From Armatimonadota bacterium (GTDB taxonomy: Bacteria > Armatimonadota > Zipacnadia > Zipacnadales > JABUFB01): a stretch of 64,000 bases of DNA. The stretch covers positions 232,622-296,621 of the forward strand of contig JABUFB010000003.1 in NCBI GenBank assembly GCA_013314775.1, written 5' to 3'. Shown here in pieces: positions 1 to 64,000 of this stretch; the first letter of the stretch is position 1, and each line of letters starts with the position of its first letter. Below the pieces are notes generated by a model that had not been told where the DNA came from, made no database searches, and worked only from the letters and a program-made list of their open reading frames with translations. Made by a program: the position numbers and the translations under genes.

Positions 1-3000
1 GCCTTCAACCGGCCGGACTTTTTCGCCCTTCAGGGTCTTCACCGCTTCGGCCAGCATCTGGCAGTACAGGTCGAGACCGACCGCACTCATGTGACCGCTC
101 TGTTCTCCTCCCAGGAGGTCCCCCGCGCCGCGAATCTCCAGGTCACGCAGGGCCAGCTTGAACCCGCTGCCCAGTTCGCTGAATTCCTCAATGGCCTGCA
201 GGCGCTCTTCGGCCTCCTCGGTCATGCGATCCGGGTAGCGGTACAGAAGGTACGCGTATGCCTGCCGGGTGGAGCGTCCCACCCGACCTCGCAGCTGGTA
301 GAGCTGTGCCAGTCCCAGGTTGTCGGCGTCATCCACGATGATGGTATTGACATTGGGCACATCCAGGCCGTTCTCAATGATCGTGGTGCAGACCAGGACG
401 TCGAACTCCTCGGCATAGAACGCGAGCATGACCTGCTCCAGGTCCTCTTCCTCCATCTGCCCGTGGGCCACTGCCACCCGGGCCTCAGGCACCAGGCGCT
501 GCACCATGGATGCCACGTGGGCGATGGACTTCACCCGATTGTGGAGGAAGTAGACCTGCCCGCCGCGCCCGATCTCGCGCCGGATGGCTTCGGCGATGAG
601 CGCCTCGTCACGCTCGCGAACGTAGGTGCGGATCGGTACGCGTCCTTGCGGTGGGTCATTGATGACCGAAATCTCGCGGATGCCCGACAGTCCCATGTTC
701 AGGGTGCGCGGGATCGGCGTCGCGGTGAGGGTCAAGACGTCCAGATGCTCCCGGAACTTCTTGAGCTGTTCCTTCTGCTTGACCCCGAACCGCTGCTCTT
801 CGTCAATGATGACCAGACCGAGCTGCTTGAAATCCACATCGGGCATGAGCAGCCGGTGAGTTCCCACGACGATGTCCACGCTGCCGTCCTTGAGACCGGC
901 GATGGTGCGGTTTTGCTGCTCTCGCGTTCGAAACCGGCTGAGCATGGCCACTTCCACCGGGTACCGCGACAGGCGCTCCCGCAGGGTGTTGTAATGCTGC
1001 TGCGCGAGCACGGTGGTGGGTACCAGCACTGCCACCTGCTTGCCGTTCAGAACGGCTCGGAAAGCCGCGCGAATTGCCACCTCGGTCTTCCCGAAGCCCA
1101 CGTCGCCGCAGATCAGTCTGTCCATGGGCACGGGCTTTGCCATATCATCATAGACATCCTGGATCGCGCGAAGCTGGTCGGGCGTCTCCTCGAAGCGGAA
1201 GGCCTGTTCCAGTTCCTTCAGCCAGGGTGAGTCGTTGCTGAAGGCATACCCCTCCGCCTGCTCGCGGGCCGCGTACAGGCGCATCAGTTCCCGCGCAAGA
1301 AGCTGAGTAGACTTGCGCACCTTCTTCTTCGTCTGGTCCCAGCGTCCGCTCTTGAGCGCCGTGACCGTGGGCTTACTGCCCTCTCCGCCGATGTACTTCT
1401 GGATGCGGTCAAGCTGGGTGACAGGCACATACAGCTTGTCATTCTCCGCATACTCGATGACGATGTAGTCGCGCTCCATGCCATCGAAAGTCTGTTTCGC
1501 CAGACCCCGGTAGATGCCGACCCCGTGGTTGATGTGCACCACGAAGTCACCCTCATTGAGTTCGCGCAAAGACAGGAGCGAGAAGCCCCGCTTGTATACT
1601 GGTTCCTCGGGGCGCTTGAGCTTGCGCCAGCCATAGATCTCGCGTCCGGTGAGCACCACCAGCTGGGCGCTGGGCAGGGCGAACCCGGCAGAAATGTCGA
1701 TATGCGCTACAGTTACCGCACCCGGTTGCAGCTCCTGCGTTTCGCTCTGCTCGAGAACCCGCTTCAGACCGCGCTTCCGCAGGACATCGGCAGTCTGCGC
1801 CACTTCATTGGCGCAGACCAGTAACTTGCGGCCCTCGCGCTGCCACTCGGCCAGACCCTCCACGAGAAGCTCGAACTTCCCCCCGAAACTGTCCACCGGG
1901 GGCGTGCGGAACCGTACCACTTCGGCGTTCGGGGCCCAGGGCACCTCGCGCTGAAGCATGGTCAGGTAAACCACAGGGCGCTCCCGTGGTGCCGAAAAGT
2001 GCTTGGCGGTCAGCTTCGCGAAGGGCATGCACGCGGTCTCCGGCAGACGCAGCAGAGATCCGAGCTTCACGCCTTTGTCGTACGCCTTGTGGACGTCCTC
2101 CTCGAACTGCATGGCGTGGGACTTGAGCCGCACAGGCTCGTCCACGATCAGGACCGCGTCGGAGGGCAGGTAGTCGCAAAGGCTGTCAAGCTCCGGGTAG
2201 ATGAAAGGCAGGTAGTGCATCATGCTCGGAGTGGCTGTGAGATTCTGCAGGGCCTCCAGGTCCTGTTCCATGCGGGCCTTGAGGCGATCGGCTTCGCGGT
2301 ACTTCCCCTGGGAATTGAGCTGATCCAGTTCACGCCGGAATGCGCTCTTGATGGCCGGAAAGGACTTCTGCACGGCCTCCCGGAACAAGAGCAATTCCCC
2401 TGCCGGTCCGATGCCCACGCTGTCCACGGGCTGGATGGACCGCTGAGTGATCGGGTCGAAAGTGCGGATCTGCTCTACCTCATCGCCGAAGAACTCCACT
2501 CGCACCGGGTAGGGCGACGTGGGCGGGGAGACGTCCAAGATGTCGCCGCGGATCGAAAACTGGGCGATGTCATCCACAAGGTTGACCCGCTCATAGCCCA
2601 GGTTCAGCAAGGCGAAGGCCATGTCATCCCGCGGGTAGCTCTCCCCGGTGCGCAGTTCCCGTCGGGCCTTGAGGATCTCCTGGCGGGGCATGGTCAGGTG
2701 CAAGAGGCTGCTGACGGCGGCAATGACGATCACCGGCCGGCCTGAACACAGGCGCTCCAGCACCGTGAGACGATCGGCAACCTGCTGGCGCTCGGGCTCC
2801 ACGCCGTCATACAGGGCGGAGGCGATTGCAGGGTAAAGGAGCACCCGTTCCGAGCCTTTCGGGGAGTCGCCATCGGCAAGGAGTGCCCGCAGGTCATCAT
2901 AGATCGCCCTGGCGCGTTCCTCGTTGTAGGTGGCGATAAGTGCAGTGGTTTGGGGATCACGCAGGAGGCCGGCGCAGAGGAGCGCTTTCCCCGCCCCACT

Positions 3001-3114
3001 CACGCCCTCGACGCACACAGCCGCGCCGTGCGAGTCCAACCGTGACCGCAGATCGCGGAACTCGTCGGACCGGGCCAGAACCTCGTGAAGACTGTCCAGA
3101 ATGCCCCTTGCCAT
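1..3114 (-). CDS. mfd: Transcription-repair coupling factor Mfd (C-terminus cut by window edge)
   Basis: Mfd is a DNA translocase that removes RNA polymerase stalled at lesions and recruits UvrA. The minus frame is open from the ATG at 3114 to the window edge (1038 codons; the family is about 1150, so roughly 100 residues are missing). Visible parts in order are the UvrB-homology region, the RNAP-interaction module ([18 protein letters not shown] near residue 520), Walker [10 protein letters not shown] near 668, the Walker B-type DEEQRFG near 770, and the helicase motifs [10 protein letters not shown] and QLRGRVGR. The start is the first in-frame ATG; the Shine-Dalgarno (SD) site is weak. The + strand open frames across it are shadows. 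Confidence 0.96.
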
Positions 3115-3226
3115 AGTCAATCACGCAACACGACCAGCCCGAGGAGCGCTCGGGCTGGCTGATCACCTGTGACAGATTCCGTAACGGGCCGCCCCGGGTC
3201 TGGCTGAGGGTGCCCGTCATCTCGCG

Positions 3227-4204
3227 TCAGGCCTGTTCCCACGCCAGGGCTCCGGCCCCGAAGACACCGGCGTCGTTGCCGAACCGCGCCGGGACGATGT
3301 TCTGCACGTCGAAACCGCTGATCAGGCTGCGCGCTGCCACCGTGCGCTTGATCGGGTCAAAGATGAACTTCCCCGCTGCGGCGATGCCCCCACCGATCAC
3401 GATCAAGTCCGGGTCGCACAGGACAATGCAGTTACACAGCGCCAGGCCGATGTAGTAGCCCGCCCGCTGGTAAACATCGATTGCGGCCGCATCTCCTGCC
3501 TCACAGGCCTCCGTGACGACCTGCGGGGTGAGACGGCACTGATTGCCGCTGGTAAGGTCATTCAGGAGTGTGGGGCGGCCGGACTGGATCGCCCGGGCGG
3601 CCATGTCGATGATGGCCTGCTTTGCAGCCATGGCCTCCAGGCAGCCGAAGTTGCCGCAGCCGCACTTGCGCCCGTTGGGCTCGATGACGATATGACCGAC
3701 CTCACCCAGAATCTGACGCGGCCCTCGGATGACCCGGTTGTTCATGGCCACGCCGCCGCCGACACCCGTACCCAGGGTGAACATCAGCAGGTTGTCGACT
3801 TCCCTGCCCGCGCCCCAGCGCAGTTCGGCAAGGGTAGCGCAGTAGGCGTCATTCTGAAGATGGACCGGAATGCCGCCCAAACGGTCGCCAAGCGTACGGG
3901 TAAGGGGGAACCCGCTGAGGCCCCTGATATTGGGAGCCTGCTTCACCACGCCCGCATCGGGGTCAACGGGACCGGGGAAGCCGATGGCGACCCCGACCAG
4001 GCTTGCGAGGCCGCCGGGCGCTTTCTCGCCGTGCTGCCGCACGCCGCGTTCCAGAGCGGAAACAAGAGCGTCCGGGGACGCGCCGACCGGGGTGTCATAA
4101 GAACCCCGGTCAACGAGACGGCCCTGGTCGTCGAAAACGCCCACCGCAAAAGTGGTGCCGCCCAGGTCGATGCCCAGGCTGTACTGATCTCCTTGACTGC
4201 TCAA
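3227..4204 (-). CDS. ROK family sugar kinase (glucokinase-like)
   Basis: A 325-residue ATP-dependent hexokinase of the ROK family, probably phosphorylating glucose or a related sugar in the cytoplasm. It has the N-terminal phosphate loop DLGGT (residues 13-17), a glycine-rich GTGVGGGVAMNN stretch and the ROK zinc signature GH..IEPNGRKCGCGNFGC, where H and three Cys bind zinc. The start is a TTG preceded by AGAGGCGAG, as no ATG lies near the DLGGT motif. It lies 39 bp downstream of ssb on the same strand, so it may be read through from the rpsF-ssb transcript. Substrate specificity cannot be told from sequence; ROK repressors are excluded because no N-terminal helix-turn-helix is present. Confidence 0.9.
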   Translation of the reverse strand: MSSQGDQYSLGIDLGGTTFAVGVFDDQGRLVDRGSYDTPVGASPDALVSALERGVRQHGEKAPGGLASLVGVAIGFPGPVDPDAGVVKQAPNIRGLSGFPLTRTLGDRLGGIPVHLQNDAYCATLAELRWGAGREVDNLLMFTLGTGVGGGVAMNNRVIRGPRQILGEVGHIVIEPNGRKCGCGNFGCLEAMAAKQAIIDMAARAIQSGRPTLLNDLTSGNQCRLTPQVVTEACEAGDAAAIDVYQRAGYYIGLALCNCIVLCDPDLIVIGGGIAAAGKFIFDPIKRTVAARSLISGFDVQNIVPARFGNDAGVFGAGALAWEQA

Positions 4205-4243
4205 CTGAACTCGCCTCTAGTCGGAAAAAACCGCCTGGCGCAA

Positions 4244-4738
4244 CTACTGGTCGCCAAAGGGGTCTTCATCGTCTCCAATGGGCCCGTAGTCCTCGGCGCC
4301 CTGGTCCTGGTAGCCGGCGGGCGCGGAATCAGGTGCAGGCCTTGACGGCATGGGCCGCGGCGCGGACTGCCCACCACTCTGTGGGCCGCCGCCACGCTGT
4401 GACCGCCGCAATTCCGACTCCTGCCGGGTCTCCAGTTGTTGGACCGTGTTTGCGACAATCTCAACGCTGGTACGCTTCTGGCCGTCGTTGGTCTGCCAGT
4501 TGCGCGACTGAATCCGCCCCTCGACTCCCACTCGCGCCCCTTTGTCGAGGTACTGGGCCACGAACTCGCCAGTCTTTCCGAATGCAACGATGTCCAGGAA
4601 GTCCGTATCCTGCTGGCCTTCCTGCTTGCGCTGACGTTCCACCGCGAGACGGAAGTTGACCACTGCCATTCCGCTTGCGGTGTAGCGCATTTCGGGATCG
4701 TTGACAATCCTACCCACGAGCACACAGACGTTGATCAC
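4244..4738 (-). CDS. ssb: Single-stranded DNA-binding protein
   Basis: A 164-residue SSB that coats single-stranded DNA in replication and repair. The OB fold spans about residues 1-105 (MINVCVLVGRIVNDPEMRYT at the start; GARVGVEGRIQSRNW in the core). It is followed by a Gln/Arg/Pro-rich linker and an acidic tail. It sits directly downstream of rpsF, the usual bacterial rpsF-ssb order, but rpsR and rplI do not follow. The tail is odd: it ends DDEDPFGDQ, so the Pro-Phe pair that normally forms the extreme C-terminus is followed by three residues. That tip is the docking peptide for partner proteins, so its altered form is notable. Confidence 0.96.
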   Translation of the reverse strand: MINVCVLVGRIVNDPEMRYTASGMAVVNFRLAVERQRKQEGQQDTDFLDIVAFGKTGEFVAQYLDKGARVGVEGRIQSRNWQTNDGQKRTSVEIVANTVQQLETRQESELRRSQRGGGPQSGGQSAPRPMPSRPAPDSAPAGYQDQGAEDYGPIGDDEDPFGDQ

Positions 4739-4792
4739 GAAGTGCCACTCCCCGACTGGTCTTAGTATGCGCCAGTTCCCGGCTGCGGCGGT

Positions 4793-5347
4793 TTACTGCT
4801 CTTGCTCGGCCTCGGGGGCCTCCTCGGCGGCCGGCATTTCCTCAGCGATCGGCGTCTCCTCAACAGCCGGCTCCTCTTCAGCGGCGGGCGCCTCCTCGGC
4901 AGCCGGTGCCTCCTCAGCGGCCGGAGCTTCGGCTTCGCCCTCGGCAGTTTCGTCCTCGACAGCTTCGCCTTCAGCAGCCTCTTCGGCGGGCTTCGCGCTG
5001 GGCCTGGGCCTGCCGACCATAAACTCGGGGTTCGCGAGAACAACGTGCCCGCGCACGACCTGCTCGATCATCCCGTACTCGCGGTTGAGTTCCTCCACGG
5101 CCTCGCCGGTACCCCTGAAATACATCACTCGGTAGATGCCTTCGGTGTGGCCCTTGATCTTATAGGCCAGGCGCCTGCGACCGTATTCGTGGGTAGACTC
5201 GACGACGGCTCCGAGAGCCTCAATACCCGCCTTCAAGCGGTCCTCGATCTCCTGAATCTGGGCGTCATCGAGACCGGCCTGCAGGATATACATCCCCTCA
5301 TACAACGCATCGGCTTTCGGCATCGGCTTGTTGACCATCCTTCCCAT
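4793..5347 (-). CDS. rpsF: 30S ribosomal protein S6 with a long acidic repeat tail
   Basis: The S6 core of the small ribosomal subunit occupies about residues 1-105 (YEGMYILQAGLDDAQIQEIE and ESTHEYGRRRLAYKI are recognisable). The protein is 184 residues against 95-135 usual. The extra C-terminus is almost pure Ala/Glu/Pro built on imperfect APAAEE repeats. The start chosen is the ATG at 5347, with GGAG ten bases upstream; an ATG three codons later has its SD-like sequence too close, and the open frame further upstream runs through the promoter. Promoter at 5436-5464; ssb follows after 54 bp. Confidence 0.93.
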   Translation of the reverse strand: MGRMVNKPMPKADALYEGMYILQAGLDDAQIQEIEDRLKAGIEALGAVVESTHEYGRRRLAYKIKGHTEGIYRVMYFRGTGEAVEELNREYGMIEQVVRGHVVLANPEFMVGRPRPSAKPAEEAAEGEAVEDETAEGEAEAPAAEEAPAAEEAPAAEEEPAVEETPIAEEMPAAEEAPEAEQEQ

Positions 5348-5435
5348 GGACTGTTGGCTCCGGCGCGTCTTCGCCGGAGCAGGAAGTCCGTCTGGCGCCG
5401 TCCCAAACGGCGCTCGGTCCGACGGCTGAGGGCAG

Positions 5436-5464
5436 AGTATAACACAAGGCCAAATCCGGCGCAA
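5436..5464 (-). promoter_or_regulatory. Candidate sigma-70 promoter of rpsF-ssb
   Basis: Read on the minus strand: TTGCGC (5459-5464), a 17-base spacer, then TATACT (5436-5441) preceded by TGT, an extended -10. It lies about 90 bp upstream of the rpsF start. The insertion sequence target duplication begins at 5465, immediately upstream of the -35 box, so the core promoter is intact but any upstream element has been replaced. Confidence 0.6.
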
Positions 5465-5481
5465 TTGCTCCCCGATGCTCG
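5465..5481 (+). repeat. Left target-site duplication (17 bp) of the IS
   Basis: TTGCTCCCCGATGCTCG is repeated exactly at 6922-6938, abutting both ends of the element. Identity continues one base to the left and two to the right (20 bp in all), so the duplication could be 17-20 bp depending on where the element's end is placed. 17 bp fits the TGT...ACA termini. Confidence 0.85.
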
Positions 5482-5531
5482 TGTAAGCGCAACGTGATAA
5501 TGTCCGGTTGGTGCAAAGTAGAAATGTCCGG
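5482..5531 (+). repeat. Left terminal inverted repeat with two tandem units
   Basis: It contains two copies, 24 bp apart, of a unit resembling GCAAAGTAGAAATGTCCGG: a diverged outer one (GCAACGTGATAATGTCCGG) and an exact inner one. It pairs with 6873-6921 as an inverted repeat. The doubled unit suggests two transposase-binding sites per end. Confidence 0.8.
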
Positions 5532-5581
5532 TGGTAGTGTCGTCGTCGTCGCGCGGCGAACTATCCGGGATGGAACTACTC

Positions 5582-6919
5582 ATGAGCGTAAAAGAGCGTG
5601 ACTGTCTGAAGATCGTTTCGCAGTTGGCAGGACCCGGCGGTGGTGCCGGCAAGTTGACCCAGGCCCAGGCCGCGGACTTGCTGGGGTGCACTGAGCGCCA
5701 TGTGCGGCGTCTGGTGCGGCGCTATGAGCACGAAGGCGACGCCGGCCTTGTTCACAAGTCTCGCGGCAGGCCGTCGAATCGCTGTCTGCCCCAGGAGTTC
5801 CGGGAACAGGTCATGGTCCAGGTGCGCAAGCATTACCGCGATTTCGGCCCGACCCTTGCTGCGGAGATGCTTGCCGAACGCCACGGCCTATCGGTCAGTC
5901 GCGAGACCCTGCGCCAGTGGATGATCGCCGAAGAGCTGTGGAAGCCCAAGCGCCGCAAGGCCGTTTATCGACAGCGGCGCCCGCGCAGGGAGTGCTTTGG
6001 CGAACTGGTGCAGATCGACACCTCCGAGCATGACTGGTTTGAAGGACGGGGCGAGAGCGCGGTGCTCATCACCCTCATCGACGACGCCACCAGTCGCGTC
6101 ACTATGCGCTTCTTTGAAGCGGACGACACGCAGGCCAACATGACGATCCTGCGCGACTACATCGCCCTGCATGGCCGCCCTATGGCTTTCTACGGCGACA
6201 AGGCAAGCCATTTCCGGGTCAACCGCCCGGCCAGCGTGGAAGAGCAACTGGAAGGCCTGGAGCCCGAGACCCAGATCGGGCGCGCCCTGCGCGAATTGGA
6301 CATCACGTGGTTCACGGCCCATTCTCCCCAGGCCAAGGGACGGGTGGAACGCAGCTTCGACACCGCTCAGGACCGGCTGGTCAAACTGATGCGCTTGGAC
6401 AACATCCGCACCATAGAAGAAGCCAATCGCTTCCTGCAGGAGCGCTACATGCCCCAATTCAATGAACGCTTCACGGTTCCGCCCGCCTGCGATACGGACG
6501 CCCACCGTACTTGCGAGGGCCTGGACCTGGACGCCATCTTCAGCCACCAGGAAGAGCGCGTGGTCACGCGGGACTACACGATCCGGTTCAAGAACCAGCG
6601 CTACCAGATCAAAAAAGAAAGCGCCGCGCCGGGCCTAGTGCAAAGCAAGCTGATCGTGGAACAGCGCCTGGACGGTAGCATCTGGCTGCGATGGCGGGAT
6701 CAGTACTTGCAGTTCGTGACGATAACCCCCACCCCGACGGGCGCCGCCGCTGCCCTTCCGGTCGGGCTACGCCCTCCCTACAGGGCAGCGGCCAAGGCAC
6801 AGCCGTCACCCCGAAGGCAGACCACCCGTGGAAGAAACCCTACAAAGGAGACTCCCGACCCCAACGGCAGTAGGACATTTCTACTTTGCACAAAACCGGA
6901 CATTTCTACTTTGCGTTGA
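5582..6919 (+). CDS. IS transposase, DDE integrase-core type (IS1202-like)
   Basis: A 445-residue transposase. An N-terminal helix-turn-helix (LTQAQAADLLGCTERHVRRL) binds the element ends. It is followed by an integrase-core domain with a plausible catalytic triad: Asp in VQIDTSEHDWF, Asp in AFYGDKASHF, Glu in AKGRVERSFD. A C-terminal beta-rich tail follows. The ATG at 5582 is chosen because family members start a few residues before the HTH, with GGA seven bases upstream; GTG at 5531 and ATG at 5570 are in-frame alternatives. The stop codon lies inside the right terminal repeat. The frame is intact, so the element may still be active. Confidence 0.9.
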   Translation: MSVKERDCLKIVSQLAGPGGGAGKLTQAQAADLLGCTERHVRRLVRRYEHEGDAGLVHKSRGRPSNRCLPQEFREQVMVQVRKHYRDFGPTLAAEMLAERHGLSVSRETLRQWMIAEELWKPKRRKAVYRQRRPRRECFGELVQIDTSEHDWFEGRGESAVLITLIDDATSRVTMRFFEADDTQANMTILRDYIALHGRPMAFYGDKASHFRVNRPASVEEQLEGLEPETQIGRALRELDITWFTAHSPQAKGRVERSFDTAQDRLVKLMRLDNIRTIEEANRFLQERYMPQFNERFTVPPACDTDAHRTCEGLDLDAIFSHQEERVVTRDYTIRFKNQRYQIKKESAAPGLVQSKLIVEQRLDGSIWLRWRDQYLQFVTITPTPTGAAAALPVGLRPPYRAAAKAQPSPRRQTTRGRNPTKETPDPNGSRTFLLCTKPDISTLR

Positions 6920-6921
6920 CA
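6873..6921 (-). repeat. Right terminal inverted repeat with two tandem units
   Basis: On the minus strand it reads two copies, 25 bp apart, of GCAAAGTAGAAATGTCC, matching the doubled unit of the left end. It ends ACA on the + strand and contains the transposase stop codon. Confidence 0.8.
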
Positions 6922-6938
6922 TTGCTCCCCGATGCTCG
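6922..6938 (+). repeat. Right target-site duplication (17 bp) of the IS
   Basis: An exact copy of 5465-5481, directly after the right end of the element. Confidence 0.85.
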
Positions 6939-6982
6939 TGCTGTAGGTCTGCGATTCTGTCAGTGCTAATGGTTCTGCGAAA

Positions 6983-7538
6983 ATGTCAGTCATGGAAACC
7001 CAGGTGACATTGAGCATGCGGGCCAGACATCAGGCAGTTGTACCGCAAGTGATGGACGCGTCGTCGGCCACTCTCGGGCAAGCCGCACAGTGGCTGCCCT
7101 ACTCTGAGCGCCAGGTGTATCGCAAGCTCGCCGCCTATCGGGCAAGAAGCGAACACCCGAGCACCCGTGTCTGGCGGAGGGAAAGCGCCTCTGCTTCCGC
7201 GAGCTGGGAAACCCGTGTACATGACAGTGAACGGCACTCACGTCCCCGTGGGCAAGGGTTGGTATGAGTTGAAGGCGGAGGTGATCTGTAGTGGGAAACC
7301 GGACGCGGACATCTCTGATCGGGCCACTGAAGGCTACTGCGCGGCGGCCCTGGGGACCGCAGAGCAGTTCGGGGGGCGAATGCAGTATGCGGCCGCACTG
7401 CTGGGTGGGGTGGAAAAGCCACACGAGAAGTTGCTGTTGGGACACGGGGCGGCATGGACCTGGAACCTGGCCGACCAACAGTTCCCACGCGTCACGCCTC
7501 AGCAGCAAAGCCTCAATGCAGCATCACGCGTCCCATGA
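6983..7538 (+). pseudogene. Decayed transposase remnant (ISKra4/ISLre2-like)
   Basis: Two frames together resemble pieces of one DDE transposase. The first (from 6983) gives an HTH-like stretch, GQAAQWLPYSERQVYRKLAA. A frame change before about 7195 then gives the core, with YMTVNGTHVPVGKGWYELK and later LGHGAAWTWNLADQQFP. Intact relatives have an aspartate motif like DGT or GDGA at these places; here NGT and GHGA replace it, so acidic residues appear lost as well as the frame. The 3' part is missing. It is probably an old insertion, adjacent to rpsF before the newer element separated them. The family name is tentative. Confidence 0.6.
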
Positions 7539-7632
7539 GACATCCATGTGCCCTGAGAACCGGGTCTACGCCGCAATCTTCCGGGCCCGGATGGGCGTGA
7601 CTGTCGTTGGACCACACTTTCCCGCGCCGGCG

Positions 7633-8244
7633 CTACCAGTTCTCATCCTCTTCCGAAGTCGGCGCGACGCCCAAGATGATATGCACCAGCATCGCACCCG
7701 CCACCGCAGCGAGGAGCGCCGCGATGGACGGCAGCACCACCACTCCCAGACCCCTGAGCGCGGCCAGCACCAACGGTATGCAGCCCAGCGCGTACACCTG
7801 CCAGGCCACCTTTCGGATGATGGTCATGTCGAACTTCGATTCAAGCTCGAGGTTCACCACAACCTTGCCGTCCTTCGGGCGAGTTGCGCCTGAACTGTGG
7901 ATGAACTGGTCCTTGGCCCAGATCAGCCAGCTTTTTCCGCGCAGACCCACGTAGGCCAGTGCCACCGCCGTGAGAGCCGCAATCACCATCAACTGCCCAC
8001 GGACCAACAGGGCTGTGCCCTCCCGCCCGAGCCCGTACACCTGAATCGCCCCCAGCACCGCCGCCGCACACGCGAGCAGGAGCATTCCGCTCAGAAGCCA
8101 CTCAATGGGCCTGGGGCGCCAGTATTCCTCCAGAGGCATCTCGCCTTTGCGACCGCGGCGCTGCACATCCGCCACATGCAGCACCAGCCCGAAAAACGTG
8201 AACGCCCAGACCACCGCGCCAAACACCAGATAGTGGATGCTCAT
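7633..8244 (-). CDS. Hypothetical integral membrane protein
   Basis: A 203-residue protein of unknown function with about five predicted membrane segments: near the N-terminus (YLVFGAVVWAFTFFGLVLH), at about 50-70, 80-100, and two close together near the C-terminus (LGVVVLPSIAALLAAVAGAM). Hydrophilic Arg/Glu-rich stretches lie between them. The ATG at 8244 is chosen because the open frame upstream of it is Arg-rich and not membrane-like; GGAGG lies about 13 bases upstream, a long spacing. It is the last gene on the minus strand before the IS remnants. No family recognised. Confidence 0.7.
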   Translation of the reverse strand: MSIHYLVFGAVVWAFTFFGLVLHVADVQRRGRKGEMPLEEYWRPRPIEWLLSGMLLLACAAAVLGAIQVYGLGREGTALLVRGQLMVIAALTAVALAYVGLRGKSWLIWAKDQFIHSSGATRPKDGKVVVNLELESKFDMTIIRKVAWQVYALGCIPLVLAALRGLGVVVLPSIAALLAAVAGAMLVHIILGVAPTSEEDENW

Positions 8245-8423
8245 ATCCACGGCCCTGCCCTCCCGGCTCAGCATTCCCTTTGACCGACAACAGATCTCTC
8301 GACCCGCGAAAGCGGACCCGGACGATCTGCCCCTGTCCCCCCATCGGTCGGCGGGATGGCCCCGCGGCACCCCTGCCGTGATACGCGCAACGCCCCCCGG
8401 CATTGCGATACTGCCCAACCAGG

Positions 8424-10850
8424 CTACCGACTCACCTCGATCCGCAGTAAGCGCGAAGTAGCCCCCCGGCCATCGATCGTCGCCTTCACAACAACATCAT
8501 GCGTCCCGACACGGTCCGGAACTCCCGCAAGAACCGGCTCGTCGCCGGACAGACTAAGCCACTCCGGGCCGGACTCAAGCTCCCACTGCGGCTGTTCCTG
8601 ATCCCAGTAATGCGCATTGTAGCTGTTGCCGTTGATCATCCGACAACGCAGGTCCCCCAGCGAGCGGACGCACCTCAAAGGACACCGGAATGTTTCCCCA
8701 ATCTTCGCATTCAGGTCGCCCTCAACCACGATCAGCGGCCGAGGCGCTTCCGCGTAATCAGAAGACCAACTCCGGTTCCCCTTTTCATCGATCGCCACCA
8801 CCCGGTAGTAGGCCCGGTTGGCATTTGGCAGATCGATCCCGTCGCCGATGACCGGCAAATGGCAGTCTGCGGTCTCAGCCACGAAATTGGCCGGGAAAGG
8901 CGTCGGAAGCTTCTCTTTCTGGTTTCCCACGTTCACCGCGTATGGCTCGTCGCTGACGCTGAACCCCTTCTCGTCACTGCCGTATACCCGGTACCTCACC
9001 GGAGTGCGACCTTCGGGATGGGCCTGCCATTTGAGAATGTAGACTCCAGTCGCCTCGTCTAGTTGCAGACCAACCGCTTCCGGAACAGCCGGTCCGTTAG
9101 CGCGGAAGGTCCAGACTTTGCTCCACGGACCCCAAAGATTGTGGCGGTTCCGTGCCCGGACCGACCAATAGTATACCCTCCTTGGCGAAATCAAACCCTC
9201 TCTGGGCAGGCTGTACTGCGCTTTGCCCCTGTCAGCGGTGTTCGAGATGAGCTTCGTAAAGTTGGGCGACAGCGCCCAGCGCATGTCCGGGCGATCCGAC
9301 AACCGGAACTCGTAATCCGCGATCTCGTGCCCCTCCGGTGCGTCGGGTGGGGTCCATCGAAAGACGATCTTCGTCCCCTCGACCGTGGCCCCGTCTTCCG
9401 GGAATACAGGCCCTGGTGGCGCAGGCGGCGGCGACGACAGAGAGCGCTCCACCCAGGTGTGGGTCACTCGCACATTCCGCGGGCCCTGGGTGTCATCCGT
9501 GTACACAAACCGGTTATCTCCAACCACCATTCCCGGCAGCGTGAGCACAGCCATCTGCAGATCGCCGATGATGCCGATGCTTCGCAGCGCTGCGCCGTCA
9601 GGCAGCGTGCAGCGCAGGAGGAACTCGTACCGCGCCGGAGAGGCCGGCGGGAAAAACCCGTCGAGATCAGCTTCGCAGGCCTGCCAGTTCTTCCCGTCCC
9701 AGGACAGTTCGAACTGCGCGCCGTCTCCTTCCGCTTCCAGCCTCCCTCCCACGAACACATACGGGCTGCGGATGCGCCAGGTCACGCTGCCACCGCCCTG
9801 TGCTGTGGGCCGCAGCGCACCATCCACCCAACCAAGGTTCTCGACCGCCTCGGCTCCTCGCTTCCAGACTTCGCCTGTCAGGTCAGGCCGGTACTCCCAC
9901 AGGCCGTTGCAGACCTTGTCGACCGCATTCTGCCCCCAGTCCTTGATGTCCTCGTAGCCGTGGAACTTCACTGGTGTCAGATGGCCCCAGCGCCATGTGA
10001 TTGCCTCGCCGGGCCGCAGCGTCATGTTCATGGTATGCCCCCGCGCACAGTCCCTGTCCCCCGTGGGCGCGGTGTCCGTGATATACAACGAGGCCGAGAA
10101 CTCATCCAGGTTGCGGTCGTCTCTCGCCAGAATCCCGTATGTGTGGGTGCGTTTGATCAGGTCGTGGTCTCGTGTGACCTGCGCTTCGCTGGCAACGGTG
10201 TAGTTATCCCGCAGCAGGAAGAAGCAGTGCTCATCACCGTCCAGAACGTGCCAGGCGTCGTCGTAGAATACCTGGGTGATGCTGTGCCCGATGGGACGGC
10301 ACGGGGCTACATTCAGCCCCGCCGATTTCCACAGGCCCGCGAGACACGTGGCATCATTCCCGCACAACGTGTAACCGTACACGTTATAGACCTTTACCGG
10401 GTCGTTGACCTCATCGTCGGCGGTGTATGCGTGGAAACGCTGCTGGGTCTGCTGCCAGTACAGCGCGAAAGCCTTCTCGCGGTCGGTCATGCCCGGCTCA
10501 ATCGCGCGGCTAAGGATTTCCTCGAGAGTGCGAAATCCGTTGCGGCCATTGAACAGCCACGGGTTCACCACATCCGTCTCGCCCACATTCTCCATCCGCA
10601 CCGCACGGTTGGATTCCCACGGCTGGCTCCAGGCTGCGTAGCCAATGGGCGGCCGGCAGTTGATGCCGTCCATGGTTCCGCCCTGGAAAACTGTGTAGAC
10701 GAACTGCCCGTCCGTGATCTCCTGCACGTGCCGGCAGAGGCGATCCTCGGCATGCCCGCGTGATGCCCACGGTTCGAGGTCCTCAGCATCGAGACCGCTT
10801 ATGGTCATCATGCACAGCCCGGGCACGAGCAACCAGCGAGCAAAGCTCAT
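8424..10850 (-). CDS. Secreted transglutaminase-like protein with fibronectin-III-type domains
   Basis: An 808-residue exported protein. A signal peptide (about residues 1-22) precedes a transglutaminase/cysteine-protease-like domain with a likely Cys163-His189-Asp204 triad (YTLCGNDATC; GHSITQVFYDDAWHVLD). The middle is beta-rich, then come two fibronectin-III-like modules (PVFPEDGATVEGTKIVFRWT; VYYWSVRARN) and a C-terminal Ig-like domain of the He_PIG type (EWLSLSGDEPVLAGVPDRVG). The ATG at 10850 has AAGGA nine bases upstream. It follows the macro-domain gene by 31 bp. The substrate is unknown; peptide or cell-wall cross-link hydrolysis is possible but not shown. Confidence 0.72.
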   Translation of the reverse strand: MSFARWLLVPGLCMMTISGLDAEDLEPWASRGHAEDRLCRHVQEITDGQFVYTVFQGGTMDGINCRPPIGYAAWSQPWESNRAVRMENVGETDVVNPWLFNGRNGFRTLEEILSRAIEPGMTDREKAFALYWQQTQQRFHAYTADDEVNDPVKVYNVYGYTLCGNDATCLAGLWKSAGLNVAPCRPIGHSITQVFYDDAWHVLDGDEHCFFLLRDNYTVASEAQVTRDHDLIKRTHTYGILARDDRNLDEFSASLYITDTAPTGDRDCARGHTMNMTLRPGEAITWRWGHLTPVKFHGYEDIKDWGQNAVDKVCNGLWEYRPDLTGEVWKRGAEAVENLGWVDGALRPTAQGGGSVTWRIRSPYVFVGGRLEAEGDGAQFELSWDGKNWQACEADLDGFFPPASPARYEFLLRCTLPDGAALRSIGIIGDLQMAVLTLPGMVVGDNRFVYTDDTQGPRNVRVTHTWVERSLSSPPPAPPGPVFPEDGATVEGTKIVFRWTPPDAPEGHEIADYEFRLSDRPDMRWALSPNFTKLISNTADRGKAQYSLPREGLISPRRVYYWSVRARNRHNLWGPWSKVWTFRANGPAVPEAVGLQLDEATGVYILKWQAHPEGRTPVRYRVYGSDEKGFSVSDEPYAVNVGNQKEKLPTPFPANFVAETADCHLPVIGDGIDLPNANRAYYRVVAIDEKGNRSWSSDYAEAPRPLIVVEGDLNAKIGETFRCPLRCVRSLGDLRCRMINGNSYNAHYWDQEQPQWELESGPEWLSLSGDEPVLAGVPDRVGTHDVVVKATIDGRGATSRLLRIEVSR

Positions 10851-10881
10851 GAGCACCAATCCTTGCGCGGAGATGCGGAGA

Positions 10882-11436
10882 TCAGGTCTCAGGCCATGCA
10901 GTTCGCCATTCGTCAGCGAAAGCCTGCACAGTTACATCGTCGATGATACAGAAATCGATCCGCCTCAGGGACCTCGTGGCTTGCGCAGTTAGCCACTGCT
11001 CGGCCTCACGCAGCAGGATTCTGGCGCAGCGGTCTTTCGGGAACCCGAAGATGCCCGAGCTGATGGCAGGCAGCGAGATACTGGTAAGCCCCAGCTCCTC
11101 AGCGCGTGCGAAGGCCGCCCGAACGGCCGACGTTAGCTTGCTGTCCGCTTCCGGGTCCGACCCCAATGGTCCGACCGCGTGGATCACATAGCGGGTCGCC
11201 AGCGAGCCGGCCCCCGTGACCACCGCCGAACCCTCGGGGCAGCGGCCGATCCGATTGCTTTCCTCCTGGATGACCCGTCCCCCTCGTCGCACGATGGCGC
11301 CTGCAACCCCGCCCCCATGCTGGAGAGCCGAATTCGCGGCGTTGACGATCGCATCGGTCGTAGCCAGAGTGATGTCCCCCTGCACGAGCCTGATCTCGCC
11401 CCCGCCCACACCGCGGCTCAAGATAACCTCACCCAT
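10882..11436 (-). CDS. Macro domain protein (ADP-ribose / O-acetyl-ADP-ribose hydrolase-like)
   Basis: A 184-residue single macro domain that binds ADP-ribose and typically deacetylates O-acetyl-ADP-ribose or removes ADP-ribose from targets. Diagnostic stretches are GDITLATTDAIVNAANSALQ, the glycine-rich HGGGVAGAIVRRGG loop and LPAISSGIFGFPKDRCA. The ATG at 11436 is favoured over the one nine codons upstream because GGAGGAA lies nine bases before it. Cytoplasmic, no signal peptide. The secreted transglutaminase-like gene follows 31 bp downstream, so they may be co-transcribed, though no functional link is obvious. Confidence 0.92.
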   Translation of the reverse strand: MGEVILSRGVGGGEIRLVQGDITLATTDAIVNAANSALQHGGGVAGAIVRRGGRVIQEESNRIGRCPEGSAVVTGAGSLATRYVIHAVGPLGSDPEADSKLTSAVRAAFARAEELGLTSISLPAISSGIFGFPKDRCARILLREAEQWLTAQATRSLRRIDFCIIDDVTVQAFADEWRTAWPET

Positions 11437-11635
11437 GAGTCGCCGTTCCTCCGTTTTGCACAAATCGACTTATCTTGACCCGGTTTTTGACAATCTCAGG
11501 CAGGCCATTGTTTCGTTCCGCACTAACTGCTGTCCCAGGGGTGTTTGAAGGTGTATACTCACGAGGAGCGTTCACATCACTGAAGGATGCTCCCAGGCCA
11601 CTCCCGGCTCAGAGTTCGTCCCGAAAGGAGTACGT

Positions 11636-12448
11636 ATGGACCCGCGACACAACTTCCCTCCGCCCCGGCACGTGCGGGACCTGTTTTCACTCCAGGGCCG
11701 TGTGGCTCTGGTCACCGGGGGAGCAGGACGCTACGGTGCCGGGCAGACCTGGGCCGTTGCCGAAGCCGGGGCGAAGACCATCGTCGCCTCCCGCAATCTC
11801 GACAGATGCCAGGCAATGGTCGACGAGCTCCGCGCCGCCGGCTGCGATGCCGTTGCCCGGCAGCTTGATCTCACTAGCGAAGAGAGCATCGCCGACTGCT
11901 GCGCCTGGATCGAGAAGGATCTGGGCCGCCTCGACATCCTGTTCAACAACGCGGTCTCCCGCTCCACGGGCGGCGATTTCAGCACCGTCACCGCAGAGCA
12001 GTGGACAGAAACCATGATTGTCAACTCCACCAGCCTGCTCGTATGCACCCGCACCTGCGCTGAGATCATGAAGAAGCAGGGCAAGGGCAGCATCATCAAC
12101 ATCGCGTCCATCTACGGCATGGTGGGCCCGCAGTTCGAAATCTATGGCAGCACGGGCATGAAGAACCCCGGCGAGTACGCCTTCGCCAAGGGCGGTATGA
12201 TCCAACTCACCCGCTACCTTGCCACGTTCTACGCGAAGGACGGGATCAGGGTGAACTGCATCAGCCCCGGCGGATACTACGACGGTCAGCCCGAAGAGTT
12301 CGTGGACAATTACTGCGCTCGCACGCCCTTGGGGCGCATGGCCGGCCCGGAAGACATCAAGGGCGTGGCCCTGTTCCTGGCATCCGACGCATCCGCATAC
12401 GTCACTGGGGTCAATATCCCCTTGGATGGCGGCTGGACTTGCCAGTGA
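11636..12448 (+). CDS. SDR family NAD(P)-dependent oxidoreductase
   Basis: A 270-residue short-chain dehydrogenase/reductase. Cofactor-binding TGGAGRYGAG lies near residue 27, NNAVS corresponds to the NNAG motif, the catalytic Ser lies in IINIASIYG, and Tyr/Lys lie in EYAFAKGG. The C-terminal YVTGVNIPLDGGWT is typical of the gluconate-5-dehydrogenase and 3-oxoacyl-ACP reductase-like group. The substrate is probably a sugar acid or alcohol given the surrounding gene content, but that is inference. The TGGAGRYG loop lacks the usual final Gly-Ile-Gly. Divergently arranged from the macro-domain gene with a 199-bp intergenic space. Confidence 0.9.
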   Translation: MDPRHNFPPPRHVRDLFSLQGRVALVTGGAGRYGAGQTWAVAEAGAKTIVASRNLDRCQAMVDELRAAGCDAVARQLDLTSEESIADCCAWIEKDLGRLDILFNNAVSRSTGGDFSTVTAEQWTETMIVNSTSLLVCTRTCAEIMKKQGKGSIINIASIYGMVGPQFEIYGSTGMKNPGEYAFAKGGMIQLTRYLATFYAKDGIRVNCISPGGYYDGQPEEFVDNYCARTPLGRMAGPEDIKGVALFLASDASAYVTGVNIPLDGGWTCQ

Positions 12449-12602
12449 CCTGTGAGATCACGATGCGTGCACGTCGTCAGGTGCGGGCCTGCCCAGCGAC
12501 TGCCGGTGCGGGATGCCCGCGCTGACAAGCGGACAGGGGCGCGCACACCACGTTGTCACAGCCGTTCGCACGCTGAAGTAGCCTGTTGCGAGGTGATGCA
12601 CC

Positions 12603-13310
12603 ATGGCGCATGAGCTTGTCGGAAAGCAGATGAAACGCTGGGAGATGGACAACCGCCTCAAACGTCGTTTCGAGGCGGACGAAATCGAGTGCGCCATGAC
12701 CACTCCGGTGATCACCATCTCCCGACAATGGGGAAGTGGCGGCACCAACATCGCCAAACTGGTCGCCAAGAAACTGGACTTCAAATTGTATGACAAGGAG
12801 ATCATCGAGCACATCGCCGAACTGTCGGGGGCGAGTCCGTCGCAGATCGAGCATCACGATGAGAGCGACCCGGGCGTCTTCAGCGACCTCGTCCTGCAGC
12901 TGCTCGAGGGCAAGCGCCCCACTTCTGCGGGCTACCTGCGCGCTCTGGTCAAGGCCGTCAAGCAGGTTGCGCGGGCAGGGAATGCGGTGATCATCGGCCG
13001 GGCGTCCAATCTCATTCTCCCGCTGGCCTTCAACGTGCGGATTATCGCGCCCGAGAACGTGCGGGTCCAGCGAATCAGCGAATTGCATAATACCGACGAG
13101 CGTACGGCGCGCCGCATGGTCACTCACTCCGACCGCCAACGCAGCCGCTTCGTCCGCTCACAGTTCGGGGCTGACTGGAACGACCCTCTCGCCTTTGACA
13201 TTGTTCTGAACACCGAACACTTCAGCATCGAGCACGCCGCGGATCTTATCATCAAGGGCTTCACGGACCGCAGACAGGGACAGATAGGCACGTGCGCGCC
13301 TTCGAGTTGA
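12603..13310 (+). CDS. Cytidylate kinase-like family protein
   Basis: A 235-residue P-loop protein of the cytidylate-kinase-like (Cytidylate_kin2) group, not the essential Cmk. An N-terminal segment KQMKRWEMDNRLKRR precedes ITISRQWGSGGTNIAKLVA, the P-loop region at about residues 37-55. AVIIGRASNLIL and the Arg-rich ERTARRMVTHSDRQRSRF lid follow. The ATG at 12603 has GAGGTG eight bases upstream. The true substrate of this group is not established. Its 3' end overlaps the D-aminoacylase start by 19 bp, indicating co-transcription. Confidence 0.88.
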   Translation: MAHELVGKQMKRWEMDNRLKRRFEADEIECAMTTPVITISRQWGSGGTNIAKLVAKKLDFKLYDKEIIEHIAELSGASPSQIEHHDESDPGVFSDLVLQLLEGKRPTSAGYLRALVKAVKQVARAGNAVIIGRASNLILPLAFNVRIIAPENVRVQRISELHNTDERTARRMVTHSDRQRSRFVRSQFGADWNDPLAFDIVLNTEHFSIEHAADLIIKGFTDRRQGQIGTCAPSS

Positions 13311-14917
13311 TCATCCGTAACGGGCTGTTGTTCGACGGAACCGGCGCTCCCGCAAGGCCGGCGGACATCGGCATTCGGGGGGACACAATCGCCGCCGTCG
13401 GCGACCTGGCCGGCGCTGAATCGGCGCGAACCGTCAACGCCGCCGGCCTCAGCGTCACTCCTGGTTTCATCGACATCCACGCCCACTCCGACCTTACCGT
13501 GCAGGTGAACCCCGCCGCGGAAAGCAAGGTCCGGCAGGGCGTGACCCTCGAGGTCAATGGCCAGTGCGGCTACTCGCCCTTCCCCGTGAATCCCGGCGAC
13601 CGCGCCGAACTGGACGCCCTGAACCCCTTCGTCACCGCCCAGCCGGACTGGACCTGGACCACCACCGCCGATTTCCTCTCCGCATTGCGAGCCACCGCGC
13701 CCAGCATCAATCTCGGCCAGCTCGCCGGACACAGCGCCCTGCGCGCACGGGTCATGGGTTTTGCCAATAGTGCCGCGAGCCCGTCACAGGTCGCCGCTAT
13801 CTGCGACGAAGCCCGCGCTGCGCTGGACGAAGGCGCTATCGGCATCTCCTTCGGCCTGGCCTATGCGCTGGGGTCCTTCGCCGCGAATGACGAGATCGAG
13901 GCCGTCTGCCTCGTGGCTGCGCAGGCCGGTGCGATGGTCAGCGTCCATATCCGCAATGAAGGCGAGTTGCTCCTGGAAAGCATCGGCGAAATGCTGGACA
14001 TCGCCCGGCGGGTCAGCGAGACTGCTCCCTTGCGCCTCCAGTTCGATCATCTCAAAGCCTCGGGGAAACGCTGGTGGGGGAGAGTCGCCGATGCCCTGGA
14101 GCTTCTCGAAAGCGCCCGGTCGGAGGGCCTTGACATCGCTTTCGACGTGTACCCGTACATCGCGGGAAGCAGGCACCTGTCCGGCTCACTGCCCGCCTGG
14201 ATGCACGACGGGGGCAACGAGGCCCTCGTGAAACGCCTCGCCGACCCTGACTGCCGAAAGCGACTGCGCGCCCAGCACGACGCCTGGCTGCGCGGCGAGA
14301 TCGGGCACAGTCCTTTCGAACTGGACTTCGACCGCATCGTGGTCACCGAGGTCCTGACAGACGGCAATGCCTGGACTGTCGGGAAGAACCTGGCCGAAGT
14401 CGCATCGGAGCGGGGGCAGGATGCAATCGATGCGACCCTCGACCTCCTCATGGAAGAGCGGGCCCAGGTCAGCGTGGTCCTCTTCAGCATGACCGAGGAG
14501 GACATGACCCGGGCCCTGAAACACCCGCTGGGTTGCATCGGCACCGACGGCCTGGTCTTCGCGCCATACGGGCCACTCTCCCGCGGCAAGCCCCACCCGC
14601 GCTCATACGGCACGTTCCCGCGGGCCATTGGCCGCTATGCCCGTGACGCCGGCCTTATGCCGGTGGAAGAGGCGATCCGCAAATGTACCTCCTGGCCCGC
14701 CTCGCGCCTCGGCTTACGCGACCGTGGGACGATCCGCGAGGGCATGAAAGCCGACCTGGTCCTCTTCGACCAGGACACTCTCCTCGACCGCGCCACCTTC
14801 GAGGACCCGCACCAGTATCCGTCAGGCATCGCGCAGGTCATCGTGAACGGCCAGACGGTGATCGACACCGACCGCAACCTTGCCCCCGGCTCGGGGGAAG
14901 TGGTGAAGCGGTCATAA
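13292..14917 (+). CDS. D-aminoacylase / N-acyl-D-amino-acid deacylase
   Basis: A 541-residue amidohydrolase-superfamily enzyme that removes the acyl group from N-acyl-D-amino acids, a zinc hydrolase. It shows the N-terminal composite domain (LIIRNGLLFDGTGAPA), the metal-binding FIDIHAHSDL at about residues 59-68, QCGYSPFP at about 92-99 and FDHLKASG. The C-terminal GMKADLVLFD is typical of the fold. The start is GTG at 13292, inside the previous gene; SD is weak, as expected for a coupled start. It could act on D-amino-acid-containing wall fragments or on an unrelated N-acyl compound. Confidence 0.9.
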   Translation: MRAFELIIRNGLLFDGTGAPARPADIGIRGDTIAAVGDLAGAESARTVNAAGLSVTPGFIDIHAHSDLTVQVNPAAESKVRQGVTLEVNGQCGYSPFPVNPGDRAELDALNPFVTAQPDWTWTTTADFLSALRATAPSINLGQLAGHSALRARVMGFANSAASPSQVAAICDEARAALDEGAIGISFGLAYALGSFAANDEIEAVCLVAAQAGAMVSVHIRNEGELLLESIGEMLDIARRVSETAPLRLQFDHLKASGKRWWGRVADALELLESARSEGLDIAFDVYPYIAGSRHLSGSLPAWMHDGGNEALVKRLADPDCRKRLRAQHDAWLRGEIGHSPFELDFDRIVVTEVLTDGNAWTVGKNLAEVASERGQDAIDATLDLLMEERAQVSVVLFSMTEEDMTRALKHPLGCIGTDGLVFAPYGPLSRGKPHPRSYGTFPRAIGRYARDAGLMPVEEAIRKCTSWPASRLGLRDRGTIREGMKADLVLFDQDTLLDRATFEDPHQYPSGIAQVIVNGQTVIDTDRNLAPGSGEVVKRS

Positions 14918-14980
14918 CGGAAGTCCCGCCGGCAGTGGGACAGCCAATGCTGCCTGTCCGCCATCCTTGCAGCCGCGTGG

Positions 14981-15060
14981 GGGTGGGCGTCTCGCCCGCC
15001 GGCCGCTGGCCTTCAGCCCCGCAGGGGCAGCAGCCCTTTGCCACCAGCGTGAGCTGGTGG
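14981..15060. repeat. Intergenic hairpin cluster (includes an R1 palindrome)
   Basis: Three perfect hairpins lie between the convergent D-aminoacylase and cysteine-hydrolase genes: GGGCG-TCT-CGCCC at 14985-14997 (family R1, also near 20906 and inverted near 61000), GCCCC-GCA-GGGGC just after, and CCACCAGC-GTGA-GCTGGTGG at 15041-15060. The last may terminate both genes, although no U-tract follows. Confidence 0.6.
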
Positions 15061-15077
15061 ATCTCAGGCCCCTCCCA

Positions 15078-15707
15078 TCACTCATCCTTCAGCTTCCAGA
15101 AAACCTTTCCGCTGTCCAGCCGGTGATCACCGCCCGGCACAAGTTCGATCTCCTTCCATTCCCTGCCCACAAGCATGAAAGACCGGAAGGCCGGCCATTT
15201 CGCGGGCGGAGTGTCCTTCACCAGCCGGTACACCCCGGTCACCCGGTGCTTTATGTCCCAGTACGGCGTCAGCTTGGTGCCCGCTCGCTGCGGATTGCCC
15301 CGGGCCTTGCTGCTGGTGTTCTCGGCGATGGTCTCCTTCCCGCCGATTTTCCCCACATAGATCGCCACATGCCCGTACTGCCCCGACCCGTGGTGGATGC
15401 CCACGATGTCTCCCGGCTGCAGGCTCCCATCGGTCACCCGGTGCCCCCGGGCCGCGAGCTTCGCCGTCATCGCCTTGGCATCCGACGCCTGGAACTCCCA
15501 CGTCCCCGGCCTCAACCCGCACGCCGTCTCGTACACCTGCCTCACGAACCGCGCGCAGTAACCTCCCGCCAGCAGATTCAGCTGTTGCTTCGCCGCACCC
15601 TCTCCAAGCGTGATGCGCGTCTCCCCCTGCTGGCTGGCCCTGGCGGCCGCCAGCGCATTGGCGACCACCTTCGCGATTTCCCCGTCTGTGTAGATCCGAT
15701 CCGACAT
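15078..15707 (-). CDS. NlpC/P60- or CHAP-like cysteine hydrolase
   Basis: A 209-residue protein with a papain-like cysteine hydrolase fold as in NlpC/P60 and CHAP amidases and peptidases. The likely nucleophile is Cys in LLAGGYCARFVRQVYE (about residue 50), and the likely His lies in GSGQYGHVAIYVG (about 113), with LQPGDIVGI before it. The ATG at 15707 has GGGAGG nine bases upstream. No clear signal peptide is visible, so a cytoplasmic or non-classically exported role is possible. The C-terminal 50 residues match no family I recognise. Peptidoglycan cleavage is a family-based guess. Confidence 0.75.
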   Translation of the reverse strand: MSDRIYTDGEIAKVVANALAAARASQQGETRITLGEGAAKQQLNLLAGGYCARFVRQVYETACGLRPGTWEFQASDAKAMTAKLAARGHRVTDGSLQPGDIVGIHHGSGQYGHVAIYVGKIGGKETIAENTSSKARGNPQRAGTKLTPYWDIKHRVTGVYRLVKDTPPAKWPAFRSFMLVGREWKEIELVPGGDHRLDSGKVFWKLKDE

Positions 15708-15854
15708 TGGCGACAACCTCCCTGTGCATCGAAGTTGCCGCCATCATCTCGCGCGTGCCTTTGTCTAGTCCTTGGCGCCGATTGGATTTGTGAACCGTTC
15801 TGGTTGTATTATCCTTGTCGCCGGTCACCATCCCGCGGATAACGAGAGCTCACC

Positions 15855-16700
15855 ATGGGTCGCCCCGTCACCCTCGCAACCTGCCAGCCGCCTATGCCCG
15901 GTCCGGGCCATCCCCCTCCTGAAGTTGAGCAGGCCGCCCTGGACCTGCTTGACGAAGCCGGCCGCCTCGGGGCCGACCTCACCTGCCTGCCCGAGTATCT
16001 CAATGGGGGCGGGCTTCTCGACGGGGGCGCTCCGGGAGCAGCCTTCGCCACCGCAGAGCCATTGCTGTCGCGAATTGCGGAGATCTGCGCGCGCTGGGAG
16101 ATGTTCGCGATCGCGCCGCTGGTCCACGAGAGTGATGGCCCGCGCAATTCGGCCTTCGTCGTCGGGCGTGACGGGTCGGTGTTGGGGCGCTACGACAAGG
16201 TGCATCTCACGAAGCCCGAGGCGGAGGCTCTGGGCCTTGTGCCGGGGGACGGCTTTCCCGTGTTCGAACTGGACTTCGGCGTCATCGGTGTGATGCTCTG
16301 CTACGATCTGTGCTTCCCCGAACCTGCGCGCTGTCTGGCATTGGAAGGTGCCGAGATCATCCTGTGCCCCTCACTCCAGCGCAGCTACACGGAAGCCGAA
16401 CTCGACCTGCAGGTTCGTTCCCGGGCATTCGACAACTTCGTCTATCTCGTGCGCAGTAGCTATGGCACACCACCGGGGGAACCCTGGAGACCTGGGATGA
16501 TCGCGGGGAAGAGCTGCATCGTTGCCCCTGACTCCACCATCCTCGCCGATCTGGGCCGCCGCACCGGGGTGGCATTGCGACAGATCGACCTGGACCTGGT
16601 GGATGTGGGCGCACGCTCTCACGGGGGCGAGATTGGCCCTCTGCGCGCCATGCGCCTGGAGGACCGTCGTCCGGAGACCTACGGCCGCCTTTGCCGGTGA
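15855..16700 (+). CDS. Carbon-nitrogen hydrolase (nitrilase superfamily)
   Basis: A 281-residue amidase/carbamoylase-like enzyme. The Glu-Lys-Cys triad is visible: Glu in CLPEYLNGGG, Lys in LGRYDKVHLT, Cys in GVMLCYDLCFPEPAR. The order and spacing match the superfamily. It hydrolyses a non-peptide C-N bond (amide or carbamoyl); the exact substrate is not predictable. It is a single gene with 15707-15854 as a divergent intergenic space from the cysteine hydrolase. The start is ATG with GAGAG just upstream. Confidence 0.9.
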   Translation: MGRPVTLATCQPPMPGPGHPPPEVEQAALDLLDEAGRLGADLTCLPEYLNGGGLLDGGAPGAAFATAEPLLSRIAEICARWEMFAIAPLVHESDGPRNSAFVVGRDGSVLGRYDKVHLTKPEAEALGLVPGDGFPVFELDFGVIGVMLCYDLCFPEPARCLALEGAEIILCPSLQRSYTEAELDLQVRSRAFDNFVYLVRSSYGTPPGEPWRPGMIAGKSCIVAPDSTILADLGRRTGVALRQIDLDLVDVGARSHGGEIGPLRAMRLEDRRPETYGRLCR

Positions 16701-16819
16701 TCAGCCCGCACGCCGCACCGGCCGTCCGCAGCTGTCTTTCGACGTCGGGAAAGGCCGTGCAGGGAAAGCGCGGCGGTCCGTTCACAAGGCGCCGACGGTC
16801 TGCTTCGGCCGCCGTCCCC

Positions 16820-19732
16820 CTACCATGGGTGGCCCTGCGCCCGGGTGGTTACCTCCACCGGCACCTCACCGTCCACCGTCACCTTCACCTGTTCGCCCAG
16901 TCCCGTCAGGCTCAGCCACGGGACCTTCCCCGCGTTCCAGTCAGCATAGGCTAACAGCGGAATCCGCAACCCGTCCCGCACCGGGGCCACGGACACCTTC
17001 CCCGCCGCCTTGTCTACCTGCAGGCCGGCCAGTGCCGGGCCGATTCCGAAGGCCGCTGTCCCCCGCGGGTAGTAGTCCAGTGAGATGTGATCACTACCGT
17101 ACACATAGACATCGGTGAAGCATCCACGCTTGTCCCGGTTGATGTACCGCTGCAGATTCTGGTAGCGCTCCATGTTTCCGCCCATGTCCATCCCCAGGTA
17201 CGCCGCCGCCATGTCCCGCCAGATATTCTGCGACACCCACATGTTGTTCTCGCGGTCCGAATGGGGGCTGCCATACTGCTTGAGCGTGGCCAGCGTCGCC
17301 GTCTGGATGTCTCGTCTCATGCGCTCCAGGTTGATCTCCGGCAGCTTGAGCCCCGACCGCATCGGATACAGCAGGCCGTTGCTGGCGTAGATCGAATAAC
17401 CATCCCAGCCCTGCACCGGCTTGTACGTGGGCTGCTGGTAGCCATAGCCCCCGTATGTGCCGCCCTGCGTCTGACCGTCGCCCTGGAATTGTCCGCCGGT
17501 CTGCCAGTCGTTGCTGTTCCACATGTCCTCCTGCTGCACGGGAGGAGTGCGTCGCCACGGGTCAGTCGCCGGTGGCTCGTACTGCTTCGGAGGCTGGTTG
17601 AGTGTCACTGCATAATGGTCGTCGAGCCACGCCTGTTCATCCAGCGTCCGGGCGATCAGCCTGGCCTGCCGCCGCCATTCCGTCGCCAGATCATCCCGGT
17701 TGAGCAGCTCCGCCATCTGCTCGCCGCACCGGAATGCCGCAAGCGCTCGCACCGCGAGATACGTCTGGTCCTTGGCGTACTGGATTGCCGCCGAGCCCTG
17801 ATCGATGGTGTTGTATGTCCCCTCCTCGTGGAACCCATCCCCGTCCGTGTCGCAGCGGATCACATGCGCAAGCAGTTCTTCCACATGCGGGAACAGTTCG
17901 CGCACAAGCCCGCCATCCGCGGTCTGCCGCCAGTAGTGGTGCAGGAGCAGGACGAAGTTGGTGTTCTCTTCCACCTCCATGTCATGCCCGTACTTCATGC
18001 CATTGGCCGACAAACCCATGCCCATATCATGGGACAGCACACCCTCGCGGATGTACTTCACCCACTGCTTCAGGGTGATCTTCATCAGCTCCGGCCAGTA
18101 TTCGAAGTAAAGCGGGGCGACGTTGTACTCCACGTCCACCGTCGAATGGAATTTGCAGCAGCCCTCCCAGACGCTGAACCAGTCTTGGCCCTCCTCGCTT
18201 GCGCAGTAGAACGTGTTCATCACCCAGCTCTGAAAGGCGAAGGCAAGGAACTCCCGGGTCTCCGGCGACAGGCTGGCATCCGCCACGGTGCTCTCGAACA
18301 GCGCCACCTTACGGTCGATCTCGGCGCGGTTGTCGAAAGCGTAGCGGGCGACATCATAAATGTCCGAGAACAGGTCCACGTACTTGAAGTGGTACGGCTC
18401 GTTCATCACTTCCAGAATTGGCTCCTGCACCCACCCCACATAGGCGAAAGTGCGCGACTCAGCACTCCCCGGCGCCAGTGTGAAATCCCACTGCAGCCCG
18501 GCCGCATTGTCAGCCCAAGCTGTGGTGAGGACTCTTCGCCCGTCCGCGTCCTTCCTGGTTTCCCCATTGACGCCCCGGGCGGCCGGCACTGACATCGTCC
18601 CCGCGTGCGCAGACACCCCTCGCGCCTGGTTCGGATCGGCGAACCAGGCGTGGGTGGTCTGCTTGCCGAACACCGGCAGATCGAAGGCCACACCCCGGCA
18701 GTCCGCATTTTCCACCCGGGTCACGGTCTCGGTCGGTCTGGGCGAGTGCCCCACCAAAATGCTCCCGACCTGCGCCTTGTCGGAGAGGTTCCTTACCGAC
18801 ACCTCCAGCAGGATATACGGCGCGCAGGAGAGCTTGAGATTCTGCGGATAGAAGGGCGCCTGGAAGCGGTAGGTCACTTCGAGCGGCAGGTCTGGCGCCC
18901 TGCAGGTGTAGGTGAGCGAGGTGAGCGTCTGTTCCTGGCGTATCTCGGGGAACGCTTCCAACCGCCCGTTGAAGGGCAGGGAGTACCATACCTTATCCTC
19001 ACCGGTCCCGCAGCCCACCCCGTAATACACCGCGGTCTTCGGGATGTCGTAAAGTGCCGGGTTATTCTCGAAGTACGCCACGTTGTAGTCTGCGTGTCCC
19101 AGCGCCGTCTGCCTGCACAGCCCCTTCTGCGGTCGTGGGTTGATGCAGATGCGCGACCCGAACCGGCTGATGGCCGTCTCGTAAACATTGTGCATATGCG
19201 CCGAGTCCCGGGTCACATTCCCCAGCAGCAGTTCCGGGCCGTCTTCGGCGCCGATCTCCAGCGACCAATCGGTGGTGTAGAGCTTGAAGAAGCTGATCTT
19301 GGCGTTCTCCACTTTGCCGCGGAAGCCCAGGGTCAACGAACCGTCCTCCGGCACCCGTACGGTTGTCGAGACCACCACGGCCTCATCCGGCCCCCCCCAT
19401 TCCAGGATGTCGAAGTTCTCAAACAGCGTCTGATTATTCAGCAGGATATCGAACACGCGCTCACCGGTCTCCCGGTACTTGAGCTCGCAGAACCCCATCT
19501 TGAGCCGGGCCATGCCGGGTGGCAGACCGGTCAGCACATAGCTGAACTCCTGCCCATAGCGCTCCTTCTGGAACTTCGCGTCCTCAGTGGTCTCCAGCAC
19601 AGACCGGGTCTCGGTCCATGTCTGGGTGTGGCCGCGCAACTGCACCTCCACTGGGCCGTAGTCCTCGGCGAAGGCAAGTTTCGGCGCGAGGCAGGCCAGG
19701 CAGGCGGCAGTGATCAGGGTAAGTCTCGTCAT
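16820..19732 (-). CDS. Secreted glycosidase-like protein: malectin-type domain plus (alpha/alpha)6 catalytic region
   Basis: A 970-residue exported protein. Its signal peptide is MTRLTLITAACLACL and on; the ATG at 19732 has AGGAG upstream. An N-terminal malectin-like carbohydrate-binding domain follows (residues about 30-160), then a large beta domain. The (alpha/alpha)6 region has FHSTVDVEYNVAPLYFEYWP, VLSHDMGMG and EVEENTNFVLLLHHYW, resembling GH52 or the glutaminase A/DUF4965 group. A Gln/Gly/Tyr-rich low-complexity insert of about 60 residues (WQTGGQFQGDGQTQGGTYGG within it) interrupts the catalytic region. It is divergent from the dehydrogenase operon. Substrate unknown; plant or microbial glycan is likely. 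Confidence 0.7.
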   Translation of the reverse strand: MTRLTLITAACLACLAPKLAFAEDYGPVEVQLRGHTQTWTETRSVLETTEDAKFQKERYGQEFSYVLTGLPPGMARLKMGFCELKYRETGERVFDILLNNQTLFENFDILEWGGPDEAVVVSTTVRVPEDGSLTLGFRGKVENAKISFFKLYTTDWSLEIGAEDGPELLLGNVTRDSAHMHNVYETAISRFGSRICINPRPQKGLCRQTALGHADYNVAYFENNPALYDIPKTAVYYGVGCGTGEDKVWYSLPFNGRLEAFPEIRQEQTLTSLTYTCRAPDLPLEVTYRFQAPFYPQNLKLSCAPYILLEVSVRNLSDKAQVGSILVGHSPRPTETVTRVENADCRGVAFDLPVFGKQTTHAWFADPNQARGVSAHAGTMSVPAARGVNGETRKDADGRRVLTTAWADNAAGLQWDFTLAPGSAESRTFAYVGWVQEPILEVMNEPYHFKYVDLFSDIYDVARYAFDNRAEIDRKVALFESTVADASLSPETREFLAFAFQSWVMNTFYCASEEGQDWFSVWEGCCKFHSTVDVEYNVAPLYFEYWPELMKITLKQWVKYIREGVLSHDMGMGLSANGMKYGHDMEVEENTNFVLLLHHYWRQTADGGLVRELFPHVEELLAHVIRCDTDGDGFHEEGTYNTIDQGSAAIQYAKDQTYLAVRALAAFRCGEQMAELLNRDDLATEWRRQARLIARTLDEQAWLDDHYAVTLNQPPKQYEPPATDPWRRTPPVQQEDMWNSNDWQTGGQFQGDGQTQGGTYGGYGYQQPTYKPVQGWDGYSIYASNGLLYPMRSGLKLPEINLERMRRDIQTATLATLKQYGSPHSDRENNMWVSQNIWRDMAAAYLGMDMGGNMERYQNLQRYINRDKRGCFTDVYVYGSDHISLDYYPRGTAAFGIGPALAGLQVDKAAGKVSVAPVRDGLRIPLLAYADWNAGKVPWLSLTGLGEQVKVTVDGEVPVEVTTRAQGHPW

Positions 19733-19862
19733 AGGGGGCTCCTGAGAAGCAGGGGTGGGCCGGGTACTTCTCTTGTACTTGGTGAGAACGCCCTGCCAGG
19801 CGACATGTTTCCCGATTTCGGCCCCTGACACCTCCACAACCGCGCAACACAATCTCCCGCTA

Positions 19863-19891
19863 TTGACTCATCCGCCGTTCGGGTTCACTAT
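19863..19891 (+). promoter_or_regulatory. Candidate promoter for the 19963-24282 run
   Basis: TTGACT (19863-19868), a 17-base spacer, CACTAT (19886-19891). The -35 is strong and the -10 weak. It lies about 70 bp upstream of the dehydrogenase start, in the divergent space shared with the secreted glycosidase-like gene. Confidence 0.4.
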
Positions 19892-19962
19892 TAGAGTTCG
19901 TGCCCGGCCGGTCGTCCTGTATCGGCCCGAACCCAACCCGTACCCCACGGAGGCCCTTCCCC

Positions 19963-20868
19963 ATGCTCAGAATTGGTATCGTGGATTGCGACACTTCCCA
20001 TGTTGTGCAGTTCACCATGCGCCTCAATCATGTGGAGATCGACCAGGAGCAATGGGTCGATGGCGCAAACATCGTCGCCGCCGTTCCCCTGCCCTCGGCC
20101 ATCCTGGAGCAGGCGAAGATCGACGAGTACGTCGACAAGCTCCGCAGCTGGGGAGTGGAGATCGTCGAAAGGCCCGAGGACCTGCTTGATATGGGTCTGG
20201 ACGGCGTCTGTATCGAATCCGTAGACGGCTCGGTCCACCTGGAGCGCGCGAGACCTTTCCTCGAAGCCGGAATGCCCCTTTACATCGACAAGCCTTTCAC
20301 CACCTCCAGCGCCGACGCCAAGGAGATTCTGCGCCTGGCCCGGGAGAACAACGTGCCTGTCTTTTCCACTTCCAGCCTGCGCTATGGTCTGGAGGTTGTC
20401 GAGGTCCTCGAAGACGCCGAGGGCAAGTATGGCAAGGTCATTGGCGCCCACTGCTGGAGCCCGGCGAGCCTGCACGACCGCAACCCCGGCCTGTTCCATT
20501 ACGGCATCCACGCCGTGGAGCCCCTCTTCACCCTCATGGGCGCGGGCTGCGACTACGTACACACCATCTGGCAAGAGGGGGCCGAGGTCACCGTCGGCGT
20601 GTGGGATGACGGGCGCATCGGCACCATACGCGGCACCCGCGCGGGAGCCCACGCTTACGGCTTCACCGCCTGGTGCGAGAAGCAGGTCGTGACCACGTCC
20701 ATCAACGCCGGCATGATCTACCGCGAGCTGTTGAAGAAGATGGTCGAGATGTTCAAGACCGGCGTGCCGCCGGTGGACTTGCAGGAGACCCTTGAACTGG
20801 TTGCCTTCATCGAAGCCGCCATGGAGTCCCAGGCGAAGGACGGCGCGAAGGTCAAGCTGAACCGATAG
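19963..20868 (+). CDS. Gfo/Idh/MocA family oxidoreductase
   Basis: A 301-residue NAD(P)-dependent dehydrogenase of sugars or inositols. The Rossmann start is RIGIVDCDTSHVVQFTM, in which the usual GxGxxG is replaced by G-I-V-D-C-D-T-S-H, a variant I associate with one subfamily. The catalytic EKP-type motif appears as YIDKPFT near residue 108. A C-terminal Gfo/Idh alpha/beta domain follows. The ATG at 19963 has GGAGG nine bases upstream. It is the first gene of a + strand run with the UroD-like protein and the transporter. The substrate is probably a glycan-derived sugar, by context only. Confidence 0.85.
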   Translation: MLRIGIVDCDTSHVVQFTMRLNHVEIDQEQWVDGANIVAAVPLPSAILEQAKIDEYVDKLRSWGVEIVERPEDLLDMGLDGVCIESVDGSVHLERARPFLEAGMPLYIDKPFTTSSADAKEILRLARENNVPVFSTSSLRYGLEVVEVLEDAEGKYGKVIGAHCWSPASLHDRNPGLFHYGIHAVEPLFTLMGAGCDYVHTIWQEGAEVTVGVWDDGRIGTIRGTRAGAHAYGFTAWCEKQVVTTSINAGMIYRELLKKMVEMFKTGVPPVDLQETLELVAFIEAAMESQAKDGAKVKLNR

Positions 20869-21184
20869 ACGACGACCTGAAGGACTGTCTGCTCTGCGCG
20901 GCGTGGGGCAGGCTTCTCGCCTGCCCGCCCTTTGCCGTCGCCGTCACGTGCCCCGGATTGGAGCGGGGGCCGTCGGTCAATCATCCTGAGGGAAGCACGG
21001 CCGGCCTGTCGCAGGCGTACCAGTCCCTTGCTGGAGCGGGCTTGCCCGCACCGCCGTATGCCAACCACCTTCGCCGCCAGTGGGACAGGCAATCCTGTGT
21101 GTCTGCCGTTTGTCGTGTCTGGGCGAGGACCTGTGCCCGGCCGTCCGTCCGATTTTCCCACCCATACCATCCAGGAGCCGCCAA
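20869..21184 (+). other. Intergenic spacer (316 bp) with an R1 hairpin
   Basis: No coding signal is convincing here. It contains the perfect hairpin GGGCAGGC-TTCTC-GCCTGCCC at 20906-20926, a member of the R1 palindrome family, and ends in the SD AGGAG seven bases before the next ATG. The hairpin might terminate or attenuate transcription within the run. Confidence 0.6.
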
Positions 21185-22267
21185 ATGGAACCCATGCCCT
21201 CAGTGCCACCCCTAGAGTTCAAGCCCGACTTCGAGGACGCAAACCGCCGTTGGCTGGCCTTCTGGAACCAGGACCTCATCGACCGTCCCTGCTGCTGCAT
21301 CACCGCCCGCAAACCCGGCATGCAGCCCCCGCCCTGGCCGCGTTACATGTCCGGGGCGCGGGATGACTTTGGCCCGATCATCGAGGCCATCCTGGCCAAC
21401 GGCGAGGCAACCTGGTACGGCGGAGAGGCCATCCCCTCGTATACCCCCAGCTTCGGCCCGGACATGATGGCCGCCTGGATGGGTGCTCCCCTGGAGTTCG
21501 GCGACGCCGAGGGCACAAGCTGGGCGGTCCCCTGCATCGACGACTGGGAGACTGCGCTGCCCATCACCCTCGACCCCGACAACTACTGGTGGCGGCGCAT
21601 GCTCGACTTCTGCAAGGCCCTTGGTGAGGCTTTTGCCGGGAGGATGGTGGTCGCTCACCTCGACCTGCACAGTAACCTGGACCTCCTCCTGGCCATGCGC
21701 GGCGGCCAGAAGCTCTGCATGGACCTCATCGACTGCCCCGAGACCATCGACCGCGCAATGGAGAGTGTCCGTGCCCTGTATAAGCCCGTCTACGATGGTC
21801 TGTACGAGGCGGGTAACATGGCCGCCACCGGAACCTGCGGCTGGGTGCCGGCGTACCACCCGGTGAAAACCAACACCATCCAGTGCGACTTCGCCGCATT
21901 GATCGGCCCGTCGCAGTTCAGACGCTGGGCGCTGCCGGCTCTCGAGGAAGAGGCCGCATACCTGGAGCATACCGTCTATCACCTGGACGGCCCCGAATGT
22001 CTGGTACACCTGGACGACCTGTGCTCCATCGACGGCCTGGACTGCATTCAGTGGACCACCGGCGCCCGCAACAAGGAATTCATCGAGTGGATGGACCTGC
22101 TCAAGGACATCCAGGCCAAGGGCAAGAGCCTGTGGGTTCCGTGCAACACCGAGCAGATCAAGGTCTTCCACAAGGAACTCGAGCCCAACAAGGTCTTCTA
22201 CGTCCTGGGCGCTGCATCGCCCGAAGAGGGAGAGGCCACCCTCAAGTGGCTGGCCGACAACACCTGA
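21185..22267 (+). CDS. UroD-like family protein (not the haem enzyme)
   Basis: A 360-residue protein resembling the uroporphyrinogen decarboxylase / cobalamin methyltransferase superfamily barrel. Visible blocks are VVAHLDLHSNLDLLLAMRG, ECLVHLDDLCSIDGLDCIQW and VFYVLGAASPEEGEATLKWL. It begins with PDFEDANRRWLAFWNQD and is not a close match to HemE, so a role in haem synthesis is unlikely. The ATG at 21185 has AGGAG upstream. It lies between a dehydrogenase and a DUF6785-like transporter, suggesting catabolism of an imported compound. The reaction is unknown. Confidence 0.7.
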   Translation: MEPMPSVPPLEFKPDFEDANRRWLAFWNQDLIDRPCCCITARKPGMQPPPWPRYMSGARDDFGPIIEAILANGEATWYGGEAIPSYTPSFGPDMMAAWMGAPLEFGDAEGTSWAVPCIDDWETALPITLDPDNYWWRRMLDFCKALGEAFAGRMVVAHLDLHSNLDLLLAMRGGQKLCMDLIDCPETIDRAMESVRALYKPVYDGLYEAGNMAATGTCGWVPAYHPVKTNTIQCDFAALIGPSQFRRWALPALEEEAAYLEHTVYHLDGPECLVHLDDLCSIDGLDCIQWTTGARNKEFIEWMDLLKDIQAKGKSLWVPCNTEQIKVFHKELEPNKVFYVLGAASPEEGEATLKWLADNT

Positions 22268-22320
22268 TACTCTTCGGTCCACATTCACTTTCGCCGTCAT
22301 AACTGACCCGGAATCAGTCC

Positions 22321-24282
22321 ATGGACACGCGACACCCAGCCACCACGAGATCAATCATCATCGGCCTCATCGGGGCCGTGGCCGTCTGTTTCATCGTCTG
22401 CTGGGCCGAACTGGTGGTGACCACCATCCAGATCGCCATCTGCCAGTTCGCCCCGGCAGCCATTGGCCTGCTGCTTCTCGTGGTCATCGTCAACGGTGGC
22501 GTGAGACTGGTTTTCCGCAGGCTGGCATTGCGTCCCCAGGAGATCATCATCATCTACATGATGATCCTCGTGGCCGCGCTCACCACTTCCCGCGGGGTTC
22601 TGGAGCGCTGGTTCTCCACCATGGTGGCGGTCAATTACTACGCCACCCCTGCCAATCACTGGGAGGAGACCTTCTTCCCCCACGTCCCCCAGTGGGCCGT
22701 GCCCTGGGACGTGGAGGGAGAGGCTCAGGACTTCGTGGTTCGAGCGTTCTACGAAGGCCTGCGCCCCGGCGTTCCTATCCCCTGGAGCGCCTGGACCCAG
22801 TCCTACCTCGCCTGGCTGGTGGTCATCGTCGCGCTGCTCTTGTCTTACGCTTTCCTCGCCTCGATCCTGCGCAGGCAATGGATCGACAACGAGAAGCTCA
22901 GCTTTCCTCTGGTCAACCTGCCCATTGAGCTTGCCCGCGGGGAATCCGACGGCAAGTCCTTCTTCGCCAACCCCATGGTCTGGATCGGCTTTGCCATCCC
23001 GACCCTCATCTTCACTCTCAACGGCATCCACAATATCTACCCGTCAATTCCCGCGATTCCGCTGGAGGTCAGGCTGAACCAGACCTTCAACAGCATGGGC
23101 AAGCCCTGGATCGACCTGGGCTACACCACCGCGTACTTCTCCATGGCCGCCGTTGGGTTCAGCTACTTCCTGCCTGCCGAGATTCTTCTGTCTCTGTGGT
23201 CCTTCTTCGTGTTCCTTCGGGTGGAGAACATCATGTTCTCGGCTTTCGGCGCATCACCCGAAGCCATGCCGCTGTACCCCACCACCCTGTGGAACGGCTA
23301 CCAGGTCCTTGGCGCGTATCTCGTGCTCGTGGTCTACTTCATCAAGTCCGCGAAGCCCCACCTGGCCGGCGTCTGGCGCGCAACCGTCGGCAAGCCCAAC
23401 CCTGAGCTTGAGGGCCGCGAGTTCCTGCCCCACCGCGTCTCGGTCATTGGTCTGTTTACCTGCTCGGCCGTAGCGGTCTACTGGTTCACGAAACTGGGGA
23501 TGAGCCTGTGGATGGCCGTGGTAGAGGTTGTCATCTTCGTGTTCGTCGTGGTCATCGTCATGGCCAGAAGCGTCAATGAGGCCGGGATGCTCATGACCGA
23601 GACCAGCTTCCGCCCAGTGGACCTCGTTCGGCTTTTTACCCGCCTGAGCGCCCTTGGCCCGAAGAACCTCACTGCACTGTCCTTCGCCGACGCCGCCTTC
23701 ACCCGCGACCTGCGCGGCAATTTGCTCAGCACCTTCCTCGATGGCCTGAAGATGTCGGACCTCATCAAACTCGACCGCCGGCACCTGTTCATCGCCATCG
23801 CCATCGCGCTCGCCGTAGCCCTGACCTGGGGAAGCTTCCTGCACATTCTCATCCCCTACCAGCGCGGCGCGGTCACACTCTACGGCTACGGCTACCGGGC
23901 CAACGCGCTGTGGGGTTTCCAGCATTTCCAGCCGGCAATGGAGACTGCAGGCAACTACGACGCCCGCCTGCCCATCTTCTTCGGCTCAGGCGTGCTCATG
24001 GCCGTGTTTCTCAGCATCATGCGCGCCCGGTACACCTGGTGGCCCTTCGCCCCCCTGGGCTTTGCCCTCTCCGGCTCGTGGAGCATGATCGTCTTCTGGT
24101 GCCCGATCCTCATTGCCTGGATGCTGAAAACCAACATCCTGAAGTACGGTGGGATGAAGGTATACATGCGCCTGAAGCCCCTGTTCCTGGGGCTGATCCT
24201 CGGCGAGTTCTCCCAGGCCGTCATCTGGGCAACCATCGCCAGCGTCTGGCGCCTGCCGGCCCCCTTCTTCCCCTGGCCGTAG
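22321..24282 (+). CDS. DUF6785/DUF6784-type multi-pass membrane protein (OPT-like transporter)
   Basis: A 653-residue protein with about 14 membrane segments, for example near 15-35, 40-60 and 78-100. Conserved-looking loops include RPQEIIIIYMMILVAALTTS near residue 75, LRRQWIDNEKLSFPLVNLPI and FSAFGASPEAMPLY. It resembles the DUF6785 (N-terminal) and DUF6784 (C-terminal) pair, distantly related to oligopeptide transporters. Placement behind a dehydrogenase and a UroD-like gene suggests it imports the substrate of that locus. Function is not established. Confidence 0.75.
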   Translation: MDTRHPATTRSIIIGLIGAVAVCFIVCWAELVVTTIQIAICQFAPAAIGLLLLVVIVNGGVRLVFRRLALRPQEIIIIYMMILVAALTTSRGVLERWFSTMVAVNYYATPANHWEETFFPHVPQWAVPWDVEGEAQDFVVRAFYEGLRPGVPIPWSAWTQSYLAWLVVIVALLLSYAFLASILRRQWIDNEKLSFPLVNLPIELARGESDGKSFFANPMVWIGFAIPTLIFTLNGIHNIYPSIPAIPLEVRLNQTFNSMGKPWIDLGYTTAYFSMAAVGFSYFLPAEILLSLWSFFVFLRVENIMFSAFGASPEAMPLYPTTLWNGYQVLGAYLVLVVYFIKSAKPHLAGVWRATVGKPNPELEGREFLPHRVSVIGLFTCSAVAVYWFTKLGMSLWMAVVEVVIFVFVVVIVMARSVNEAGMLMTETSFRPVDLVRLFTRLSALGPKNLTALSFADAAFTRDLRGNLLSTFLDGLKMSDLIKLDRRHLFIAIAIALAVALTWGSFLHILIPYQRGAVTLYGYGYRANALWGFQHFQPAMETAGNYDARLPIFFGSGVLMAVFLSIMRARYTWWPFAPLGFALSGSWSMIVFWCPILIAWMLKTNILKYGGMKVYMRLKPLFLGLILGEFSQAVIWATIASVWRLPAPFFPWP

Positions 24283-24599
24283 ACGCGGCCAGACCGCCGA
24301 TCGCCTTCGCCATCTTGTGCAGGCGAGGGCTCGCGCCACGCCAGGCCCGCTTGTCGTCCTCTCTCAGCCGTCGCGCCTCTATCTCCCGGTCGCAGGGACG
24401 GCAGCCCTTAGCTGACAGCCGTGAGCCTGCCGATCACGTCACGAGGCCCCTTCCAACGCCGCCGTGTCGACGCCTGGACAAAGAGTACCTGCTCAGGAAA
24501 CGAAAACCGGCGCTCCGGCCGTACTCCTCATCCGAGGTGTACTCTGGCCGAAACGCCGGCGTCAATGGACCGTCTATCGTTTCTCTGGCCGGACCCGCT
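24283..24599. other. Intergenic spacer (317 bp) between convergent genes
   Basis: Non-coding by eye. It contains a degenerate minus-strand R1-like palindrome near 24319-24339 and an imperfect inverted repeat around 24518-24556 (CGGCCGTACTCCTC against GAGGTGTACTCTGGCCG), possibly a bidirectional terminator. No RNA gene seen. Confidence 0.5.
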
Positions 24600-25733
24600 C
24601 TACCGCGACTGCAGCGTGATGCTGTTCAAAGTCACGTAATATGTGTCGTGCGTCCCCGCCGCCACCGTGATGTAGTCCTCGAAATCCTCGCCGACGGTGC
24701 CCCACAGGGTCACCTTATACGTGCCCGGCGCAGCGAAATTCGGGCCGATCGTAGTGTGCGCCCGAATGTGCCAGTCTGCCTGGAAACCGTTGCCCTGCAG
24801 CCGCACGTGAATCGGCAGGTCGGTCTCGTTCCGGAAGGTGAGCACCCCGGCCGTTACGCCCTCCGGCGCGCCGGTAACGGGGTTGGTCCACGGGTAGTCT
24901 CGAAGCTGGACGCCGAAGGTGGGTTGCGGCGCGTAAACATACGCCCGGTTCTCCACATCGCTCCATTCCACGTACACACCGAACAGTTCGCAGACCTTGC
25001 GCAGCGGAACCCAGGTCCGGCTATCGCGGAATATCACCCGAGAGCCCAAGTCAACCGGATTGTTGTTCACCTTCACCTGGCTGCTGCCGGGGACGAAGCG
25101 AATGACCGTATCATTGCGCTCGACCTCGATGTAACTCGCCTTCGGCCCCCAGACCTGCCGGCCGCCGATGTGGCGGATCAGGTCATTGAGGGTGATGTAC
25201 ATCCGCTTACCGCTGATGAACCCGTGGCGCTCGAGGTCCGCTTCCTCGCCGGAGAACCAGATAGCCTCCTGCGTCACGGGCACCCGGTGCAGCTTCGCGA
25301 AAGCCGGTGAGCCCTGTTCGGGCATCTCCAGCACATCCGCGAGCACCGCGGAGCCCTTGTCATTGGCCACGGTGACGGCGATCGGGCCGGTGCTGATCAC
25401 CAGCTTGCCGGCCTTCTCAGCGTCAATGCGCAGCACATGCTCGCCGTCGCTCAGCTTCGCCGTGTCCAGAAGCAGAGCCGGGCTCGCGGCGTCCGTGGCG
25501 AGTCTCAACTCGCCGTCAACGAAAAACCGCACCTTGTCGCAGACCGGCCTCAGCGGATGGGGGCTGACCTGCAGGGAGCCGCGCACAACCGGCCCCGCCG
25601 ACGAGGGCAGGATCGGCTCGGCGCACTCCAGTCTCACGTCCAGCGCATTGCCCGTGGTGAGGACTTTCGTGTCGCCCAAGCACGGCAATACAAGACCGAT
25701 GGCACACAGACAAAGTAGCAGTCGCGTTGGCAC
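24600..25733 (-). CDS. Secreted stalk-domain protein (copper amine oxidase N-terminal-like) with BsuPI-like domain
   Basis: A 377-residue exported protein; the signal peptide is MPTRLLLCLCAIGLVLPCLG. After a beta-rich region comes a duplicated stalk domain (residues about 170-270; ITLNDLIRHIGG and TWVPLRKVCELFGVYVEW), as in the copper amine oxidase N-terminal family. A C-terminal module follows with GVLTFRNETDLPIHVRLQG, like the BsuPI protease-inhibitor fold. The start is GTG with AGGAGGG eight bases upstream. It probably works at the cell surface as a binding or scaffold protein, not an oxidase. Confidence 0.75.
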   Translation of the reverse strand: MPTRLLLCLCAIGLVLPCLGDTKVLTTGNALDVRLECAEPILPSSAGPVVRGSLQVSPHPLRPVCDKVRFFVDGELRLATDAASPALLLDTAKLSDGEHVLRIDAEKAGKLVISTGPIAVTVANDKGSAVLADVLEMPEQGSPAFAKLHRVPVTQEAIWFSGEEADLERHGFISGKRMYITLNDLIRHIGGRQVWGPKASYIEVERNDTVIRFVPGSSQVKVNNNPVDLGSRVIFRDSRTWVPLRKVCELFGVYVEWSDVENRAYVYAPQPTFGVQLRDYPWTNPVTGAPEGVTAGVLTFRNETDLPIHVRLQGNGFQADWHIRAHTTIGPNFAAPGTYKVTLWGTVGEDFEDYITVAAGTHDTYYVTLNSITLQSR

Positions 25734-25950
25734 GGTCGCTGCCCTCCTGAGAGGTCCGGACGGGAGATGGATTGGCCAAGGCTACAAGCATGGAGTATAG
25801 CACAGCCCGAAAACGGATGTCAAAGCTATCGGGACCCTCCAGCCGCGGCCGAAGAGGGACGATCGGCGAACCTACGCCCTCTGCCTGCCGACCTTTCCAC
25901 TCCGTCGCATTCCCCGACACCGGTCCGCACTGGACCGGCAAAGCTGTCAG

Positions 25951-26676
25951 TCAGCCACATTTCTCCACCGGGCCCTGCTCCGCCTTCACCGGTTTCGGCG
26001 CAGGGGCGACAGGTCGAAGCACCTGGCTGATCGGCGGCGCGGGCGGGGTCCAGTTACGTGGTTTCGAGGACCACGTGCGCTGCACCGGCGCCACATACAG
26101 CGGGATGTACTCCAGGGTCCGCACCCCGAAACGGCTGGCAGCGGCGGCATCCGTACCGAAGCTGATGTCGAATCGGTGCTGACCCTTCACCGCGCTGCCA
26201 GTGTCCTCCACGATCAGAATGGCCTCGATCGGTGCTCCCATCCAGATCACGCTCCCCGGCCCCCAGTAACGCGGGTCAGCAGCGCAGATGCCCCGGCGAA
26301 CCCGGGTCCCCCACCGCGTCGTGGGTCCGCCACCATCCGGGCAGTTGGAGGAATATGCAGTGCAGCGCGCCTTACGGGGCTGATGCTTCAGGCCCTGGCA
26401 AAGCAGAGACAGCCGCCATTCGGGCTGCTCGCCGAAATCCCCGCGCCAGGTCTTTATAATCACAGGATACAGGGGGTGGGTCGTGTCGAGACCCCCAGGG
26501 AAGTCGAGGCTTGGAGTGAATGTGAGGGGGCTATCTGATGCGGCGATTCCCGATGGCGGCGCGATCCCCGTCGCTCGGGCCACGGGCAGATCTTCTGCGA
26601 AGGCGGGTACGGTCAGCAAGGTCCACGCCGCGATAAGCGCGGCGCAAGGGTACAGGTACCTGGTGGTTCGCAACAT
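25951..26676 (-). CDS. Exported 3D-domain protein
   Basis: A 241-residue exported protein with a signal peptide ending near AFAED (residue 29). The central part, about residues 103-200, has CTAYSSNCPDGGGPTTRWGT, ICAADPRYWGPGSVIW and LIVEDTGSAVKGQHRFDISF. These match the 3D domain, named for three aspartates, found in peptidoglycan-active enzymes related to MltA. The Pro/Lys-rich C-terminus is probably disordered. The ATG at 26676 has AGGAG upstream. A murein-hydrolase or germination-like role is possible. Neighbouring genes do not specify it. Confidence 0.8.
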   Translation of the reverse strand: MLRTTRYLYPCAALIAAWTLLTVPAFAEDLPVARATGIAPPSGIAASDSPLTFTPSLDFPGGLDTTHPLYPVIIKTWRGDFGEQPEWRLSLLCQGLKHQPRKARCTAYSSNCPDGGGPTTRWGTRVRRGICAADPRYWGPGSVIWMGAPIEAILIVEDTGSAVKGQHRFDISFGTDAAAASRFGVRTLEYIPLYVAPVQRTWSSKPRNWTPPAPPISQVLRPVAPAPKPVKAEQGPVEKCG

Positions 26677-27102
26677 GACGGACGGCTCCTATCTCGCAGT
26701 CTGTGGTGTGTGCAGGCCCTCTACCCTCACCCACACGGCAATTCCCATTCCCGGCAAACAGCCGCATTTCGCGGCGGTCTGCCGCGTCCCAGGGTAAGCT
26801 AAGGGACGGCTACGAATGAAAGGGGAAGAGTGTGGATTTGCAGCAAGGGAGAGGTGGTGACTTCAACCGCTGCGATTCACGGCGGCTCGATCGGTCACCT
26901 CGCGGCTGGACGCGCACCGGTCCTGTCGCTATCGTCGCGCGCAAGGGCCGGCCGAGTGTCCCCCAATACTGTCAGCCGATCGTTTCAGGCAGACATCCTT
27001 TCGTAATCCAAGTCTCATCTGACCGAAAAAGTGGACTTCGGAGATCCCCAGGCGGGGCTCCGACTGGCACCCCCGGACCATTCGGGCCGGACTGGTTAGC
27101 CC
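26677..27102. other. Intergenic spacer (426 bp)
   Basis: No convincing gene on either strand. It holds short GC palindromes such as CCGCATTTCGCGG near 26761, and low-complexity sequence up to the MarR stop. The + frame at 26832 has no SD or family resemblance. Confidence 0.5.
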
Positions 27103-27651
27103 TCAACTGTCGCGGCGCATCTCGCCGGTGACAGCGTATTCTGCCTGACAGACGGGGCATGTGTCAACATGCAGACCCCCACAATGCAGGCAGACGCCGT
27201 CCATATCCTTCTGGTCCTCCAGCGCCGCCATCACGAATCTCTCAAGGCAACGCAGCAGGTCACACGACGCCGGAGCGCCGATCCGCGTCAGCACCTTGTC
27301 AATCGCCTGGTTGCGTGCCTCAATGACCTGCCGGGAAATAGCTTCACCCTCCGGGCTCGCCTGCAACTGGACGATGCGCCGGTCCTGTTGGTACGAGGAC
27401 CGGGTAATATAGCCCTTCGCCTCCATCCGCTCCACCAGCTTCACGGCCGCGGGATGACTGACGTCCAGTCCCTCCGCCAGGTCCTTGATGCAGCACCTTG
27501 GGTGAAGGTAGATGAACTGGAGCCCTTGGAACTGGGCCCGAGAGATTTCCTTGCCCACAGCGATTTCCAGCGCCCGGGCGGTTATGATCTCATCGATTAC
27601 ATTACAGAAGAGTCGGCAGAGCCTGTCTGCCTTGTTCGCATCGTCGGACAT
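27103..27651 (-). CDS. MarR family regulator with a C-terminal zinc-ribbon-like motif
   Basis: A 182-residue winged-helix MarR-type repressor. The HTH covers about residues 48-110 (HPRCCIKDLAEGLDVSHPAA; the wing carries YQQDRRIVQLQASPEG). The unusual feature is a C-terminal CLHCGGLHVDTCPVC, two CxxC pairs that could bind zinc or iron or sense redox state. The ATG at 27651 has GGGGG six bases upstream; an ATG at 27684 lacks an SD. Divergent from the EamA exporter across 194 bp, so it is a good candidate to control that gene. Confidence 0.85.
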   Translation of the reverse strand: MSDDANKADRLCRLFCNVIDEIITARALEIAVGKEISRAQFQGLQFIYLHPRCCIKDLAEGLDVSHPAAVKLVERMEAKGYITRSSYQQDRRIVQLQASPEGEAISRQVIEARNQAIDKVLTRIGAPASCDLLRCLERFVMAALEDQKDMDGVCLHCGGLHVDTCPVCQAEYAVTGEMRRDS

Positions 27652-27739
27652 ATGAGCCCCCAGTGAAGGATTAGCTGCTGTCATGGCGGAAGCGTAACAT
27701 ACCTTCACACTCTGAATCAAGCCAATTCGCGCCGACAGA

Positions 27740-27753
27740 GGCGAGTAATCGCC
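27740..27753. promoter_or_regulatory. Possible operator palindrome between marR-like gene and EamA gene
   Basis: GGCGA-GTAA-TCGCC, a perfect 5-bp inverted repeat lying between the divergent genes and about 30 bp upstream of the EamA -35 box. It is a speculative operator only; the half-site is short. Confidence 0.25.
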
Positions 27754-27781
27754 GGCGCTCCTGCCACCGGGGCCTGCGCAT

Positions 27782-27811
27782 TTGACACTCCCGAGGGCGC
27801 GGACCTATAAT
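27782..27811 (+). promoter_or_regulatory. Near-consensus sigma-70 promoter of the EamA gene
   Basis: TTGACA (27782-27787), an 18-base spacer, TATAAT (27806-27811). Both boxes match the consensus exactly. It lies 34 bp before the ATG at 27846, leaving a short leader with GGGAG. Confidence 0.8.
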
Positions 27812-27845
27812 CCTCCGCGCAGTCAGGGGTATCCGGGAGCCGATC

Positions 27846-28868
27846 ATGTCCGCACCATCCGCGGCGACGGGGAGTCACCCGTCGCTTTCAACTTACCTGA
27901 CCCTCGCCACCGTTCCCCTCATCTGGGGCACGCATTTCGTCGCTTTGAAAGTGGTGTACGAGGACTACAGCATCTTCGGCATGCTGAGCATGCGCTACAT
28001 GCTCATGATCGTCGTGCTGCTGGGGGCATTGTGGTTTTTCGAGCGCGACATGCGTTTCGCCCTGCGGGATCTCCCGTATCTCGCTGTCTTCTCGCTGTTC
28101 ATGGTGACCATCTACCAGATTCTGTTCGCTCTGGCGATCCGCTGGGCGACTGCCGCCGAGAGCGCACTGCTCATCAGCACCGCCCCCATCTTCTCCGCAA
28201 TCACCGCCGCCGCGCTAGGCTGGGAACGCATCAGCCGCAGGCTTGCGGCGGGGATCGCCCTTGGCTTCCTGGGCATCTTCGCCGTCATCTACGGCGGGCA
28301 GGCGGCCACCGCCGTGCCGGAGCATGCCACCCACGTGAAGGGCTGCCTGGTCATGCTGGTGGCAGCGGTCATGTGGGCCTGGTATGCTGTACTCGCCCGG
28401 CCCCTGCTCGCGAAGTATTCGCCCCTGAAGGTGACTGCTTACTGCCAGACCCTGGGCGGCCTGGCCATCATCCCCATCGGCCTTCGCGAGGCCCTCACGG
28501 TCACGCCTCAGTTGGTGGCGGACCTCGGCGCATCCGGCCTCTTCAGCCATTCTTTCTGGGTGCTGTTCGGCCTGGTCTACTACGCCTGGTTTTCCGGCGC
28601 GTATGCTTTCACCGTCTGGTACCGCGGAGTTCGTGCTCTGGGCTCAGCGCGCACCATGCTTTTCCAGTTCTGCGTTCCCGTGGTGGGTCTGGTGGCTGCG
28701 ATTGCCATCCGCGGCGAATACCCCACATTCCTGCAGTGGATCGGCGCGGCGGCGACCCTGGTCGGCGTGGTCTTCGCCGCGCGACGTCCGGCAAGCACTC
28801 CTCCGGCGTCCGAGACAGAAACGACTGATGGGAGAGAGGTTCTCGATGCAGCTGACGCCGCTTCCTGA
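27846..28868 (+). CDS. EamA family transporter (DMT superfamily)
   Basis: A 340-residue inner-membrane exporter with ten membrane segments in two EamA repeats, e.g. TLATVPLIWGTHFVALKVVY at the start and AAATLVGVVFAARRP at the end of the second repeat. DMT members export metabolites, amino acids or drugs. The cytoplasmic C-terminal tail is acidic. ATG with GGGAG six bases upstream. The divergent MarR regulator and the strong promoter suggest inducible efflux. Its 3' end overlaps the RibB-like gene by 23 bp, so the two are likely co-transcribed. Confidence 0.9.
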   Translation: MSAPSAATGSHPSLSTYLTLATVPLIWGTHFVALKVVYEDYSIFGMLSMRYMLMIVVLLGALWFFERDMRFALRDLPYLAVFSLFMVTIYQILFALAIRWATAAESALLISTAPIFSAITAAALGWERISRRLAAGIALGFLGIFAVIYGGQAATAVPEHATHVKGCLVMLVAAVMWAWYAVLARPLLAKYSPLKVTAYCQTLGGLAIIPIGLREALTVTPQLVADLGASGLFSHSFWVLFGLVYYAWFSGAYAFTVWYRGVRALGSARTMLFQFCVPVVGLVAAIAIRGEYPTFLQWIGAAATLVGVVFAARRPASTPPASETETTDGREVLDAADAAS

Positions 28869-29463
28869 GGTGCTTGAGCGCTTCCGCACAGGCGGTTTCG
28901 TCGCTCTCCTCGACCGGCCCGACCGTGAGGGCGAGGCGGATCTCTTGCTCGCTGCTCAATTCGCAACCGGCGAGAAGATCAACTTCATGCTCACCCACGC
29001 GCGCGGCCTCCTGACCCTTGCGATCAACGCCGAGCGCCTGCGCGAACTGGACATTCGCATGCTGGAGCCTCGCTACTGCGGCGACAACGTGCCCGCCTTC
29101 ACCGAACCCGTGGATTACACGCCGGCGGTCACCACTGGCGTCTCCGCTTTCGAGCGCGCCGCAACCATCCGGGCAATCATCGACCCTTCCACCCGCGCCG
29201 AGGATTTCATGCGTCCCGGGCACGTCTTCCCCCTCGCCGCCAACGCCGGAGGCTTGCGCAAACGCGGCGGCCACACCGAGGGCGCCATCGCTCTCGCGAG
29301 AATGTGCGGCCTGTACCCCGCGGTCTGTATGTGCGAGGTCATGACCCCGGAAGGCCACATGGCTCGGGGCGAGAAGATCGCCGAGTTCGCCACCCGCCTG
29401 GGCATTGCTCTCGCCAGCACAGACCAGTTGCTCGACGCCCTCGACGCCGCCGAGAGCGAGTAG
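28846..29463 (+). CDS. RibB-like 3,4-dihydroxy-2-butanone 4-phosphate synthase family protein
   Basis: A 205-residue protein aligned with RibB, which makes the four-carbon precursor of riboflavin. PGHVFPLAANAGGLRKRGGH and AVTTGVSAFERAAT are clear. The acidic loop RENEGD reads REGEAD, the aspartate after GHTEA is replaced (GHTEGAIALA), and the Cys of the GIVCLC-like segment is absent (ARGLLTLAI). No RibA domain is fused and no other riboflavin gene is near. The ATG at 28846 has GAGAGG six bases upstream. It could be a diverged RibB or a paralogue of changed function. Confidence 0.75.
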   Translation: MQLTPLPEVLERFRTGGFVALLDRPDREGEADLLLAAQFATGEKINFMLTHARGLLTLAINAERLRELDIRMLEPRYCGDNVPAFTEPVDYTPAVTTGVSAFERAATIRAIIDPSTRAEDFMRPGHVFPLAANAGGLRKRGGHTEGAIALARMCGLYPAVCMCEVMTPEGHMARGEKIAEFATRLGIALASTDQLLDALDAAESE

Positions 29464-29825
29464 CCCCGGACGGGCGAGCTTTGACGTGGGTGCCGGTTAC
29501 TTCCGATAGTCGTGGGGTGTGCGCGGCGACCGCACGCGGTCGCCTCTCAGCCGACGGGGCCCCACGGAACCGGCGGGCCTTCTGCCTCACAGCCCGCGGC
29601 GCGGGCGGCACACAACACAGGATCGGTTGGCGCGGACATCCCCTGGAATAGCGCCTGCTGCGCTCTCCGCCCGGGTGGTGTGGAAGGCGCGCACACCGGT
29701 GATCCGACCTGTCCGCCAAAGCTGGTCGGAGCGCACTTTTTCTTGCATCTGCGCGTCTCTTGTGATATGGTAATCCCTCGCGACTGACCAGTTGGCTTGC
29801 CGAAACGTACCAGCGGAAGGGATAG
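29464..29825 (+). other. Intergenic spacer (362 bp) with R2 hairpin and rpmB promoter region
   Basis: It contains the perfect hairpin GGCGACCG-CACG-CGGTCGCC at 29525-29544 (R2 family, also at 42958) and a probable rpmB promoter at 29743-29771. No other coding signal seen. Confidence 0.6.
29743..29771 (+). promoter_or_regulatory. Candidate promoter of rpmB
   Basis: TTGCAT (29743-29748), 17-base spacer, TATGGT (29766-29771), about 55 bp before the rpmB start. Match is moderate. The local base composition is AT-richer than the surroundings. Confidence 0.4.
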
Positions 29826-30023
29826 ATGGCCGTGGCGAAGGTCTGCGAAGTCTGCGGTAAGAAGCCCTCGGTGGGCTGCAATGTAAGTAACTCCTACAGG
29901 CACACCAAGCGCCGCTGGATGCCCAACCTCCAGCGTGTGCGCGTTCAGACCGCTCAGGGAAACACCCACATGAAGGTCTGCACTTCCTGTATCAAGGCAG
30001 GGAAGGTGCGCAAGGCGGTCTGA
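29826..30023 (+). CDS. rpmB: 50S ribosomal protein L28
   Basis: A 65-residue L28 of the large ribosomal subunit: [20 protein letters not shown] and [12 protein letters not shown] are typical. Two Cys pairs (CEVC near residue 8; CTSC near 55) suggest the zinc-binding form. The ATG has GGAAGGG upstream. A 10-bp perfect hairpin follows at 30048-30072, so it is probably monocistronic. Confidence 0.96.
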
Positions 30024-30047
30024 CGCGCCGACAGAATGCAGGTCCGC

Positions 30048-30072
30048 GCGGCCGGGGTATCCCCCCGGCCGC
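30048..30072 (+). terminator. Intrinsic-type terminator hairpin after rpmB
   Basis: GCGGCCGGGG-TATCC-CCCCGGCCGC, a perfect 10-bp stem 24 bp after the rpmB stop. It is followed by TGTTGG with no real U-tract, so it may be a Rho-independent-like or stabilising hairpin. Confidence 0.6.
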
Positions 30073-30129
30073 TGTTGGTCGTGCTGGCGGTAACCGGTCT
30101 CGTGCATGGGTACGGAGGGAGTGGCGCAG

Positions 30130-31086
30130 ATGTCGGAGTCAGGCCCTGAGTCCCGGAGTGAACCGATTCTCACGCCTGCCCGAAACATCTCCTTCGGCGA
30201 ACTGTCCAGCTCCGGTCCGCTCTCTTGCAGTCATCCTTTCGTGATGGGCATTCTGGGCGGAGCCTGCGTCGCGCTGGGCGCCAGCCTGCTGGTGGCAATC
30301 CAGACCGGCGCACCCGGAGGCTATGGAATCGCCGCAGTCCTCGCAGGCCTGGGGCTCGCCTCCGGGCTTTTCCTGGCGAGCATCGGTCGCTGCGCCGTCT
30401 TCGCCGGCACGCCCGCGCCCTTTCTCGCCTGGTTCCGGGCCGAGATGACCAGCGAGCGCCTGGCTCTGTGCCTCCTGAGCACCATCCTCGGCAATATCGC
30501 CGGTGCACTCATCGTGGTCTGGCTGGTGTTCGTCGCCGGCCAGTACGCTCTTGCAGACGCACAGGTCGGCCAGACCGCACTCACAATCGCCCGCCAGAAG
30601 TGCGCGCTCCCCTTCATCTCTATGCTCATCCGCGGGCTTTTCGGGGGCGTGCTCGTCGCTGTTGCGCTCTGGCTCGCGGCAGGCGCCCAGACCTTGATTG
30701 ACCGGGCTATCGCCGTCGCCATACCTGCGATCATTCTTGTAGCCTGCGGCTTTACCCACTGCGTTTCCGATCTCTACCTGGTCCCCATGGGCCTCGCGAT
30801 CCAGTCCTGGAAAGCGGTCCCCTCGGAGGGGACAGCCATTACCCTCGGCGCATTCATTTTCCGCGTTTTCATTCCGGGCGCGACAGGAGGGCTCCTGGGC
30901 GCCGGGTTCGCGGTGGGTGCTTTGCACTGGGCGAAATACACCCGCGCCGCTGTGCCCTCCGGGGATACGTCTCGCCCTCGCAGGCGCGCGCCACGCAGCG
31001 ATGCAACCCGGGCTCTCAGTCTGCGCGGCACACGCCGGGGCCGGCCCCGGCTGAACGACGAGACCCCCGGAGACCCGGAGACCTGA
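30130..31086 (+). CDS. Formate/nitrite transporter (FNT) family protein
   Basis: A 318-residue membrane protein of the FNT family, pentameric channels for formate, nitrite or related small anions. Six membrane segments are visible. Conserved features include ILGNIAGALIV, the Lys in RQKCALPFI and GFTHCVSDLYLVP with the channel His (usual form GFEHSVANMYFIP). The 50-residue C-terminus beyond the membrane domain is Arg/Pro-rich and unlike the family. The start at 30130 has GGAGGGAG eight bases upstream. The transported anion is not clear. Confidence 0.8.
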   Translation: MSESGPESRSEPILTPARNISFGELSSSGPLSCSHPFVMGILGGACVALGASLLVAIQTGAPGGYGIAAVLAGLGLASGLFLASIGRCAVFAGTPAPFLAWFRAEMTSERLALCLLSTILGNIAGALIVVWLVFVAGQYALADAQVGQTALTIARQKCALPFISMLIRGLFGGVLVAVALWLAAGAQTLIDRAIAVAIPAIILVACGFTHCVSDLYLVPMGLAIQSWKAVPSEGTAITLGAFIFRVFIPGATGGLLGAGFAVGALHWAKYTRAAVPSGDTSRPRRRAPRSDATRALSLRGTRRGRPRLNDETPGDPET

Positions 31087-31098
31087 GCCGGAACCCCC

Positions 31099-32430
31099 AT
31101 GACTCAGCACACCCCGCCTACCGTGGCGTTGAAGACCCTGGGCTGCAAGCTGAACCAGTTCGAGAGCGAGCAGATTCGCGAAGAGCTGGTGCGCCTTGGC
31201 GCCATCTGCGTCCCCTTCGACGCCCGGGCCGACATCTACATCATCAACAGTTGCACCGTCACTGCGAAGACCGACCGGGACTGCCGCCGCCTCATCCGAC
31301 GCGCGCGCAAGACCAACCCCTCTGCATTCATCGCAGTCACCGGGTGTTACGCCCAGGTAAGCCCTGATGACCTCGCGGCGATCCCCGAAGCCGACCTGAT
31401 CGTGGGCAACGAGGCCAAAGGCGACCTTCCCGCCACTATCCGCGCGCGCACTGCCGGCAGTCTCACGTGGCCGGCGACCGATGTTTCCCTCGCGGTTCCC
31501 TGCTTCGACCGCGGCACGATGGTGGACGAGTTCGCGGATCACACCCGGGCCTTCGTCAAAGTCCAGGAGGGCTGCAATGCCGCCTGCGCCTACTGTATCA
31601 TCCCTCGCGCACGGGGCCGCAGCCGCAGCGTTCCCCTGGCGCAGGTGCTGGAACAGGCCCGCCGTCTCGTGGATGCAGGCTTCCCCGAGATCGTGCTCAT
31701 CGGCACCCATCTCGGCCAGTACGGACAGGACCTGCCCGACGGTATCGATCTCTGCGGCCTCGTCGAGCAACTCGCCGATCTGCCCGACATGCGCCGCCTG
31801 CGCCTGAGTTCCATCGAGCCGCTGGAAGTTCCGGACCGGCTCATCCGTCTGGTCGCCCATCACCCCAAAGTCTGTCGCCACTTGCACATACCCATCCAGC
31901 ATAGCGACGAGACGGTATTGCGCCGCATGAACCGCCCTTACGGCCCCGACACGCTCCTGGACCTGATCACCCGGATTCACGGGGCCGATCCGGGCGTCAA
32001 CATTGGCAGTGACGTGATCGTCGGCTTCCCCGGCGAGACCGACGCACAGTTCGAGACCTGCCGTCGCTTCATCGAAGACCTGCCCTTTGGCTACCTGCAC
32101 GTGTTCACTTACTCGCCCCGTAAGAACACGCCCGCGGCAACCATGCCCGATCAGGTGAACCCGCAGGTGAAACTCGCCCGCAATCACCTGCTGCGGGAAC
32201 TCTCCGAACGCAAGCGCTCGGCCTTCGCCGCGGGCATGATCGGTCAGGTTCTCCACGTGATCTTCGAACGCCCCGCCGAGGGTCGCGAGGGCTGGCTGGA
32301 CGGCTTGTCGGACAACTACCTGCGGGTGTTCGCGCCGGGTGCGTGCGACCTCCTGGGCCGGACGGTACCTGTCCGGATCGGCGCCTCCCGGGGCGAAGTT
32401 CTCGAAGGCACTATTTGCGCGGAGGGATGA
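31099..32430 (+). CDS. mtaB: MtaB-type tRNA methylthiotransferase (radical SAM)
   Basis: A 443-residue radical SAM enzyme that adds a methylthio group to t6A37 in tRNA, giving ms2t6A. The N-terminal UPF0004 domain has Cys in LKTLGCKLNQFE, IINSCTVT and VTGCYAQ. The radical SAM Cys triad CNAACAYC lies near residues 159-166. HIPIQHSDETVLRRMNRPY and VIVGFPGET are typical. A short C-terminal TRAM-like segment is present. The start lies 12 bp after the FNT stop with GGAAC upstream, so it may be co-transcribed. The long minus-strand frame opposite is a shadow. Confidence 0.94.
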   Translation: MTQHTPPTVALKTLGCKLNQFESEQIREELVRLGAICVPFDARADIYIINSCTVTAKTDRDCRRLIRRARKTNPSAFIAVTGCYAQVSPDDLAAIPEADLIVGNEAKGDLPATIRARTAGSLTWPATDVSLAVPCFDRGTMVDEFADHTRAFVKVQEGCNAACAYCIIPRARGRSRSVPLAQVLEQARRLVDAGFPEIVLIGTHLGQYGQDLPDGIDLCGLVEQLADLPDMRRLRLSSIEPLEVPDRLIRLVAHHPKVCRHLHIPIQHSDETVLRRMNRPYGPDTLLDLITRIHGADPGVNIGSDVIVGFPGETDAQFETCRRFIEDLPFGYLHVFTYSPRKNTPAATMPDQVNPQVKLARNHLLRELSERKRSAFAAGMIGQVLHVIFERPAEGREGWLDGLSDNYLRVFAPGACDLLGRTVPVRIGASRGEVLEGTICAEG

Positions 32431-32730
32431 ACTGCTCCCCGCCGGCCGTTCCTGTATGGGGGGACGGGCATGGGACCTCAAGTCGTACCGCGTCTAGTGC
32501 CTGTGCCCAAAGGGTCGCAACCATATCCTTCCCTGAACCGATTGCAGGGGCCCTTCCGCGGTCGCAGGTGGTCGCTCCGGGATACCATTCCCCCGATGCT
32601 GCCGTTCACCATCCGCCGTAACGAGCGGGCCGCCCAGTCGGGTTCGCCCTGCAACGCGTCTTGCAAGACCCGGCAAAACGTGGTTAAACAGTACAAAGTT
32701 CCGCAAGTGCACTCCATTTCGGACGGCCCG

Positions 32731-33840
32731 ATGCATCAGTCTCGACGCCCTCTCAGAGTCCTCCAGGTCATCGCGCCTCATCGCTACTCAGGCGCTGAGC
32801 GTATCGCGGTGACTCTCGCCGATGGACTCCAGCGACGCGGGCATGAGGTGGTTTTCGCCTGCAACGGCCAGCCTCAGTTCCTCGACGCCCTGCGCGACCG
32901 TGGCCTTGCCTGTGAGAGCTCCGGGGTTTATGGCAAGCTGAACCCACTGCCGCTGGCGCGCCTTGTCCGCCTGGCCCGCAGGTTCCGCGCGGACGTGATC
33001 CACACTCATTTGTCAAGCGCTGCCTGGCTTGGCGGCCTGGCCGGCAAATCCCTTGGGGTCCCTGTCCTGGCCCACGTACACGCCCTCAACACCCGCACCT
33101 GGTATGGCCGGGCTGATATGCTTGCCGCCTGCTCCCAGGGCGTCAAGGATCACCTGGTCTCCCAGGGGCTGGCTCCCGAGCGCATACAGGTCATCTACAA
33201 TGGGATCGACCTGTCCCGCCTGGAGCGCCTCCGACCTCTAGCTGATGTGCGCCGGGACATGTCCATCAGCGACGGTCAGCCCGTGGTGGGTGTGGCGGCG
33301 CACCTCACGCCGAAGAAAGGGCAGCGCTATGTCGTCGAGGCCGCGGCCCTTCTGCGCGAGAAACGGCCGAATCTCTTGTGCTACCTCCTCGGCGAGGGCG
33401 AAATGCAGCACGCACTCGCCGACCTCGCCCGCGCTCTTGGCATTGGCGACCGCGTGCGTCTTATGGGATACCGCCCGGATGCCGTGGACCTCATGCAGGC
33501 CATGGATATCGTCCTGCTGCCTTCAATCGCCAAGGAAGGACTGGGGCTGTGTCTTGTGGAAGCATCCGCCCTGGGTAAGCCTGTGATCGGCAGCGACGCC
33601 CCGGGCATCAACGAGGTCATCGAGCCGGGGCGCACCGGTCTGCTCGTGCCTCCGGGAGACGCCCGCGCCCTGGCTGACGCAATAGACTACCTTCTCGCCG
33701 ACCGGGACCTGTGTCGGCGCATGGGGCAAGCCGGGCGCGAACGAGTGGCCGCCATGTTCGACCTGGAGCGCATGGTCGACGAGACGGAGCAGCTATACTA
33801 CCGGATAATCGACGACAGAGCCCCGCGAAAGCGCCGCTGA
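32731..33840 (+). CDS. GT4-type glycosyltransferase
   Basis: A 369-residue retaining glycosyltransferase of the GT4 (glycogen-synthase-like GT-B) group. The N-terminal part binds the acceptor (VLQVIAPHRYSGAERIAVTL), and the C-terminal part holds the donor site with the E-x7-E-type motif (EGLGLCLVEASALGKPV; EVIEPGRTGLLVP). The start at 32731 begins right at the Rossmann fold; the open frame upstream is not protein-like. SD is weak. It probably transfers a nucleotide sugar to a lipid or polysaccharide. Confidence 0.9.
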   Translation: MHQSRRPLRVLQVIAPHRYSGAERIAVTLADGLQRRGHEVVFACNGQPQFLDALRDRGLACESSGVYGKLNPLPLARLVRLARRFRADVIHTHLSSAAWLGGLAGKSLGVPVLAHVHALNTRTWYGRADMLAACSQGVKDHLVSQGLAPERIQVIYNGIDLSRLERLRPLADVRRDMSISDGQPVVGVAAHLTPKKGQRYVVEAAALLREKRPNLLCYLLGEGEMQHALADLARALGIGDRVRLMGYRPDAVDLMQAMDIVLLPSIAKEGLGLCLVEASALGKPVIGSDAPGINEVIEPGRTGLLVPPGDARALADAIDYLLADRDLCRRMGQAGRERVAAMFDLERMVDETEQLYYRIIDDRAPRKRR

Positions 33841-33883
33841 TCCGGCCGAACACTCCACAATCCATACCCCCGGAGGGTCTCCC

Positions 33884-35284
33884 GTGATTGACCACGCCGC
33901 CCCACGCATTGGCGTCCTCGGACTTATGTTGGAGCTGTACGACAAGGCGGCGCCTGACCTGCGCCCGAAGCAGGAGCAATTCGCCCGCGAGGAGCTGATC
34001 CCCCGGCTCGAGGGCATGGGCGAGGTTACCTACGCGGGGATCCAGAATACCCGCGAAGGCGTTGCGGCGGCGGTGGATGAGTTCATCGCCGAGGACGTAG
34101 ACCTGGTCATCACCCTGCACCTGTCCTACGCCCCCAGCCTCATCGCTCTGCCCGATTTGCTCCGCTGGTCCGGCCCTGTGGTCATGTGGAACACCCAGAA
34201 ACTCAAGGGCATTGGCCCCGATTTCAGCTACACCCAGGTCATCGAGAATCACGGCATGCACGGCGTCCAGGACCTGGCGAATACCCTCAACCGCGTGGGC
34301 AGGCAGTACGCCGTGGTCACCGGGCACTTCGAAGACCCCGTCACCCTGGCCGAAGTCGCCGGCTGGGCCCGCGCCGCAAAAGCCCGGCGCGCCCTGCGCA
34401 AGGCCCGTATCGGCCAGGTCGGGTTCGCCTTCCAGGATATGGGCGACTTCGGCGTGGACGAGACCCAGTTCATGGCTCTCGTCGGCCCGCACGTGGTCCG
34501 TGTGCGCCTGGACGCCCTCGCCGAAGCCCAGGATCAGGCCCCGCTCAGCGCCCTGGAGGAAATCGTCCGCGAGGACAGGGAGCGTTTCGACATCGCCCCC
34601 GGAATCACCGACGAAGAGCATCTCGCATCTGCCCGCATCGAGTGGGCCATGCGCAAAGTCTTCGACGAACTCGGCCTCGACGGTGTCGCCATCCACTATG
34701 AGGCCCTCGCGGCCGATCCCAGGTTCGGCGCTCTACCCTTTGCCGCCGCGAGCAAGCTCCTGGCCGAAGGCTACGGGTTCGGCGGCGAGGGCGATGTGAC
34801 GTCTGCCTCCGCCGTGGTCGCTATGCAGCACCTGTGCGGGCAGGCCTCCTTCTCGGAAATGTTCACCATGGACTTTGAAGGCGACTCCATCTACCTCGCC
34901 CACTACGCCGAAGCAAACCCGCGCATGGCGCGCAAGGATATGCGCCCAAGGCTCTGCCGACGCGAGGGGTGGGTGGGCTCCGGCGGGGTCTCCACATCCC
35001 TTGCCTTCGGTTTCCAACCCGGCCCGGTTACCATGGCCAATCTCACCATTGGTGAAGGTGGCATGCCCAAGCTCATTGCCTTCGAGGGCGAGATCTTGGA
35101 TTTCTACAAGCCGGAGTTCGACACCCCCCATGGCCGCTTCCGCCCCGACGAATCCATGCCCGAGTTCCTGGATGCTTACGCGCACGAAGGCGGCTCGCAC
35201 CACCTGGCCATGTCACCCGGCGAGCACCTGGCCCACGTCGCGAAGCTGGCCGAACTCCTGGGCATCAACTACGTGGAGCTGTAA
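33884..35284 (+). CDS. L-fucose/L-arabinose isomerase family protein
   Basis: A 466-residue protein of the fucose-arabinose isomerase superfamily, converting an aldose to a ketose with a divalent metal. Start is GTG with GGAGGG upstream. Typical blocks are RIGVLGLMLELYDKAAPDL, VTGHFEDP, GFGGEGDVTSASAVVAMQHL and FTMDFEGDSIYLAHY; the last contains the metal-ligand Asp/Glu region. The conserved His lies in HHLAMSPGEH. Substrate not certain. A good terminator follows at 35307-35334. Confidence 0.82.
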   Translation: MIDHAAPRIGVLGLMLELYDKAAPDLRPKQEQFAREELIPRLEGMGEVTYAGIQNTREGVAAAVDEFIAEDVDLVITLHLSYAPSLIALPDLLRWSGPVVMWNTQKLKGIGPDFSYTQVIENHGMHGVQDLANTLNRVGRQYAVVTGHFEDPVTLAEVAGWARAAKARRALRKARIGQVGFAFQDMGDFGVDETQFMALVGPHVVRVRLDALAEAQDQAPLSALEEIVREDRERFDIAPGITDEEHLASARIEWAMRKVFDELGLDGVAIHYEALAADPRFGALPFAAASKLLAEGYGFGGEGDVTSASAVVAMQHLCGQASFSEMFTMDFEGDSIYLAHYAEANPRMARKDMRPRLCRREGWVGSGGVSTSLAFGFQPGPVTMANLTIGEGGMPKLIAFEGEILDFYKPEFDTPHGRFRPDESMPEFLDAYAHEGGSHHLAMSPGEHLAHVAKLAELLGINYVEL

Positions 35285-35306
35285 CGCCCCGACGGACGCG
35301 CCTGAT

Positions 35307-35334
35307 GGGGAGCTTCCATGCCTGGAGGCTCCCC
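35307..35334 (+). terminator. Intrinsic terminator after the fucose-isomerase-like gene
   Basis: GGGGAGCTTCCA-TGCC-TGGAGGCTCCCC, a 12-bp stem with one G-U pair, 22 bp after the stop, followed by the T-rich GATTTCGTTACTC. Confidence 0.75.
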
Positions 35335-35372
35335 GATTTCGTTACTCTCCCCATTCAACCGGCAATATGTGT

Positions 35373-35425
35373 CTTTTTGTTCACAAAAAGTTCCTGTTGT
35401 ATTAAGAAAGTGTTATCCCCATAAT
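35373..35425 (+). promoter_or_regulatory. AT-rich palindrome and promoter of the CHAD gene
   Basis: The inverted repeat CTTTTTG-TTCA-CAAAAAG (35373-35390) is strikingly AT-rich for this window. It is followed by TTGTAT (35397-35402), a 17-base spacer and CATAAT (35420-35425). The palindrome sits just upstream of the -35, a usual place for an activator or repressor site. Confidence 0.5.
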
Positions 35426-35481
35426 AGTCCTCAAGGCGCAGGTCATCTTCCGCTGTACGATCCGCACCCGTGCTGACTGTG

Positions 35482-35504
35482 TGCCCGGCTGAAACGGCCG
35501 GGCA
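35482..35504 (+). ncRNA. Leader hairpin of the CHAD gene mRNA
   Basis: TGCCCGGC-TGAAACG-GCCGGGCA, a perfect 8-bp stem with a 7-nt purine-rich loop, within a leader of about 110 nt from the predicted promoter to the ATG. It might be regulatory. It matches no riboswitch class that I recognise. Confidence 0.4.
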
Positions 35505-35544
35505 TGCGTGTTCTCGATTCCCGAAGGCCCCGGGGGTATGCGCC

Positions 35545-36453
35545 ATGCCAAAGGCAAAGCCCGAGACCCTCAAACCGACGACCACCGTCGCTGAAGCCAT
35601 GCGGATCCTCTTCCCGCCACGCGTGAAGGAAATCCTCAAGCACGAAAAGGCCGTGCGCAAGTCCGACATCGAGGGCGTCCACGACATGCGCGTGGCCACA
35701 AAACGCCTGCGTGAAGCAGCCCGCGTTTTCCGTCCCGCATTTGGCCGCACCCGCATGGACCGTCACCTCTCCCACATGGCAGCCCTCAATGACGCCCTGG
35801 GCAAAGTGCGCGAGTTCGATGTGATGGGCCTGCAACTCGAAGCGTTGGGTGAGCGCCAGGAGGGGCTCCTCGATGGCTTGCAGCCCCTCATCGACCAGTT
35901 GGCACAGCGACGCGCCGAAGCCAACGAGAAGCTGCTTCCGGTCCTCGACGAGACCCTGCCATATCTGGAGGAAGACTTTGCCGAACTCACCCGGGACCGC
36001 AGCAGGAAGCGGGCAGACGTGTGGAAGATGCCCTTCGTGGACATGTGCCGCGCGACCATCTTGCGGCGTATCGACGAGGCTTTCGCCCTGGAAGCTGAGG
36101 CGCGGGCCATCGAGAACCAGGCGGAATTGCACCGCATGAGGATTGCCCTCAAGAAGGCACGCTATGCTCTCGAACTGTGTCTGCCGCTGCTCGATTCACG
36201 GGCGCAGGGAGCGTACAAGCCCATCGCGAGACTTCAGGAGATCATGGGCGAGGTGCACGACCGCGACGTCATGCGCGATCATCTTGAAAAGGCGCGAGGT
36301 AACCCACTATCCGACGAGGCCGCCCATGCCGGCGTCGCTCTGTGTGCGCAGGACCGCGCCGAACTCCACGGGAAGATGATCGACCTGCTGGACGAGATCC
36401 GCGACAAGAAACGGATCGGCAAGCTGAAGAAAGCCCTCGAATCCTGCTGCTGA
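35545..36453 (+). CDS. CHAD domain-containing protein
   Basis: A 302-residue all-helical CHAD (conserved histidine alpha-helical domain) protein. CHAD domains bind inorganic polyphosphate through basic surfaces. The diagnostic N-terminal block is VHDMRVATKRLREAARVF (residues about 50-67), with a similar second block LHRMRIALKKARYALELC (about 195-212), the internal repeat. No CYTH triphosphatase domain is fused. The ATG at 35545 has GGGGG eight bases upstream. Promoter and leader at 35397-35504 imply its own regulated transcript. Granule or phosphate-stress association is family-based inference. Confidence 0.9.
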   Translation: MPKAKPETLKPTTTVAEAMRILFPPRVKEILKHEKAVRKSDIEGVHDMRVATKRLREAARVFRPAFGRTRMDRHLSHMAALNDALGKVREFDVMGLQLEALGERQEGLLDGLQPLIDQLAQRRAEANEKLLPVLDETLPYLEEDFAELTRDRSRKRADVWKMPFVDMCRATILRRIDEAFALEAEARAIENQAELHRMRIALKKARYALELCLPLLDSRAQGAYKPIARLQEIMGEVHDRDVMRDHLEKARGNPLSDEAAHAGVALCAQDRAELHGKMIDLLDEIRDKKRIGKLKKALESCC

Positions 36454-36580
36454 GCGGCCCATCCCCCATGGCCGGTGCCCGGTCGTCCGCCTTCGCCTTC
36501 CGGAGGGGCCCCATCCGGCCCGGCCCTCGCCTCTGTCGTCCCCCCTCATCCTGAGCGCCGTCTGCGAAGGAGAGGGGGAA

Positions 36581-36600
36581 GCGCGTCGCTCACGACGCGC
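36581..36600. repeat. R3 palindrome hairpin (perfect 8-bp stem)
   Basis: GCGCGTCG-CTCA-CGACGCGC between the convergent CHAD and xth genes, 19 bp from the xth stop. A near copy (GCGCGTC-AGCAC-GACGCGC) is at 42997-43015. In both places CGG follows, with a related GCGAAGG...AG upstream. It probably serves as a terminator. Confidence 0.6.
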
Positions 36601-36619
36601 CGGGGGTGAGGCCCCCGTT

Positions 36620-37393
36620 TCACTCCTCAAACTCCGCACAGATCGGCGTGTGATCGGACGGCTTTTCCCGCGCCCTCGGCTCAAGATCGATCCACGCTCG
36701 CGTTGATCTCTCAGCCATCACCGGGCTCGCCATCACGTGATCCACCCGCCAGCCCATCCGGCGCTTGAACCCGTTCGGGATGCGATAGTCGAAGAAGCTG
36801 AAATGTCCGCCCTCCTCCACATGCCGCCGGAAGACGTCCTCCATACCCCACTGCATCACGAAGTTCAGCGCTTCCTGCTCATCGGGATGAAAACAGACCT
36901 CTCCCCGCAGCGCTTCCGGGTCGTACACATCCCGGTCATCCCTGGCCACGTTCAGGTCGCCAACCCACACCACCGGCTCATCGGGCTTCCAGCGCCCATC
37001 CAGTTCGCGCCGCAGCGTGCGCAGCCAGTCCAGCTTGTACGCAAACTTCTCCGAACCCACTGCCTGCCCCTGGGGGACGTATGTATTGATGATCGCGACC
37101 TCCCCGACCCGAGCCGTAATGAGCCGAGCATCATCCCGATGGCTGCCGTCGCTGAACCCGAACCGTACATCTTCCAGCGCCTCTCGGGAGAGAATCGCCA
37201 CCCCGTTGTAAGACTTCTGCCCGTGACAGGCCACCCGGTACCCCGCTTCATTCAGCGGCGCCGCGGGGAAGTCGGCGTCCTGCACCTTCGTTTCCTGCAG
37301 GCAGACCACGTCGGGCTTCGCTGTCGCCAGCCAGTCAAGCAGGATATCCAACCGCGCCCGGATCCCATTGACGTTGAAGCTTGCTACGATCAC
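36620..37393 (-). CDS. xth: Exodeoxyribonuclease III
   Basis: A 257-residue AP endonuclease and 3'-5' exonuclease of base-excision repair. Catalytic blocks are IVASFNVNGIRARL, CLQETKVQD (metal-binding Glu), INTYVPQGQAVGSEKFAYKL, VWVGDLNVARDDRDVYDP, GWRVDHVMAS and SDHTPICAEF. The GTG at 37393 is the probable start, with GGGGAGG six bases upstream; the long in-frame extension before it is not conserved-looking and overlaps the intergenic region. Complete and of the usual length. Confidence 0.95.
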   Translation of the reverse strand: MIVASFNVNGIRARLDILLDWLATAKPDVVCLQETKVQDADFPAAPLNEAGYRVACHGQKSYNGVAILSREALEDVRFGFSDGSHRDDARLITARVGEVAIINTYVPQGQAVGSEKFAYKLDWLRTLRRELDGRWKPDEPVVWVGDLNVARDDRDVYDPEALRGEVCFHPDEQEALNFVMQWGMEDVFRRHVEEGGHFSFFDYRIPNGFKRRMGWRVDHVMASPVMAERSTRAWIDLEPRAREKPSDHTPICAEFEE

Positions 37394-37467
37394 GATAGTC
37401 CTCCCCTGACCGACTGTCGTTTGCGGGCCACGCAGGACTCCACGGTGCCGTGCGCTGAAAAGGCGCC

Positions 37468-39627
37468 TCAATCCAATGACGCGCCCCGCAGGCGGAGGGA
37501 ATTGGTCACCACCGACACCGACGAAGCAGCCATCGCGCCAGCCGCAATTGCCGGACTCAGATGTCCCAGCGCCGCCAATGGCACAGCGGCGACATTGTAG
37601 CCGAAGGCGAAGCCCAGATTCTGCTTCACATGCCGCAAGGTGAGCTTCCCCAGCCGAAGCGCTCGCACCACTCCTCTCAGGTCCGCGCCGGTCAGCGTCA
37701 CCTGCCCCGCCTGCATGGCCACATCCGCCCCGGTCCCGATGGCAATCCCCACCGTGGCCCGAGCCAGCGCCGGGGCATCATTGATCCCGTCACCCACCAT
37801 TACCACAACGCCGCCGGTGCGCTCCATCTCTCGGGCAACCGTCTCTTCCTTGCGATCCGGGGTAACCCCTGCATAGACACGCTCGATCCCCACGCGCCTT
37901 GCCACCGCCTGCGCCGTCTGCTCACTATCGCCGGTAACCATGGCCACCTCGATCCCCATGCTCTTGATCTGCGCGATCACCTCTTCCGCCTCGGGACGCA
38001 GGCTGTCGGCCAGGCCGATAAGGCCGATGACTCGGCCGCCCTCGGCAACTGCCGAGATGGTCTGGCCCTGCTCGGCCAACTCCTGTCGAAGCGCCGCGAA
38101 AGGCCCCAGGTCGAGACCTTCCGCCTCCAGCAGCGCCGGAGCACCCACGAGTACCGGCTTCCCGTCGACCTTGCACTTCACCCCGCGCCCGGGAATGGCC
38201 GCGAATTCTTCCACCGGCGCAAGCTGCCCCTCCCACGCTTCCACAATCGCTCTGCCCAGCGGGTGCTCCGAAGACTGCTCCGCACGCGCTGCAATTCGCA
38301 GCACCTCATCCTCATCCATACCCTCCGCCGGCGCAATTCGCACCACTTCCGGCTTGCCCCGGGTGAGGGTCCCGGTCTTGTCGAACAGGATCGTCTTCGC
38401 AGCCGCGAGGGCTTCGATTGCTGCCGCGTCACGGATGAGGACCCCATGGCGCGCGCCCAGACCCGTACCCACCATGATCGCCGTCGGCGTCGCCAGACCC
38501 AGGGCGCACGGGCAGGCGATGAGCAGCACCGCCGTGGCATTGATCAGCGCCCGGGACCAGGGCGCATCGCTCTGTCCCAGCACTCCCCACAGCAGGAAGG
38601 TCACCAGCGCAAGCCCCACGATGGAAGGCACGAAGATGGATGACACCTTATCCGCCAGGCGCTGGATCGGCGGCTTCGAACCCTGGGCATCCCTGACCAG
38701 CCGCACGATCTGCTGCAGTGCCGTGTCCCGTCCAACCCTCGTGGCGCGCACCACCAGGGTCCCCTCGCGGTTGACGCTGGCCCCGATCACCTCGTCACCC
38801 TCGCTCTTGGCAACCGGCACGCTCTCGCCCGTGATGATCGCTTCATCCACCGCCGACGAGCCACTGACAACTACCCCGTCTGTGGCAATCTGTTCCCCCG
38901 GGCGCACCCGAAACTCGTCACCCTCTTCCAAGTCGGCCACCGGCACTGTCAGCTCCTCGCCCTCGCGGATTACCGTCGCGGTCTTCGGGGCAAGGTCCAG
39001 CAGCGCCACCAGGGCCTCCGAGGTCTTCCCCCGGGACCGGATCTCCAGGAACCGCCCAAGGGTGATGAAGGTGAGGATCATCGCTGCAGTGTCGAAGTAC
39101 AGATGCTCACCGCCCCCGTGCAGGACCATGAACAGGCTGTACAGGTAGGCGCTTGAGGATCCCAGGGCAATGAGGACATCCATGTTCGTGGTGAGCCGCC
39201 GCAGCGCCGCCAGGGAGTTCACGTAGAACTGCCACCCGAGCGCGCCCTGCACCACGGTGGCCAGCGCCAGCACCACCCAGTTGCGTCCCGGGAAGTCGGC
39301 GAACATGCTCAGGCCCATGATCGCCAGGGACATCACCGCGCCGAAGATGAACAGCATCAACTGGACGGCCTGCTCTCGCGTCCGCTTCAGCGCCTCGGCC
39401 TGGCGGTCCAGACTCTCCTCGGGAGCCGCGCCGTAACCCGCGTCCACAACAACCTGGACCAGGTCGTCGGGACCTGTCTCCTCCGGGTTGAAGGTCACCG
39501 ATGCCGATTCGTCGGCGAAGTTCACCGATGCCTTATGGACCCCGGTTGCATTTCGTAGAGCGTTCTCAACATTCCGCGCACATGCCGCGCAGTGCATTCC
39601 TGATATATGCAGCTTTGCAGTTTCCAT
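37468..39627 (-). CDS. copA: Copper-translocating P-type ATPase (CopA-like)
   Basis: A 719-residue heavy-metal P1B-ATPase exporting Cu(I). It has one N-terminal metal-binding domain (MHCAAC, residues 11-16), the membrane CPC motif (CPCALG at about 372-377), the phosphorylation site DKTGTLT (about 416-422), VGDGINDAPALA and eight membrane helices. The ATG at 39627 has AGGGG upstream; a GTG three codons earlier is possible. It is isolated, with no CopZ or CsoR gene nearby. The 302-bp spacer upstream carries its promoter. Confidence 0.93.
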   Translation of the reverse strand: METAKLHISGMHCAACARNVENALRNATGVHKASVNFADESASVTFNPEETGPDDLVQVVVDAGYGAAPEESLDRQAEALKRTREQAVQLMLFIFGAVMSLAIMGLSMFADFPGRNWVVLALATVVQGALGWQFYVNSLAALRRLTTNMDVLIALGSSSAYLYSLFMVLHGGGEHLYFDTAAMILTFITLGRFLEIRSRGKTSEALVALLDLAPKTATVIREGEELTVPVADLEEGDEFRVRPGEQIATDGVVVSGSSAVDEAIITGESVPVAKSEGDEVIGASVNREGTLVVRATRVGRDTALQQIVRLVRDAQGSKPPIQRLADKVSSIFVPSIVGLALVTFLLWGVLGQSDAPWSRALINATAVLLIACPCALGLATPTAIMVGTGLGARHGVLIRDAAAIEALAAAKTILFDKTGTLTRGKPEVVRIAPAEGMDEDEVLRIAARAEQSSEHPLGRAIVEAWEGQLAPVEEFAAIPGRGVKCKVDGKPVLVGAPALLEAEGLDLGPFAALRQELAEQGQTISAVAEGGRVIGLIGLADSLRPEAEEVIAQIKSMGIEVAMVTGDSEQTAQAVARRVGIERVYAGVTPDRKEETVAREMERTGGVVVMVGDGINDAPALARATVGIAIGTGADVAMQAGQVTLTGADLRGVVRALRLGKLTLRHVKQNLGFAFGYNVAAVPLAALGHLSPAIAAGAMAASSVSVVTNSLRLRGASLD

Positions 39628-39929
39628 GCATCTCACCCCTTACGCCGTTGCGCCACTTATTTGTCCAATATACCCTGCGGCGCGGCTGTCCACCGACACT
39701 GTCTCACCCGCTACCCGGCAGATCAGGCCAGTCCGCAACGTCGCGGGCGTCAAATGCACGCCAGGCAGGCTGGCCCGCGGTTGACTCGGAATGGCCACCC
39801 CGTTGACTGAAATGCTCACCCGTCTTGCCTTTGACCTGGTGGAACTGCACGAGCGACCCCTGGAATCACACGGGGGACTTCCGCGATCATACCCGAAAGT
39901 CCCCCGTGCGGCATCTCACGAACCGTCCC
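39628..39929. other. Intergenic spacer (302 bp) upstream of copA
   Basis: It holds the copA promoter region (TATATT near 39668 on the minus strand, weak -35) and the terminator of the next gene. No coding sequence or RNA gene seen. Confidence 0.5.
39869..39908 (-). terminator. Long-stem terminator of the DHQ synthase II gene
   Basis: CACGGGGGACTT and AAGTCCCCCGTG form a perfect 12-bp stem around a 16-nt loop, 21 bp after the stop at 39930 on the minus strand. No U-tract is visible on either side. Confidence 0.6.
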
Positions 39930-40922
39930 TTACTTCTCCTGGATCGTCTCCTGGATCTGCATCCCGAAATGCCGCCCCGCCTCGCCCAGCATCACCAGCA
40001 CCTTGGTGCCGGGCCGCAATTCCACCACACTCACGGGCTGGCCCTGGGGCGTCACCAGACGGATCGTCTCGGCATTCTGCAGGATCGTAGACACTTCGCT
40101 CCCGCCGGCCTTCGCCTTTACAAGCAGCAGCGGTCTGCGCTCCACCTTCGCCCTGCCGACCACTGTCGTCCGCGTGGTGCCATCATGCCGGACAATGAGC
40201 GCCGGGTCACCGCTGGCGATCTCCGACAGGTACCGGGTCTTCTCGCCGGGCACCTGAACATATGCGTGCACCGGTCCGGCGTTGACACGGAAGGGCCTCG
40301 GGGCCACATACGGGTTCTCCACGCTTTCGGCGTGTACCAGGAACATGGCGGCGCTGCTGGTGCCAACCAGCATGCCCTCGCCGATGCCCATATTGCTGCA
40401 CGTGTCCACGCACACTCGGTCGCCCATGCCCACCGGAACCACGCTGGTCACTTCGGCTTCCGTCAGTTGCACGCGCTCGGCCTCGCTCTTGAGCAGCGAC
40501 ACCGCGCGCTTGATCTCCGAGGCGTCGGTAGTCACCAGCAGCACGCCGTCGGTGCCGGTCTCAAGGGTGGTCGCGGCGGTGCAGGCGTCCTCCGCGCAGT
40601 CCACCTGCGCGATGATCCGCGCCCCGGATGCGATCAGGTTCTCCCAGGGGATCACCGACCAGTCCGTGGTCTTCGCGATCACCAGCCTTCCCTGTCCCAT
40701 CGCCGCGGCAAGCTCTTCGGCTGCCTTGCCAGTGATCTCCACCTCCATCACGTCCCGGCCCAGCACCAGATCACCGTCGACCGCCACGGTCTTGATAAGC
40801 CCCAGTTGTCGGACCTCCTCCGACCGCCCTTCGGGCACCACAACCGCATCCGCGCCCGCCTCGAGAGCCGCGCAGACCAGGTCCTTGTCCCACGGGTCGA
40901 CTTTCACCCAGACCTGCTTCAT
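39930..40922 (-). CDS. 3-dehydroquinate synthase II family (archaeal-type AroB')
   Basis: A 330-residue protein of the DHQ synthase II family, which oxidatively deaminates and cyclises 2-amino-3,7-dideoxy-D-threo-hept-6-ulosonate to 3-dehydroquinate in archaea. Typical blocks are [60 protein letters not shown] and [18 protein letters not shown]. It overlaps the aldolase stop by 4 bp (ATGA), so translation is coupled. In actinobacteria the homologue GriH takes part in making 3-amino-4-hydroxybenzoate instead, so the product is not certain. Confidence 0.88.
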
Positions 40923-41734
40923 GCGCCCAGCAACTCCAGGGCCTCGTCCACGCTCATGTCTTTGTGGACGATGCCGCAGATTGCCGCTACGATCTTCTCC
41001 GGCTGCGCATGCTGGAATGCGTTGCGGCCGATGGACACGCCCGCGCCACCCGCCTCAATGCAGCCGGCCACCATCTCCAGGATCTCGCGGTCGGTCTCCA
41101 TCTTCTCGCCACCCGCGATGAGGACCTTGATTCCGCCTGGTCGGTGCCCGCCGCAGCCCTCGACCACCGTGCGGAAGGACTCCACATCGCCGGTATAGGC
41201 GACCTTCACCATATCCGCGCCAAGTTCCGCCGCAACCCGCGCGGCGTGGGCAACCACCTTGACGTCATACTCGCTCTGGATCTTGGCCCCCCTCGTGTAA
41301 ACCATGGCCAGAAGCGGCATCCCCCATTCTTCGCACGTGGTGGCAACGTGACCCAGGTCGCGCAGCATCTCACTCTCATCCGCCGCGCCGAGATTCACAT
41401 GCACGGAGACCCCGTCGGCACCGTAGCGGATGGCGCGCTCAACGCTGCTCACCAGTACCTTCCGGTTCGGGTCCGGGGCGAGAGCGGTGCTGGCAGAAAG
41501 GTGCAGGATCAGGCCGATGTCCGGCCCGTATCTCCGGTGGCCCATCGCGGGCAGCCCTACGTGACCGATCACCGCGTCCGCGCCGCCAACAGCGGCATTG
41601 TTCACCGCGGTGGGCATGTCGATCAGACCTTCAATCGGCCCCATCGTCACCCCGTGGTCCATGGGCACCAGCACCGCCCGACCATTGGCCCGATTGCTGA
41701 TGCGCTCGATCCGAATTGCCTTGCCAAGGGACAT
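40919..41734 (-). CDS. 2-amino-3,7-dideoxy-D-threo-hept-6-ulosonate synthase-like aldolase (AroA'-type)
   Basis: A 271-residue class I aldolase of the DeoC/LacD-like group, resembling archaeal ADH synthase, which joins aspartate semialdehyde to a deoxyketohexose phosphate. The likely active-site residues are Asp26 (VPMDHG), Tyr146 (LLAMVYTRG) and Schiff-base Lys177 ([11 protein letters not shown]). The ATG at 41734 has GGAGG nine bases upstream. It is followed without a gap by DHQ synthase II, so the two steps are encoded together. GriI is a related enzyme with another product; sequence alone does not decide. Confidence 0.85.
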
Positions 41735-41766
41735 TTCGTCCGTCCTCCAGTGTTTGTGTTTGCTTG

Positions 41767-42615
41767 CTAAGCCTCGGCTTTCGCCTGTTCCAGCGCCCTC
41801 TCGAGTGTGCGCAGGCCCTTCTCGCAATGCTCGTAAGCATCCAGCGAGAAATCGAACACCTCAATGGAGCAGTAGCGCTGGTAGTCGATGTCGAGCAGGG
41901 CCTTCATAATGGGCACGAAATCCGTATCGCCCCATCCCGGGGCCCGTTTGTTCAGGTCATTGCAGTGGTAGTGGTACAGGAGGTCCGCGGTATTGCGGAT
42001 CTCCTGTGGCAGGTCCGCTTCTTCCTGCGACCCGCTGTAGGTGTCGAGGATCACGCCCACCGTGGGCAGGTTGATCTCTCGCGCCATCTTACGCGCCTCG
42101 TCGGCCTTGTAGATGAAGTTGTTCTGGGTCGCCACCGCGAGGGGCTCAATACAGACTTTGAAGTCGGCATCGAGCGCCACTTCGCCGCAGCGTTTCATGC
42201 AGTCCCGAAACCACTCCCAGGCCTGCGCGTAACTCACTCCATCCTTCACCGCCCGCTGGAGCGGCGACCCCACCACCATCATGCTCCCGCCGATCTCGAT
42301 GCCCAGGCGCACCAGGTCCTCCATGTATAGCGCGGTGCGCTCGCGCACCTCCGGGTCCGGCGAGGTAACGTGGTAGCCTTCGGTATGGGACAGCAGCCAG
42401 TGGATCCCCGCCACTGCCACACCAAACTCCCCCGCGCAATCGACGATCTCCCGCTTCTGCTCGTCGGTGATCTGTCGAGCGTCGAAGTTCAGAGTGAAGG
42501 GGGAGATCTCTATCCCGCTAAAGCCCATGGACCGTGCGGCCTCGAACTGGCGCCGCAGGGTCCACTTGCTTTTGTCCTCCGTCCAGAAGATTTCGTTGCA
42601 GATCGCGAACTTCAT
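41767..42615 (-). CDS. Sugar phosphate isomerase/epimerase (xylose-isomerase-like TIM barrel)
   Basis: A 282-residue TIM-barrel protein of the AP-endonuclease-2/xylose-isomerase-like superfamily. Metal-binding residues lie in KVCIEPLAV (Glu), [10 protein letters not shown] (Asp), [20 protein letters not shown] (His/Asp) and CSIEVFDF (Glu). It probably isomerises or epimerises a sugar or cyclitol. It lies 32 bp upstream of the aldolase, so it may belong to the same operon. ATG with GGAGG upstream. Substrate unknown. Confidence 0.85.
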
Positions 42616-43149
42616 GCCTGCCTCCGATGGGTGCAGTTTTCCGCCTCAACGCGCGGGGATATTCATTGTAACACACCGCTACACGATTGCAGGATGGATT
42701 CTGCGCCCGAGACACAGCAGCCATCCCCCCCGGCCTATGCATTGCCATCTGCAGGCGGAGACCCGCTGCTCGCCGGCCCGCGGCGGGGGCGACAGCTCCT
42801 TCCCGGCCGCGTGAGCCGGTGAAGGCCGGGGGCCTTGTGTCCAGCGTCTCCCCCCCCCGACGCTGATGACCAGATGCTACTGCCCTCCGAGGATCAACTG
42901 CAGTGACGTGCCGCGACCGCCGTCCGCCTTCGCCATCTCCCCATCATCCAAAGGGAAGCGACCGACTGCGGTCGCCGCGACGGAGCGAAGGGCAGAGCGC
43001 GTCAGCACGACGCGCCGGGATGCAGCCAGTCGCTGCCTTCACTCTCTCCTCTGCAGAGGGACACCCCGCCACGGCGGAGAATTACACTGTCTGTAAGCCG
43101 CGCCGTCGTGAATCGACGCGCACACTCCTTGGGCTCCGGGGGGAACCAA
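42616..43149. other. Intergenic spacer (534 bp) with R2 and R3 palindromes
   Basis: Between divergent genes. It contains the perfect hairpins GCGACCG-ACTG-CGGTCGC (42958-42975, R2) and GCGCGTC-AGCAC-GACGCGC (42997-43015, R3) plus GC-rich low-complexity runs. No gene recognised. Confidence 0.55.
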
Positions 43150-43773
43150 ATGCGGGGGATAAATGGTTTTACCTTGATTGAGTTGCTGGTTGTTATCGGC
43201 ATCCTCGCTGTGCTTTTCGCAATCCTGTTCCCGGTTTTCTCACGGGCGCGGGCCGGCGCGCGGAACGCCTCGTGCGTAAACCGGTTGAGCCAGCTTTACA
43301 AGGCCGCGAAGATGTACAGCGACGACCACGACCGCACTCTTGTCCCGGCACGCACTCAGGCCAGGTCGACGGGTACCCAGGGAATTACCTGGTGCGTCCT
43401 GCTGGAGCCGTACATGAACAGTGACCAGATTCTGATCTGTCCTGACGATGATCAGCCACGGGCCACTGCCAACAGCATCTGTAAGCCGCACAGTTACGGC
43501 ATCAACTACCTGCTGTCCTACAACAGCGCGTGGGGCGCCTATCCCTTCGTGCTGACCATGTCCAGCATCACCCGGGTCAGCGACATCGTCCAGTTTTTCG
43601 ACATGGACACCCGCCAGGACGCGATGGGCGCCAGCTACCAGTCCCACCGGGTGAGTCGCATTGCGGCCCGGCACAATGAACGCGCCAATTTCGCCTTTCT
43701 GGACGGACACGTCAAGAGCCTGCCGGTCCAGTCGGTGGACAACGTGCGCACCTGGAACCCCTTCGCGCCCTGA
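43150..43773 (+). CDS. Type II secretion/pilin-like protein with H-X9-DG motif
   Basis: A 207-residue pseudopilin-like protein. The prepilin peptidase site is GFTLIELLVV: cleavage after Gly, then a hydrophobic helix ending LFPVFSRAR, a form common in Armatimonadota and Planctomycetota. The C-terminus has the H-X9-DG motif (ARHNERANFAFLDGH), typical of DUF1559-like proteins. The ATG at 43150 has GGGGGG upstream. It is probably assembled into a pseudopilus or anchored at the surface. The next gene is a shorter relative. Confidence 0.85.
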   Translation: MRGINGFTLIELLVVIGILAVLFAILFPVFSRARAGARNASCVNRLSQLYKAAKMYSDDHDRTLVPARTQARSTGTQGITWCVLLEPYMNSDQILICPDDDQPRATANSICKPHSYGINYLLSYNSAWGAYPFVLTMSSITRVSDIVQFFDMDTRQDAMGASYQSHRVSRIAARHNERANFAFLDGHVKSLPVQSVDNVRTWNPFAP

Positions 43774-43811
43774 CGCGCTCCGGTTCCAGCCCTGACATTG
43801 GAGTGGTTCTC

Positions 43812-44480
43812 GTGAGACGCAGGATGAAGACTTCCGAAATCGTCGCCTCCGTGATCATCATCGCTTTCATCGTCGTCCTCCTGGTTTTCGGCGTATACCC
43901 TGACCTGCGCGAGGGACCCAGGCAGGAATGCGCCGCAAATCTCAAGCAGATGACCACCAGCATCAGCCTTTATTGCGGCGACTGGGCAGGCACCTTCCCG
44001 CCGGCGGAAAACTGGTGCGACCTCATGCATGCCCTGAACTACATCGACAACCCGGCCAAGTTTGTCTGCCCCGAGGCCAAGCCTTCGCGCGAGGAACTCG
44101 CGAGCGTGACGAAGGACCCGCTGCCCGTCATACCCTTGGGCTATTCTCTTTTCGCCGCGCTTCCCGAACAGTCTACTGAAGCCATTGCCAACGCCTCGAA
44201 GACACCCTTGTTCTTTGACAGCAAAGCATATGGCCGCAATTCTGTGGCCAATCTCGACGCCCTGGACTTCCGCCATATCGGAAAGACCGCCATCATTATG
44301 TACGCGGACGGTCATACCGAGCCCGTGACCCAGGCGCCGCAGATCCCGGAGAAGCTGTTCAAGGAAGTGCTGCCAGGTCTCGAGGACGAGGGATTCGAGG
44401 ACGGCAAGGAAGAGCACGGCGACGGGGCTTTCAGCAATCTCCAGTCCGGAGAAGGGGCGGGCGACGGACACAACCACTGA
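43812..44480 (+). CDS. Pilin-like companion without a prepilin site
   Basis: A 222-residue protein. It has an N-terminal hydrophobic helix (SEIVASVIIIAFIVVLLVFG), then CAANLKQMTTSISLYCGDW, like the DUF1559-type body, and ends with an H-X10-DG motif (FRHIGKTAIIMYADGH). The Gly-Phe-Thr-Leu-Ile-Glu cleavage signature is missing. The C-terminal 45 residues are acidic and Gly-rich. Start is GTG at 43812 with GGAG eight bases upstream. 38 bp downstream of the pilin-like gene; likely its partner and probably a membrane-anchored form. Confidence 0.75.
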   Translation: MRRRMKTSEIVASVIIIAFIVVLLVFGVYPDLREGPRQECAANLKQMTTSISLYCGDWAGTFPPAENWCDLMHALNYIDNPAKFVCPEAKPSREELASVTKDPLPVIPLGYSLFAALPEQSTEAIANASKTPLFFDSKAYGRNSVANLDALDFRHIGKTAIIMYADGHTEPVTQAPQIPEKLFKEVLPGLEDEGFEDGKEEHGDGAFSNLQSGEGAGDGHNH

Positions 44481-44497
44481 CCGTCAGGGAGTGCCGG

Positions 44498-45730
44498 ATG
44501 ACATCGCGGGAACGAGTTCTCGCCGCCATAAACCACCGCAGGCCGGATCGCACCCCCATCGATGTGGGCGGCTCACGCGTCACCGGTATCTCGGTCTTCG
44601 CGTACGCGGAACTCCGGCGTTTCGCGGGCCTCGAAGACCGGCCCCCGCGCGTGTATGACATGTTCCAGATGCTGGCGGAAGTCGAAGAGGACTTCCGCCA
44701 ACGCTTCCATATCGACGTGGCCCCCGTGCCCCAGTATCGCCCGGCCTTCGGACTGGCGGTGGATGCCTGGAAGCCCTGGCGTCTGTGGGACGGCACCCCG
44801 GTGATGGTCCCGCAGGGCTTCGAGCCCGTCATCGACCCCAGCGGAGACATCCTCATTCGCAACTTCGGCGATCCCCAAGGTCCCTTCGCCGGTCGCATGC
44901 CCCGCGAGGGCTACTACTTTGACATGATCGGCGGCACGGGCATGAGCGCCAGCCTCACACTGCCTGATCCGGCCGAGTACGCCCGCACTCTGCGCCCCCT
45001 TGACGATGAGGAACTGGACTTCGCCGCCCGCATCAGCCGCGAACTGTATGACACCACCGACTATGCGCTGCTTGGGGAGTTCTGGGCCGGTGGCCTCGGT
45101 CTGCCCCTGAGCTTCGGCGACCAGATGATCGCCCTTGCGACCGAGCGCGAATGGTGCCGCGACGTCCTCCAGGCACAGGCCGACAATGCCATCGAGAGCG
45201 CGCGGCGTTACCATCAGGCGGTGGGCGACCGCTGTGTGGCCTGGCTCATTTCCGGCCATGATTACGGCACTCAGAGGGGCGAGCTGTTCCACCCCGAACT
45301 ATTCGCCGACCTCTTCGCCCCCGCGTTCAAGCGGATCAACGACTGGGTGCACGAGCACACCAGCGCCAAGACCTTCTATCACTCCTGCGGGTCGAACCGA
45401 GCGATCCTGGAAACTTTCGTGGAGATGGGCTGCGACATTTTCAACCCCGTGCAGGTGACCGCTGCGAACATGGATGCGCAGGAGCTTGCCGACCAGTTCC
45501 GCGGCCGCCTGGTCTTCTGGGGCGGCGGGGTCAACACCCAGAGCACGCTGCCCAACGGCACGCCGGAGGAAGTGGCCCGGCAGGCGGTCGAGCGCTGTCG
45601 CATCTTCGGGGAAGCAGGCGGCTACGTGTTCAACGCTATCCACAATATCCAGGCACGCACCCCACCCCAGAACCTCGCCGCCATGCTGGATGCGGTGTAT
45701 GAAGAGGGTCAGGGCGCCGACACCGCCTAA
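44498..45730 (+). CDS. UroD/methyltransferase-superfamily protein
   Basis: A 410-residue member of the uroporphyrinogen decarboxylase / corrinoid methyltransferase superfamily. Blocks include RERVLAAINHRRPDRTPIDV, FYHSCGSNRAILETFVEMG (possible zinc- or substrate-binding Cys) and VFWGGGVNTQSTLPNGTPEE. Distinct from the 21185 protein; the N-terminus here is typical of the family. ATG with GGGAG upstream, 17 bp after the pilin-like partner. The reaction is unknown. Its stop codon overlaps the end of the convergent cassette gene. Confidence 0.85.
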   Translation: MTSRERVLAAINHRRPDRTPIDVGGSRVTGISVFAYAELRRFAGLEDRPPRVYDMFQMLAEVEEDFRQRFHIDVAPVPQYRPAFGLAVDAWKPWRLWDGTPVMVPQGFEPVIDPSGDILIRNFGDPQGPFAGRMPREGYYFDMIGGTGMSASLTLPDPAEYARTLRPLDDEELDFAARISRELYDTTDYALLGEFWAGGLGLPLSFGDQMIALATEREWCRDVLQAQADNAIESARRYHQAVGDRCVAWLISGHDYGTQRGELFHPELFADLFAPAFKRINDWVHEHTSAKTFYHSCGSNRAILETFVEMGCDIFNPVQVTAANMDAQELADQFRGRLVFWGGGVNTQSTLPNGTPEEVARQAVERCRIFGEAGGYVFNAIHNIQARTPPQNLAAMLDAVYEEGQGADTA

Positions 45731-46071
45731 CGCACCACATCCACAACGAAATTACGCGCTCCCAGAGCCTGCTTGATTTTGGCTAGCCACTCTTCCTCTT
45801 TGTCGTCCACGGAGATCGTCCACGTGACCTCTTCTAAGTCAAAAGGGCCGCTGCCGCCCTCCCTGGGACGCCAGGCAACGCACACGAAGCGCGTGAAGGG
45901 CTGCGCCCATGTCATGCCGTTCTGCTTCTTTGCGTATGTGCCGCCCTCGACGTGCAACTCGACTCGTCGTCCGTTGCCGATACCATCATCGTTGCCGGCC
46001 GCAGCACGGAGGAAGTCCTCGAACTGGTCCGCCTTCTGAAAGTGCAGCTTCGGTGGAACAGATTGCACCAT
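45727..46071 (-). CDS. Small hypothetical protein of the DUF6602 cassette
   Basis: A 114-residue protein with no recognised family. It has mixed alpha/beta sequence: KLHFQKADQFEDFLRAAAG, then FTRFVCVAWRPREGG and EEVTWTISVDDKEEEWLAKI, which look like beta strands. A strong SD (AAGGAGG, eight bases) precedes the ATG at 46071, four bases after the DUF6602-like stop. Its own stop overlaps the stop of the convergent UroD-like gene by 3 bp. Base composition is lower in GC than its neighbours. Perhaps an accessory or immunity partner of the nuclease-like protein. Confidence 0.7.
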   Translation of the reverse strand: MVQSVPPKLHFQKADQFEDFLRAAAGNDDGIGNGRRVELHVEGGTYAKKQNGMTWAQPFTRFVCVAWRPREGGSGPFDLEEVTWTISVDDKEEEWLAKIKQALGARNFVVDVVR

Positions 46072-46075
46072 GGCG

Positions 46076-47008
46076 TTAGCCTCCTTTTGCCGTAGCCTTG
46101 TAGGCAATCGTTTCCTCTGCCGACGGTAGCTTCCGGCCGAGGTACTCGAGGATTCCAAGCTGCGCCCCCGATGTACAGTACGATAGAAGCTGGTCCCAGA
46201 AGAAGGCCAGGGCCTCCCCAGAGTTGCTCTCAGTGAACTTGCGAACATACAGTTCAACCGCGGCCTGTTCGCTCTGGTTCCCTGTTCTCTCCGAACGCGT
46301 GTCGTGATGGGCGGGATGCGCCTCCCCGAGTGAGGCTGGGTTTGTGTGGTCCAGGTCCGGCGGGAGACCGGCGACCACGGGCCGCCAGACCTGCATACCA
46401 TTGGCAAAGTGGACGAAGTCCGGCAGGTGCTCCGCGGGGAGCGGCGTGCCTTTGGTGGTCACTTCCGTCTCCTCTCCGGTGGCATCGTCCTTGACCTTCC
46501 TTGTCGTGGGAGGCGGCACGCCTTGCTCAGACGCATGCCTCAGCCAATCCTCAACGGTTTCAAACCTCTCGGGCCCGCTGAGCGCGAAGACCAAGCCTCG
46601 TATACTATCGTTGAGGCTCTTGGCGGCCCGGATGTTGTCCAGAGCCTCACCGAAGACCATCTCATTTACCCTGGACTTGACCTCAACAACCGCGACAACA
46701 GCATCGTGGCGCACCACAACGAAGTCGTCTTCAACATACAGCGGTGCATAGGAAGCCCGGTCATGGATGATGACATCGCACTGCCTGCTGAGTTCACGCC
46801 CATTCACACCGACCACGAAGCCTGTGTCACACCTCCACTGCTGCGGCAGATAGCTCGCGATGAACCTCCGCAGTGTGGCTTCCCTGGAAATGCCAACAGA
46901 GGGCCAATGTCGATCTTGGACCCACTTCTCAGCCATATCGGCCTCTGCTGCCATCTTGCGCGCCATCAGTTCGAAGAAGCTGAGGACGTCCGCCGTATAC
47001 TGGGCCAT
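46076..47008 (-). CDS. DUF6602-like protein with a PD-(D/E)XK-type nuclease signature
   Basis: A 310-residue protein. The N-terminal region (residues about 38-115) carries Glu43 (SREATLRRFI), Asp78 (SRQCDVIIHD) and Glu109/Lys111 (VVAVVEVKSR), matching the E-D-ExK pattern of PD-(D/E)XK nucleases and DUF6602. The C-terminal half is rich in Pro and Glu, without a known domain. ATG with GGGGGG six bases upstream. It sits 29 bp downstream of the carbohydrate-related gene and is followed by a 114-residue partner. Lower local GC suggests gene transfer. Nuclease activity is inference. Confidence 0.72.
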   Translation of the reverse strand: MAQYTADVLSFFELMARKMAAEADMAEKWVQDRHWPSVGISREATLRRFIASYLPQQWRCDTGFVVGVNGRELSRQCDVIIHDRASYAPLYVEDDFVVVRHDAVVAVVEVKSRVNEMVFGEALDNIRAAKSLNDSIRGLVFALSGPERFETVEDWLRHASEQGVPPPTTRKVKDDATGEETEVTTKGTPLPAEHLPDFVHFANGMQVWRPVVAGLPPDLDHTNPASLGEAHPAHHDTRSERTGNQSEQAAVELYVRKFTESNSGEALAFFWDQLLSYCTSGAQLGILEYLGRKLPSAEETIAYKATAKGG

Positions 47009-47037
47009 GTATTGCCCCCCGTTTGTGGTAGCGGAGC

Positions 47038-48132
47038 CTATTGTACCTTACCAACCTCCTCCAGCACCACATCATCCCACCACACAGAACCCGTCGCTCC
47101 GTTGCGCAGGTAGAGAGTGAACTTCTCCGCCGGCTTCACGCTGAACTGCCACTCGAAGGGGGTCCAGTCCTCCACCGGTGCCAGTCGCGGCGAACTGAGA
47201 TACTGCTCTTTCTGCTCTTTTCCATCGGCAATCAGCGATGTGTATGCGCCCTGGGTGTCCGCCTTATAGTACCCGCTGACCTTGTACGTCCTGCCGCCGG
47301 TCAGGAAGACCTCTTGCCCGAAGAGGAGATTGAGCCCGCCGGCAATCCCCTTGATTTCCGCGCAGTATTTCCCCGAATGTCCGCCCTCAACCACCTTGAG
47401 TTCCGCTTTCGTCTCCGGGGTCGTCGACCACATCGCGGTGATCCAGTGCGCCGGATTGCCCTCGGCGGTAAGCTTCTCGAAACCCCCGTCCACCACCAGC
47501 GGAGCGGTACTGAAGCGCAAGGTGAGGTCGGCGAAGTGGGGCGTCGCGGCAGCATCCGGCACCCGCAACCGCAGCGTGTACCGTTCCGGCTCCAGGTCAC
47601 CCAGGCTGATCTCCAGTAACCGAGCGTGGGGGGTGTCGGGCAGCGGCAAGACCCGCACCTGCTCCCGGCTCAGCGGGACGCCGTTGAGCGAAACTGCCGC
47701 TGATCCCGCATCCACCGGGTTGCCGGCATCATCCACCACCACTTTCACCACGCCGGGCGCTGCTCTCAGGTTCCCCAGGTCCACCTCGGGCGCAACCGCA
47801 AGATCCGCGCCGTCCACTTCCAGGCGAGCGATCACCGGATCATCTGCGTCCTTCAGGTTCAGCCACTGCGGCACCCGCAGGATCACCGTGGTGTTCCCGG
47901 CGGCTTCATCGGGCAGCGAGAACGTGGCGCGTCCACCCTCGTAGGCCACCGGCAGGCTCTTCCACGATCCGTCATTCGCCAGGAACACCGATCCCTCCGG
48001 CGCGTCGGCCAGAGGGACGGTGACAGTCACCGGTCCCGTGGAATGTACCCGCAGCCGGTCCAGCAGCGGCCCCTGGGCATGCAGGGCGGGCATGATCGTA
48101 ATCAGCGTAAGCACGACTACAGTCAGGCGCAT
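47038..48132 (-). CDS. Exported protein with a CBM4/9-like carbohydrate-binding module
   Basis: A 364-residue exported protein: signal peptide MRLTVVVLTLITIMPALHAQ (residues 1-20), cleavage near LHA-QG. The middle is beta-sandwich-like, with VPLADAPEGSVFLANDGSW. The C-terminal about 140 residues (PLVVDGGFEKLTAEGNPAHW; SGKYCAEIKG; VWWDDVVLEEV) match the CBM_4_9 carbohydrate-binding module. ATG with GGAGG upstream. It lies between the DUF4838 gene and the DUF6602 cassette on the same strand. It may be a glycan-binding helper for the neighbouring enzymes. Confidence 0.75.
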   Translation of the reverse strand: MRLTVVVLTLITIMPALHAQGPLLDRLRVHSTGPVTVTVPLADAPEGSVFLANDGSWKSLPVAYEGGRATFSLPDEAAGNTTVILRVPQWLNLKDADDPVIARLEVDGADLAVAPEVDLGNLRAAPGVVKVVVDDAGNPVDAGSAAVSLNGVPLSREQVRVLPLPDTPHARLLEISLGDLEPERYTLRLRVPDAAATPHFADLTLRFSTAPLVVDGGFEKLTAEGNPAHWITAMWSTTPETKAELKVVEGGHSGKYCAEIKGIAGGLNLLFGQEVFLTGGRTYKVSGYYKADTQGAYTSLIADGKEQKEQYLSSPRLAPVEDWTPFEWQFSVKPAEKFTLYLRNGATGSVWWDDVVLEEVGKVQ

Positions 48133-48193
48133 GGGTATGCCTCCGTTGCGTGCGTGGTTCATCCACGGTTCGCGATCCCGGCGGCGCAGTCCT

Positions 48194-49987
48194 TCACGCC
48201 GACAGGCCGTCCATGATTGTGCGCACCCGCCTCTCCAGGTACGGCGGGTATACGGCGCCGCTTTTTTCATGCCTCCAAGCCCAGGCCAGCAAGTCGTCGG
48301 CGCATTTCTGGGCGCGCTCCACCAGGGACGTCCGCTTGTCGCCCGACGCTCTCCGGGCAGCTTCCAGCACCCGTTGCCACTCGCCCATCCGCAGCAGCAG
48401 TCCGACGCTTACGTGGTCTCGCTCCACCGCTTCGATGTGCCGGATCTCCCCGATGGACGCCAGCGCCCGGGCTCTCCCGAGATGCTCCAGGGCCGGCCGC
48501 AGAAGTTCAGGGGTAGCGCGCCGAGTGTAACCCAGGTCGTAGTGGTAGACGCATGGCCCCTGCTCAACGAACCGCTCCACAAGGCTCGCCCGGAACTGGC
48601 CCATCTCCTCCGCCGCGGGCCCGTACTTGTCTGCGAAGTAACGCACGAGCCATTGCTCCGTATCCATCCCTGGCTCCCACGACAGCCGCGCGATGAGGTG
48701 CGCATTGCCCCCGTAAGGCCCCCATTCCTCGGGTTTGAACTCCATCACATATCCGTCGCATCCATGCTCGGCAAGCCACCGGAAGTTCCCCCCCAACATG
48801 GGTTCAATGGGGTAGATAACCGAGCACATATCGATCTGCATGAGGTAGCAGAAGATGGTCAGCAGCCCCGGCACCTTGCCTCGCCATTGCTCGAAAAGCG
48901 CCGCGTAGCGGGCATTATTACGGGTGCAGTCCGCGTGACCCTGGAAGGGGTGCTTGAAGCAACGGTGCATCGCCGCGAAGCACACATCCACATTCCCGGC
49001 CACCTGGGTGCTGGGCGGCTCCACGTAGTTCACATATGCCAGCGCGCTGAGCCTACGGTCCGGGTGCGTTTCGGCAAGCAGACCTGCCACCCGGTTCACG
49101 AAGGCGATGTACGTGTCTGTCCGCGCCGGTTCCGACGGGTACAGAAGACTTGGACGCTGCGGTTCCAGCGTCTGGCATTCCGTGCACCGGCACCAGCCGT
49201 AGCAGTCATTTGGCCACAGGCCGACTCGGTCAATCTCCGGGTTCTCGTCGAGAAACGCGCCGATCCTTTCCGCCATCACCTCCGCCACCCGCGGGTTGGA
49301 GGTGCACACCTGCGCATCCCGCCGGCGCTCGCCGTCGAGCAGCGAGAACCACTCCGGGTGGGCGTCGAAGTACGTTTCCGGCGGCAGCCAGTACCGGAAG
49401 CTGTGGTGCCCCATCTCCACTTTCATCCCGCGCAGTGTCAGGTGGGGGCGCAGGATCTTCTCGTACCGTTGGAAGGAGTTCTCGGCGTTTGCGAAGATCA
49501 TGAACCGGTCGAACCGGTTCTTGCACATCCAGTCCACCATCTCTGCCGTCCGCTCATCAATGTCCGGGAAGTTGGTGAAAGCTCGGTTACGGAAAACCGG
49601 TCGGTGCCGGCTGACCCCGCAGGGAACCGCCAGGTCTTCTCGCCGGGGCACGATCTCCCCGCCCTCGAAGACCGACAGCCACCGGCACCCGGCACCCTCT
49701 TCCAGGAAGTGGTACACCGCATGGAGCACCGCAAGGTCGCCAGCTCCGGAAAGCCTGACCCCGCCCGGCTCTACCGCGATCTCATATCCGCTCTCCCCCA
49801 GGTCTGTGCGGGAAGGGTCAAGTGCGAACTCGCCGGTCTCTCCGCCGGGCGCATACCGGGTGCCGGTGACCACCGCCAGGTAGTACGAAAGCTGGTCTGC
49901 CGCGAACTCCAGGGCCTGCGAAGCCCCCGCCGGCAGAGCAATCCTGCCTCCACGGCCGCCGATCTGAAAGCACAGTCCTGTCATCAT
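48194..49987 (-). CDS. DUF4838 protein (glycosidase-like)
   Basis: A 597-residue protein with the DUF4838 domain, related to glycoside-hydrolase-type TIM barrels. The N-terminal GH20/GH67-like accessory region (ALEFAADQLSYYLAVVTGTR; GVRLSGAGDLAVLHAVYHFL) is followed by the barrel region with VGLWPNDCYGWCRCTECQTL and FSLLDGERRRDAQVCTSNPR. No signal peptide is seen, so it may be cytoplasmic. Start is ATG at 49987 with GGAGG; the second ATG at 49984 is equally likely. Substrate unknown. Confidence 0.8.
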   Translation of the reverse strand: MMTGLCFQIGGRGGRIALPAGASQALEFAADQLSYYLAVVTGTRYAPGGETGEFALDPSRTDLGESGYEIAVEPGGVRLSGAGDLAVLHAVYHFLEEGAGCRWLSVFEGGEIVPRREDLAVPCGVSRHRPVFRNRAFTNFPDIDERTAEMVDWMCKNRFDRFMIFANAENSFQRYEKILRPHLTLRGMKVEMGHHSFRYWLPPETYFDAHPEWFSLLDGERRRDAQVCTSNPRVAEVMAERIGAFLDENPEIDRVGLWPNDCYGWCRCTECQTLEPQRPSLLYPSEPARTDTYIAFVNRVAGLLAETHPDRRLSALAYVNYVEPPSTQVAGNVDVCFAAMHRCFKHPFQGHADCTRNNARYAALFEQWRGKVPGLLTIFCYLMQIDMCSVIYPIEPMLGGNFRWLAEHGCDGYVMEFKPEEWGPYGGNAHLIARLSWEPGMDTEQWLVRYFADKYGPAAEEMGQFRASLVERFVEQGPCVYHYDLGYTRRATPELLRPALEHLGRARALASIGEIRHIEAVERDHVSVGLLLRMGEWQRVLEAARRASGDKRTSLVERAQKCADDLLAWAWRHEKSGAVYPPYLERRVRTIMDGLSA

Positions 49988-50098
49988 CCTGCCCTCCGGA
50001 ACGCGACGCGGGTTCTCCCGCCGCGGGAGGAAATGTTACACTCATCGCGAATAAATTGTCTGTACTGAGCCTGTACGCCTTCAAGGGGGGCGTTCATT

Positions 50099-50470
50099 TT
50101 GCCCGCTCCAGCATTACTGGGCCTCGTGGCCTGGATCACGTGCGCATTGTTCGGATTCTGGCTTGCTGTTCGCGCCGTCAGCCGGCGAGAGCAGGTGGGG
50201 CGCGTATTCGTGGGCGTCGGCGCCCTGCTCATGGCCGTGAGCACCGGGCTGCCCACCACAGGTCCCCTCGCTCCCCCGGTCTTGCTGGCCGGGACTCTCA
50301 TCGCCCTGGCGGGAGTCTTCCTGCTCGCGGGGCTGATTCTGTCATACCCGGCGGGCGGTCTGAGATCATCCTTCGGCACGCCGCCGGATGAAGCCGACGG
50401 GCAGTCTGCCGTTGTGGACGCTCCCGGCGATCCAACACCCGATGAAAACGCCGGTCCTGGGCGGGACTGA
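50099..50470 (+). CDS. Small membrane protein A (123 aa)
   Basis: A 123-residue protein with three hydrophobic segments (LLGLVAWITCALFGFWLAV; FVGVGALLMAV; LAGTLIALAGVFLLAGLIL) and a polar C-terminus. Start is TTG at 50099 with GGGGGG eight bases upstream. It resembles the next small protein in arrangement (R-G-R/V-G then G-A-L-L), suggesting a tandem duplication. No family recognised; it may be a small regulatory or structural membrane protein. Confidence 0.55.
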   Translation: MPAPALLGLVAWITCALFGFWLAVRAVSRREQVGRVFVGVGALLMAVSTGLPTTGPLAPPVLLAGTLIALAGVFLLAGLILSYPAGGLRSSFGTPPDEADGQSAVVDAPGDPTPDENAGPGRD

Positions 50471-50536
50471 GGGGCCCGCACAGAACCCGCGTCGGGGTGC
50501 CCAGACATCCAAATCAGCACCCTTCGAGGCGCGACG

Positions 50537-50836
50537 ATGACCAATGCTATCACGATTCTCATCTGGCTCATTCTGGCTGGGTACACGTTCCTGTTCCTGA
50601 GCAAGTCGAAACGTGGACGCGAGCGCAAAGGCCGCAGACTCATCGGCATCGGCGCTCTTCTAGTGGCGGCCGTCCTGGCCATCCCGCAGAGGTCCGACAG
50701 CCTCGACTTCGGCGATATACTGTCCGTCGTCGGGATGCTCCTCGCCGCTGTCATGCTCGCTACCGGGCTGGTCTTCGCACACCCGGGCAGCATGTTCGGG
50801 CAAGAGCCTGTGAGCGACCAAGACCCGCTCGAGTAG
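50537..50836 (+). CDS. Small membrane protein B (99 aa), paralogue of A
   Basis: A 99-residue protein: membrane segment AITILIWLILAGYTFLFLS, a basic stretch KSKRGRERKGRR, then two hydrophobic segments (IGIGALLVAAVLAIP; ILSVVGMLLAAVMLATGLVF) and a short acidic tail. It shares the G-I/V-G-A-L-L, LLAxxML and HPG/YPA...SMFG-like patterns with the preceding gene. ATG at 50537; SD weak. It lies 45 bp before the giant secreted protein. Confidence 0.6.
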   Translation: MTNAITILIWLILAGYTFLFLSKSKRGRERKGRRLIGIGALLVAAVLAIPQRSDSLDFGDILSVVGMLLAAVMLATGLVFAHPGSMFGQEPVSDQDPLE

Positions 50837-50881
50837 CTGCAGCGCCCCGAAACCAACTGTCTCCCCCTGGAGGTGCCTACC

Positions 50882-53800
50882 ATGCGCACACCGATTCTCC
50901 TTGCTGGCCTGCTCTTCGTCGCCGGCTTGCCCCTCCTTGCCCAGGACAACCCTGTCACCAACGGCGGGTTCGAGCAACTGGACCAGCAGGGCGTACCTGT
51001 GGACTGGGAGTTCCTCGGCAATGTGCAGGTTGCGGAAGACGCCCACTCCGGGCGGTACGCTGTGGTCATGGACCGTGAGGGAAGTCCCGGCGAGTGCGGG
51101 CTGAACCGGCGCTGGTTGCCCAATGACGGCAAGCAGGGCGCCATGTTGTCCCAACTCAAAGGCGGCATCCGTTTCTGGTACCGCGCGGACTCCAGTAGTG
51201 GCCCGGGTACCCTCATCATCTACGTCATCCCCATGAGCGCCGATCCTTTCGAAAACACCGGGTCTCAGCGGGCCACCTATCAGGTCCCCGAAAATCATGT
51301 GGGCGACGGTCAGTGGCATGAGGGCGTGCTCAAGTACGACTTCACCTCCCAGCCCAAGGTGAAGTGGGTCCACATCTCCCCGCGCATCAGCGGCAAGCAG
51401 GGCAGGCTGCTTCTGGACGACGTACGCTGGGTGGAAAGCGTCGGGCCTATCCCGCGCTTCAAGAAAGTGGGCATCGTCGAGACGCCCGGCCTCGAGGGCG
51501 ACCATTGCACCATCAAAGCCACCGTGGAGAACGCCGGAGACGAACTCCTGGGGATCGGTCTGGCATCCATTGAATTGGCCGAGGGCCTGCGCGCCGAAGG
51601 CGGCCCGAACCGCGCCGTCCAGAACCTCGCGCCCGACCAGACGGCGGACATCGCGTGGAAAGTCCGGGGCAGGAGGGGCAACCGCGGCGAAGTGGGCCTG
51701 CTCCTCAAGGCCGGCGAACTGTCGGCGCGCGAGCGTATCCGCTATGAGCCTGTGCTCGAGATCGCCGATCTCACCGCCGACCCCTTCATCTTCACCCCGG
51801 GCAGGCCCGCCACGGCGATTCTGACCCTGCGCAACACCGGTCACGCCATGGTGCGCAATGTCAGGGCCGAGCTGCGGCCGGGCGTACCGCTCTCTACCGA
51901 CCCGGCCCAGCGCCGCCGGCGGCTGGAGTTCATCCGCCCCGGCTCTGAGGTCGAGGTCCGCTGGAACGTGACCTCGGACCGACAGACACCCGAAGCCCCT
52001 CTGCGCGCTGTTGCCGACGCCGACAATACTCCGGGCGTCCGGACATCCTGCACGGTGGTGGTGGGTCCCGAACTCTCTGAACCGGAGACAGCACCACCTG
52101 GCTGGGGCGTGCTGCTCATGGAGGGCACCGCCTCCATCTACAACGACCGCGTGAAGATCTGCTTTCCGAGAGCCGACTTCGGCTACGGGATCGGCCACAT
52201 CCAGCGCATGATGGCGGGCGGCTGGCAGACCGTGGCCATGATCCCGCGCATGAGCCGTCTTGTGGTGGAGACGCCTGATGGCAAGCCCATCGAGCACCTT
52301 GTCTATGCCAGCGAAATCCGGGACATTCCCAGCCCCGCGGCCGTGGCGCCCGAGATGCTGGACCGCCGTCTGGAACTCGCCGCAAAGCTGCAGGACGCCA
52401 ATGGCGCGAACTGGGTCATCACCCAGACCGTCACGCTCTCCCCGAACTCGGACGACATCGACTTCCAGCTTCACGCCACCTGCGACCGTCCGGCGAAGGT
52501 CCTTGCCCTGGATGGCCCCATGATCTATGCGGGTGAGGGCGCGCCGGCCGGCACGCGACGCCTCGACGCCATCTTCCCCGGCCTGGAGTGGCTGGTGGAG
52601 GGAGAACACTCCTCCAGCACCCTCGACATCGTCGCCGGGCATGAGGACCAGGTGCGCTACGTGCCCCACCCGCATATGATCACCTTCCCCATGATGTGCG
52701 CGCGACTGTCCTTGCCGCAGACGGGGGATGCCACGGTCGCCCTGAGCTGGGATCATCTCGCCCCGTATGTGCGCGATCTCAATCGACCCAGCGCCGCCTT
52801 CGCATCGCCCGATCGGTTCAATGGCCGCGCAAGCACTCTCATGGGTGTATTTGCGCCCTCCATGCCGGAGTACATCCACCGCAACCGGCGCACTGCCCAC
52901 ACCCCGCTGGAACTGGCTGCGGGCGAGGTCATGCAACTGGGCGCCACCGTCACCTTGCTGGCCAATCGACCGGGCGAGACCAGCCTCATCGCGGTCCGCG
53001 ACTGGATTGGCAAGCATGGCGTGCCCAAACCCAACCCGCTCCCTCACGGCAAGACGTGGACCGACGAGATTTGCTTCTCCATGGCCGCGTACCTCACGAG
53101 CCTGTGGGACGAGGAGACCGAGAAATGGTGGCCCTCCCTGGGTGGGCCCGCCATGTGGCACAACGCCGCCTGGTCCAGCGCGAACCTGTATGACATGCGC
53201 ATGTGCCTGGATCTGTGCCCGCCCGGCCCCACACGCGAGCAGGTCCGGGAGCGCTATGACCGGGTCGTGGAACTGAGCGGGTACACGCCACAGGCCGATG
53301 ACCTCGGCCTGCAGTTCGCCGGCGCCACCAATTCCGTGACGGCCCTCGCCGGCGAAGTCTCGGGACTCATCCGCGCCCAGCTGCCTGACGGCTCCTGGCG
53401 CTTCCGCGCCCGCGTCGAGACGGCCGGGCTTTTCAAGGGGATGGACTACGCCGAACTCGGCCCGGACAACGCCGCGGAGATCGGCACTTGCGCCCATAAT
53501 GCGTGGACGATCCTGCGCTTCGCACGAATCACCGGGGACAAGGCCGCAAGGGACGCCGGCCTCAAGGCTCTGGCGTTCATGAACCAGTTCGAGGTGCCCC
53601 GCGCCGCTCAAGTGTGGGAAGTGCCGGTGCACACGCCCGACATACTCGCCTCCTCCGATGCCTGCGAGGCCTACCTGGAAGGCTACCGTATCACCGGCGA
53701 CCGGGAATACCTGGAAAAAGCCGTCTACTGGGCGTGGACCGGCCTGCCCTTCGTCTACCTGTGGGACGTGGAAGGCTTCGAGTTCCTGCGCTACGCATCG

Positions 53801-54868
53801 ATCCCGGTCTTTGGGGCATCGTGGAACCAGTGGAGCTGGTTTGGCAACCCGGTACAATGGAACGGCCTGCGGTACGCCTACGCCATCCTGGAACTGGCCG
53901 AGTATGACCAGTCTGCGGACTGGAAACGCATTGCTGAGGGCATCACCATCAGTGCCATGTACCAGCAGTCCACCGAGGGTAAGGACCTGGCCCTCTGGCC
54001 CGACAGTATGCACGCCATTACGAAGAACAAGTCAGGCTGGGTGTTCGCGCCCCGCCTCATCCTCAAGAACGTCTACCGGATCATGGGCCTCGAACCAACC
54101 CCGCACACGGCCCTGGCCCGAGTGGCTTTCGACCACATCCGCATCAGCGCCACGGGTCGCGTCACCGACGCCCAGCACACCGCGGGGTCCGTGTCCTTCC
54201 GGGTGGCCTTCCCGGCTCCGCAGACCGGTTATGCCCTGGTCTGCAATGTGACCAAGCCCGGACAGGTGCGTGTGAATGGGGTAACCATACCCGAAAACAC
54301 TTCGGGGTTTGAGACCCAGCCCGAGAACTCCTGGCGTTACTCCCAGGCCCCGGCCATGCTGGAGATCCGCCTGCCCGGCACCGGCGAGCACAAGGTCGAG
54401 CTGATCAACGCCACCTTCCGCGCGGGCAGCTTCACCGCACCCCTGGCGACGTCGCTCAAGTTCGAGTTCACCGAGACCGACGACGGCTGGCGCCCGACCA
54501 ACGACCTGGCGCCTTTCAAGATCGTGGCCGGAGTTCTGGAGGCCACCATGACCGGCCCGGACCCCTACCTGATCCGCAGCAACTGCGAGGTCCCGGCGTC
54601 GAGCGTCAAGCAGGTACGCATCCGCATGGCGCTGCCTCCCGAAGCCGGTGCGGGAGCGCAGCTATTCTGGACTACGGCGGATTCCCCGGCGCTGGACGAG
54701 CCAAAGTCCCTGAAGTTCGATACGGTTCCGGACGGCGAGTTCCACGAGTATTCGGTCCCCGTGGGGACACATGAGCTTTGGAAGGGGACCATCACCAGCA
54801 TCCGCCTGGACCCAACCGGCGGCAACGCAGAGGGCACGGCGCGGATCGACTGGATACGCGGGGAGTAG
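50882..54868 (+). CDS. Giant secreted multidomain protein, probable glycan-active
   Basis: A 1328-residue exported protein: signal peptide MRTPILLAGLLFVAGLPLLA. In order: a CBM-like jelly-roll (residues about 20-180; NPVTNGGFEQLDQQGVPVDW), CARDB-type beta domains (about 190-380), a large beta-supersandwich (to about 700), an (alpha/alpha) toroid-like region (about 700-1100; ALAGEVSGLIRAQLPDGSWR; EIGTCAHNAWTILRFARITG), and C-terminal beta modules ending in GTARIDWIRGE. ATG with GGAGG eight bases upstream. It resembles a lyase or glycosidase architecture but I do not recognise a catalytic motif. A terminator hairpin follows. Confidence 0.7.
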   Translation: MRTPILLAGLLFVAGLPLLAQDNPVTNGGFEQLDQQGVPVDWEFLGNVQVAEDAHSGRYAVVMDREGSPGECGLNRRWLPNDGKQGAMLSQLKGGIRFWYRADSSSGPGTLIIYVIPMSADPFENTGSQRATYQVPENHVGDGQWHEGVLKYDFTSQPKVKWVHISPRISGKQGRLLLDDVRWVESVGPIPRFKKVGIVETPGLEGDHCTIKATVENAGDELLGIGLASIELAEGLRAEGGPNRAVQNLAPDQTADIAWKVRGRRGNRGEVGLLLKAGELSARERIRYEPVLEIADLTADPFIFTPGRPATAILTLRNTGHAMVRNVRAELRPGVPLSTDPAQRRRRLEFIRPGSEVEVRWNVTSDRQTPEAPLRAVADADNTPGVRTSCTVVVGPELSEPETAPPGWGVLLMEGTASIYNDRVKICFPRADFGYGIGHIQRMMAGGWQTVAMIPRMSRLVVETPDGKPIEHLVYASEIRDIPSPAAVAPEMLDRRLELAAKLQDANGANWVITQTVTLSPNSDDIDFQLHATCDRPAKVLALDGPMIYAGEGAPAGTRRLDAIFPGLEWLVEGEHSSSTLDIVAGHEDQVRYVPHPHMITFPMMCARLSLPQTGDATVALSWDHLAPYVRDLNRPSAAFASPDRFNGRASTLMGVFAPSMPEYIHRNRRTAHTPLELAAGEVMQLGATVTLLANRPGETSLIAVRDWIGKHGVPKPNPLPHGKTWTDEICFSMAAYLTSLWDEETEKWWPSLGGPAMWHNAAWSSANLYDMRMCLDLCPPGPTREQVRERYDRVVELSGYTPQADDLGLQFAGATNSVTALAGEVSGLIRAQLPDGSWRFRARVETAGLFKGMDYAELGPDNAAEIGTCAHNAWTILRFARITGDKAARDAGLKALAFMNQFEVPRAAQVWEVPVHTPDILASSDACEAYLEGYRITGDREYLEKAVYWAWTGLPFVYLWDVEGFEFLRYASIPVFGASWNQWSWFGNPVQWNGLRYAYAILELAEYDQSADWKRIAEGITISAMYQQSTEGKDLALWPDSMHAITKNKSGWVFAPRLILKNVYRIMGLEPTPHTALARVAFDHIRISATGRVTDAQHTAGSVSFRVAFPAPQTGYALVCNVTKPGQVRVNGVTIPENTSGFETQPENSWRYSQAPAMLEIRLPGTGEHKVELINATFRAGSFTAPLATSLKFEFTETDDGWRPTNDLAPFKIVAGVLEATMTGPDPYLIRSNCEVPASSVKQVRIRMALPPEAGAGAQLFWTTADSPALDEPKSLKFDTVPDGEFHEYSVPVGTHELWKGTITSIRLDPTGGNAEGTARIDWIRGE

Positions 54869-54920
54869 AGGCGGGCGCTGACCATCGACGGCTGACCCAA
54901 TCATCGCGCACAGAACACGG

Positions 54921-54957
54921 AACGGCGCCGCAGGTGCACTGCACCCGCGACGCCGTT
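54921..54957 (+). terminator. Terminator between convergent genes
   Basis: AACGGCG and CGCCGTT (perfect 7 bp) enclose an inner GGTGCA-C-TGCACC hairpin, followed by TTTGCTTTCTCC. It lies 53 bp after the giant gene and 164 bp from the opposing dehydrogenase, so it may work in both directions. Confidence 0.65.
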
Positions 54958-55121
54958 TGCTTTCTCCGTTCGACGGCCCGAGCCGCCTCTGCCGTGTGCG
55001 GGGTTGGGCTCGTGCCGCGCTTTTCGAAGGGTCTCTTGCTGTCCGTCGACAGGTGCTGTGACGCCCGTCTCGCAGACGCTGCTTTCCACTTTCGCCCTGC
55101 CCGACGCCGTCTGCTGTCCGC

Positions 55122-56162
55122 CTACAGCGTCACCGGCACGCCCTTGTCGGCGCTTTCGTACATCGCAAGCGCTATCTCAAGCGTATGCCGGGCGCTTTCC
55201 AGGGTCACTCGCGGCTTGCCGCCGGTGCGGATGGCGTTGATCATGTCCTCCACCATGTACTTGTGCTCGGTGAAGGCGAAGTCCGCCGCGCCACCGGCTG
55301 CTGTGGACTGGTTCGGATCGCCGATCTGCACCATGTCTTCGTCGCCCGGTTGCTCTTGCCTGAACTTCCAGGTAACCACGCGCTCTCCCTGCATGATCGC
55401 CGTGCCATCTTCACCGTTGACCTCGATCCGGATGTCCGTCCCCGGCCACAGAGCGGTGCTGGCCTGGACGATCCCTTGCGCGCCATTGCGGAACCGCAGG
55501 AAGGCGTTCAGGGTGTCTTCCAGTTGCACCTCAGGGTGTGCGAGATTGGTCATTCGCGCCTCAACTTCAGACACCGGTCCCAGCAGGTGGTGCAGCAGGT
55601 CGATATAATGGAAGGCGTGCTGGATGGTGACCCCGGCGCCTTGATCCCGCTTGCTGCGCCAGTCGGCGGAAAGGTAGTACTCGGTGGACCGGTACCACTT
55701 CATATAAGCGTCGCCCTCGAGCAGCTTGCCGAAGCGCCCGGAATCGATGGCCGCTTTGATCGCTTCGATGGGCTTACGGAACCGCACCTGCAGCGAAATC
55801 GCGCACTGCACGCCGTTGGCGTCTCGCGCAGCGATCATCTGGTCCACCTTCTCCAGCGTCATGTCTGGCGGCTTCTCGACCACAACATGCTTGCCCGCCT
55901 CCATGGCCGGCACTGCGAACATGGCGTGCATGGAATTGGGTGTGCACACGCTCACCACATCGATGCGGTCGTCAGCCAGCATGGCCTCGAAACTTGCGGC
56001 GGCCTCGCAGTTGAACTTCGCGCAGAACTGCCCGAGGCGATCCGCGTCCAGGTCCGTCGCCGCGATGACCTGCCCGCCCTCAGCAGCGGTGATTGCGTTC
56101 CCGTGGAAGTCCGAGATCAGCCCGCAACCGACGATCCCGAAGCCCAGCGTCTCGTCGCTCAT
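55122..56162 (-). CDS. Gfo/Idh/MocA family oxidoreductase
   Basis: A 346-residue NAD(P)-dependent dehydrogenase. The Rossmann motif is FGIVGCGLISDFHGNAI, and the catalytic EKP is VVVEKPPDMT (near residue 98). The C-terminal domain has HAFHYIDLLHHLLGPVSEVE. It probably oxidises a sugar or sugar acid. ATG at 56162 with AGGAG seven bases upstream, 49 bp after the alcohol dehydrogenase stop. It is the last of a minus-strand catabolic run from 60902. Confidence 0.92.
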   Translation of the reverse strand: MSDETLGFGIVGCGLISDFHGNAITAAEGGQVIAATDLDADRLGQFCAKFNCEAAASFEAMLADDRIDVVSVCTPNSMHAMFAVPAMEAGKHVVVEKPPDMTLEKVDQMIAARDANGVQCAISLQVRFRKPIEAIKAAIDSGRFGKLLEGDAYMKWYRSTEYYLSADWRSKRDQGAGVTIQHAFHYIDLLHHLLGPVSEVEARMTNLAHPEVQLEDTLNAFLRFRNGAQGIVQASTALWPGTDIRIEVNGEDGTAIMQGERVVTWKFRQEQPGDEDMVQIGDPNQSTAAGGAADFAFTEHKYMVEDMINAIRTGGKPRVTLESARHTLEIALAMYESADKGVPVTL

Positions 56163-56211
56163 GTCATGCTCCTTGCGTGATTGGACTTGCGATTCAGCCT
56201 GCGGCCCGAGT

Positions 56212-57246
56212 TTACGGAACAAGAACCGCCTTCAGCGCCTCCATGCTCTCAACGGCTTCGAAAGCCTGCTCCCACTCAGTCAGCGGCAGTTTGTGGGTAA
56301 TCAGCTCATCCACTCGCACCTGCCCCGACGCCATCAGCCAGATGGTCTTGTCCCAGCTTGCGTAGGCCGTGGACATGTTGAAGTAGAGGGTGATGACCTT
56401 GGTCATCGCCGCGTCCCAGTCAAGCTGCACCGGGCGCTTGCCGGTGAGGCCGATGGCGCAGATCTTCCCCCACTTGCGCACCAGGTCCACGCTTTGCGCG
56501 ATTGCCGGCGGTGCGCCGGAACACTCGATCACGAGATCGGCGCCGCGCCCGTCAGTAAGTTCGCGGCACTTGTCCAGGGGGTTTTCCAGCGCAAAATTGA
56601 CCACGTGGTCGATGCCCAGCTTCCGCGCGGTGGCTAACCGAAGCTCCTCGTCCGCCGGTGCTCCGACGATCATCACTTCGCGCGCACCCGCCGCCCTGGC
56701 AACCTGCGCCGCCAGAAGCCCGATGGGTCCGGGACCGAGCACCACCACGAAATCGCCCACCTCAATGGCCCCGCGCTCGATGATGTCCGTGACCGTGTTC
56801 GCCGCGGGCTCAACCAGCGCCGCTTGCTCAAAGCTCATGCTGTCCGGGATGCGATGCAGGAGTTTCGGCGGGTATTTGAGATACTTCGTGAAGGCCCCGT
56901 CGATGCCCCAGCCCGGCGACCGCTTCTCAGCGCAGTTCTGGACATGCCCTCGGCGGCACAGGTAACACTGCCCGCAGTGGAGGGTGTGGGGTTCGCCAAC
57001 CACCCGGTCGCCCACCTGCCAGCCCTTCACCTTGTCACCGACCTGGACGATTTTCCCCGAGAACTCGTGCCCGAGAATGACAGGGGGCCAGTACGGAAAC
57101 GTGTCGTGCTTTACGTGGACATCCGTGCCGCAGATGCCCGCCGCCATGATCTCAATCAGCACTTCCTCGTCGCTGATCGTCGGCTCGGGGACATCGCGCA
57201 GCTCCAGAAAGCCCTCCCCCTTCTGCGTCTTCACAAGGGCCAGCAT
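56212..57246 (-). CDS. Zinc-dependent alcohol/polyol dehydrogenase (MDR family)
   Basis: A 344-residue medium-chain dehydrogenase. Catalytic zinc ligands lie in AGICGTDVHV and VILGHEFSGKI, structural zinc in HCGQCYLCRRGHVQNC (four Cys), and the NAD(P) motif is VLGPGPIGLLAAQVARAAG. It resembles sorbitol, threonine or galactitol-phosphate dehydrogenases; the exact substrate is unknown. ATG with AAGGAG upstream. It lies 47 bp after the degenerate cyclase gene, in the same run. Confidence 0.9.
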   Translation of the reverse strand: MLALVKTQKGEGFLELRDVPEPTISDEEVLIEIMAAGICGTDVHVKHDTFPYWPPVILGHEFSGKIVQVGDKVKGWQVGDRVVGEPHTLHCGQCYLCRRGHVQNCAEKRSPGWGIDGAFTKYLKYPPKLLHRIPDSMSFEQAALVEPAANTVTDIIERGAIEVGDFVVVLGPGPIGLLAAQVARAAGAREVMIVGAPADEELRLATARKLGIDHVVNFALENPLDKCRELTDGRGADLVIECSGAPPAIAQSVDLVRKWGKICAIGLTGKRPVQLDWDAAMTKVITLYFNMSTAYASWDKTIWLMASGQVRVDELITHKLPLTEWEQAFEAVESMEALKAVLVP

Positions 57247-57293
57247 ATTGGCTCCTTTCGGGTGTCTGTCTGGGTCGGAGTCCTACGGAAAAC

Positions 57294-57812
57294 CTACCGT
57301 AGCGCGGTGACCTGGAACCCCCGTACTTCGCCGGCGGAATCCACCTTACAGGCCTGGACGTATGCAGCAACCGCCTCGTGGGTGGCCCGGTCGATGGTGA
57401 TCCCCCCGCACTGCAGCAGGCCCGCGGCAACCATCACCGGCCGCCCCACCACGTCATACGCCAGCATCTGCGGGTGGCCCATTTGGCCCACGGCAGCTTC
57501 GCCGGTGGCCACGCCTGCCCGTAACTGGGCCACAGTAGCGTCTCCGCCCAGTTCGGCCACGTATTCGGCGAAGCTCTGGCGCAGGGCCCACATCGCCCGC
57601 ACCGCAATCTCCTCGCGGCCGCTGTCGAAGATCATGAGGATGCCGTCGCCCACGTACTTCACCAGGCGCCCATTGTGGGACAGGAGTACGTTTCCAGCTC
57701 GCTCGTAGAACCCCTGCAGAAACGAAACAATTTCATCCAGGTTCATGTTGCGAGTGGCCACGTTGAACCTGCCTATATCGGCGAAACAAACGGTGCAGCG
57801 TTGCTTCTTCAT
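57294..57812 (-). CDS. Class III adenylate/guanylate cyclase-like domain, catalytically degenerate
   Basis: A 172-residue single cyclase homology domain with no membrane or sensor part. Retained residues are metal ligand Asp12 (CFADIGRF), Lys52 and Asp56 (GRLVKYVGDGILMIF), and Asp120 (LAYDVVGRPVMV). The transition-state Asn and Arg, normally seven and eleven residues after Asp120, are Met127 and Gly131. So it is probably not an active homodimer; it could be half of a heterodimer or a nucleotide-binding regulator. The ATG overlaps the M20 stop by 4 bp (ATGA), with GGAGG upstream, so it is translated with it. Confidence 0.8.
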   Translation of the reverse strand: MKKQRCTVCFADIGRFNVATRNMNLDEIVSFLQGFYERAGNVLLSHNGRLVKYVGDGILMIFDSGREEIAVRAMWALRQSFAEYVAELGGDATVAQLRAGVATGEAAVGQMGHPQMLAYDVVGRPVMVAAGLLQCGGITIDRATHEAVAAYVQACKVDSAGEVRGFQVTALR

Positions 57813-59080
57813 GCATTACCTCCGTGCTGGACTGCCCCGCACCAGTCGCTCACGAATGACCCGAGCACATGGGCGGCCATCAAGATGTCGTCCACGGCGA
57901 TCTGTTCCTGGTTACTATGCGCAACGCCCAGCGAACCCGGCCCGAAGACCACCGTGGGGATCTTGAGTTGGTTGTTGTACAGCCACGCGTCGCAGGACGC
58001 GGTCATCGCGGATACCTTCGGCTCCCGTCCGCAGGCATTGCAGGCGGCTTGCAGGCCCCGCACCAGTGGGTGGTCGGGATCGATTACGTTGGCGTCATGA
58101 CGATATGTGAACTCCATCTCGAAGTTCTCCGCAAGCCACGGGTCGCCGGCATCCCGCAAGGCCTGACGCATTTCGTCCATGACCTGCTCCTTGGTGCGGT
58201 CGGGAAGGATGCCCAGGACGCCCTTGAACACCGACTTCTGGGGTGCCTGAGCGGGCCAGTCTCCGGCCTGCAGCTGCCCGATTGTCAGCGGCGCCGGGTT
58301 CTCGAACTGGTCGAACAGGGGATACTTTCCTCGGGACTCGGCAATACAGCGGTCGTGGTATTCCGTGAGTGCCTGAATTGCGGTGATCGACTTCAGCAGG
58401 GCGCTCACCGTGCCGCCGGGCTTGCCGCTGTGACCCGACTGGCCGTATATGGTGGTCTCGAACCACACGGCGCCGCGCACCTGGGGCAGGATCACGAACT
58501 CCGTCGGTTCGAGCACGATCGCCGCATCCGCAGTGTCACCGGTGCGCACCATGGCAACGCTGCCGTTGCCGCCCACTTCCTCCTCGATGACGAAGTGGAA
58601 TGTGATGTCCCCGCCTGGCGTGATGTCCAGGTCCTTGAGCAGCCGCAAGAGCGCCCAGGCCGTGACCGCCTGACCTTTGGCGTCACATGCGCCGCGCCCG
58701 AACACGATGCCGTCCACCACTTGCGGCTCGAAGGGCTTCTCGTGCATGGACGACGGCGGCACAACATCCAGATGAGTATTGAAGAGAAGGGACTTACCGC
58801 TTCCGTCGCCCCTCTTGATGGCTCGGATGCAGGGACGGTCACCGTACTTGATGCCGGCCACCGGATACGAGAAATCCGGGTCCTGCCGGATCGCCTCGGT
58901 GACAGGCACATACTCCACAACATCCGCCAGATCCTGAAGTGCTGCGAACATGCACTCCATCGCCGGGCCCTCACTGCCGGGCATGGACGGGATGCGAATG
59001 AGATCGCACAGAAGGCCGGTAACGTCCTCGCGCCGGGCCGACAAAGCGGCGTCAACCCGGTGTGCATCGATGGTCGCCAT
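57809..59080 (-). CDS. M20 family metallopeptidase (ArgE/DapE-like)
   Basis: A 423-residue zinc deacylase/carboxypeptidase. Metal and catalytic motifs are visible: His and Asp in LLFNTHLDVVPP, Asp in GRGACDAKGQ, Glu-Glu in FVIEEEVGGNG, and a late His in GVAHSNQEQIAV. The dimerisation lid carries TIYGQSGHSGKPGGTVSALL. It is close to acetylornithine deacetylase and succinyl-diaminopimelate desuccinylase, but the operon suggests a catabolic amide. ATG at 59080 with GGAG about 11 bases upstream. It overlaps the cyclase start. Confidence 0.9.
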   Translation of the reverse strand: MATIDAHRVDAALSARREDVTGLLCDLIRIPSMPGSEGPAMECMFAALQDLADVVEYVPVTEAIRQDPDFSYPVAGIKYGDRPCIRAIKRGDGSGKSLLFNTHLDVVPPSSMHEKPFEPQVVDGIVFGRGACDAKGQAVTAWALLRLLKDLDITPGGDITFHFVIEEEVGGNGSVAMVRTGDTADAAIVLEPTEFVILPQVRGAVWFETTIYGQSGHSGKPGGTVSALLKSITAIQALTEYHDRCIAESRGKYPLFDQFENPAPLTIGQLQAGDWPAQAPQKSVFKGVLGILPDRTKEQVMDEMRQALRDAGDPWLAENFEMEFTYRHDANVIDPDHPLVRGLQAACNACGREPKVSAMTASCDAWLYNNQLKIPTVVFGPGSLGVAHSNQEQIAVDDILMAAHVLGSFVSDWCGAVQHGGNA

Positions 59081-59418
59081 GACAGGCTCAGTCTCCTCGG
59101 GAACGTGCGGTCGGACCGGGCTAATATACTACAATTTCCCCCGCGGTGAAGTCCACTGAAACGCGATGGCGCTGGAATGTGAACGCAATTTGTGAAAAGG
59201 CGCACGCCCGCAGACGGCGTCGTCCCGGTCGGCAATCCTGAAAACCGCGTAGGCCGACCGTCTCGATCGGCGGATGTCGGCCTTTGCGTCCCTCTGGACG
59301 CCCGGCCGCAGGCCTATAGCCCCGGGGTGTCAACCCAGGGCACCGACGACCTACGCGACCTAACGACCAACGCCCTGTCGAGCGAGACGCTCGACCTGCG
59401 CGGCGGAAAGCGGAGTAG
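59081..59418. other. Intergenic spacer (338 bp) with R4-type palindrome
   Basis: Between two minus-strand genes. It contains AGGCCGACCGTCTCGATCGG and on (59251-59275), nearly identical to 60964-60988, and GACGCCCGGCCGCAGGCCTA (from 59298), a composition typical of dispersed intergenic repeats in related bacteria. No coding sequence. Confidence 0.55.
59251..59275 (+). repeat. R4 palindrome, copy 1
   Basis: A 25-bp unit matching 60964-60988 at 22 positions. The core GCCGACCG...CGRTCGGC forms a hairpin, imperfect in this copy and perfect in the other. Confidence 0.6.
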
Positions 59419-60153
59419 CTACCCCATCAACTCCTGCGCGTTGCCCACACGGATTCTCGTCAGAGCCGCTTCCGGGAGGTCCGCCTCCTGCAGCTTCAGC
59501 ACGGCGCTCTTCATATATAACAGCGGAGCGTGTGACCCCAGGGTCACCTTATCTATTCCTACCACATCCACCAGCTTGCCTACACCGCCGATGCCCTCGG
59601 TATGCGAGATCTCCCACCACACATTGTCGATGGCCCGGGCTTCGGGTCGCGAGGCATTCAGCACCATGAAGCGCGCCCCCGGGTGATCCGCGGCCAGCAT
59701 TTCCAGCGGTTTGAGGTCCACCGGCGCCACACGCACCAGGGGATGATGCAATCGCTCATCCTGCATGCGCACGGCGATCTGCACCACAAGCTTCGACCGC
59801 TCCGCCAGATCCAGCAATGCTGCCAAGTCTCCGCTGAGCAAGTCGTAGCCGTGATAGTTGGGCAGGAGGCGCAGGGCGAAGATGTCCCAGGCGAGGTACT
59901 CGGCGAGGTCGTCGTCCCATCCGGGGTACGCTGGGTTGATCGCCGGCACCAGGCGCAGCCGGTCCTCATGCCCCGCAAGCTTCGCGCGCAGGGCGTTGTT
60001 GGCCTCGAAAAGCGAGCGATACAGCACCTCGAGAGGCGATACCCACGCCTGCTGGATGCCGTTCTCGTCCATCAACGCAAGCAAGCCGTCCGGGTCGGAA
60101 TGCGCCAGGTGCCGGAAAGGCCAGTTGCCCAGGCTCGCATTACAGTCGATCAT
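59419..60153 (-). CDS. Amidohydrolase-like protein lacking the HxH motif
   Basis: A 244-residue amidohydrolase-superfamily barrel (amidohydrolase_2-like), beginning MIDCNASLGNWPFRHLAHSD. Where relatives have D-x-H-x-H, this protein has DCNAS, so the first two metal ligands are absent. The rest of the barrel is present (RLRLVPAINPAYPGWDDDLA; LLPNYHGYDLL; RFMVLNASRPEARAIDNVWW; VTLGSHAPLLY). Its start overlaps the next gene's stop by 4 bp. It could be a partner subunit or an enzyme with another metal site. Confidence 0.75.
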   Translation of the reverse strand: MIDCNASLGNWPFRHLAHSDPDGLLALMDENGIQQAWVSPLEVLYRSLFEANNALRAKLAGHEDRLRLVPAINPAYPGWDDDLAEYLAWDIFALRLLPNYHGYDLLSGDLAALLDLAERSKLVVQIAVRMQDERLHHPLVRVAPVDLKPLEMLAADHPGARFMVLNASRPEARAIDNVWWEISHTEGIGGVGKLVDVVGIDKVTLGSHAPLLYMKSAVLKLQEADLPEAALTRIRVGNAQELMG

Positions 60154-60902
60154 AGCCCTATCATCCTCGCCATATTGCCACCGAGAATCAGAGCGCGGTC
60201 CACCTCGCTAATATCCGCGCCCAGCACCTTCGCAAGCTGAGATGCGAAACTCCGTCCGCCTGCATCGGACCCGAACACCACCCGGTGCGCCCCGAGAAGT
60301 TTCACTGCAAGCTCGGTCTGCCCCTGTTCCGGATTTCCGCCGCAAAGGTCCGCCACGATATTCGGGACGTGCCGGATGATGCGCAGGCCGCGCTCCCAGT
60401 CTCCTCCGCTGTGGGCCATGAGGAACAGGGCGCGAGGGTGCCTGCGGGCAAGCCCGACCAGGTTGTACGGCGTGGACTCGCCTTCCTCGTTGCCGGTGGC
60501 CTTGAGCCATGTGTGCTGCAGAATCGGCACTCCAAGCTCGGTGCACCGCGCCACGATGGGATCATTGCCCGGATGGTCCGCATGGGCGCAGATCCACAGT
60601 TTCACCCCGCGCATGGGGCCATTGGCGATGTGTCGGTCGATCTCGGCAACCGACGCATCAGGGTGATTGGGGCTGCAGTATGCGAAACCAATGAGCCGAT
60701 CCGGGCGGTGCTCGATAGCACGCAGGATATACTCGTTGTCCCTGCGTAGATCATCGGCGGTGGGTTTTGGCTTGAGCCGGTCGCCCAGGCAGACCACGCA
60801 GCGGTCAATGCTCATCTTGTCGGCGAAGTGCAAGAGTTCATCAGCAGCGGCACAGGCATCGCCGTCGGCGTGTGTCAGATGGCAATGGGCATCGATAATC
60901 AG
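60150..60902 (-). CDS. Amidohydrolase family protein with probable non-ATG start
   Basis: A 250-residue amidohydrolase_2-type enzyme. The frame continues upstream of the first TTG/ATG and there encodes IIDAHCHLTHADGDA, the metal-binding HxH motif. No ATG, GTG or TTG lies ahead of it before the in-frame TGA; the best start is CTG at 60902 with AGGTG seven bases upstream (ACG also possible). Later blocks are NPEQGQTELAVKLLGAHRVV and VFGSDAGGRSFASQ. Its stop overlaps the partner start (ATGA). The substrate is probably an organic acid or lactone. Confidence 0.8.
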   Translation of the reverse strand: MIIDAHCHLTHADGDACAAADELLHFADKMSIDRCVVCLGDRLKPKPTADDLRRDNEYILRAIEHRPDRLIGFAYCSPNHPDASVAEIDRHIANGPMRGVKLWICAHADHPGNDPIVARCTELGVPILQHTWLKATGNEEGESTPYNLVGLARRHPRALFLMAHSGGDWERGLRIIRHVPNIVADLCGGNPEQGQTELAVKLLGAHRVVFGSDAGGRSFASQLAKVLGADISEVDRALILGGNMARMIGL

Positions 60903-60963
60903 CGTCGTTCACCTCGCCTGGTTGATAGAAAGGTCTTGCGCAGAGCCACTGTCTCCATGTCGC

Positions 60964-61012
60964 GCAGGCCGACCGTCCCGGTCGGCGAATCGATGGTGAC
61001 GGGCGAGACGCC
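60964..61012 (-). repeat. R4 palindrome followed by R1 palindrome
   Basis: GCCGACCG-TCC-CGGTCGGC (within 60966-60984, perfect 8-bp stem) followed by CGGGCG-AGA-CGCCCG (60998-61012). R4 matches 59251-59275; R1 is the reverse complement of the unit at 14985-14997. Two families side by side. Confidence 0.6.
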
Positions 61013-61137
61013 CGCCCCATGCGGATAGAGAAGGAAGCTGATGTTGGCCGTCAGGCCCCGGAGCACGTCGGTAACGACGCGCCGGGCCGTCCGCCTGTAG
61101 CCACGGGCGGAATCCCCTGGATTCTGTGAGTCTCCCC

Positions 61138-62055
61138 CTACCCTCGTAACCCCGCCAGTACCAGCCCCGCGGTCATCAAGAGCCCGGTCAACAGGTGCAT
61201 CGCCACCGTTCCCACATTGGCGGGTGCGAGCATCGCCGGATCGTCATAGTGTTGTTCCGCAGCGGCAATCGTTCTCGGCAGCAGCAAGCACGCACCGAGC
61301 CCAAGCAGCGCGAGCTTCGGCAGCCACCCCAGTACCACCCCGGCCACCAGGGACGCCGGCGCGCCCACGATCATCGCATAGAACCAGTACCGCGCTTTCG
61401 CCCTGCCAAGACGCACCACCCAGTGCCGCTTGTCAGCCCAGGCGTCCGCCCGCATGTCCTGGAACTGGTTGATGAACAGGATCGCGGTGATCAGCAGCGT
61501 GCTGGGGAGTCCACCAACCACAGGCGCCCAGGAGATCTCCCGGGTCTGCACATAGTATGCGCCCAGGGCGGGCAGGAAGCCGAAGTCAAGAGCGATGCAC
61601 AGTTCCCCGAAGCCGCGATATGCCAGCTTCAGGGGAGGCGCACTGTAGAAGAATGCGGTGCCGACACCGATAAGGCCGAGTAGCAGGATGAACAGGCCCC
61701 GGGTCCAGACCAGGTACAGCCCGATGGCGCTGCCGACTCCAAGGCACACAAGCGCGGCGGCCAGGACCAGCAGCGGGTGAACGCTGCCTTCCTGGATGAC
61801 TCGGCTGCCCCCGGTGAAGGGGTTGAAGTACTCCACGTTGGCCTCATCGTTCCCGGTGAGGTGGTCGAAAAAGTCGTTGGCGAGATTGGCGCCCGAATGG
61901 ATCAGCACCATCCCCAGCAGCGTCATCAGCCATGCGCCCGAATGGAACTCCCCGGTGTCGTGCCAGGCCAGGGCGCCGCAGACCAGCACGGGCATGACGC
62001 TCCCCGTGAGAAACTGGAACCTCGCCGCCTTGAGCCACAGAGCCAGTTGCGCCAT
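61138..62055 (-). CDS. menA: 1,4-dihydroxy-2-naphthoate polyprenyltransferase-like (UbiA family)
   Basis: A 305-residue membrane prenyltransferase with about nine helices. The two prenyl-diphosphate/Mg sites are visible: NLANDFFDHLTGND (DxxxD) and NQFQDMRADAWADKRHW (DxxxD). GARFIP-like SRVIQEGSVHP and FFYSAPPLKLAYRGFGE are typical of MenA. It would attach the side chain in menaquinone synthesis. ATG at 62055 with GGAG eight bases upstream, 2 bp after the rhodanese stop; they form an operon. Other UbiA-family activities cannot be excluded. Confidence 0.85.
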   Translation of the reverse strand: MAQLALWLKAARFQFLTGSVMPVLVCGALAWHDTGEFHSGAWLMTLLGMVLIHSGANLANDFFDHLTGNDEANVEYFNPFTGGSRVIQEGSVHPLLVLAAALVCLGVGSAIGLYLVWTRGLFILLLGLIGVGTAFFYSAPPLKLAYRGFGELCIALDFGFLPALGAYYVQTREISWAPVVGGLPSTLLITAILFINQFQDMRADAWADKRHWVVRLGRAKARYWFYAMIVGAPASLVAGVVLGWLPKLALLGLGACLLLPRTIAAAEQHYDDPAMLAPANVGTVAMHLLTGLLMTAGLVLAGLRG

Positions 62056-62057
62056 GG

Positions 62058-62762
62058 TTACCGCTCCACCGGGCCGGGCCAACCGGACATGCCACCCAGG
62101 AGGTTGTAGACCCTGTGGAACTGTTTGCGGACCAGGGCGTCCGCGGCAATGCGGCTGCGGGCGCCTGAGGCACAGATGCACACGACCGCCTGCTGTTTCA
62201 CAAGCAGTCCGGCCCAGATATCCACTTGGTCGTAAGGGTGATTCACCGCGCCGGGAATGTGCCCCGAGGCGAACTCCCCGGCCGACCGCACGTCCACCAG
62301 TTGCAGTGCGGCTCCGGCGTCCATGAGCGCCTTGAGCTGTGCACCGGTTATATCCTGCCGCGTCGTCTGTACAAGGCCGTCCCAGTGGGCCATGCCGCCG
62401 GTGAGCGCGCATACCTGTCTAAACCCCCGGGCTTTGAGCTCGGCGCGGGCTGAGGCTCCGTCTTCTGTGTCAGCGCCGATGCAGACGATGCGCGCTGTCT
62501 GGCTGATGGTGGGCGACCAAAATGGCAGCCGATCCAGCGGATAACTCACAGCTCCGGGGATGTGAGTCATGGCGAACTCCTCGGCGGAGCGCACGTCCGC
62601 GAGGATGAGGGGCTTACCGTCGTTCATCATGCCCTCAAGCTGCGCCGCGTTCACTTCGGCTGGGAAGATCACGGGAGCGTCGCTCGATCCACCGCAGCCG
62701 GCGATGAGCACGACGGCGGCGGCCGTGCAAAGGCGAAGACCAAGGACTTGACGGCGCGACAT
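62058..62762 (-). CDS. Tandem rhodanese lipoprotein
   Basis: A 234-residue lipoprotein: signal with lipobox LIAGCGG (Cys near residue 23). Two rhodanese domains follow. The first (residues about 40-135) has the loop IVCIGADTEDGAS, where the Cys of the CxxGxRS loop is replaced by Gly; the second (about 140-230) keeps CASGARS with the active Cys. So the first is probably non-catalytic. It acts in sulfur transfer outside the membrane or as a cysteine-binding sensor. ATG with GGAGGG six bases upstream. menA follows. Confidence 0.85.
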   Translation of the reverse strand: MSRRQVLGLRLCTAAAVVLIAGCGGSSDAPVIFPAEVNAAQLEGMMNDGKPLILADVRSAEEFAMTHIPGAVSYPLDRLPFWSPTISQTARIVCIGADTEDGASARAELKARGFRQVCALTGGMAHWDGLVQTTRQDITGAQLKALMDAGAALQLVDVRSAGEFASGHIPGAVNHPYDQVDIWAGLLVKQQAVVCICASGARSRIAADALVRKQFHRVYNLLGGMSGWPGPVER

Positions 62763-63082
62763 AATGTACCCTCCGATTACTGATTCCAGGATCGCCACCA
62801 GGGCCGGATGAACTCAACCATTCTATCTTCCAGCGCCCGCGAAGGCCAGAATACAGTTGGCTGACCGGGGGGGGCCACCCTCGGCGTGGTGTGCTTGCCT
62901 GACAATATGCAAACAGCTTCCGCGAGGCAGCCATCCTCCTTGCCTTTCAGCCCGATTGGTGCTAATACTTATCGGCGGTCTGAGGCCCGCTCCTGCCATT
63001 TCAGGGGCCTTCAGGCTCCAGTCGGCTCGGTGCGACAACCGGCGCCTCGGGCGCCAATCTTCTTGTGAGGGAGACGATCAGG
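62763..63082. other. Divergent intergenic spacer (320 bp)
   Basis: Separates the rhodanese gene from the last dehydrogenase. It contains a candidate promoter at 62940-62968 for the + strand gene. No RNA gene recognised. Confidence 0.5.
62940..62968 (+). promoter_or_regulatory. Possible promoter of the 63083 gene
   Basis: TTGCCT (62940-62945), 17-base spacer, TAATAC (62963-62968). Moderate -35, weak -10, about 115 bp before the ATG. Confidence 0.3.
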
Positions 63083-64000
63083 ATGGCAGTTCGAGTGGGT
63101 TTCGTCGGCGCCGGAGGCATGAACTCTGCGCACATGAAGAACCTCGCGCAGATCAAGGGCGTTGAGCTTGTCGCCGTGGCAGACCTCAACGAGGAGCGCG
63201 CAAACCAGCGCGCCGCCGAGTACGGCATGACCGCGTTCACAAGCTGGAAGGCCATGCTCAAGGACGCCAAAATGGACGCCATGTACGTGGCCGTGCCGCC
63301 TTTCGCCCATGAGGGTCAGGAGCAGGCGGCCGCGAAGCTCGGGATCCACCTGTTCGTCGAGAAGCCGGTGGCCGTGGACATCAAGACCGCAAAGAGCATC
63401 AACAATGCCATCAAGAAGGCGGGGGTTATCGCCACTGCCGGTTTCCAGGACCGGTACCAGGACATCGTGAAGCGCCTTCAGGGGCTCATTGAGAAGCACA
63501 AGCCCGGCCTGATCATGGGCTACTGGATTGGCGGCATGCCCGGCGTGCCCTGGTGGCGCGTGAAGTCACAGTCCGGCGGCCAGGCCGTGGAGCAGACAAT
63601 CCACACTTTCGATATGGCCCGCAACCTGTTCGGCGAGGTCAAGTCGGTACACGCCACCTTCTCCACAGGCCTCATGACCGACGTCGAGAACTACAGCGTG
63701 GAGGATGCCAGCGCGGTCAATCTCCAGTTCGAGAGCGGCCTTTGCGGCACCATCTTCTCCGGATGTTTCCTGAAGGGTTACGGCAAGGTGGGCCTGGACA
63801 TCTGGTGCCCCACCATGAAGATCGAGTACGCAGGCCGCAGCAGGCTCACGGTGTCCGAAGTGGGCAAGGAACCGGTGGTCTACGAAGTGGGCAACAACTT
63901 CCTGTTCGAGATCGACAACACCTTCATCAAAGCCGTGAAGAAGGGCGATCAGTCGCTCCTGAAGAGCAGCTACACCGATGCCTGCCGGAGCCTTGCCATT
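63083..64000 (+). CDS. Gfo/Idh/MocA family oxidoreductase (C-terminus cut by window edge)
   Basis: 306 codons are visible, open to the edge; about 30-60 residues are likely missing. The Rossmann motif is RVGFVGAGGMNSAHMKNLA, the catalytic EKP is FVEKPVAVD (near residue 95), and the His in QTIHTFDMARNLFG lies near residue 174. It is probably a sugar or inositol dehydrogenase. ATG at 63083 with GAGGGAG upstream. It is the third Gfo/Idh/MocA gene in the window and the most canonical at the N-terminus. Confidence 0.9.
   Translation, partial: MAVRVGFVGAGGMNSAHMKNLAQIKGVELVAVADLNEERANQRAAEYGMTAFTSWKAMLKDAKMDAMYVAVPPFAHEGQEQAAAKLGIHLFVEKPVAVDIKTAKSINNAIKKAGVIATAGFQDRYQDIVKRLQGLIEKHKPGLIMGYWIGGMPGVPWWRVKSQSGGQAVEQTIHTFDMARNLFGEVKSVHATFSTGLMTDVENYSVEDASAVNLQFESGLCGTIFSGCFLKGYGKVGLDIWCPTMKIEYAGRSRLTVSEVGKEPVVYEVGNNFLFEIDNTFIKAVKKGDQSLLKSSYTDACRSLAI

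Follow-up and report, generated by a model that had tools for sequence, protein, structure and literature searches.

A predicted NucC-superfamily nuclease gene and an orphan downstream gene, probably acquired within an Armatimonadota carbohydrate locus

The window, the whole analysed stretch of 64,000 nucleotides from an Armatimonadota bacterium, includes a carbohydrate locus with two closely spaced minus-strand genes and no other genes of defence type. The features relevant here, numbered from the first nucleotide of the window, are the following.

46076..47008, minus strand: gene for a 310-aa DUF6602 (PF20247) protein, a NucC-like PD-(D/E)XK nuclease by Pfam, PADLOC and PDB sequence matches, AlphaFold, Foldseek and motif invariance.
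45727..46071, minus strand: gene for an orphan protein of 114 aa and pI 5.7, the downstream partner of the nuclease, identified as an ORF and by codon score.
46080..46088, minus strand: AAAAGGAGG, the Shine-Dalgarno site of the 114-aa gene, from the sequence.
45727..45730, both strands: 4 nt shared by the 114-aa gene (minus) and the UroD-like gene (plus) where their stops overlap, from the sequence.

Four bases (46072-46075) separate the stop codon of the nuclease gene from the ATG of the 114-aa gene, and AAAAGGAGG, 8 nt 5′ of that ATG, lies within the final codons of the nuclease gene, an arrangement suggestive of translational coupling for the downstream gene. Codon scores favour exactly the 310-aa and 114-aa frames, so both are probably real genes. 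An earlier reading of the sequence only had described this layout of two ORFs with their short spacer and a good Shine-Dalgarno before the second, the overlap of the end of the pair with the stop of the convergent UroD-like gene, and a lower GC than that of the neighbours, and all three descriptions are borne out. The GC content of the cassette is 59.6% against a window mean of 63.8% (z −2.5), a value at the low extreme that just 0.3% of segments of 1282 bp reach, and at third codon positions GC is 0.71, compared to 0.77-0.82 in neighbouring genes. The deviation is genuine yet modest, about 4 points.

The 310-aa protein matches PF20247 in Pfam over profile positions 4-104 of 104 with an E value of 1.6e-20 and 73.4 bits, the curated cut-off being 27 bits. 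Among PADLOC models it is matched by the CRISPR-associated PD_DExK (5.1e-22), an effector model (1e-15) and NucC (2e-13), and its only PDB sequence matches are NucC chains, the best at 1.8e-6. The residues E43, D78, E109 and K111, on which the proposal of a nuclease-type protein had been based, are intact and, together with G39, invariant in an alignment of 30 sequences. An AlphaFold model made with the 30-row alignment has a pLDDT of 78 and a pTM of 0.77, with a low-confidence stretch at residues 211-242, and in a Foldseek search with it the first 14 PDB matches are all NucC (E 1.1e-12 to 6.8e-10), with restriction enzymes following at E 0.005. The restriction-nuclease-like core anticipated for a DUF6602 member is present in the model, with NucC its closest counterpart, and there is very little reason to doubt the family, motif and fold. 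That core is common also to restriction endonucleases, Type IIF and other (Bse634I, BbvCI and SgrAI), but these are weak fold matches, with E 0.005 or worse and TM below 0.36, and no methyltransferase adjoins the cassette. From motif and model, the protein is probably a PD-(D/E)XK nuclease within the NucC superfamily and catalytically competent.

NucC is an abortive-infection DNase, acting to kill the infected cell, and serves as effector in both CBASS and type III CRISPR. It is activated by cA3 and its trimers assemble into hexamers (PMC9704534). As a control, fragments of the Serratia, E. coli and Vibrio NucC proteins with solved structures were compared with PF20247 and matched it at 2e-33 to 7e-25; NucC thus belongs to PF20247, and to describe the family as being of ‘unknown function’ is outdated for some of its members at least. 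In the literature searched, no paper was found that names DUF6602. NucC (PDB 7zgv, 7zgw, 6p7o-6p7q, 6uxf, 6uxg and 6q1h) is the first fold match of the window protein and has in common with it the Pfam domain, the catalytic motif and its spacing, the distance from D78 to E109-x-K111 equalling that from D73 to E104-x-K106 in E. coli NucC. The window protein is, however, longer, at 310 aa versus approximately 240 for NucC, and is in a separate clade.

Relatives for the tree came from genome contigs (49), viral contigs (5) and otherwise from the phylum and plasmids, and the NucC reference set consisted of eight loci in which CBASS cyclases, nucleotidyltransferases or type III-B CRISPR genes are annotated. 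The single 310-aa sequence gave no match in a scan of the genome contigs, and the relatives there were retrieved with a 4-row alignment as query, a 12-row alignment being too diverse. In the tree of 76 rows and approximately 180 columns, 11 cyclase-linked NucC rows (CBASS or type III CRISPR) constitute one clade with support of 100/100, outside which there is one divergent Paenibacillus CRISPR-linked row, and the window protein is within a separate 39-row group with support of 97/90. Its branch is long (1.56) and one join has an SH-aLRT of 51. Constraining it to the NucC clade costs 16.4 log units with an AU p of 0.032, which is not strong evidence against its belonging there. On the NucC profile its score is 54 bits, versus 104 and 107 bits on those of the two other subgroups. 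The NucC-invariant R53, Y81 and Y100, of which we take the first two to be cA3-pocket residues, align with Q57, S86 and V105 of the window protein and are not kept across the 39-row group either, though Y87, one residue on from S86, could stand for Y81. No CD-NTase or Cas10 was found by phmmer in the loci of relatives, with SMODS matches in some of their genomes being counted per genome and not per DUF6602 contig, and none is present in the neighbourhood of the cassette, the Cas10 of this genome being on another contig. NucC proper was therefore rejected as the identity of the 310-aa protein, on the grounds of position outside the cyclase-linked clade, lack of a local cyclase and loss of these three residues. 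What the clade and residue results point to is a protein with the catalytic core of NucC without the cA3 signature. The cyclase-free DUF6602 proteins in the same 39-row group (L034-L082 and L083-L087) have the same invariant residues, but the best identity of any of them to the window protein is only 31% and their downstream genes are unlike that for the 114-aa protein.

Of the 291 genomes of the phylum, 10 have DUF6602, none of them a same-genus or same-family relative, and it is present on many plasmids. Gabija and type IIG restriction are among the PADLOC defence models that neighbouring genes across the relatives match, but PADLOC models match ordinary proteins as well. Proximity of homologues to known defence genes had been proposed as a check on the function, and its outcome is divided: such matches do occur, but the neighbours are a mixed set and the window locus contributes nothing further of the kind. 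The neighbours would be compatible with a defence role.

Within the nearest group, several Bacteroidales have the DUF6602 gene directly behind one for a large protein of Sel1/LRR type, which in one locus (L038) also has a kinase domain. Genes of this type, for approximately 985-1300 aa with Sel1 and BspA-type LRR, are directly upstream at L038 1055-4948, L040 2001-4955, L056 1220-4978 and L061 1137-4892, and in L059 one is two genes upstream; the combination looks like a recurrent sensor-effector pair. Two Flavobacteriaceae of the same nearest group have a protein of approximately 1490 aa with Mrr_cat and AAA encoded 39-44 bp upstream of DUF6602 (L039 480-4958 and L041 478-4953), and on a Vibrio plasmid (L008 2917-8259) a YejK/NA37 gene precedes DUF6602 by 4 bases and genes for SIR2 and TIR follow. 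The commonest domain downstream is Schlafen AlbA_2, found in 5 of 107 downstream neighbours of DUF6602 loci.

A same-family genome (G002) retains the order N_methyl gene, UroD (74% identical), CBM (57%) and DUF4838, and at the position of the cassette, between UroD and CBM, has approximately 660 bp of mainly non-coding DNA and no cassette; the contig of a same-genus genome (G001) stops short within the CBM gene. As the cassette is missing from the syntenic locus of G002, local acquisition is probable. What this comparison with one genome supports is either that the window lineage gained the cassette or that G002 lost it, and the low GC and sporadic distribution favour gain. The suggestion of a mobile module holds as regards odd composition and absence from the same locus in G002, but not as regards hallmarks of mobility, as neither integrase nor tRNA was detected at the site, nor any flanking repeat that is convincing. 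An imperfect direct repeat of 20 nt with 80% identity brackets the cassette (45722-45741 and 47054-47073), and was discarded as the mark of a mobile element since an exact 10-mer pair is, by our estimate, expected by chance in 2.2 kb. Tandem repeats are present in both related genomes, with three copies between UroD and CBM in G002 (L103 6133-6790) and units of approximately 44 bp upstream of the DUF4838 gene of G001 (L102 1-390).

The 114-aa protein has no family in Pfam, NCBIfam or PADLOC, in accord with its original description, and no relatives in plasmid, phage or viral-contig records. In the 291 genomes of the phylum it has only chance-level matches (E 0.005 to 0.1, some with internal stops), and among the ORFs of approximately 67 DUF6602 loci there is no match even at E 100. 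Its single-sequence model, as called for by the sequence-only reading, is of low confidence (pLDDT 65) and gives no Foldseek match at E ≤ 0.001; RAG and the other matches, at E ≥ 0.028 and TM of approximately 0.25, are meaningless. With the partner beside none of the relatives and nowhere else that was searched, it was rejected as a conserved companion and the notion of a conserved two-gene module is unsupported. This absence, which the sequence-only reading had itself named as grounds for refutation, counts against the module claim and not against the nuclease claim. The 114-aa protein is linked to the nuclease by position alone, and a lineage-specific partner role for it is possible.

The reading that we favour, at a probability of about 0.6, is of a DNase of the NucC family that acts independently of a cyclase, probably as an effector in defence, and that has an orphan and possibly regulatory partner; DNA cleavage, the defence role and the oligomeric state are what we infer here. 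Belonging to a branch apparently not tied to a cyclic-nucleotide synthase, the nuclease would most likely cut double-stranded DNA once triggered by infection or other stress. Its use in defence is likely, and would be that of an abortive or DNA-clearing effector. The pair would have been acquired between the UroD-like and CBM genes, with the 114-aa protein translated right behind the nuclease, probably by coupling. Within this scheme the small protein would most likely regulate the nuclease, as inhibitor or trigger, but that it is a regulator is a tentative guess. Bolder, and correspondingly doubtful, is the thought that the cyclase-independent branch of the NucC superfamily consists of defence nucleases for which dedicated protein partners, in place of cA3, act as the switch, the 114-aa protein being one of these.

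One alternative is a toxin-antitoxin or toxin-immunity pair, with the nuclease as toxin, bound and silenced by the 114-aa protein. The tight coupling, with genes 4 bases apart and a strong Shine-Dalgarno, and a recent joint acquisition of both genes would suit such a pair, but the partner is missing from all the relatives' loci, where a small same-strand gene (≤ 160 aa) is within 60 bp downstream in only 7 of 66 cases, the nuclease gene comes first and its product has no secretion or toxin-delivery domain, so that we consider it unlikely. Similarly improbable, in our estimation, is that the nuclease is a stand-alone restriction-like or DNA-processing enzyme carried as passive cargo, with the 114-aa gene an unrelated orphan picked up alongside; the intact nuclease motif, the good codon structure of both genes and the repeated occurrence of relatives beside defence-type genes stand against what the lack of linkage of the partner to DUF6602 elsewhere, the heterogeneous neighbours of the relatives and the many plasmid-borne relatives would otherwise suggest.

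On another contig the same genome has a type III-D CRISPR locus (L101, G000:C15:71500-91000, at 8944-18040) that encodes a 576-aa Cas10 with no HD domain detected and with YIGGDD, a GGDD cyclase motif, several Csm3/Cas7, a Csx10-like Cas5, Csm2, a CARF protein and a 424-aa membrane protein matching Mem_01; no SMODS-type CD-NTase was found in the genome. In another member of the phylum (G216) a NucC-clade gene is flanked by a RAMP gene and a CRISPR_assoc gene (L017 41-3309), and is a probable type III CRISPR-linked NucC. Though these two observations would be in keeping with the window protein being a true NucC acting in trans with cyclic oligoadenylates made by the Cas10 of its own genome, this is the least probable reading, and a decidedly improbable one, as the clade and residue results, with an AU p of 0.032 and R53, Y81 and Y100 not kept, leave activation in trans without positive support, the nuclease gene and a CRISPR locus with its own CARF and membrane proteins are on different contigs, and published NucC effectors were scored within CRISPR loci (PMC11229360).

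For the favoured reading of a cyclase-independent nuclease, the wider setting is that the protein belongs to the known NucC family, in a branch without a known alarm-molecule tie whose DUF6602 members are unstudied. This sister branch of NucC is the larger one and is widespread on plasmids and chromosomes. If it uses other triggers, a broad class of defence nucleases lies concealed under the DUF6602 label, cA3 control would be a later speciality of one clade, and the present pair, having no cyclase and just one small partner, would offer a compact test case.
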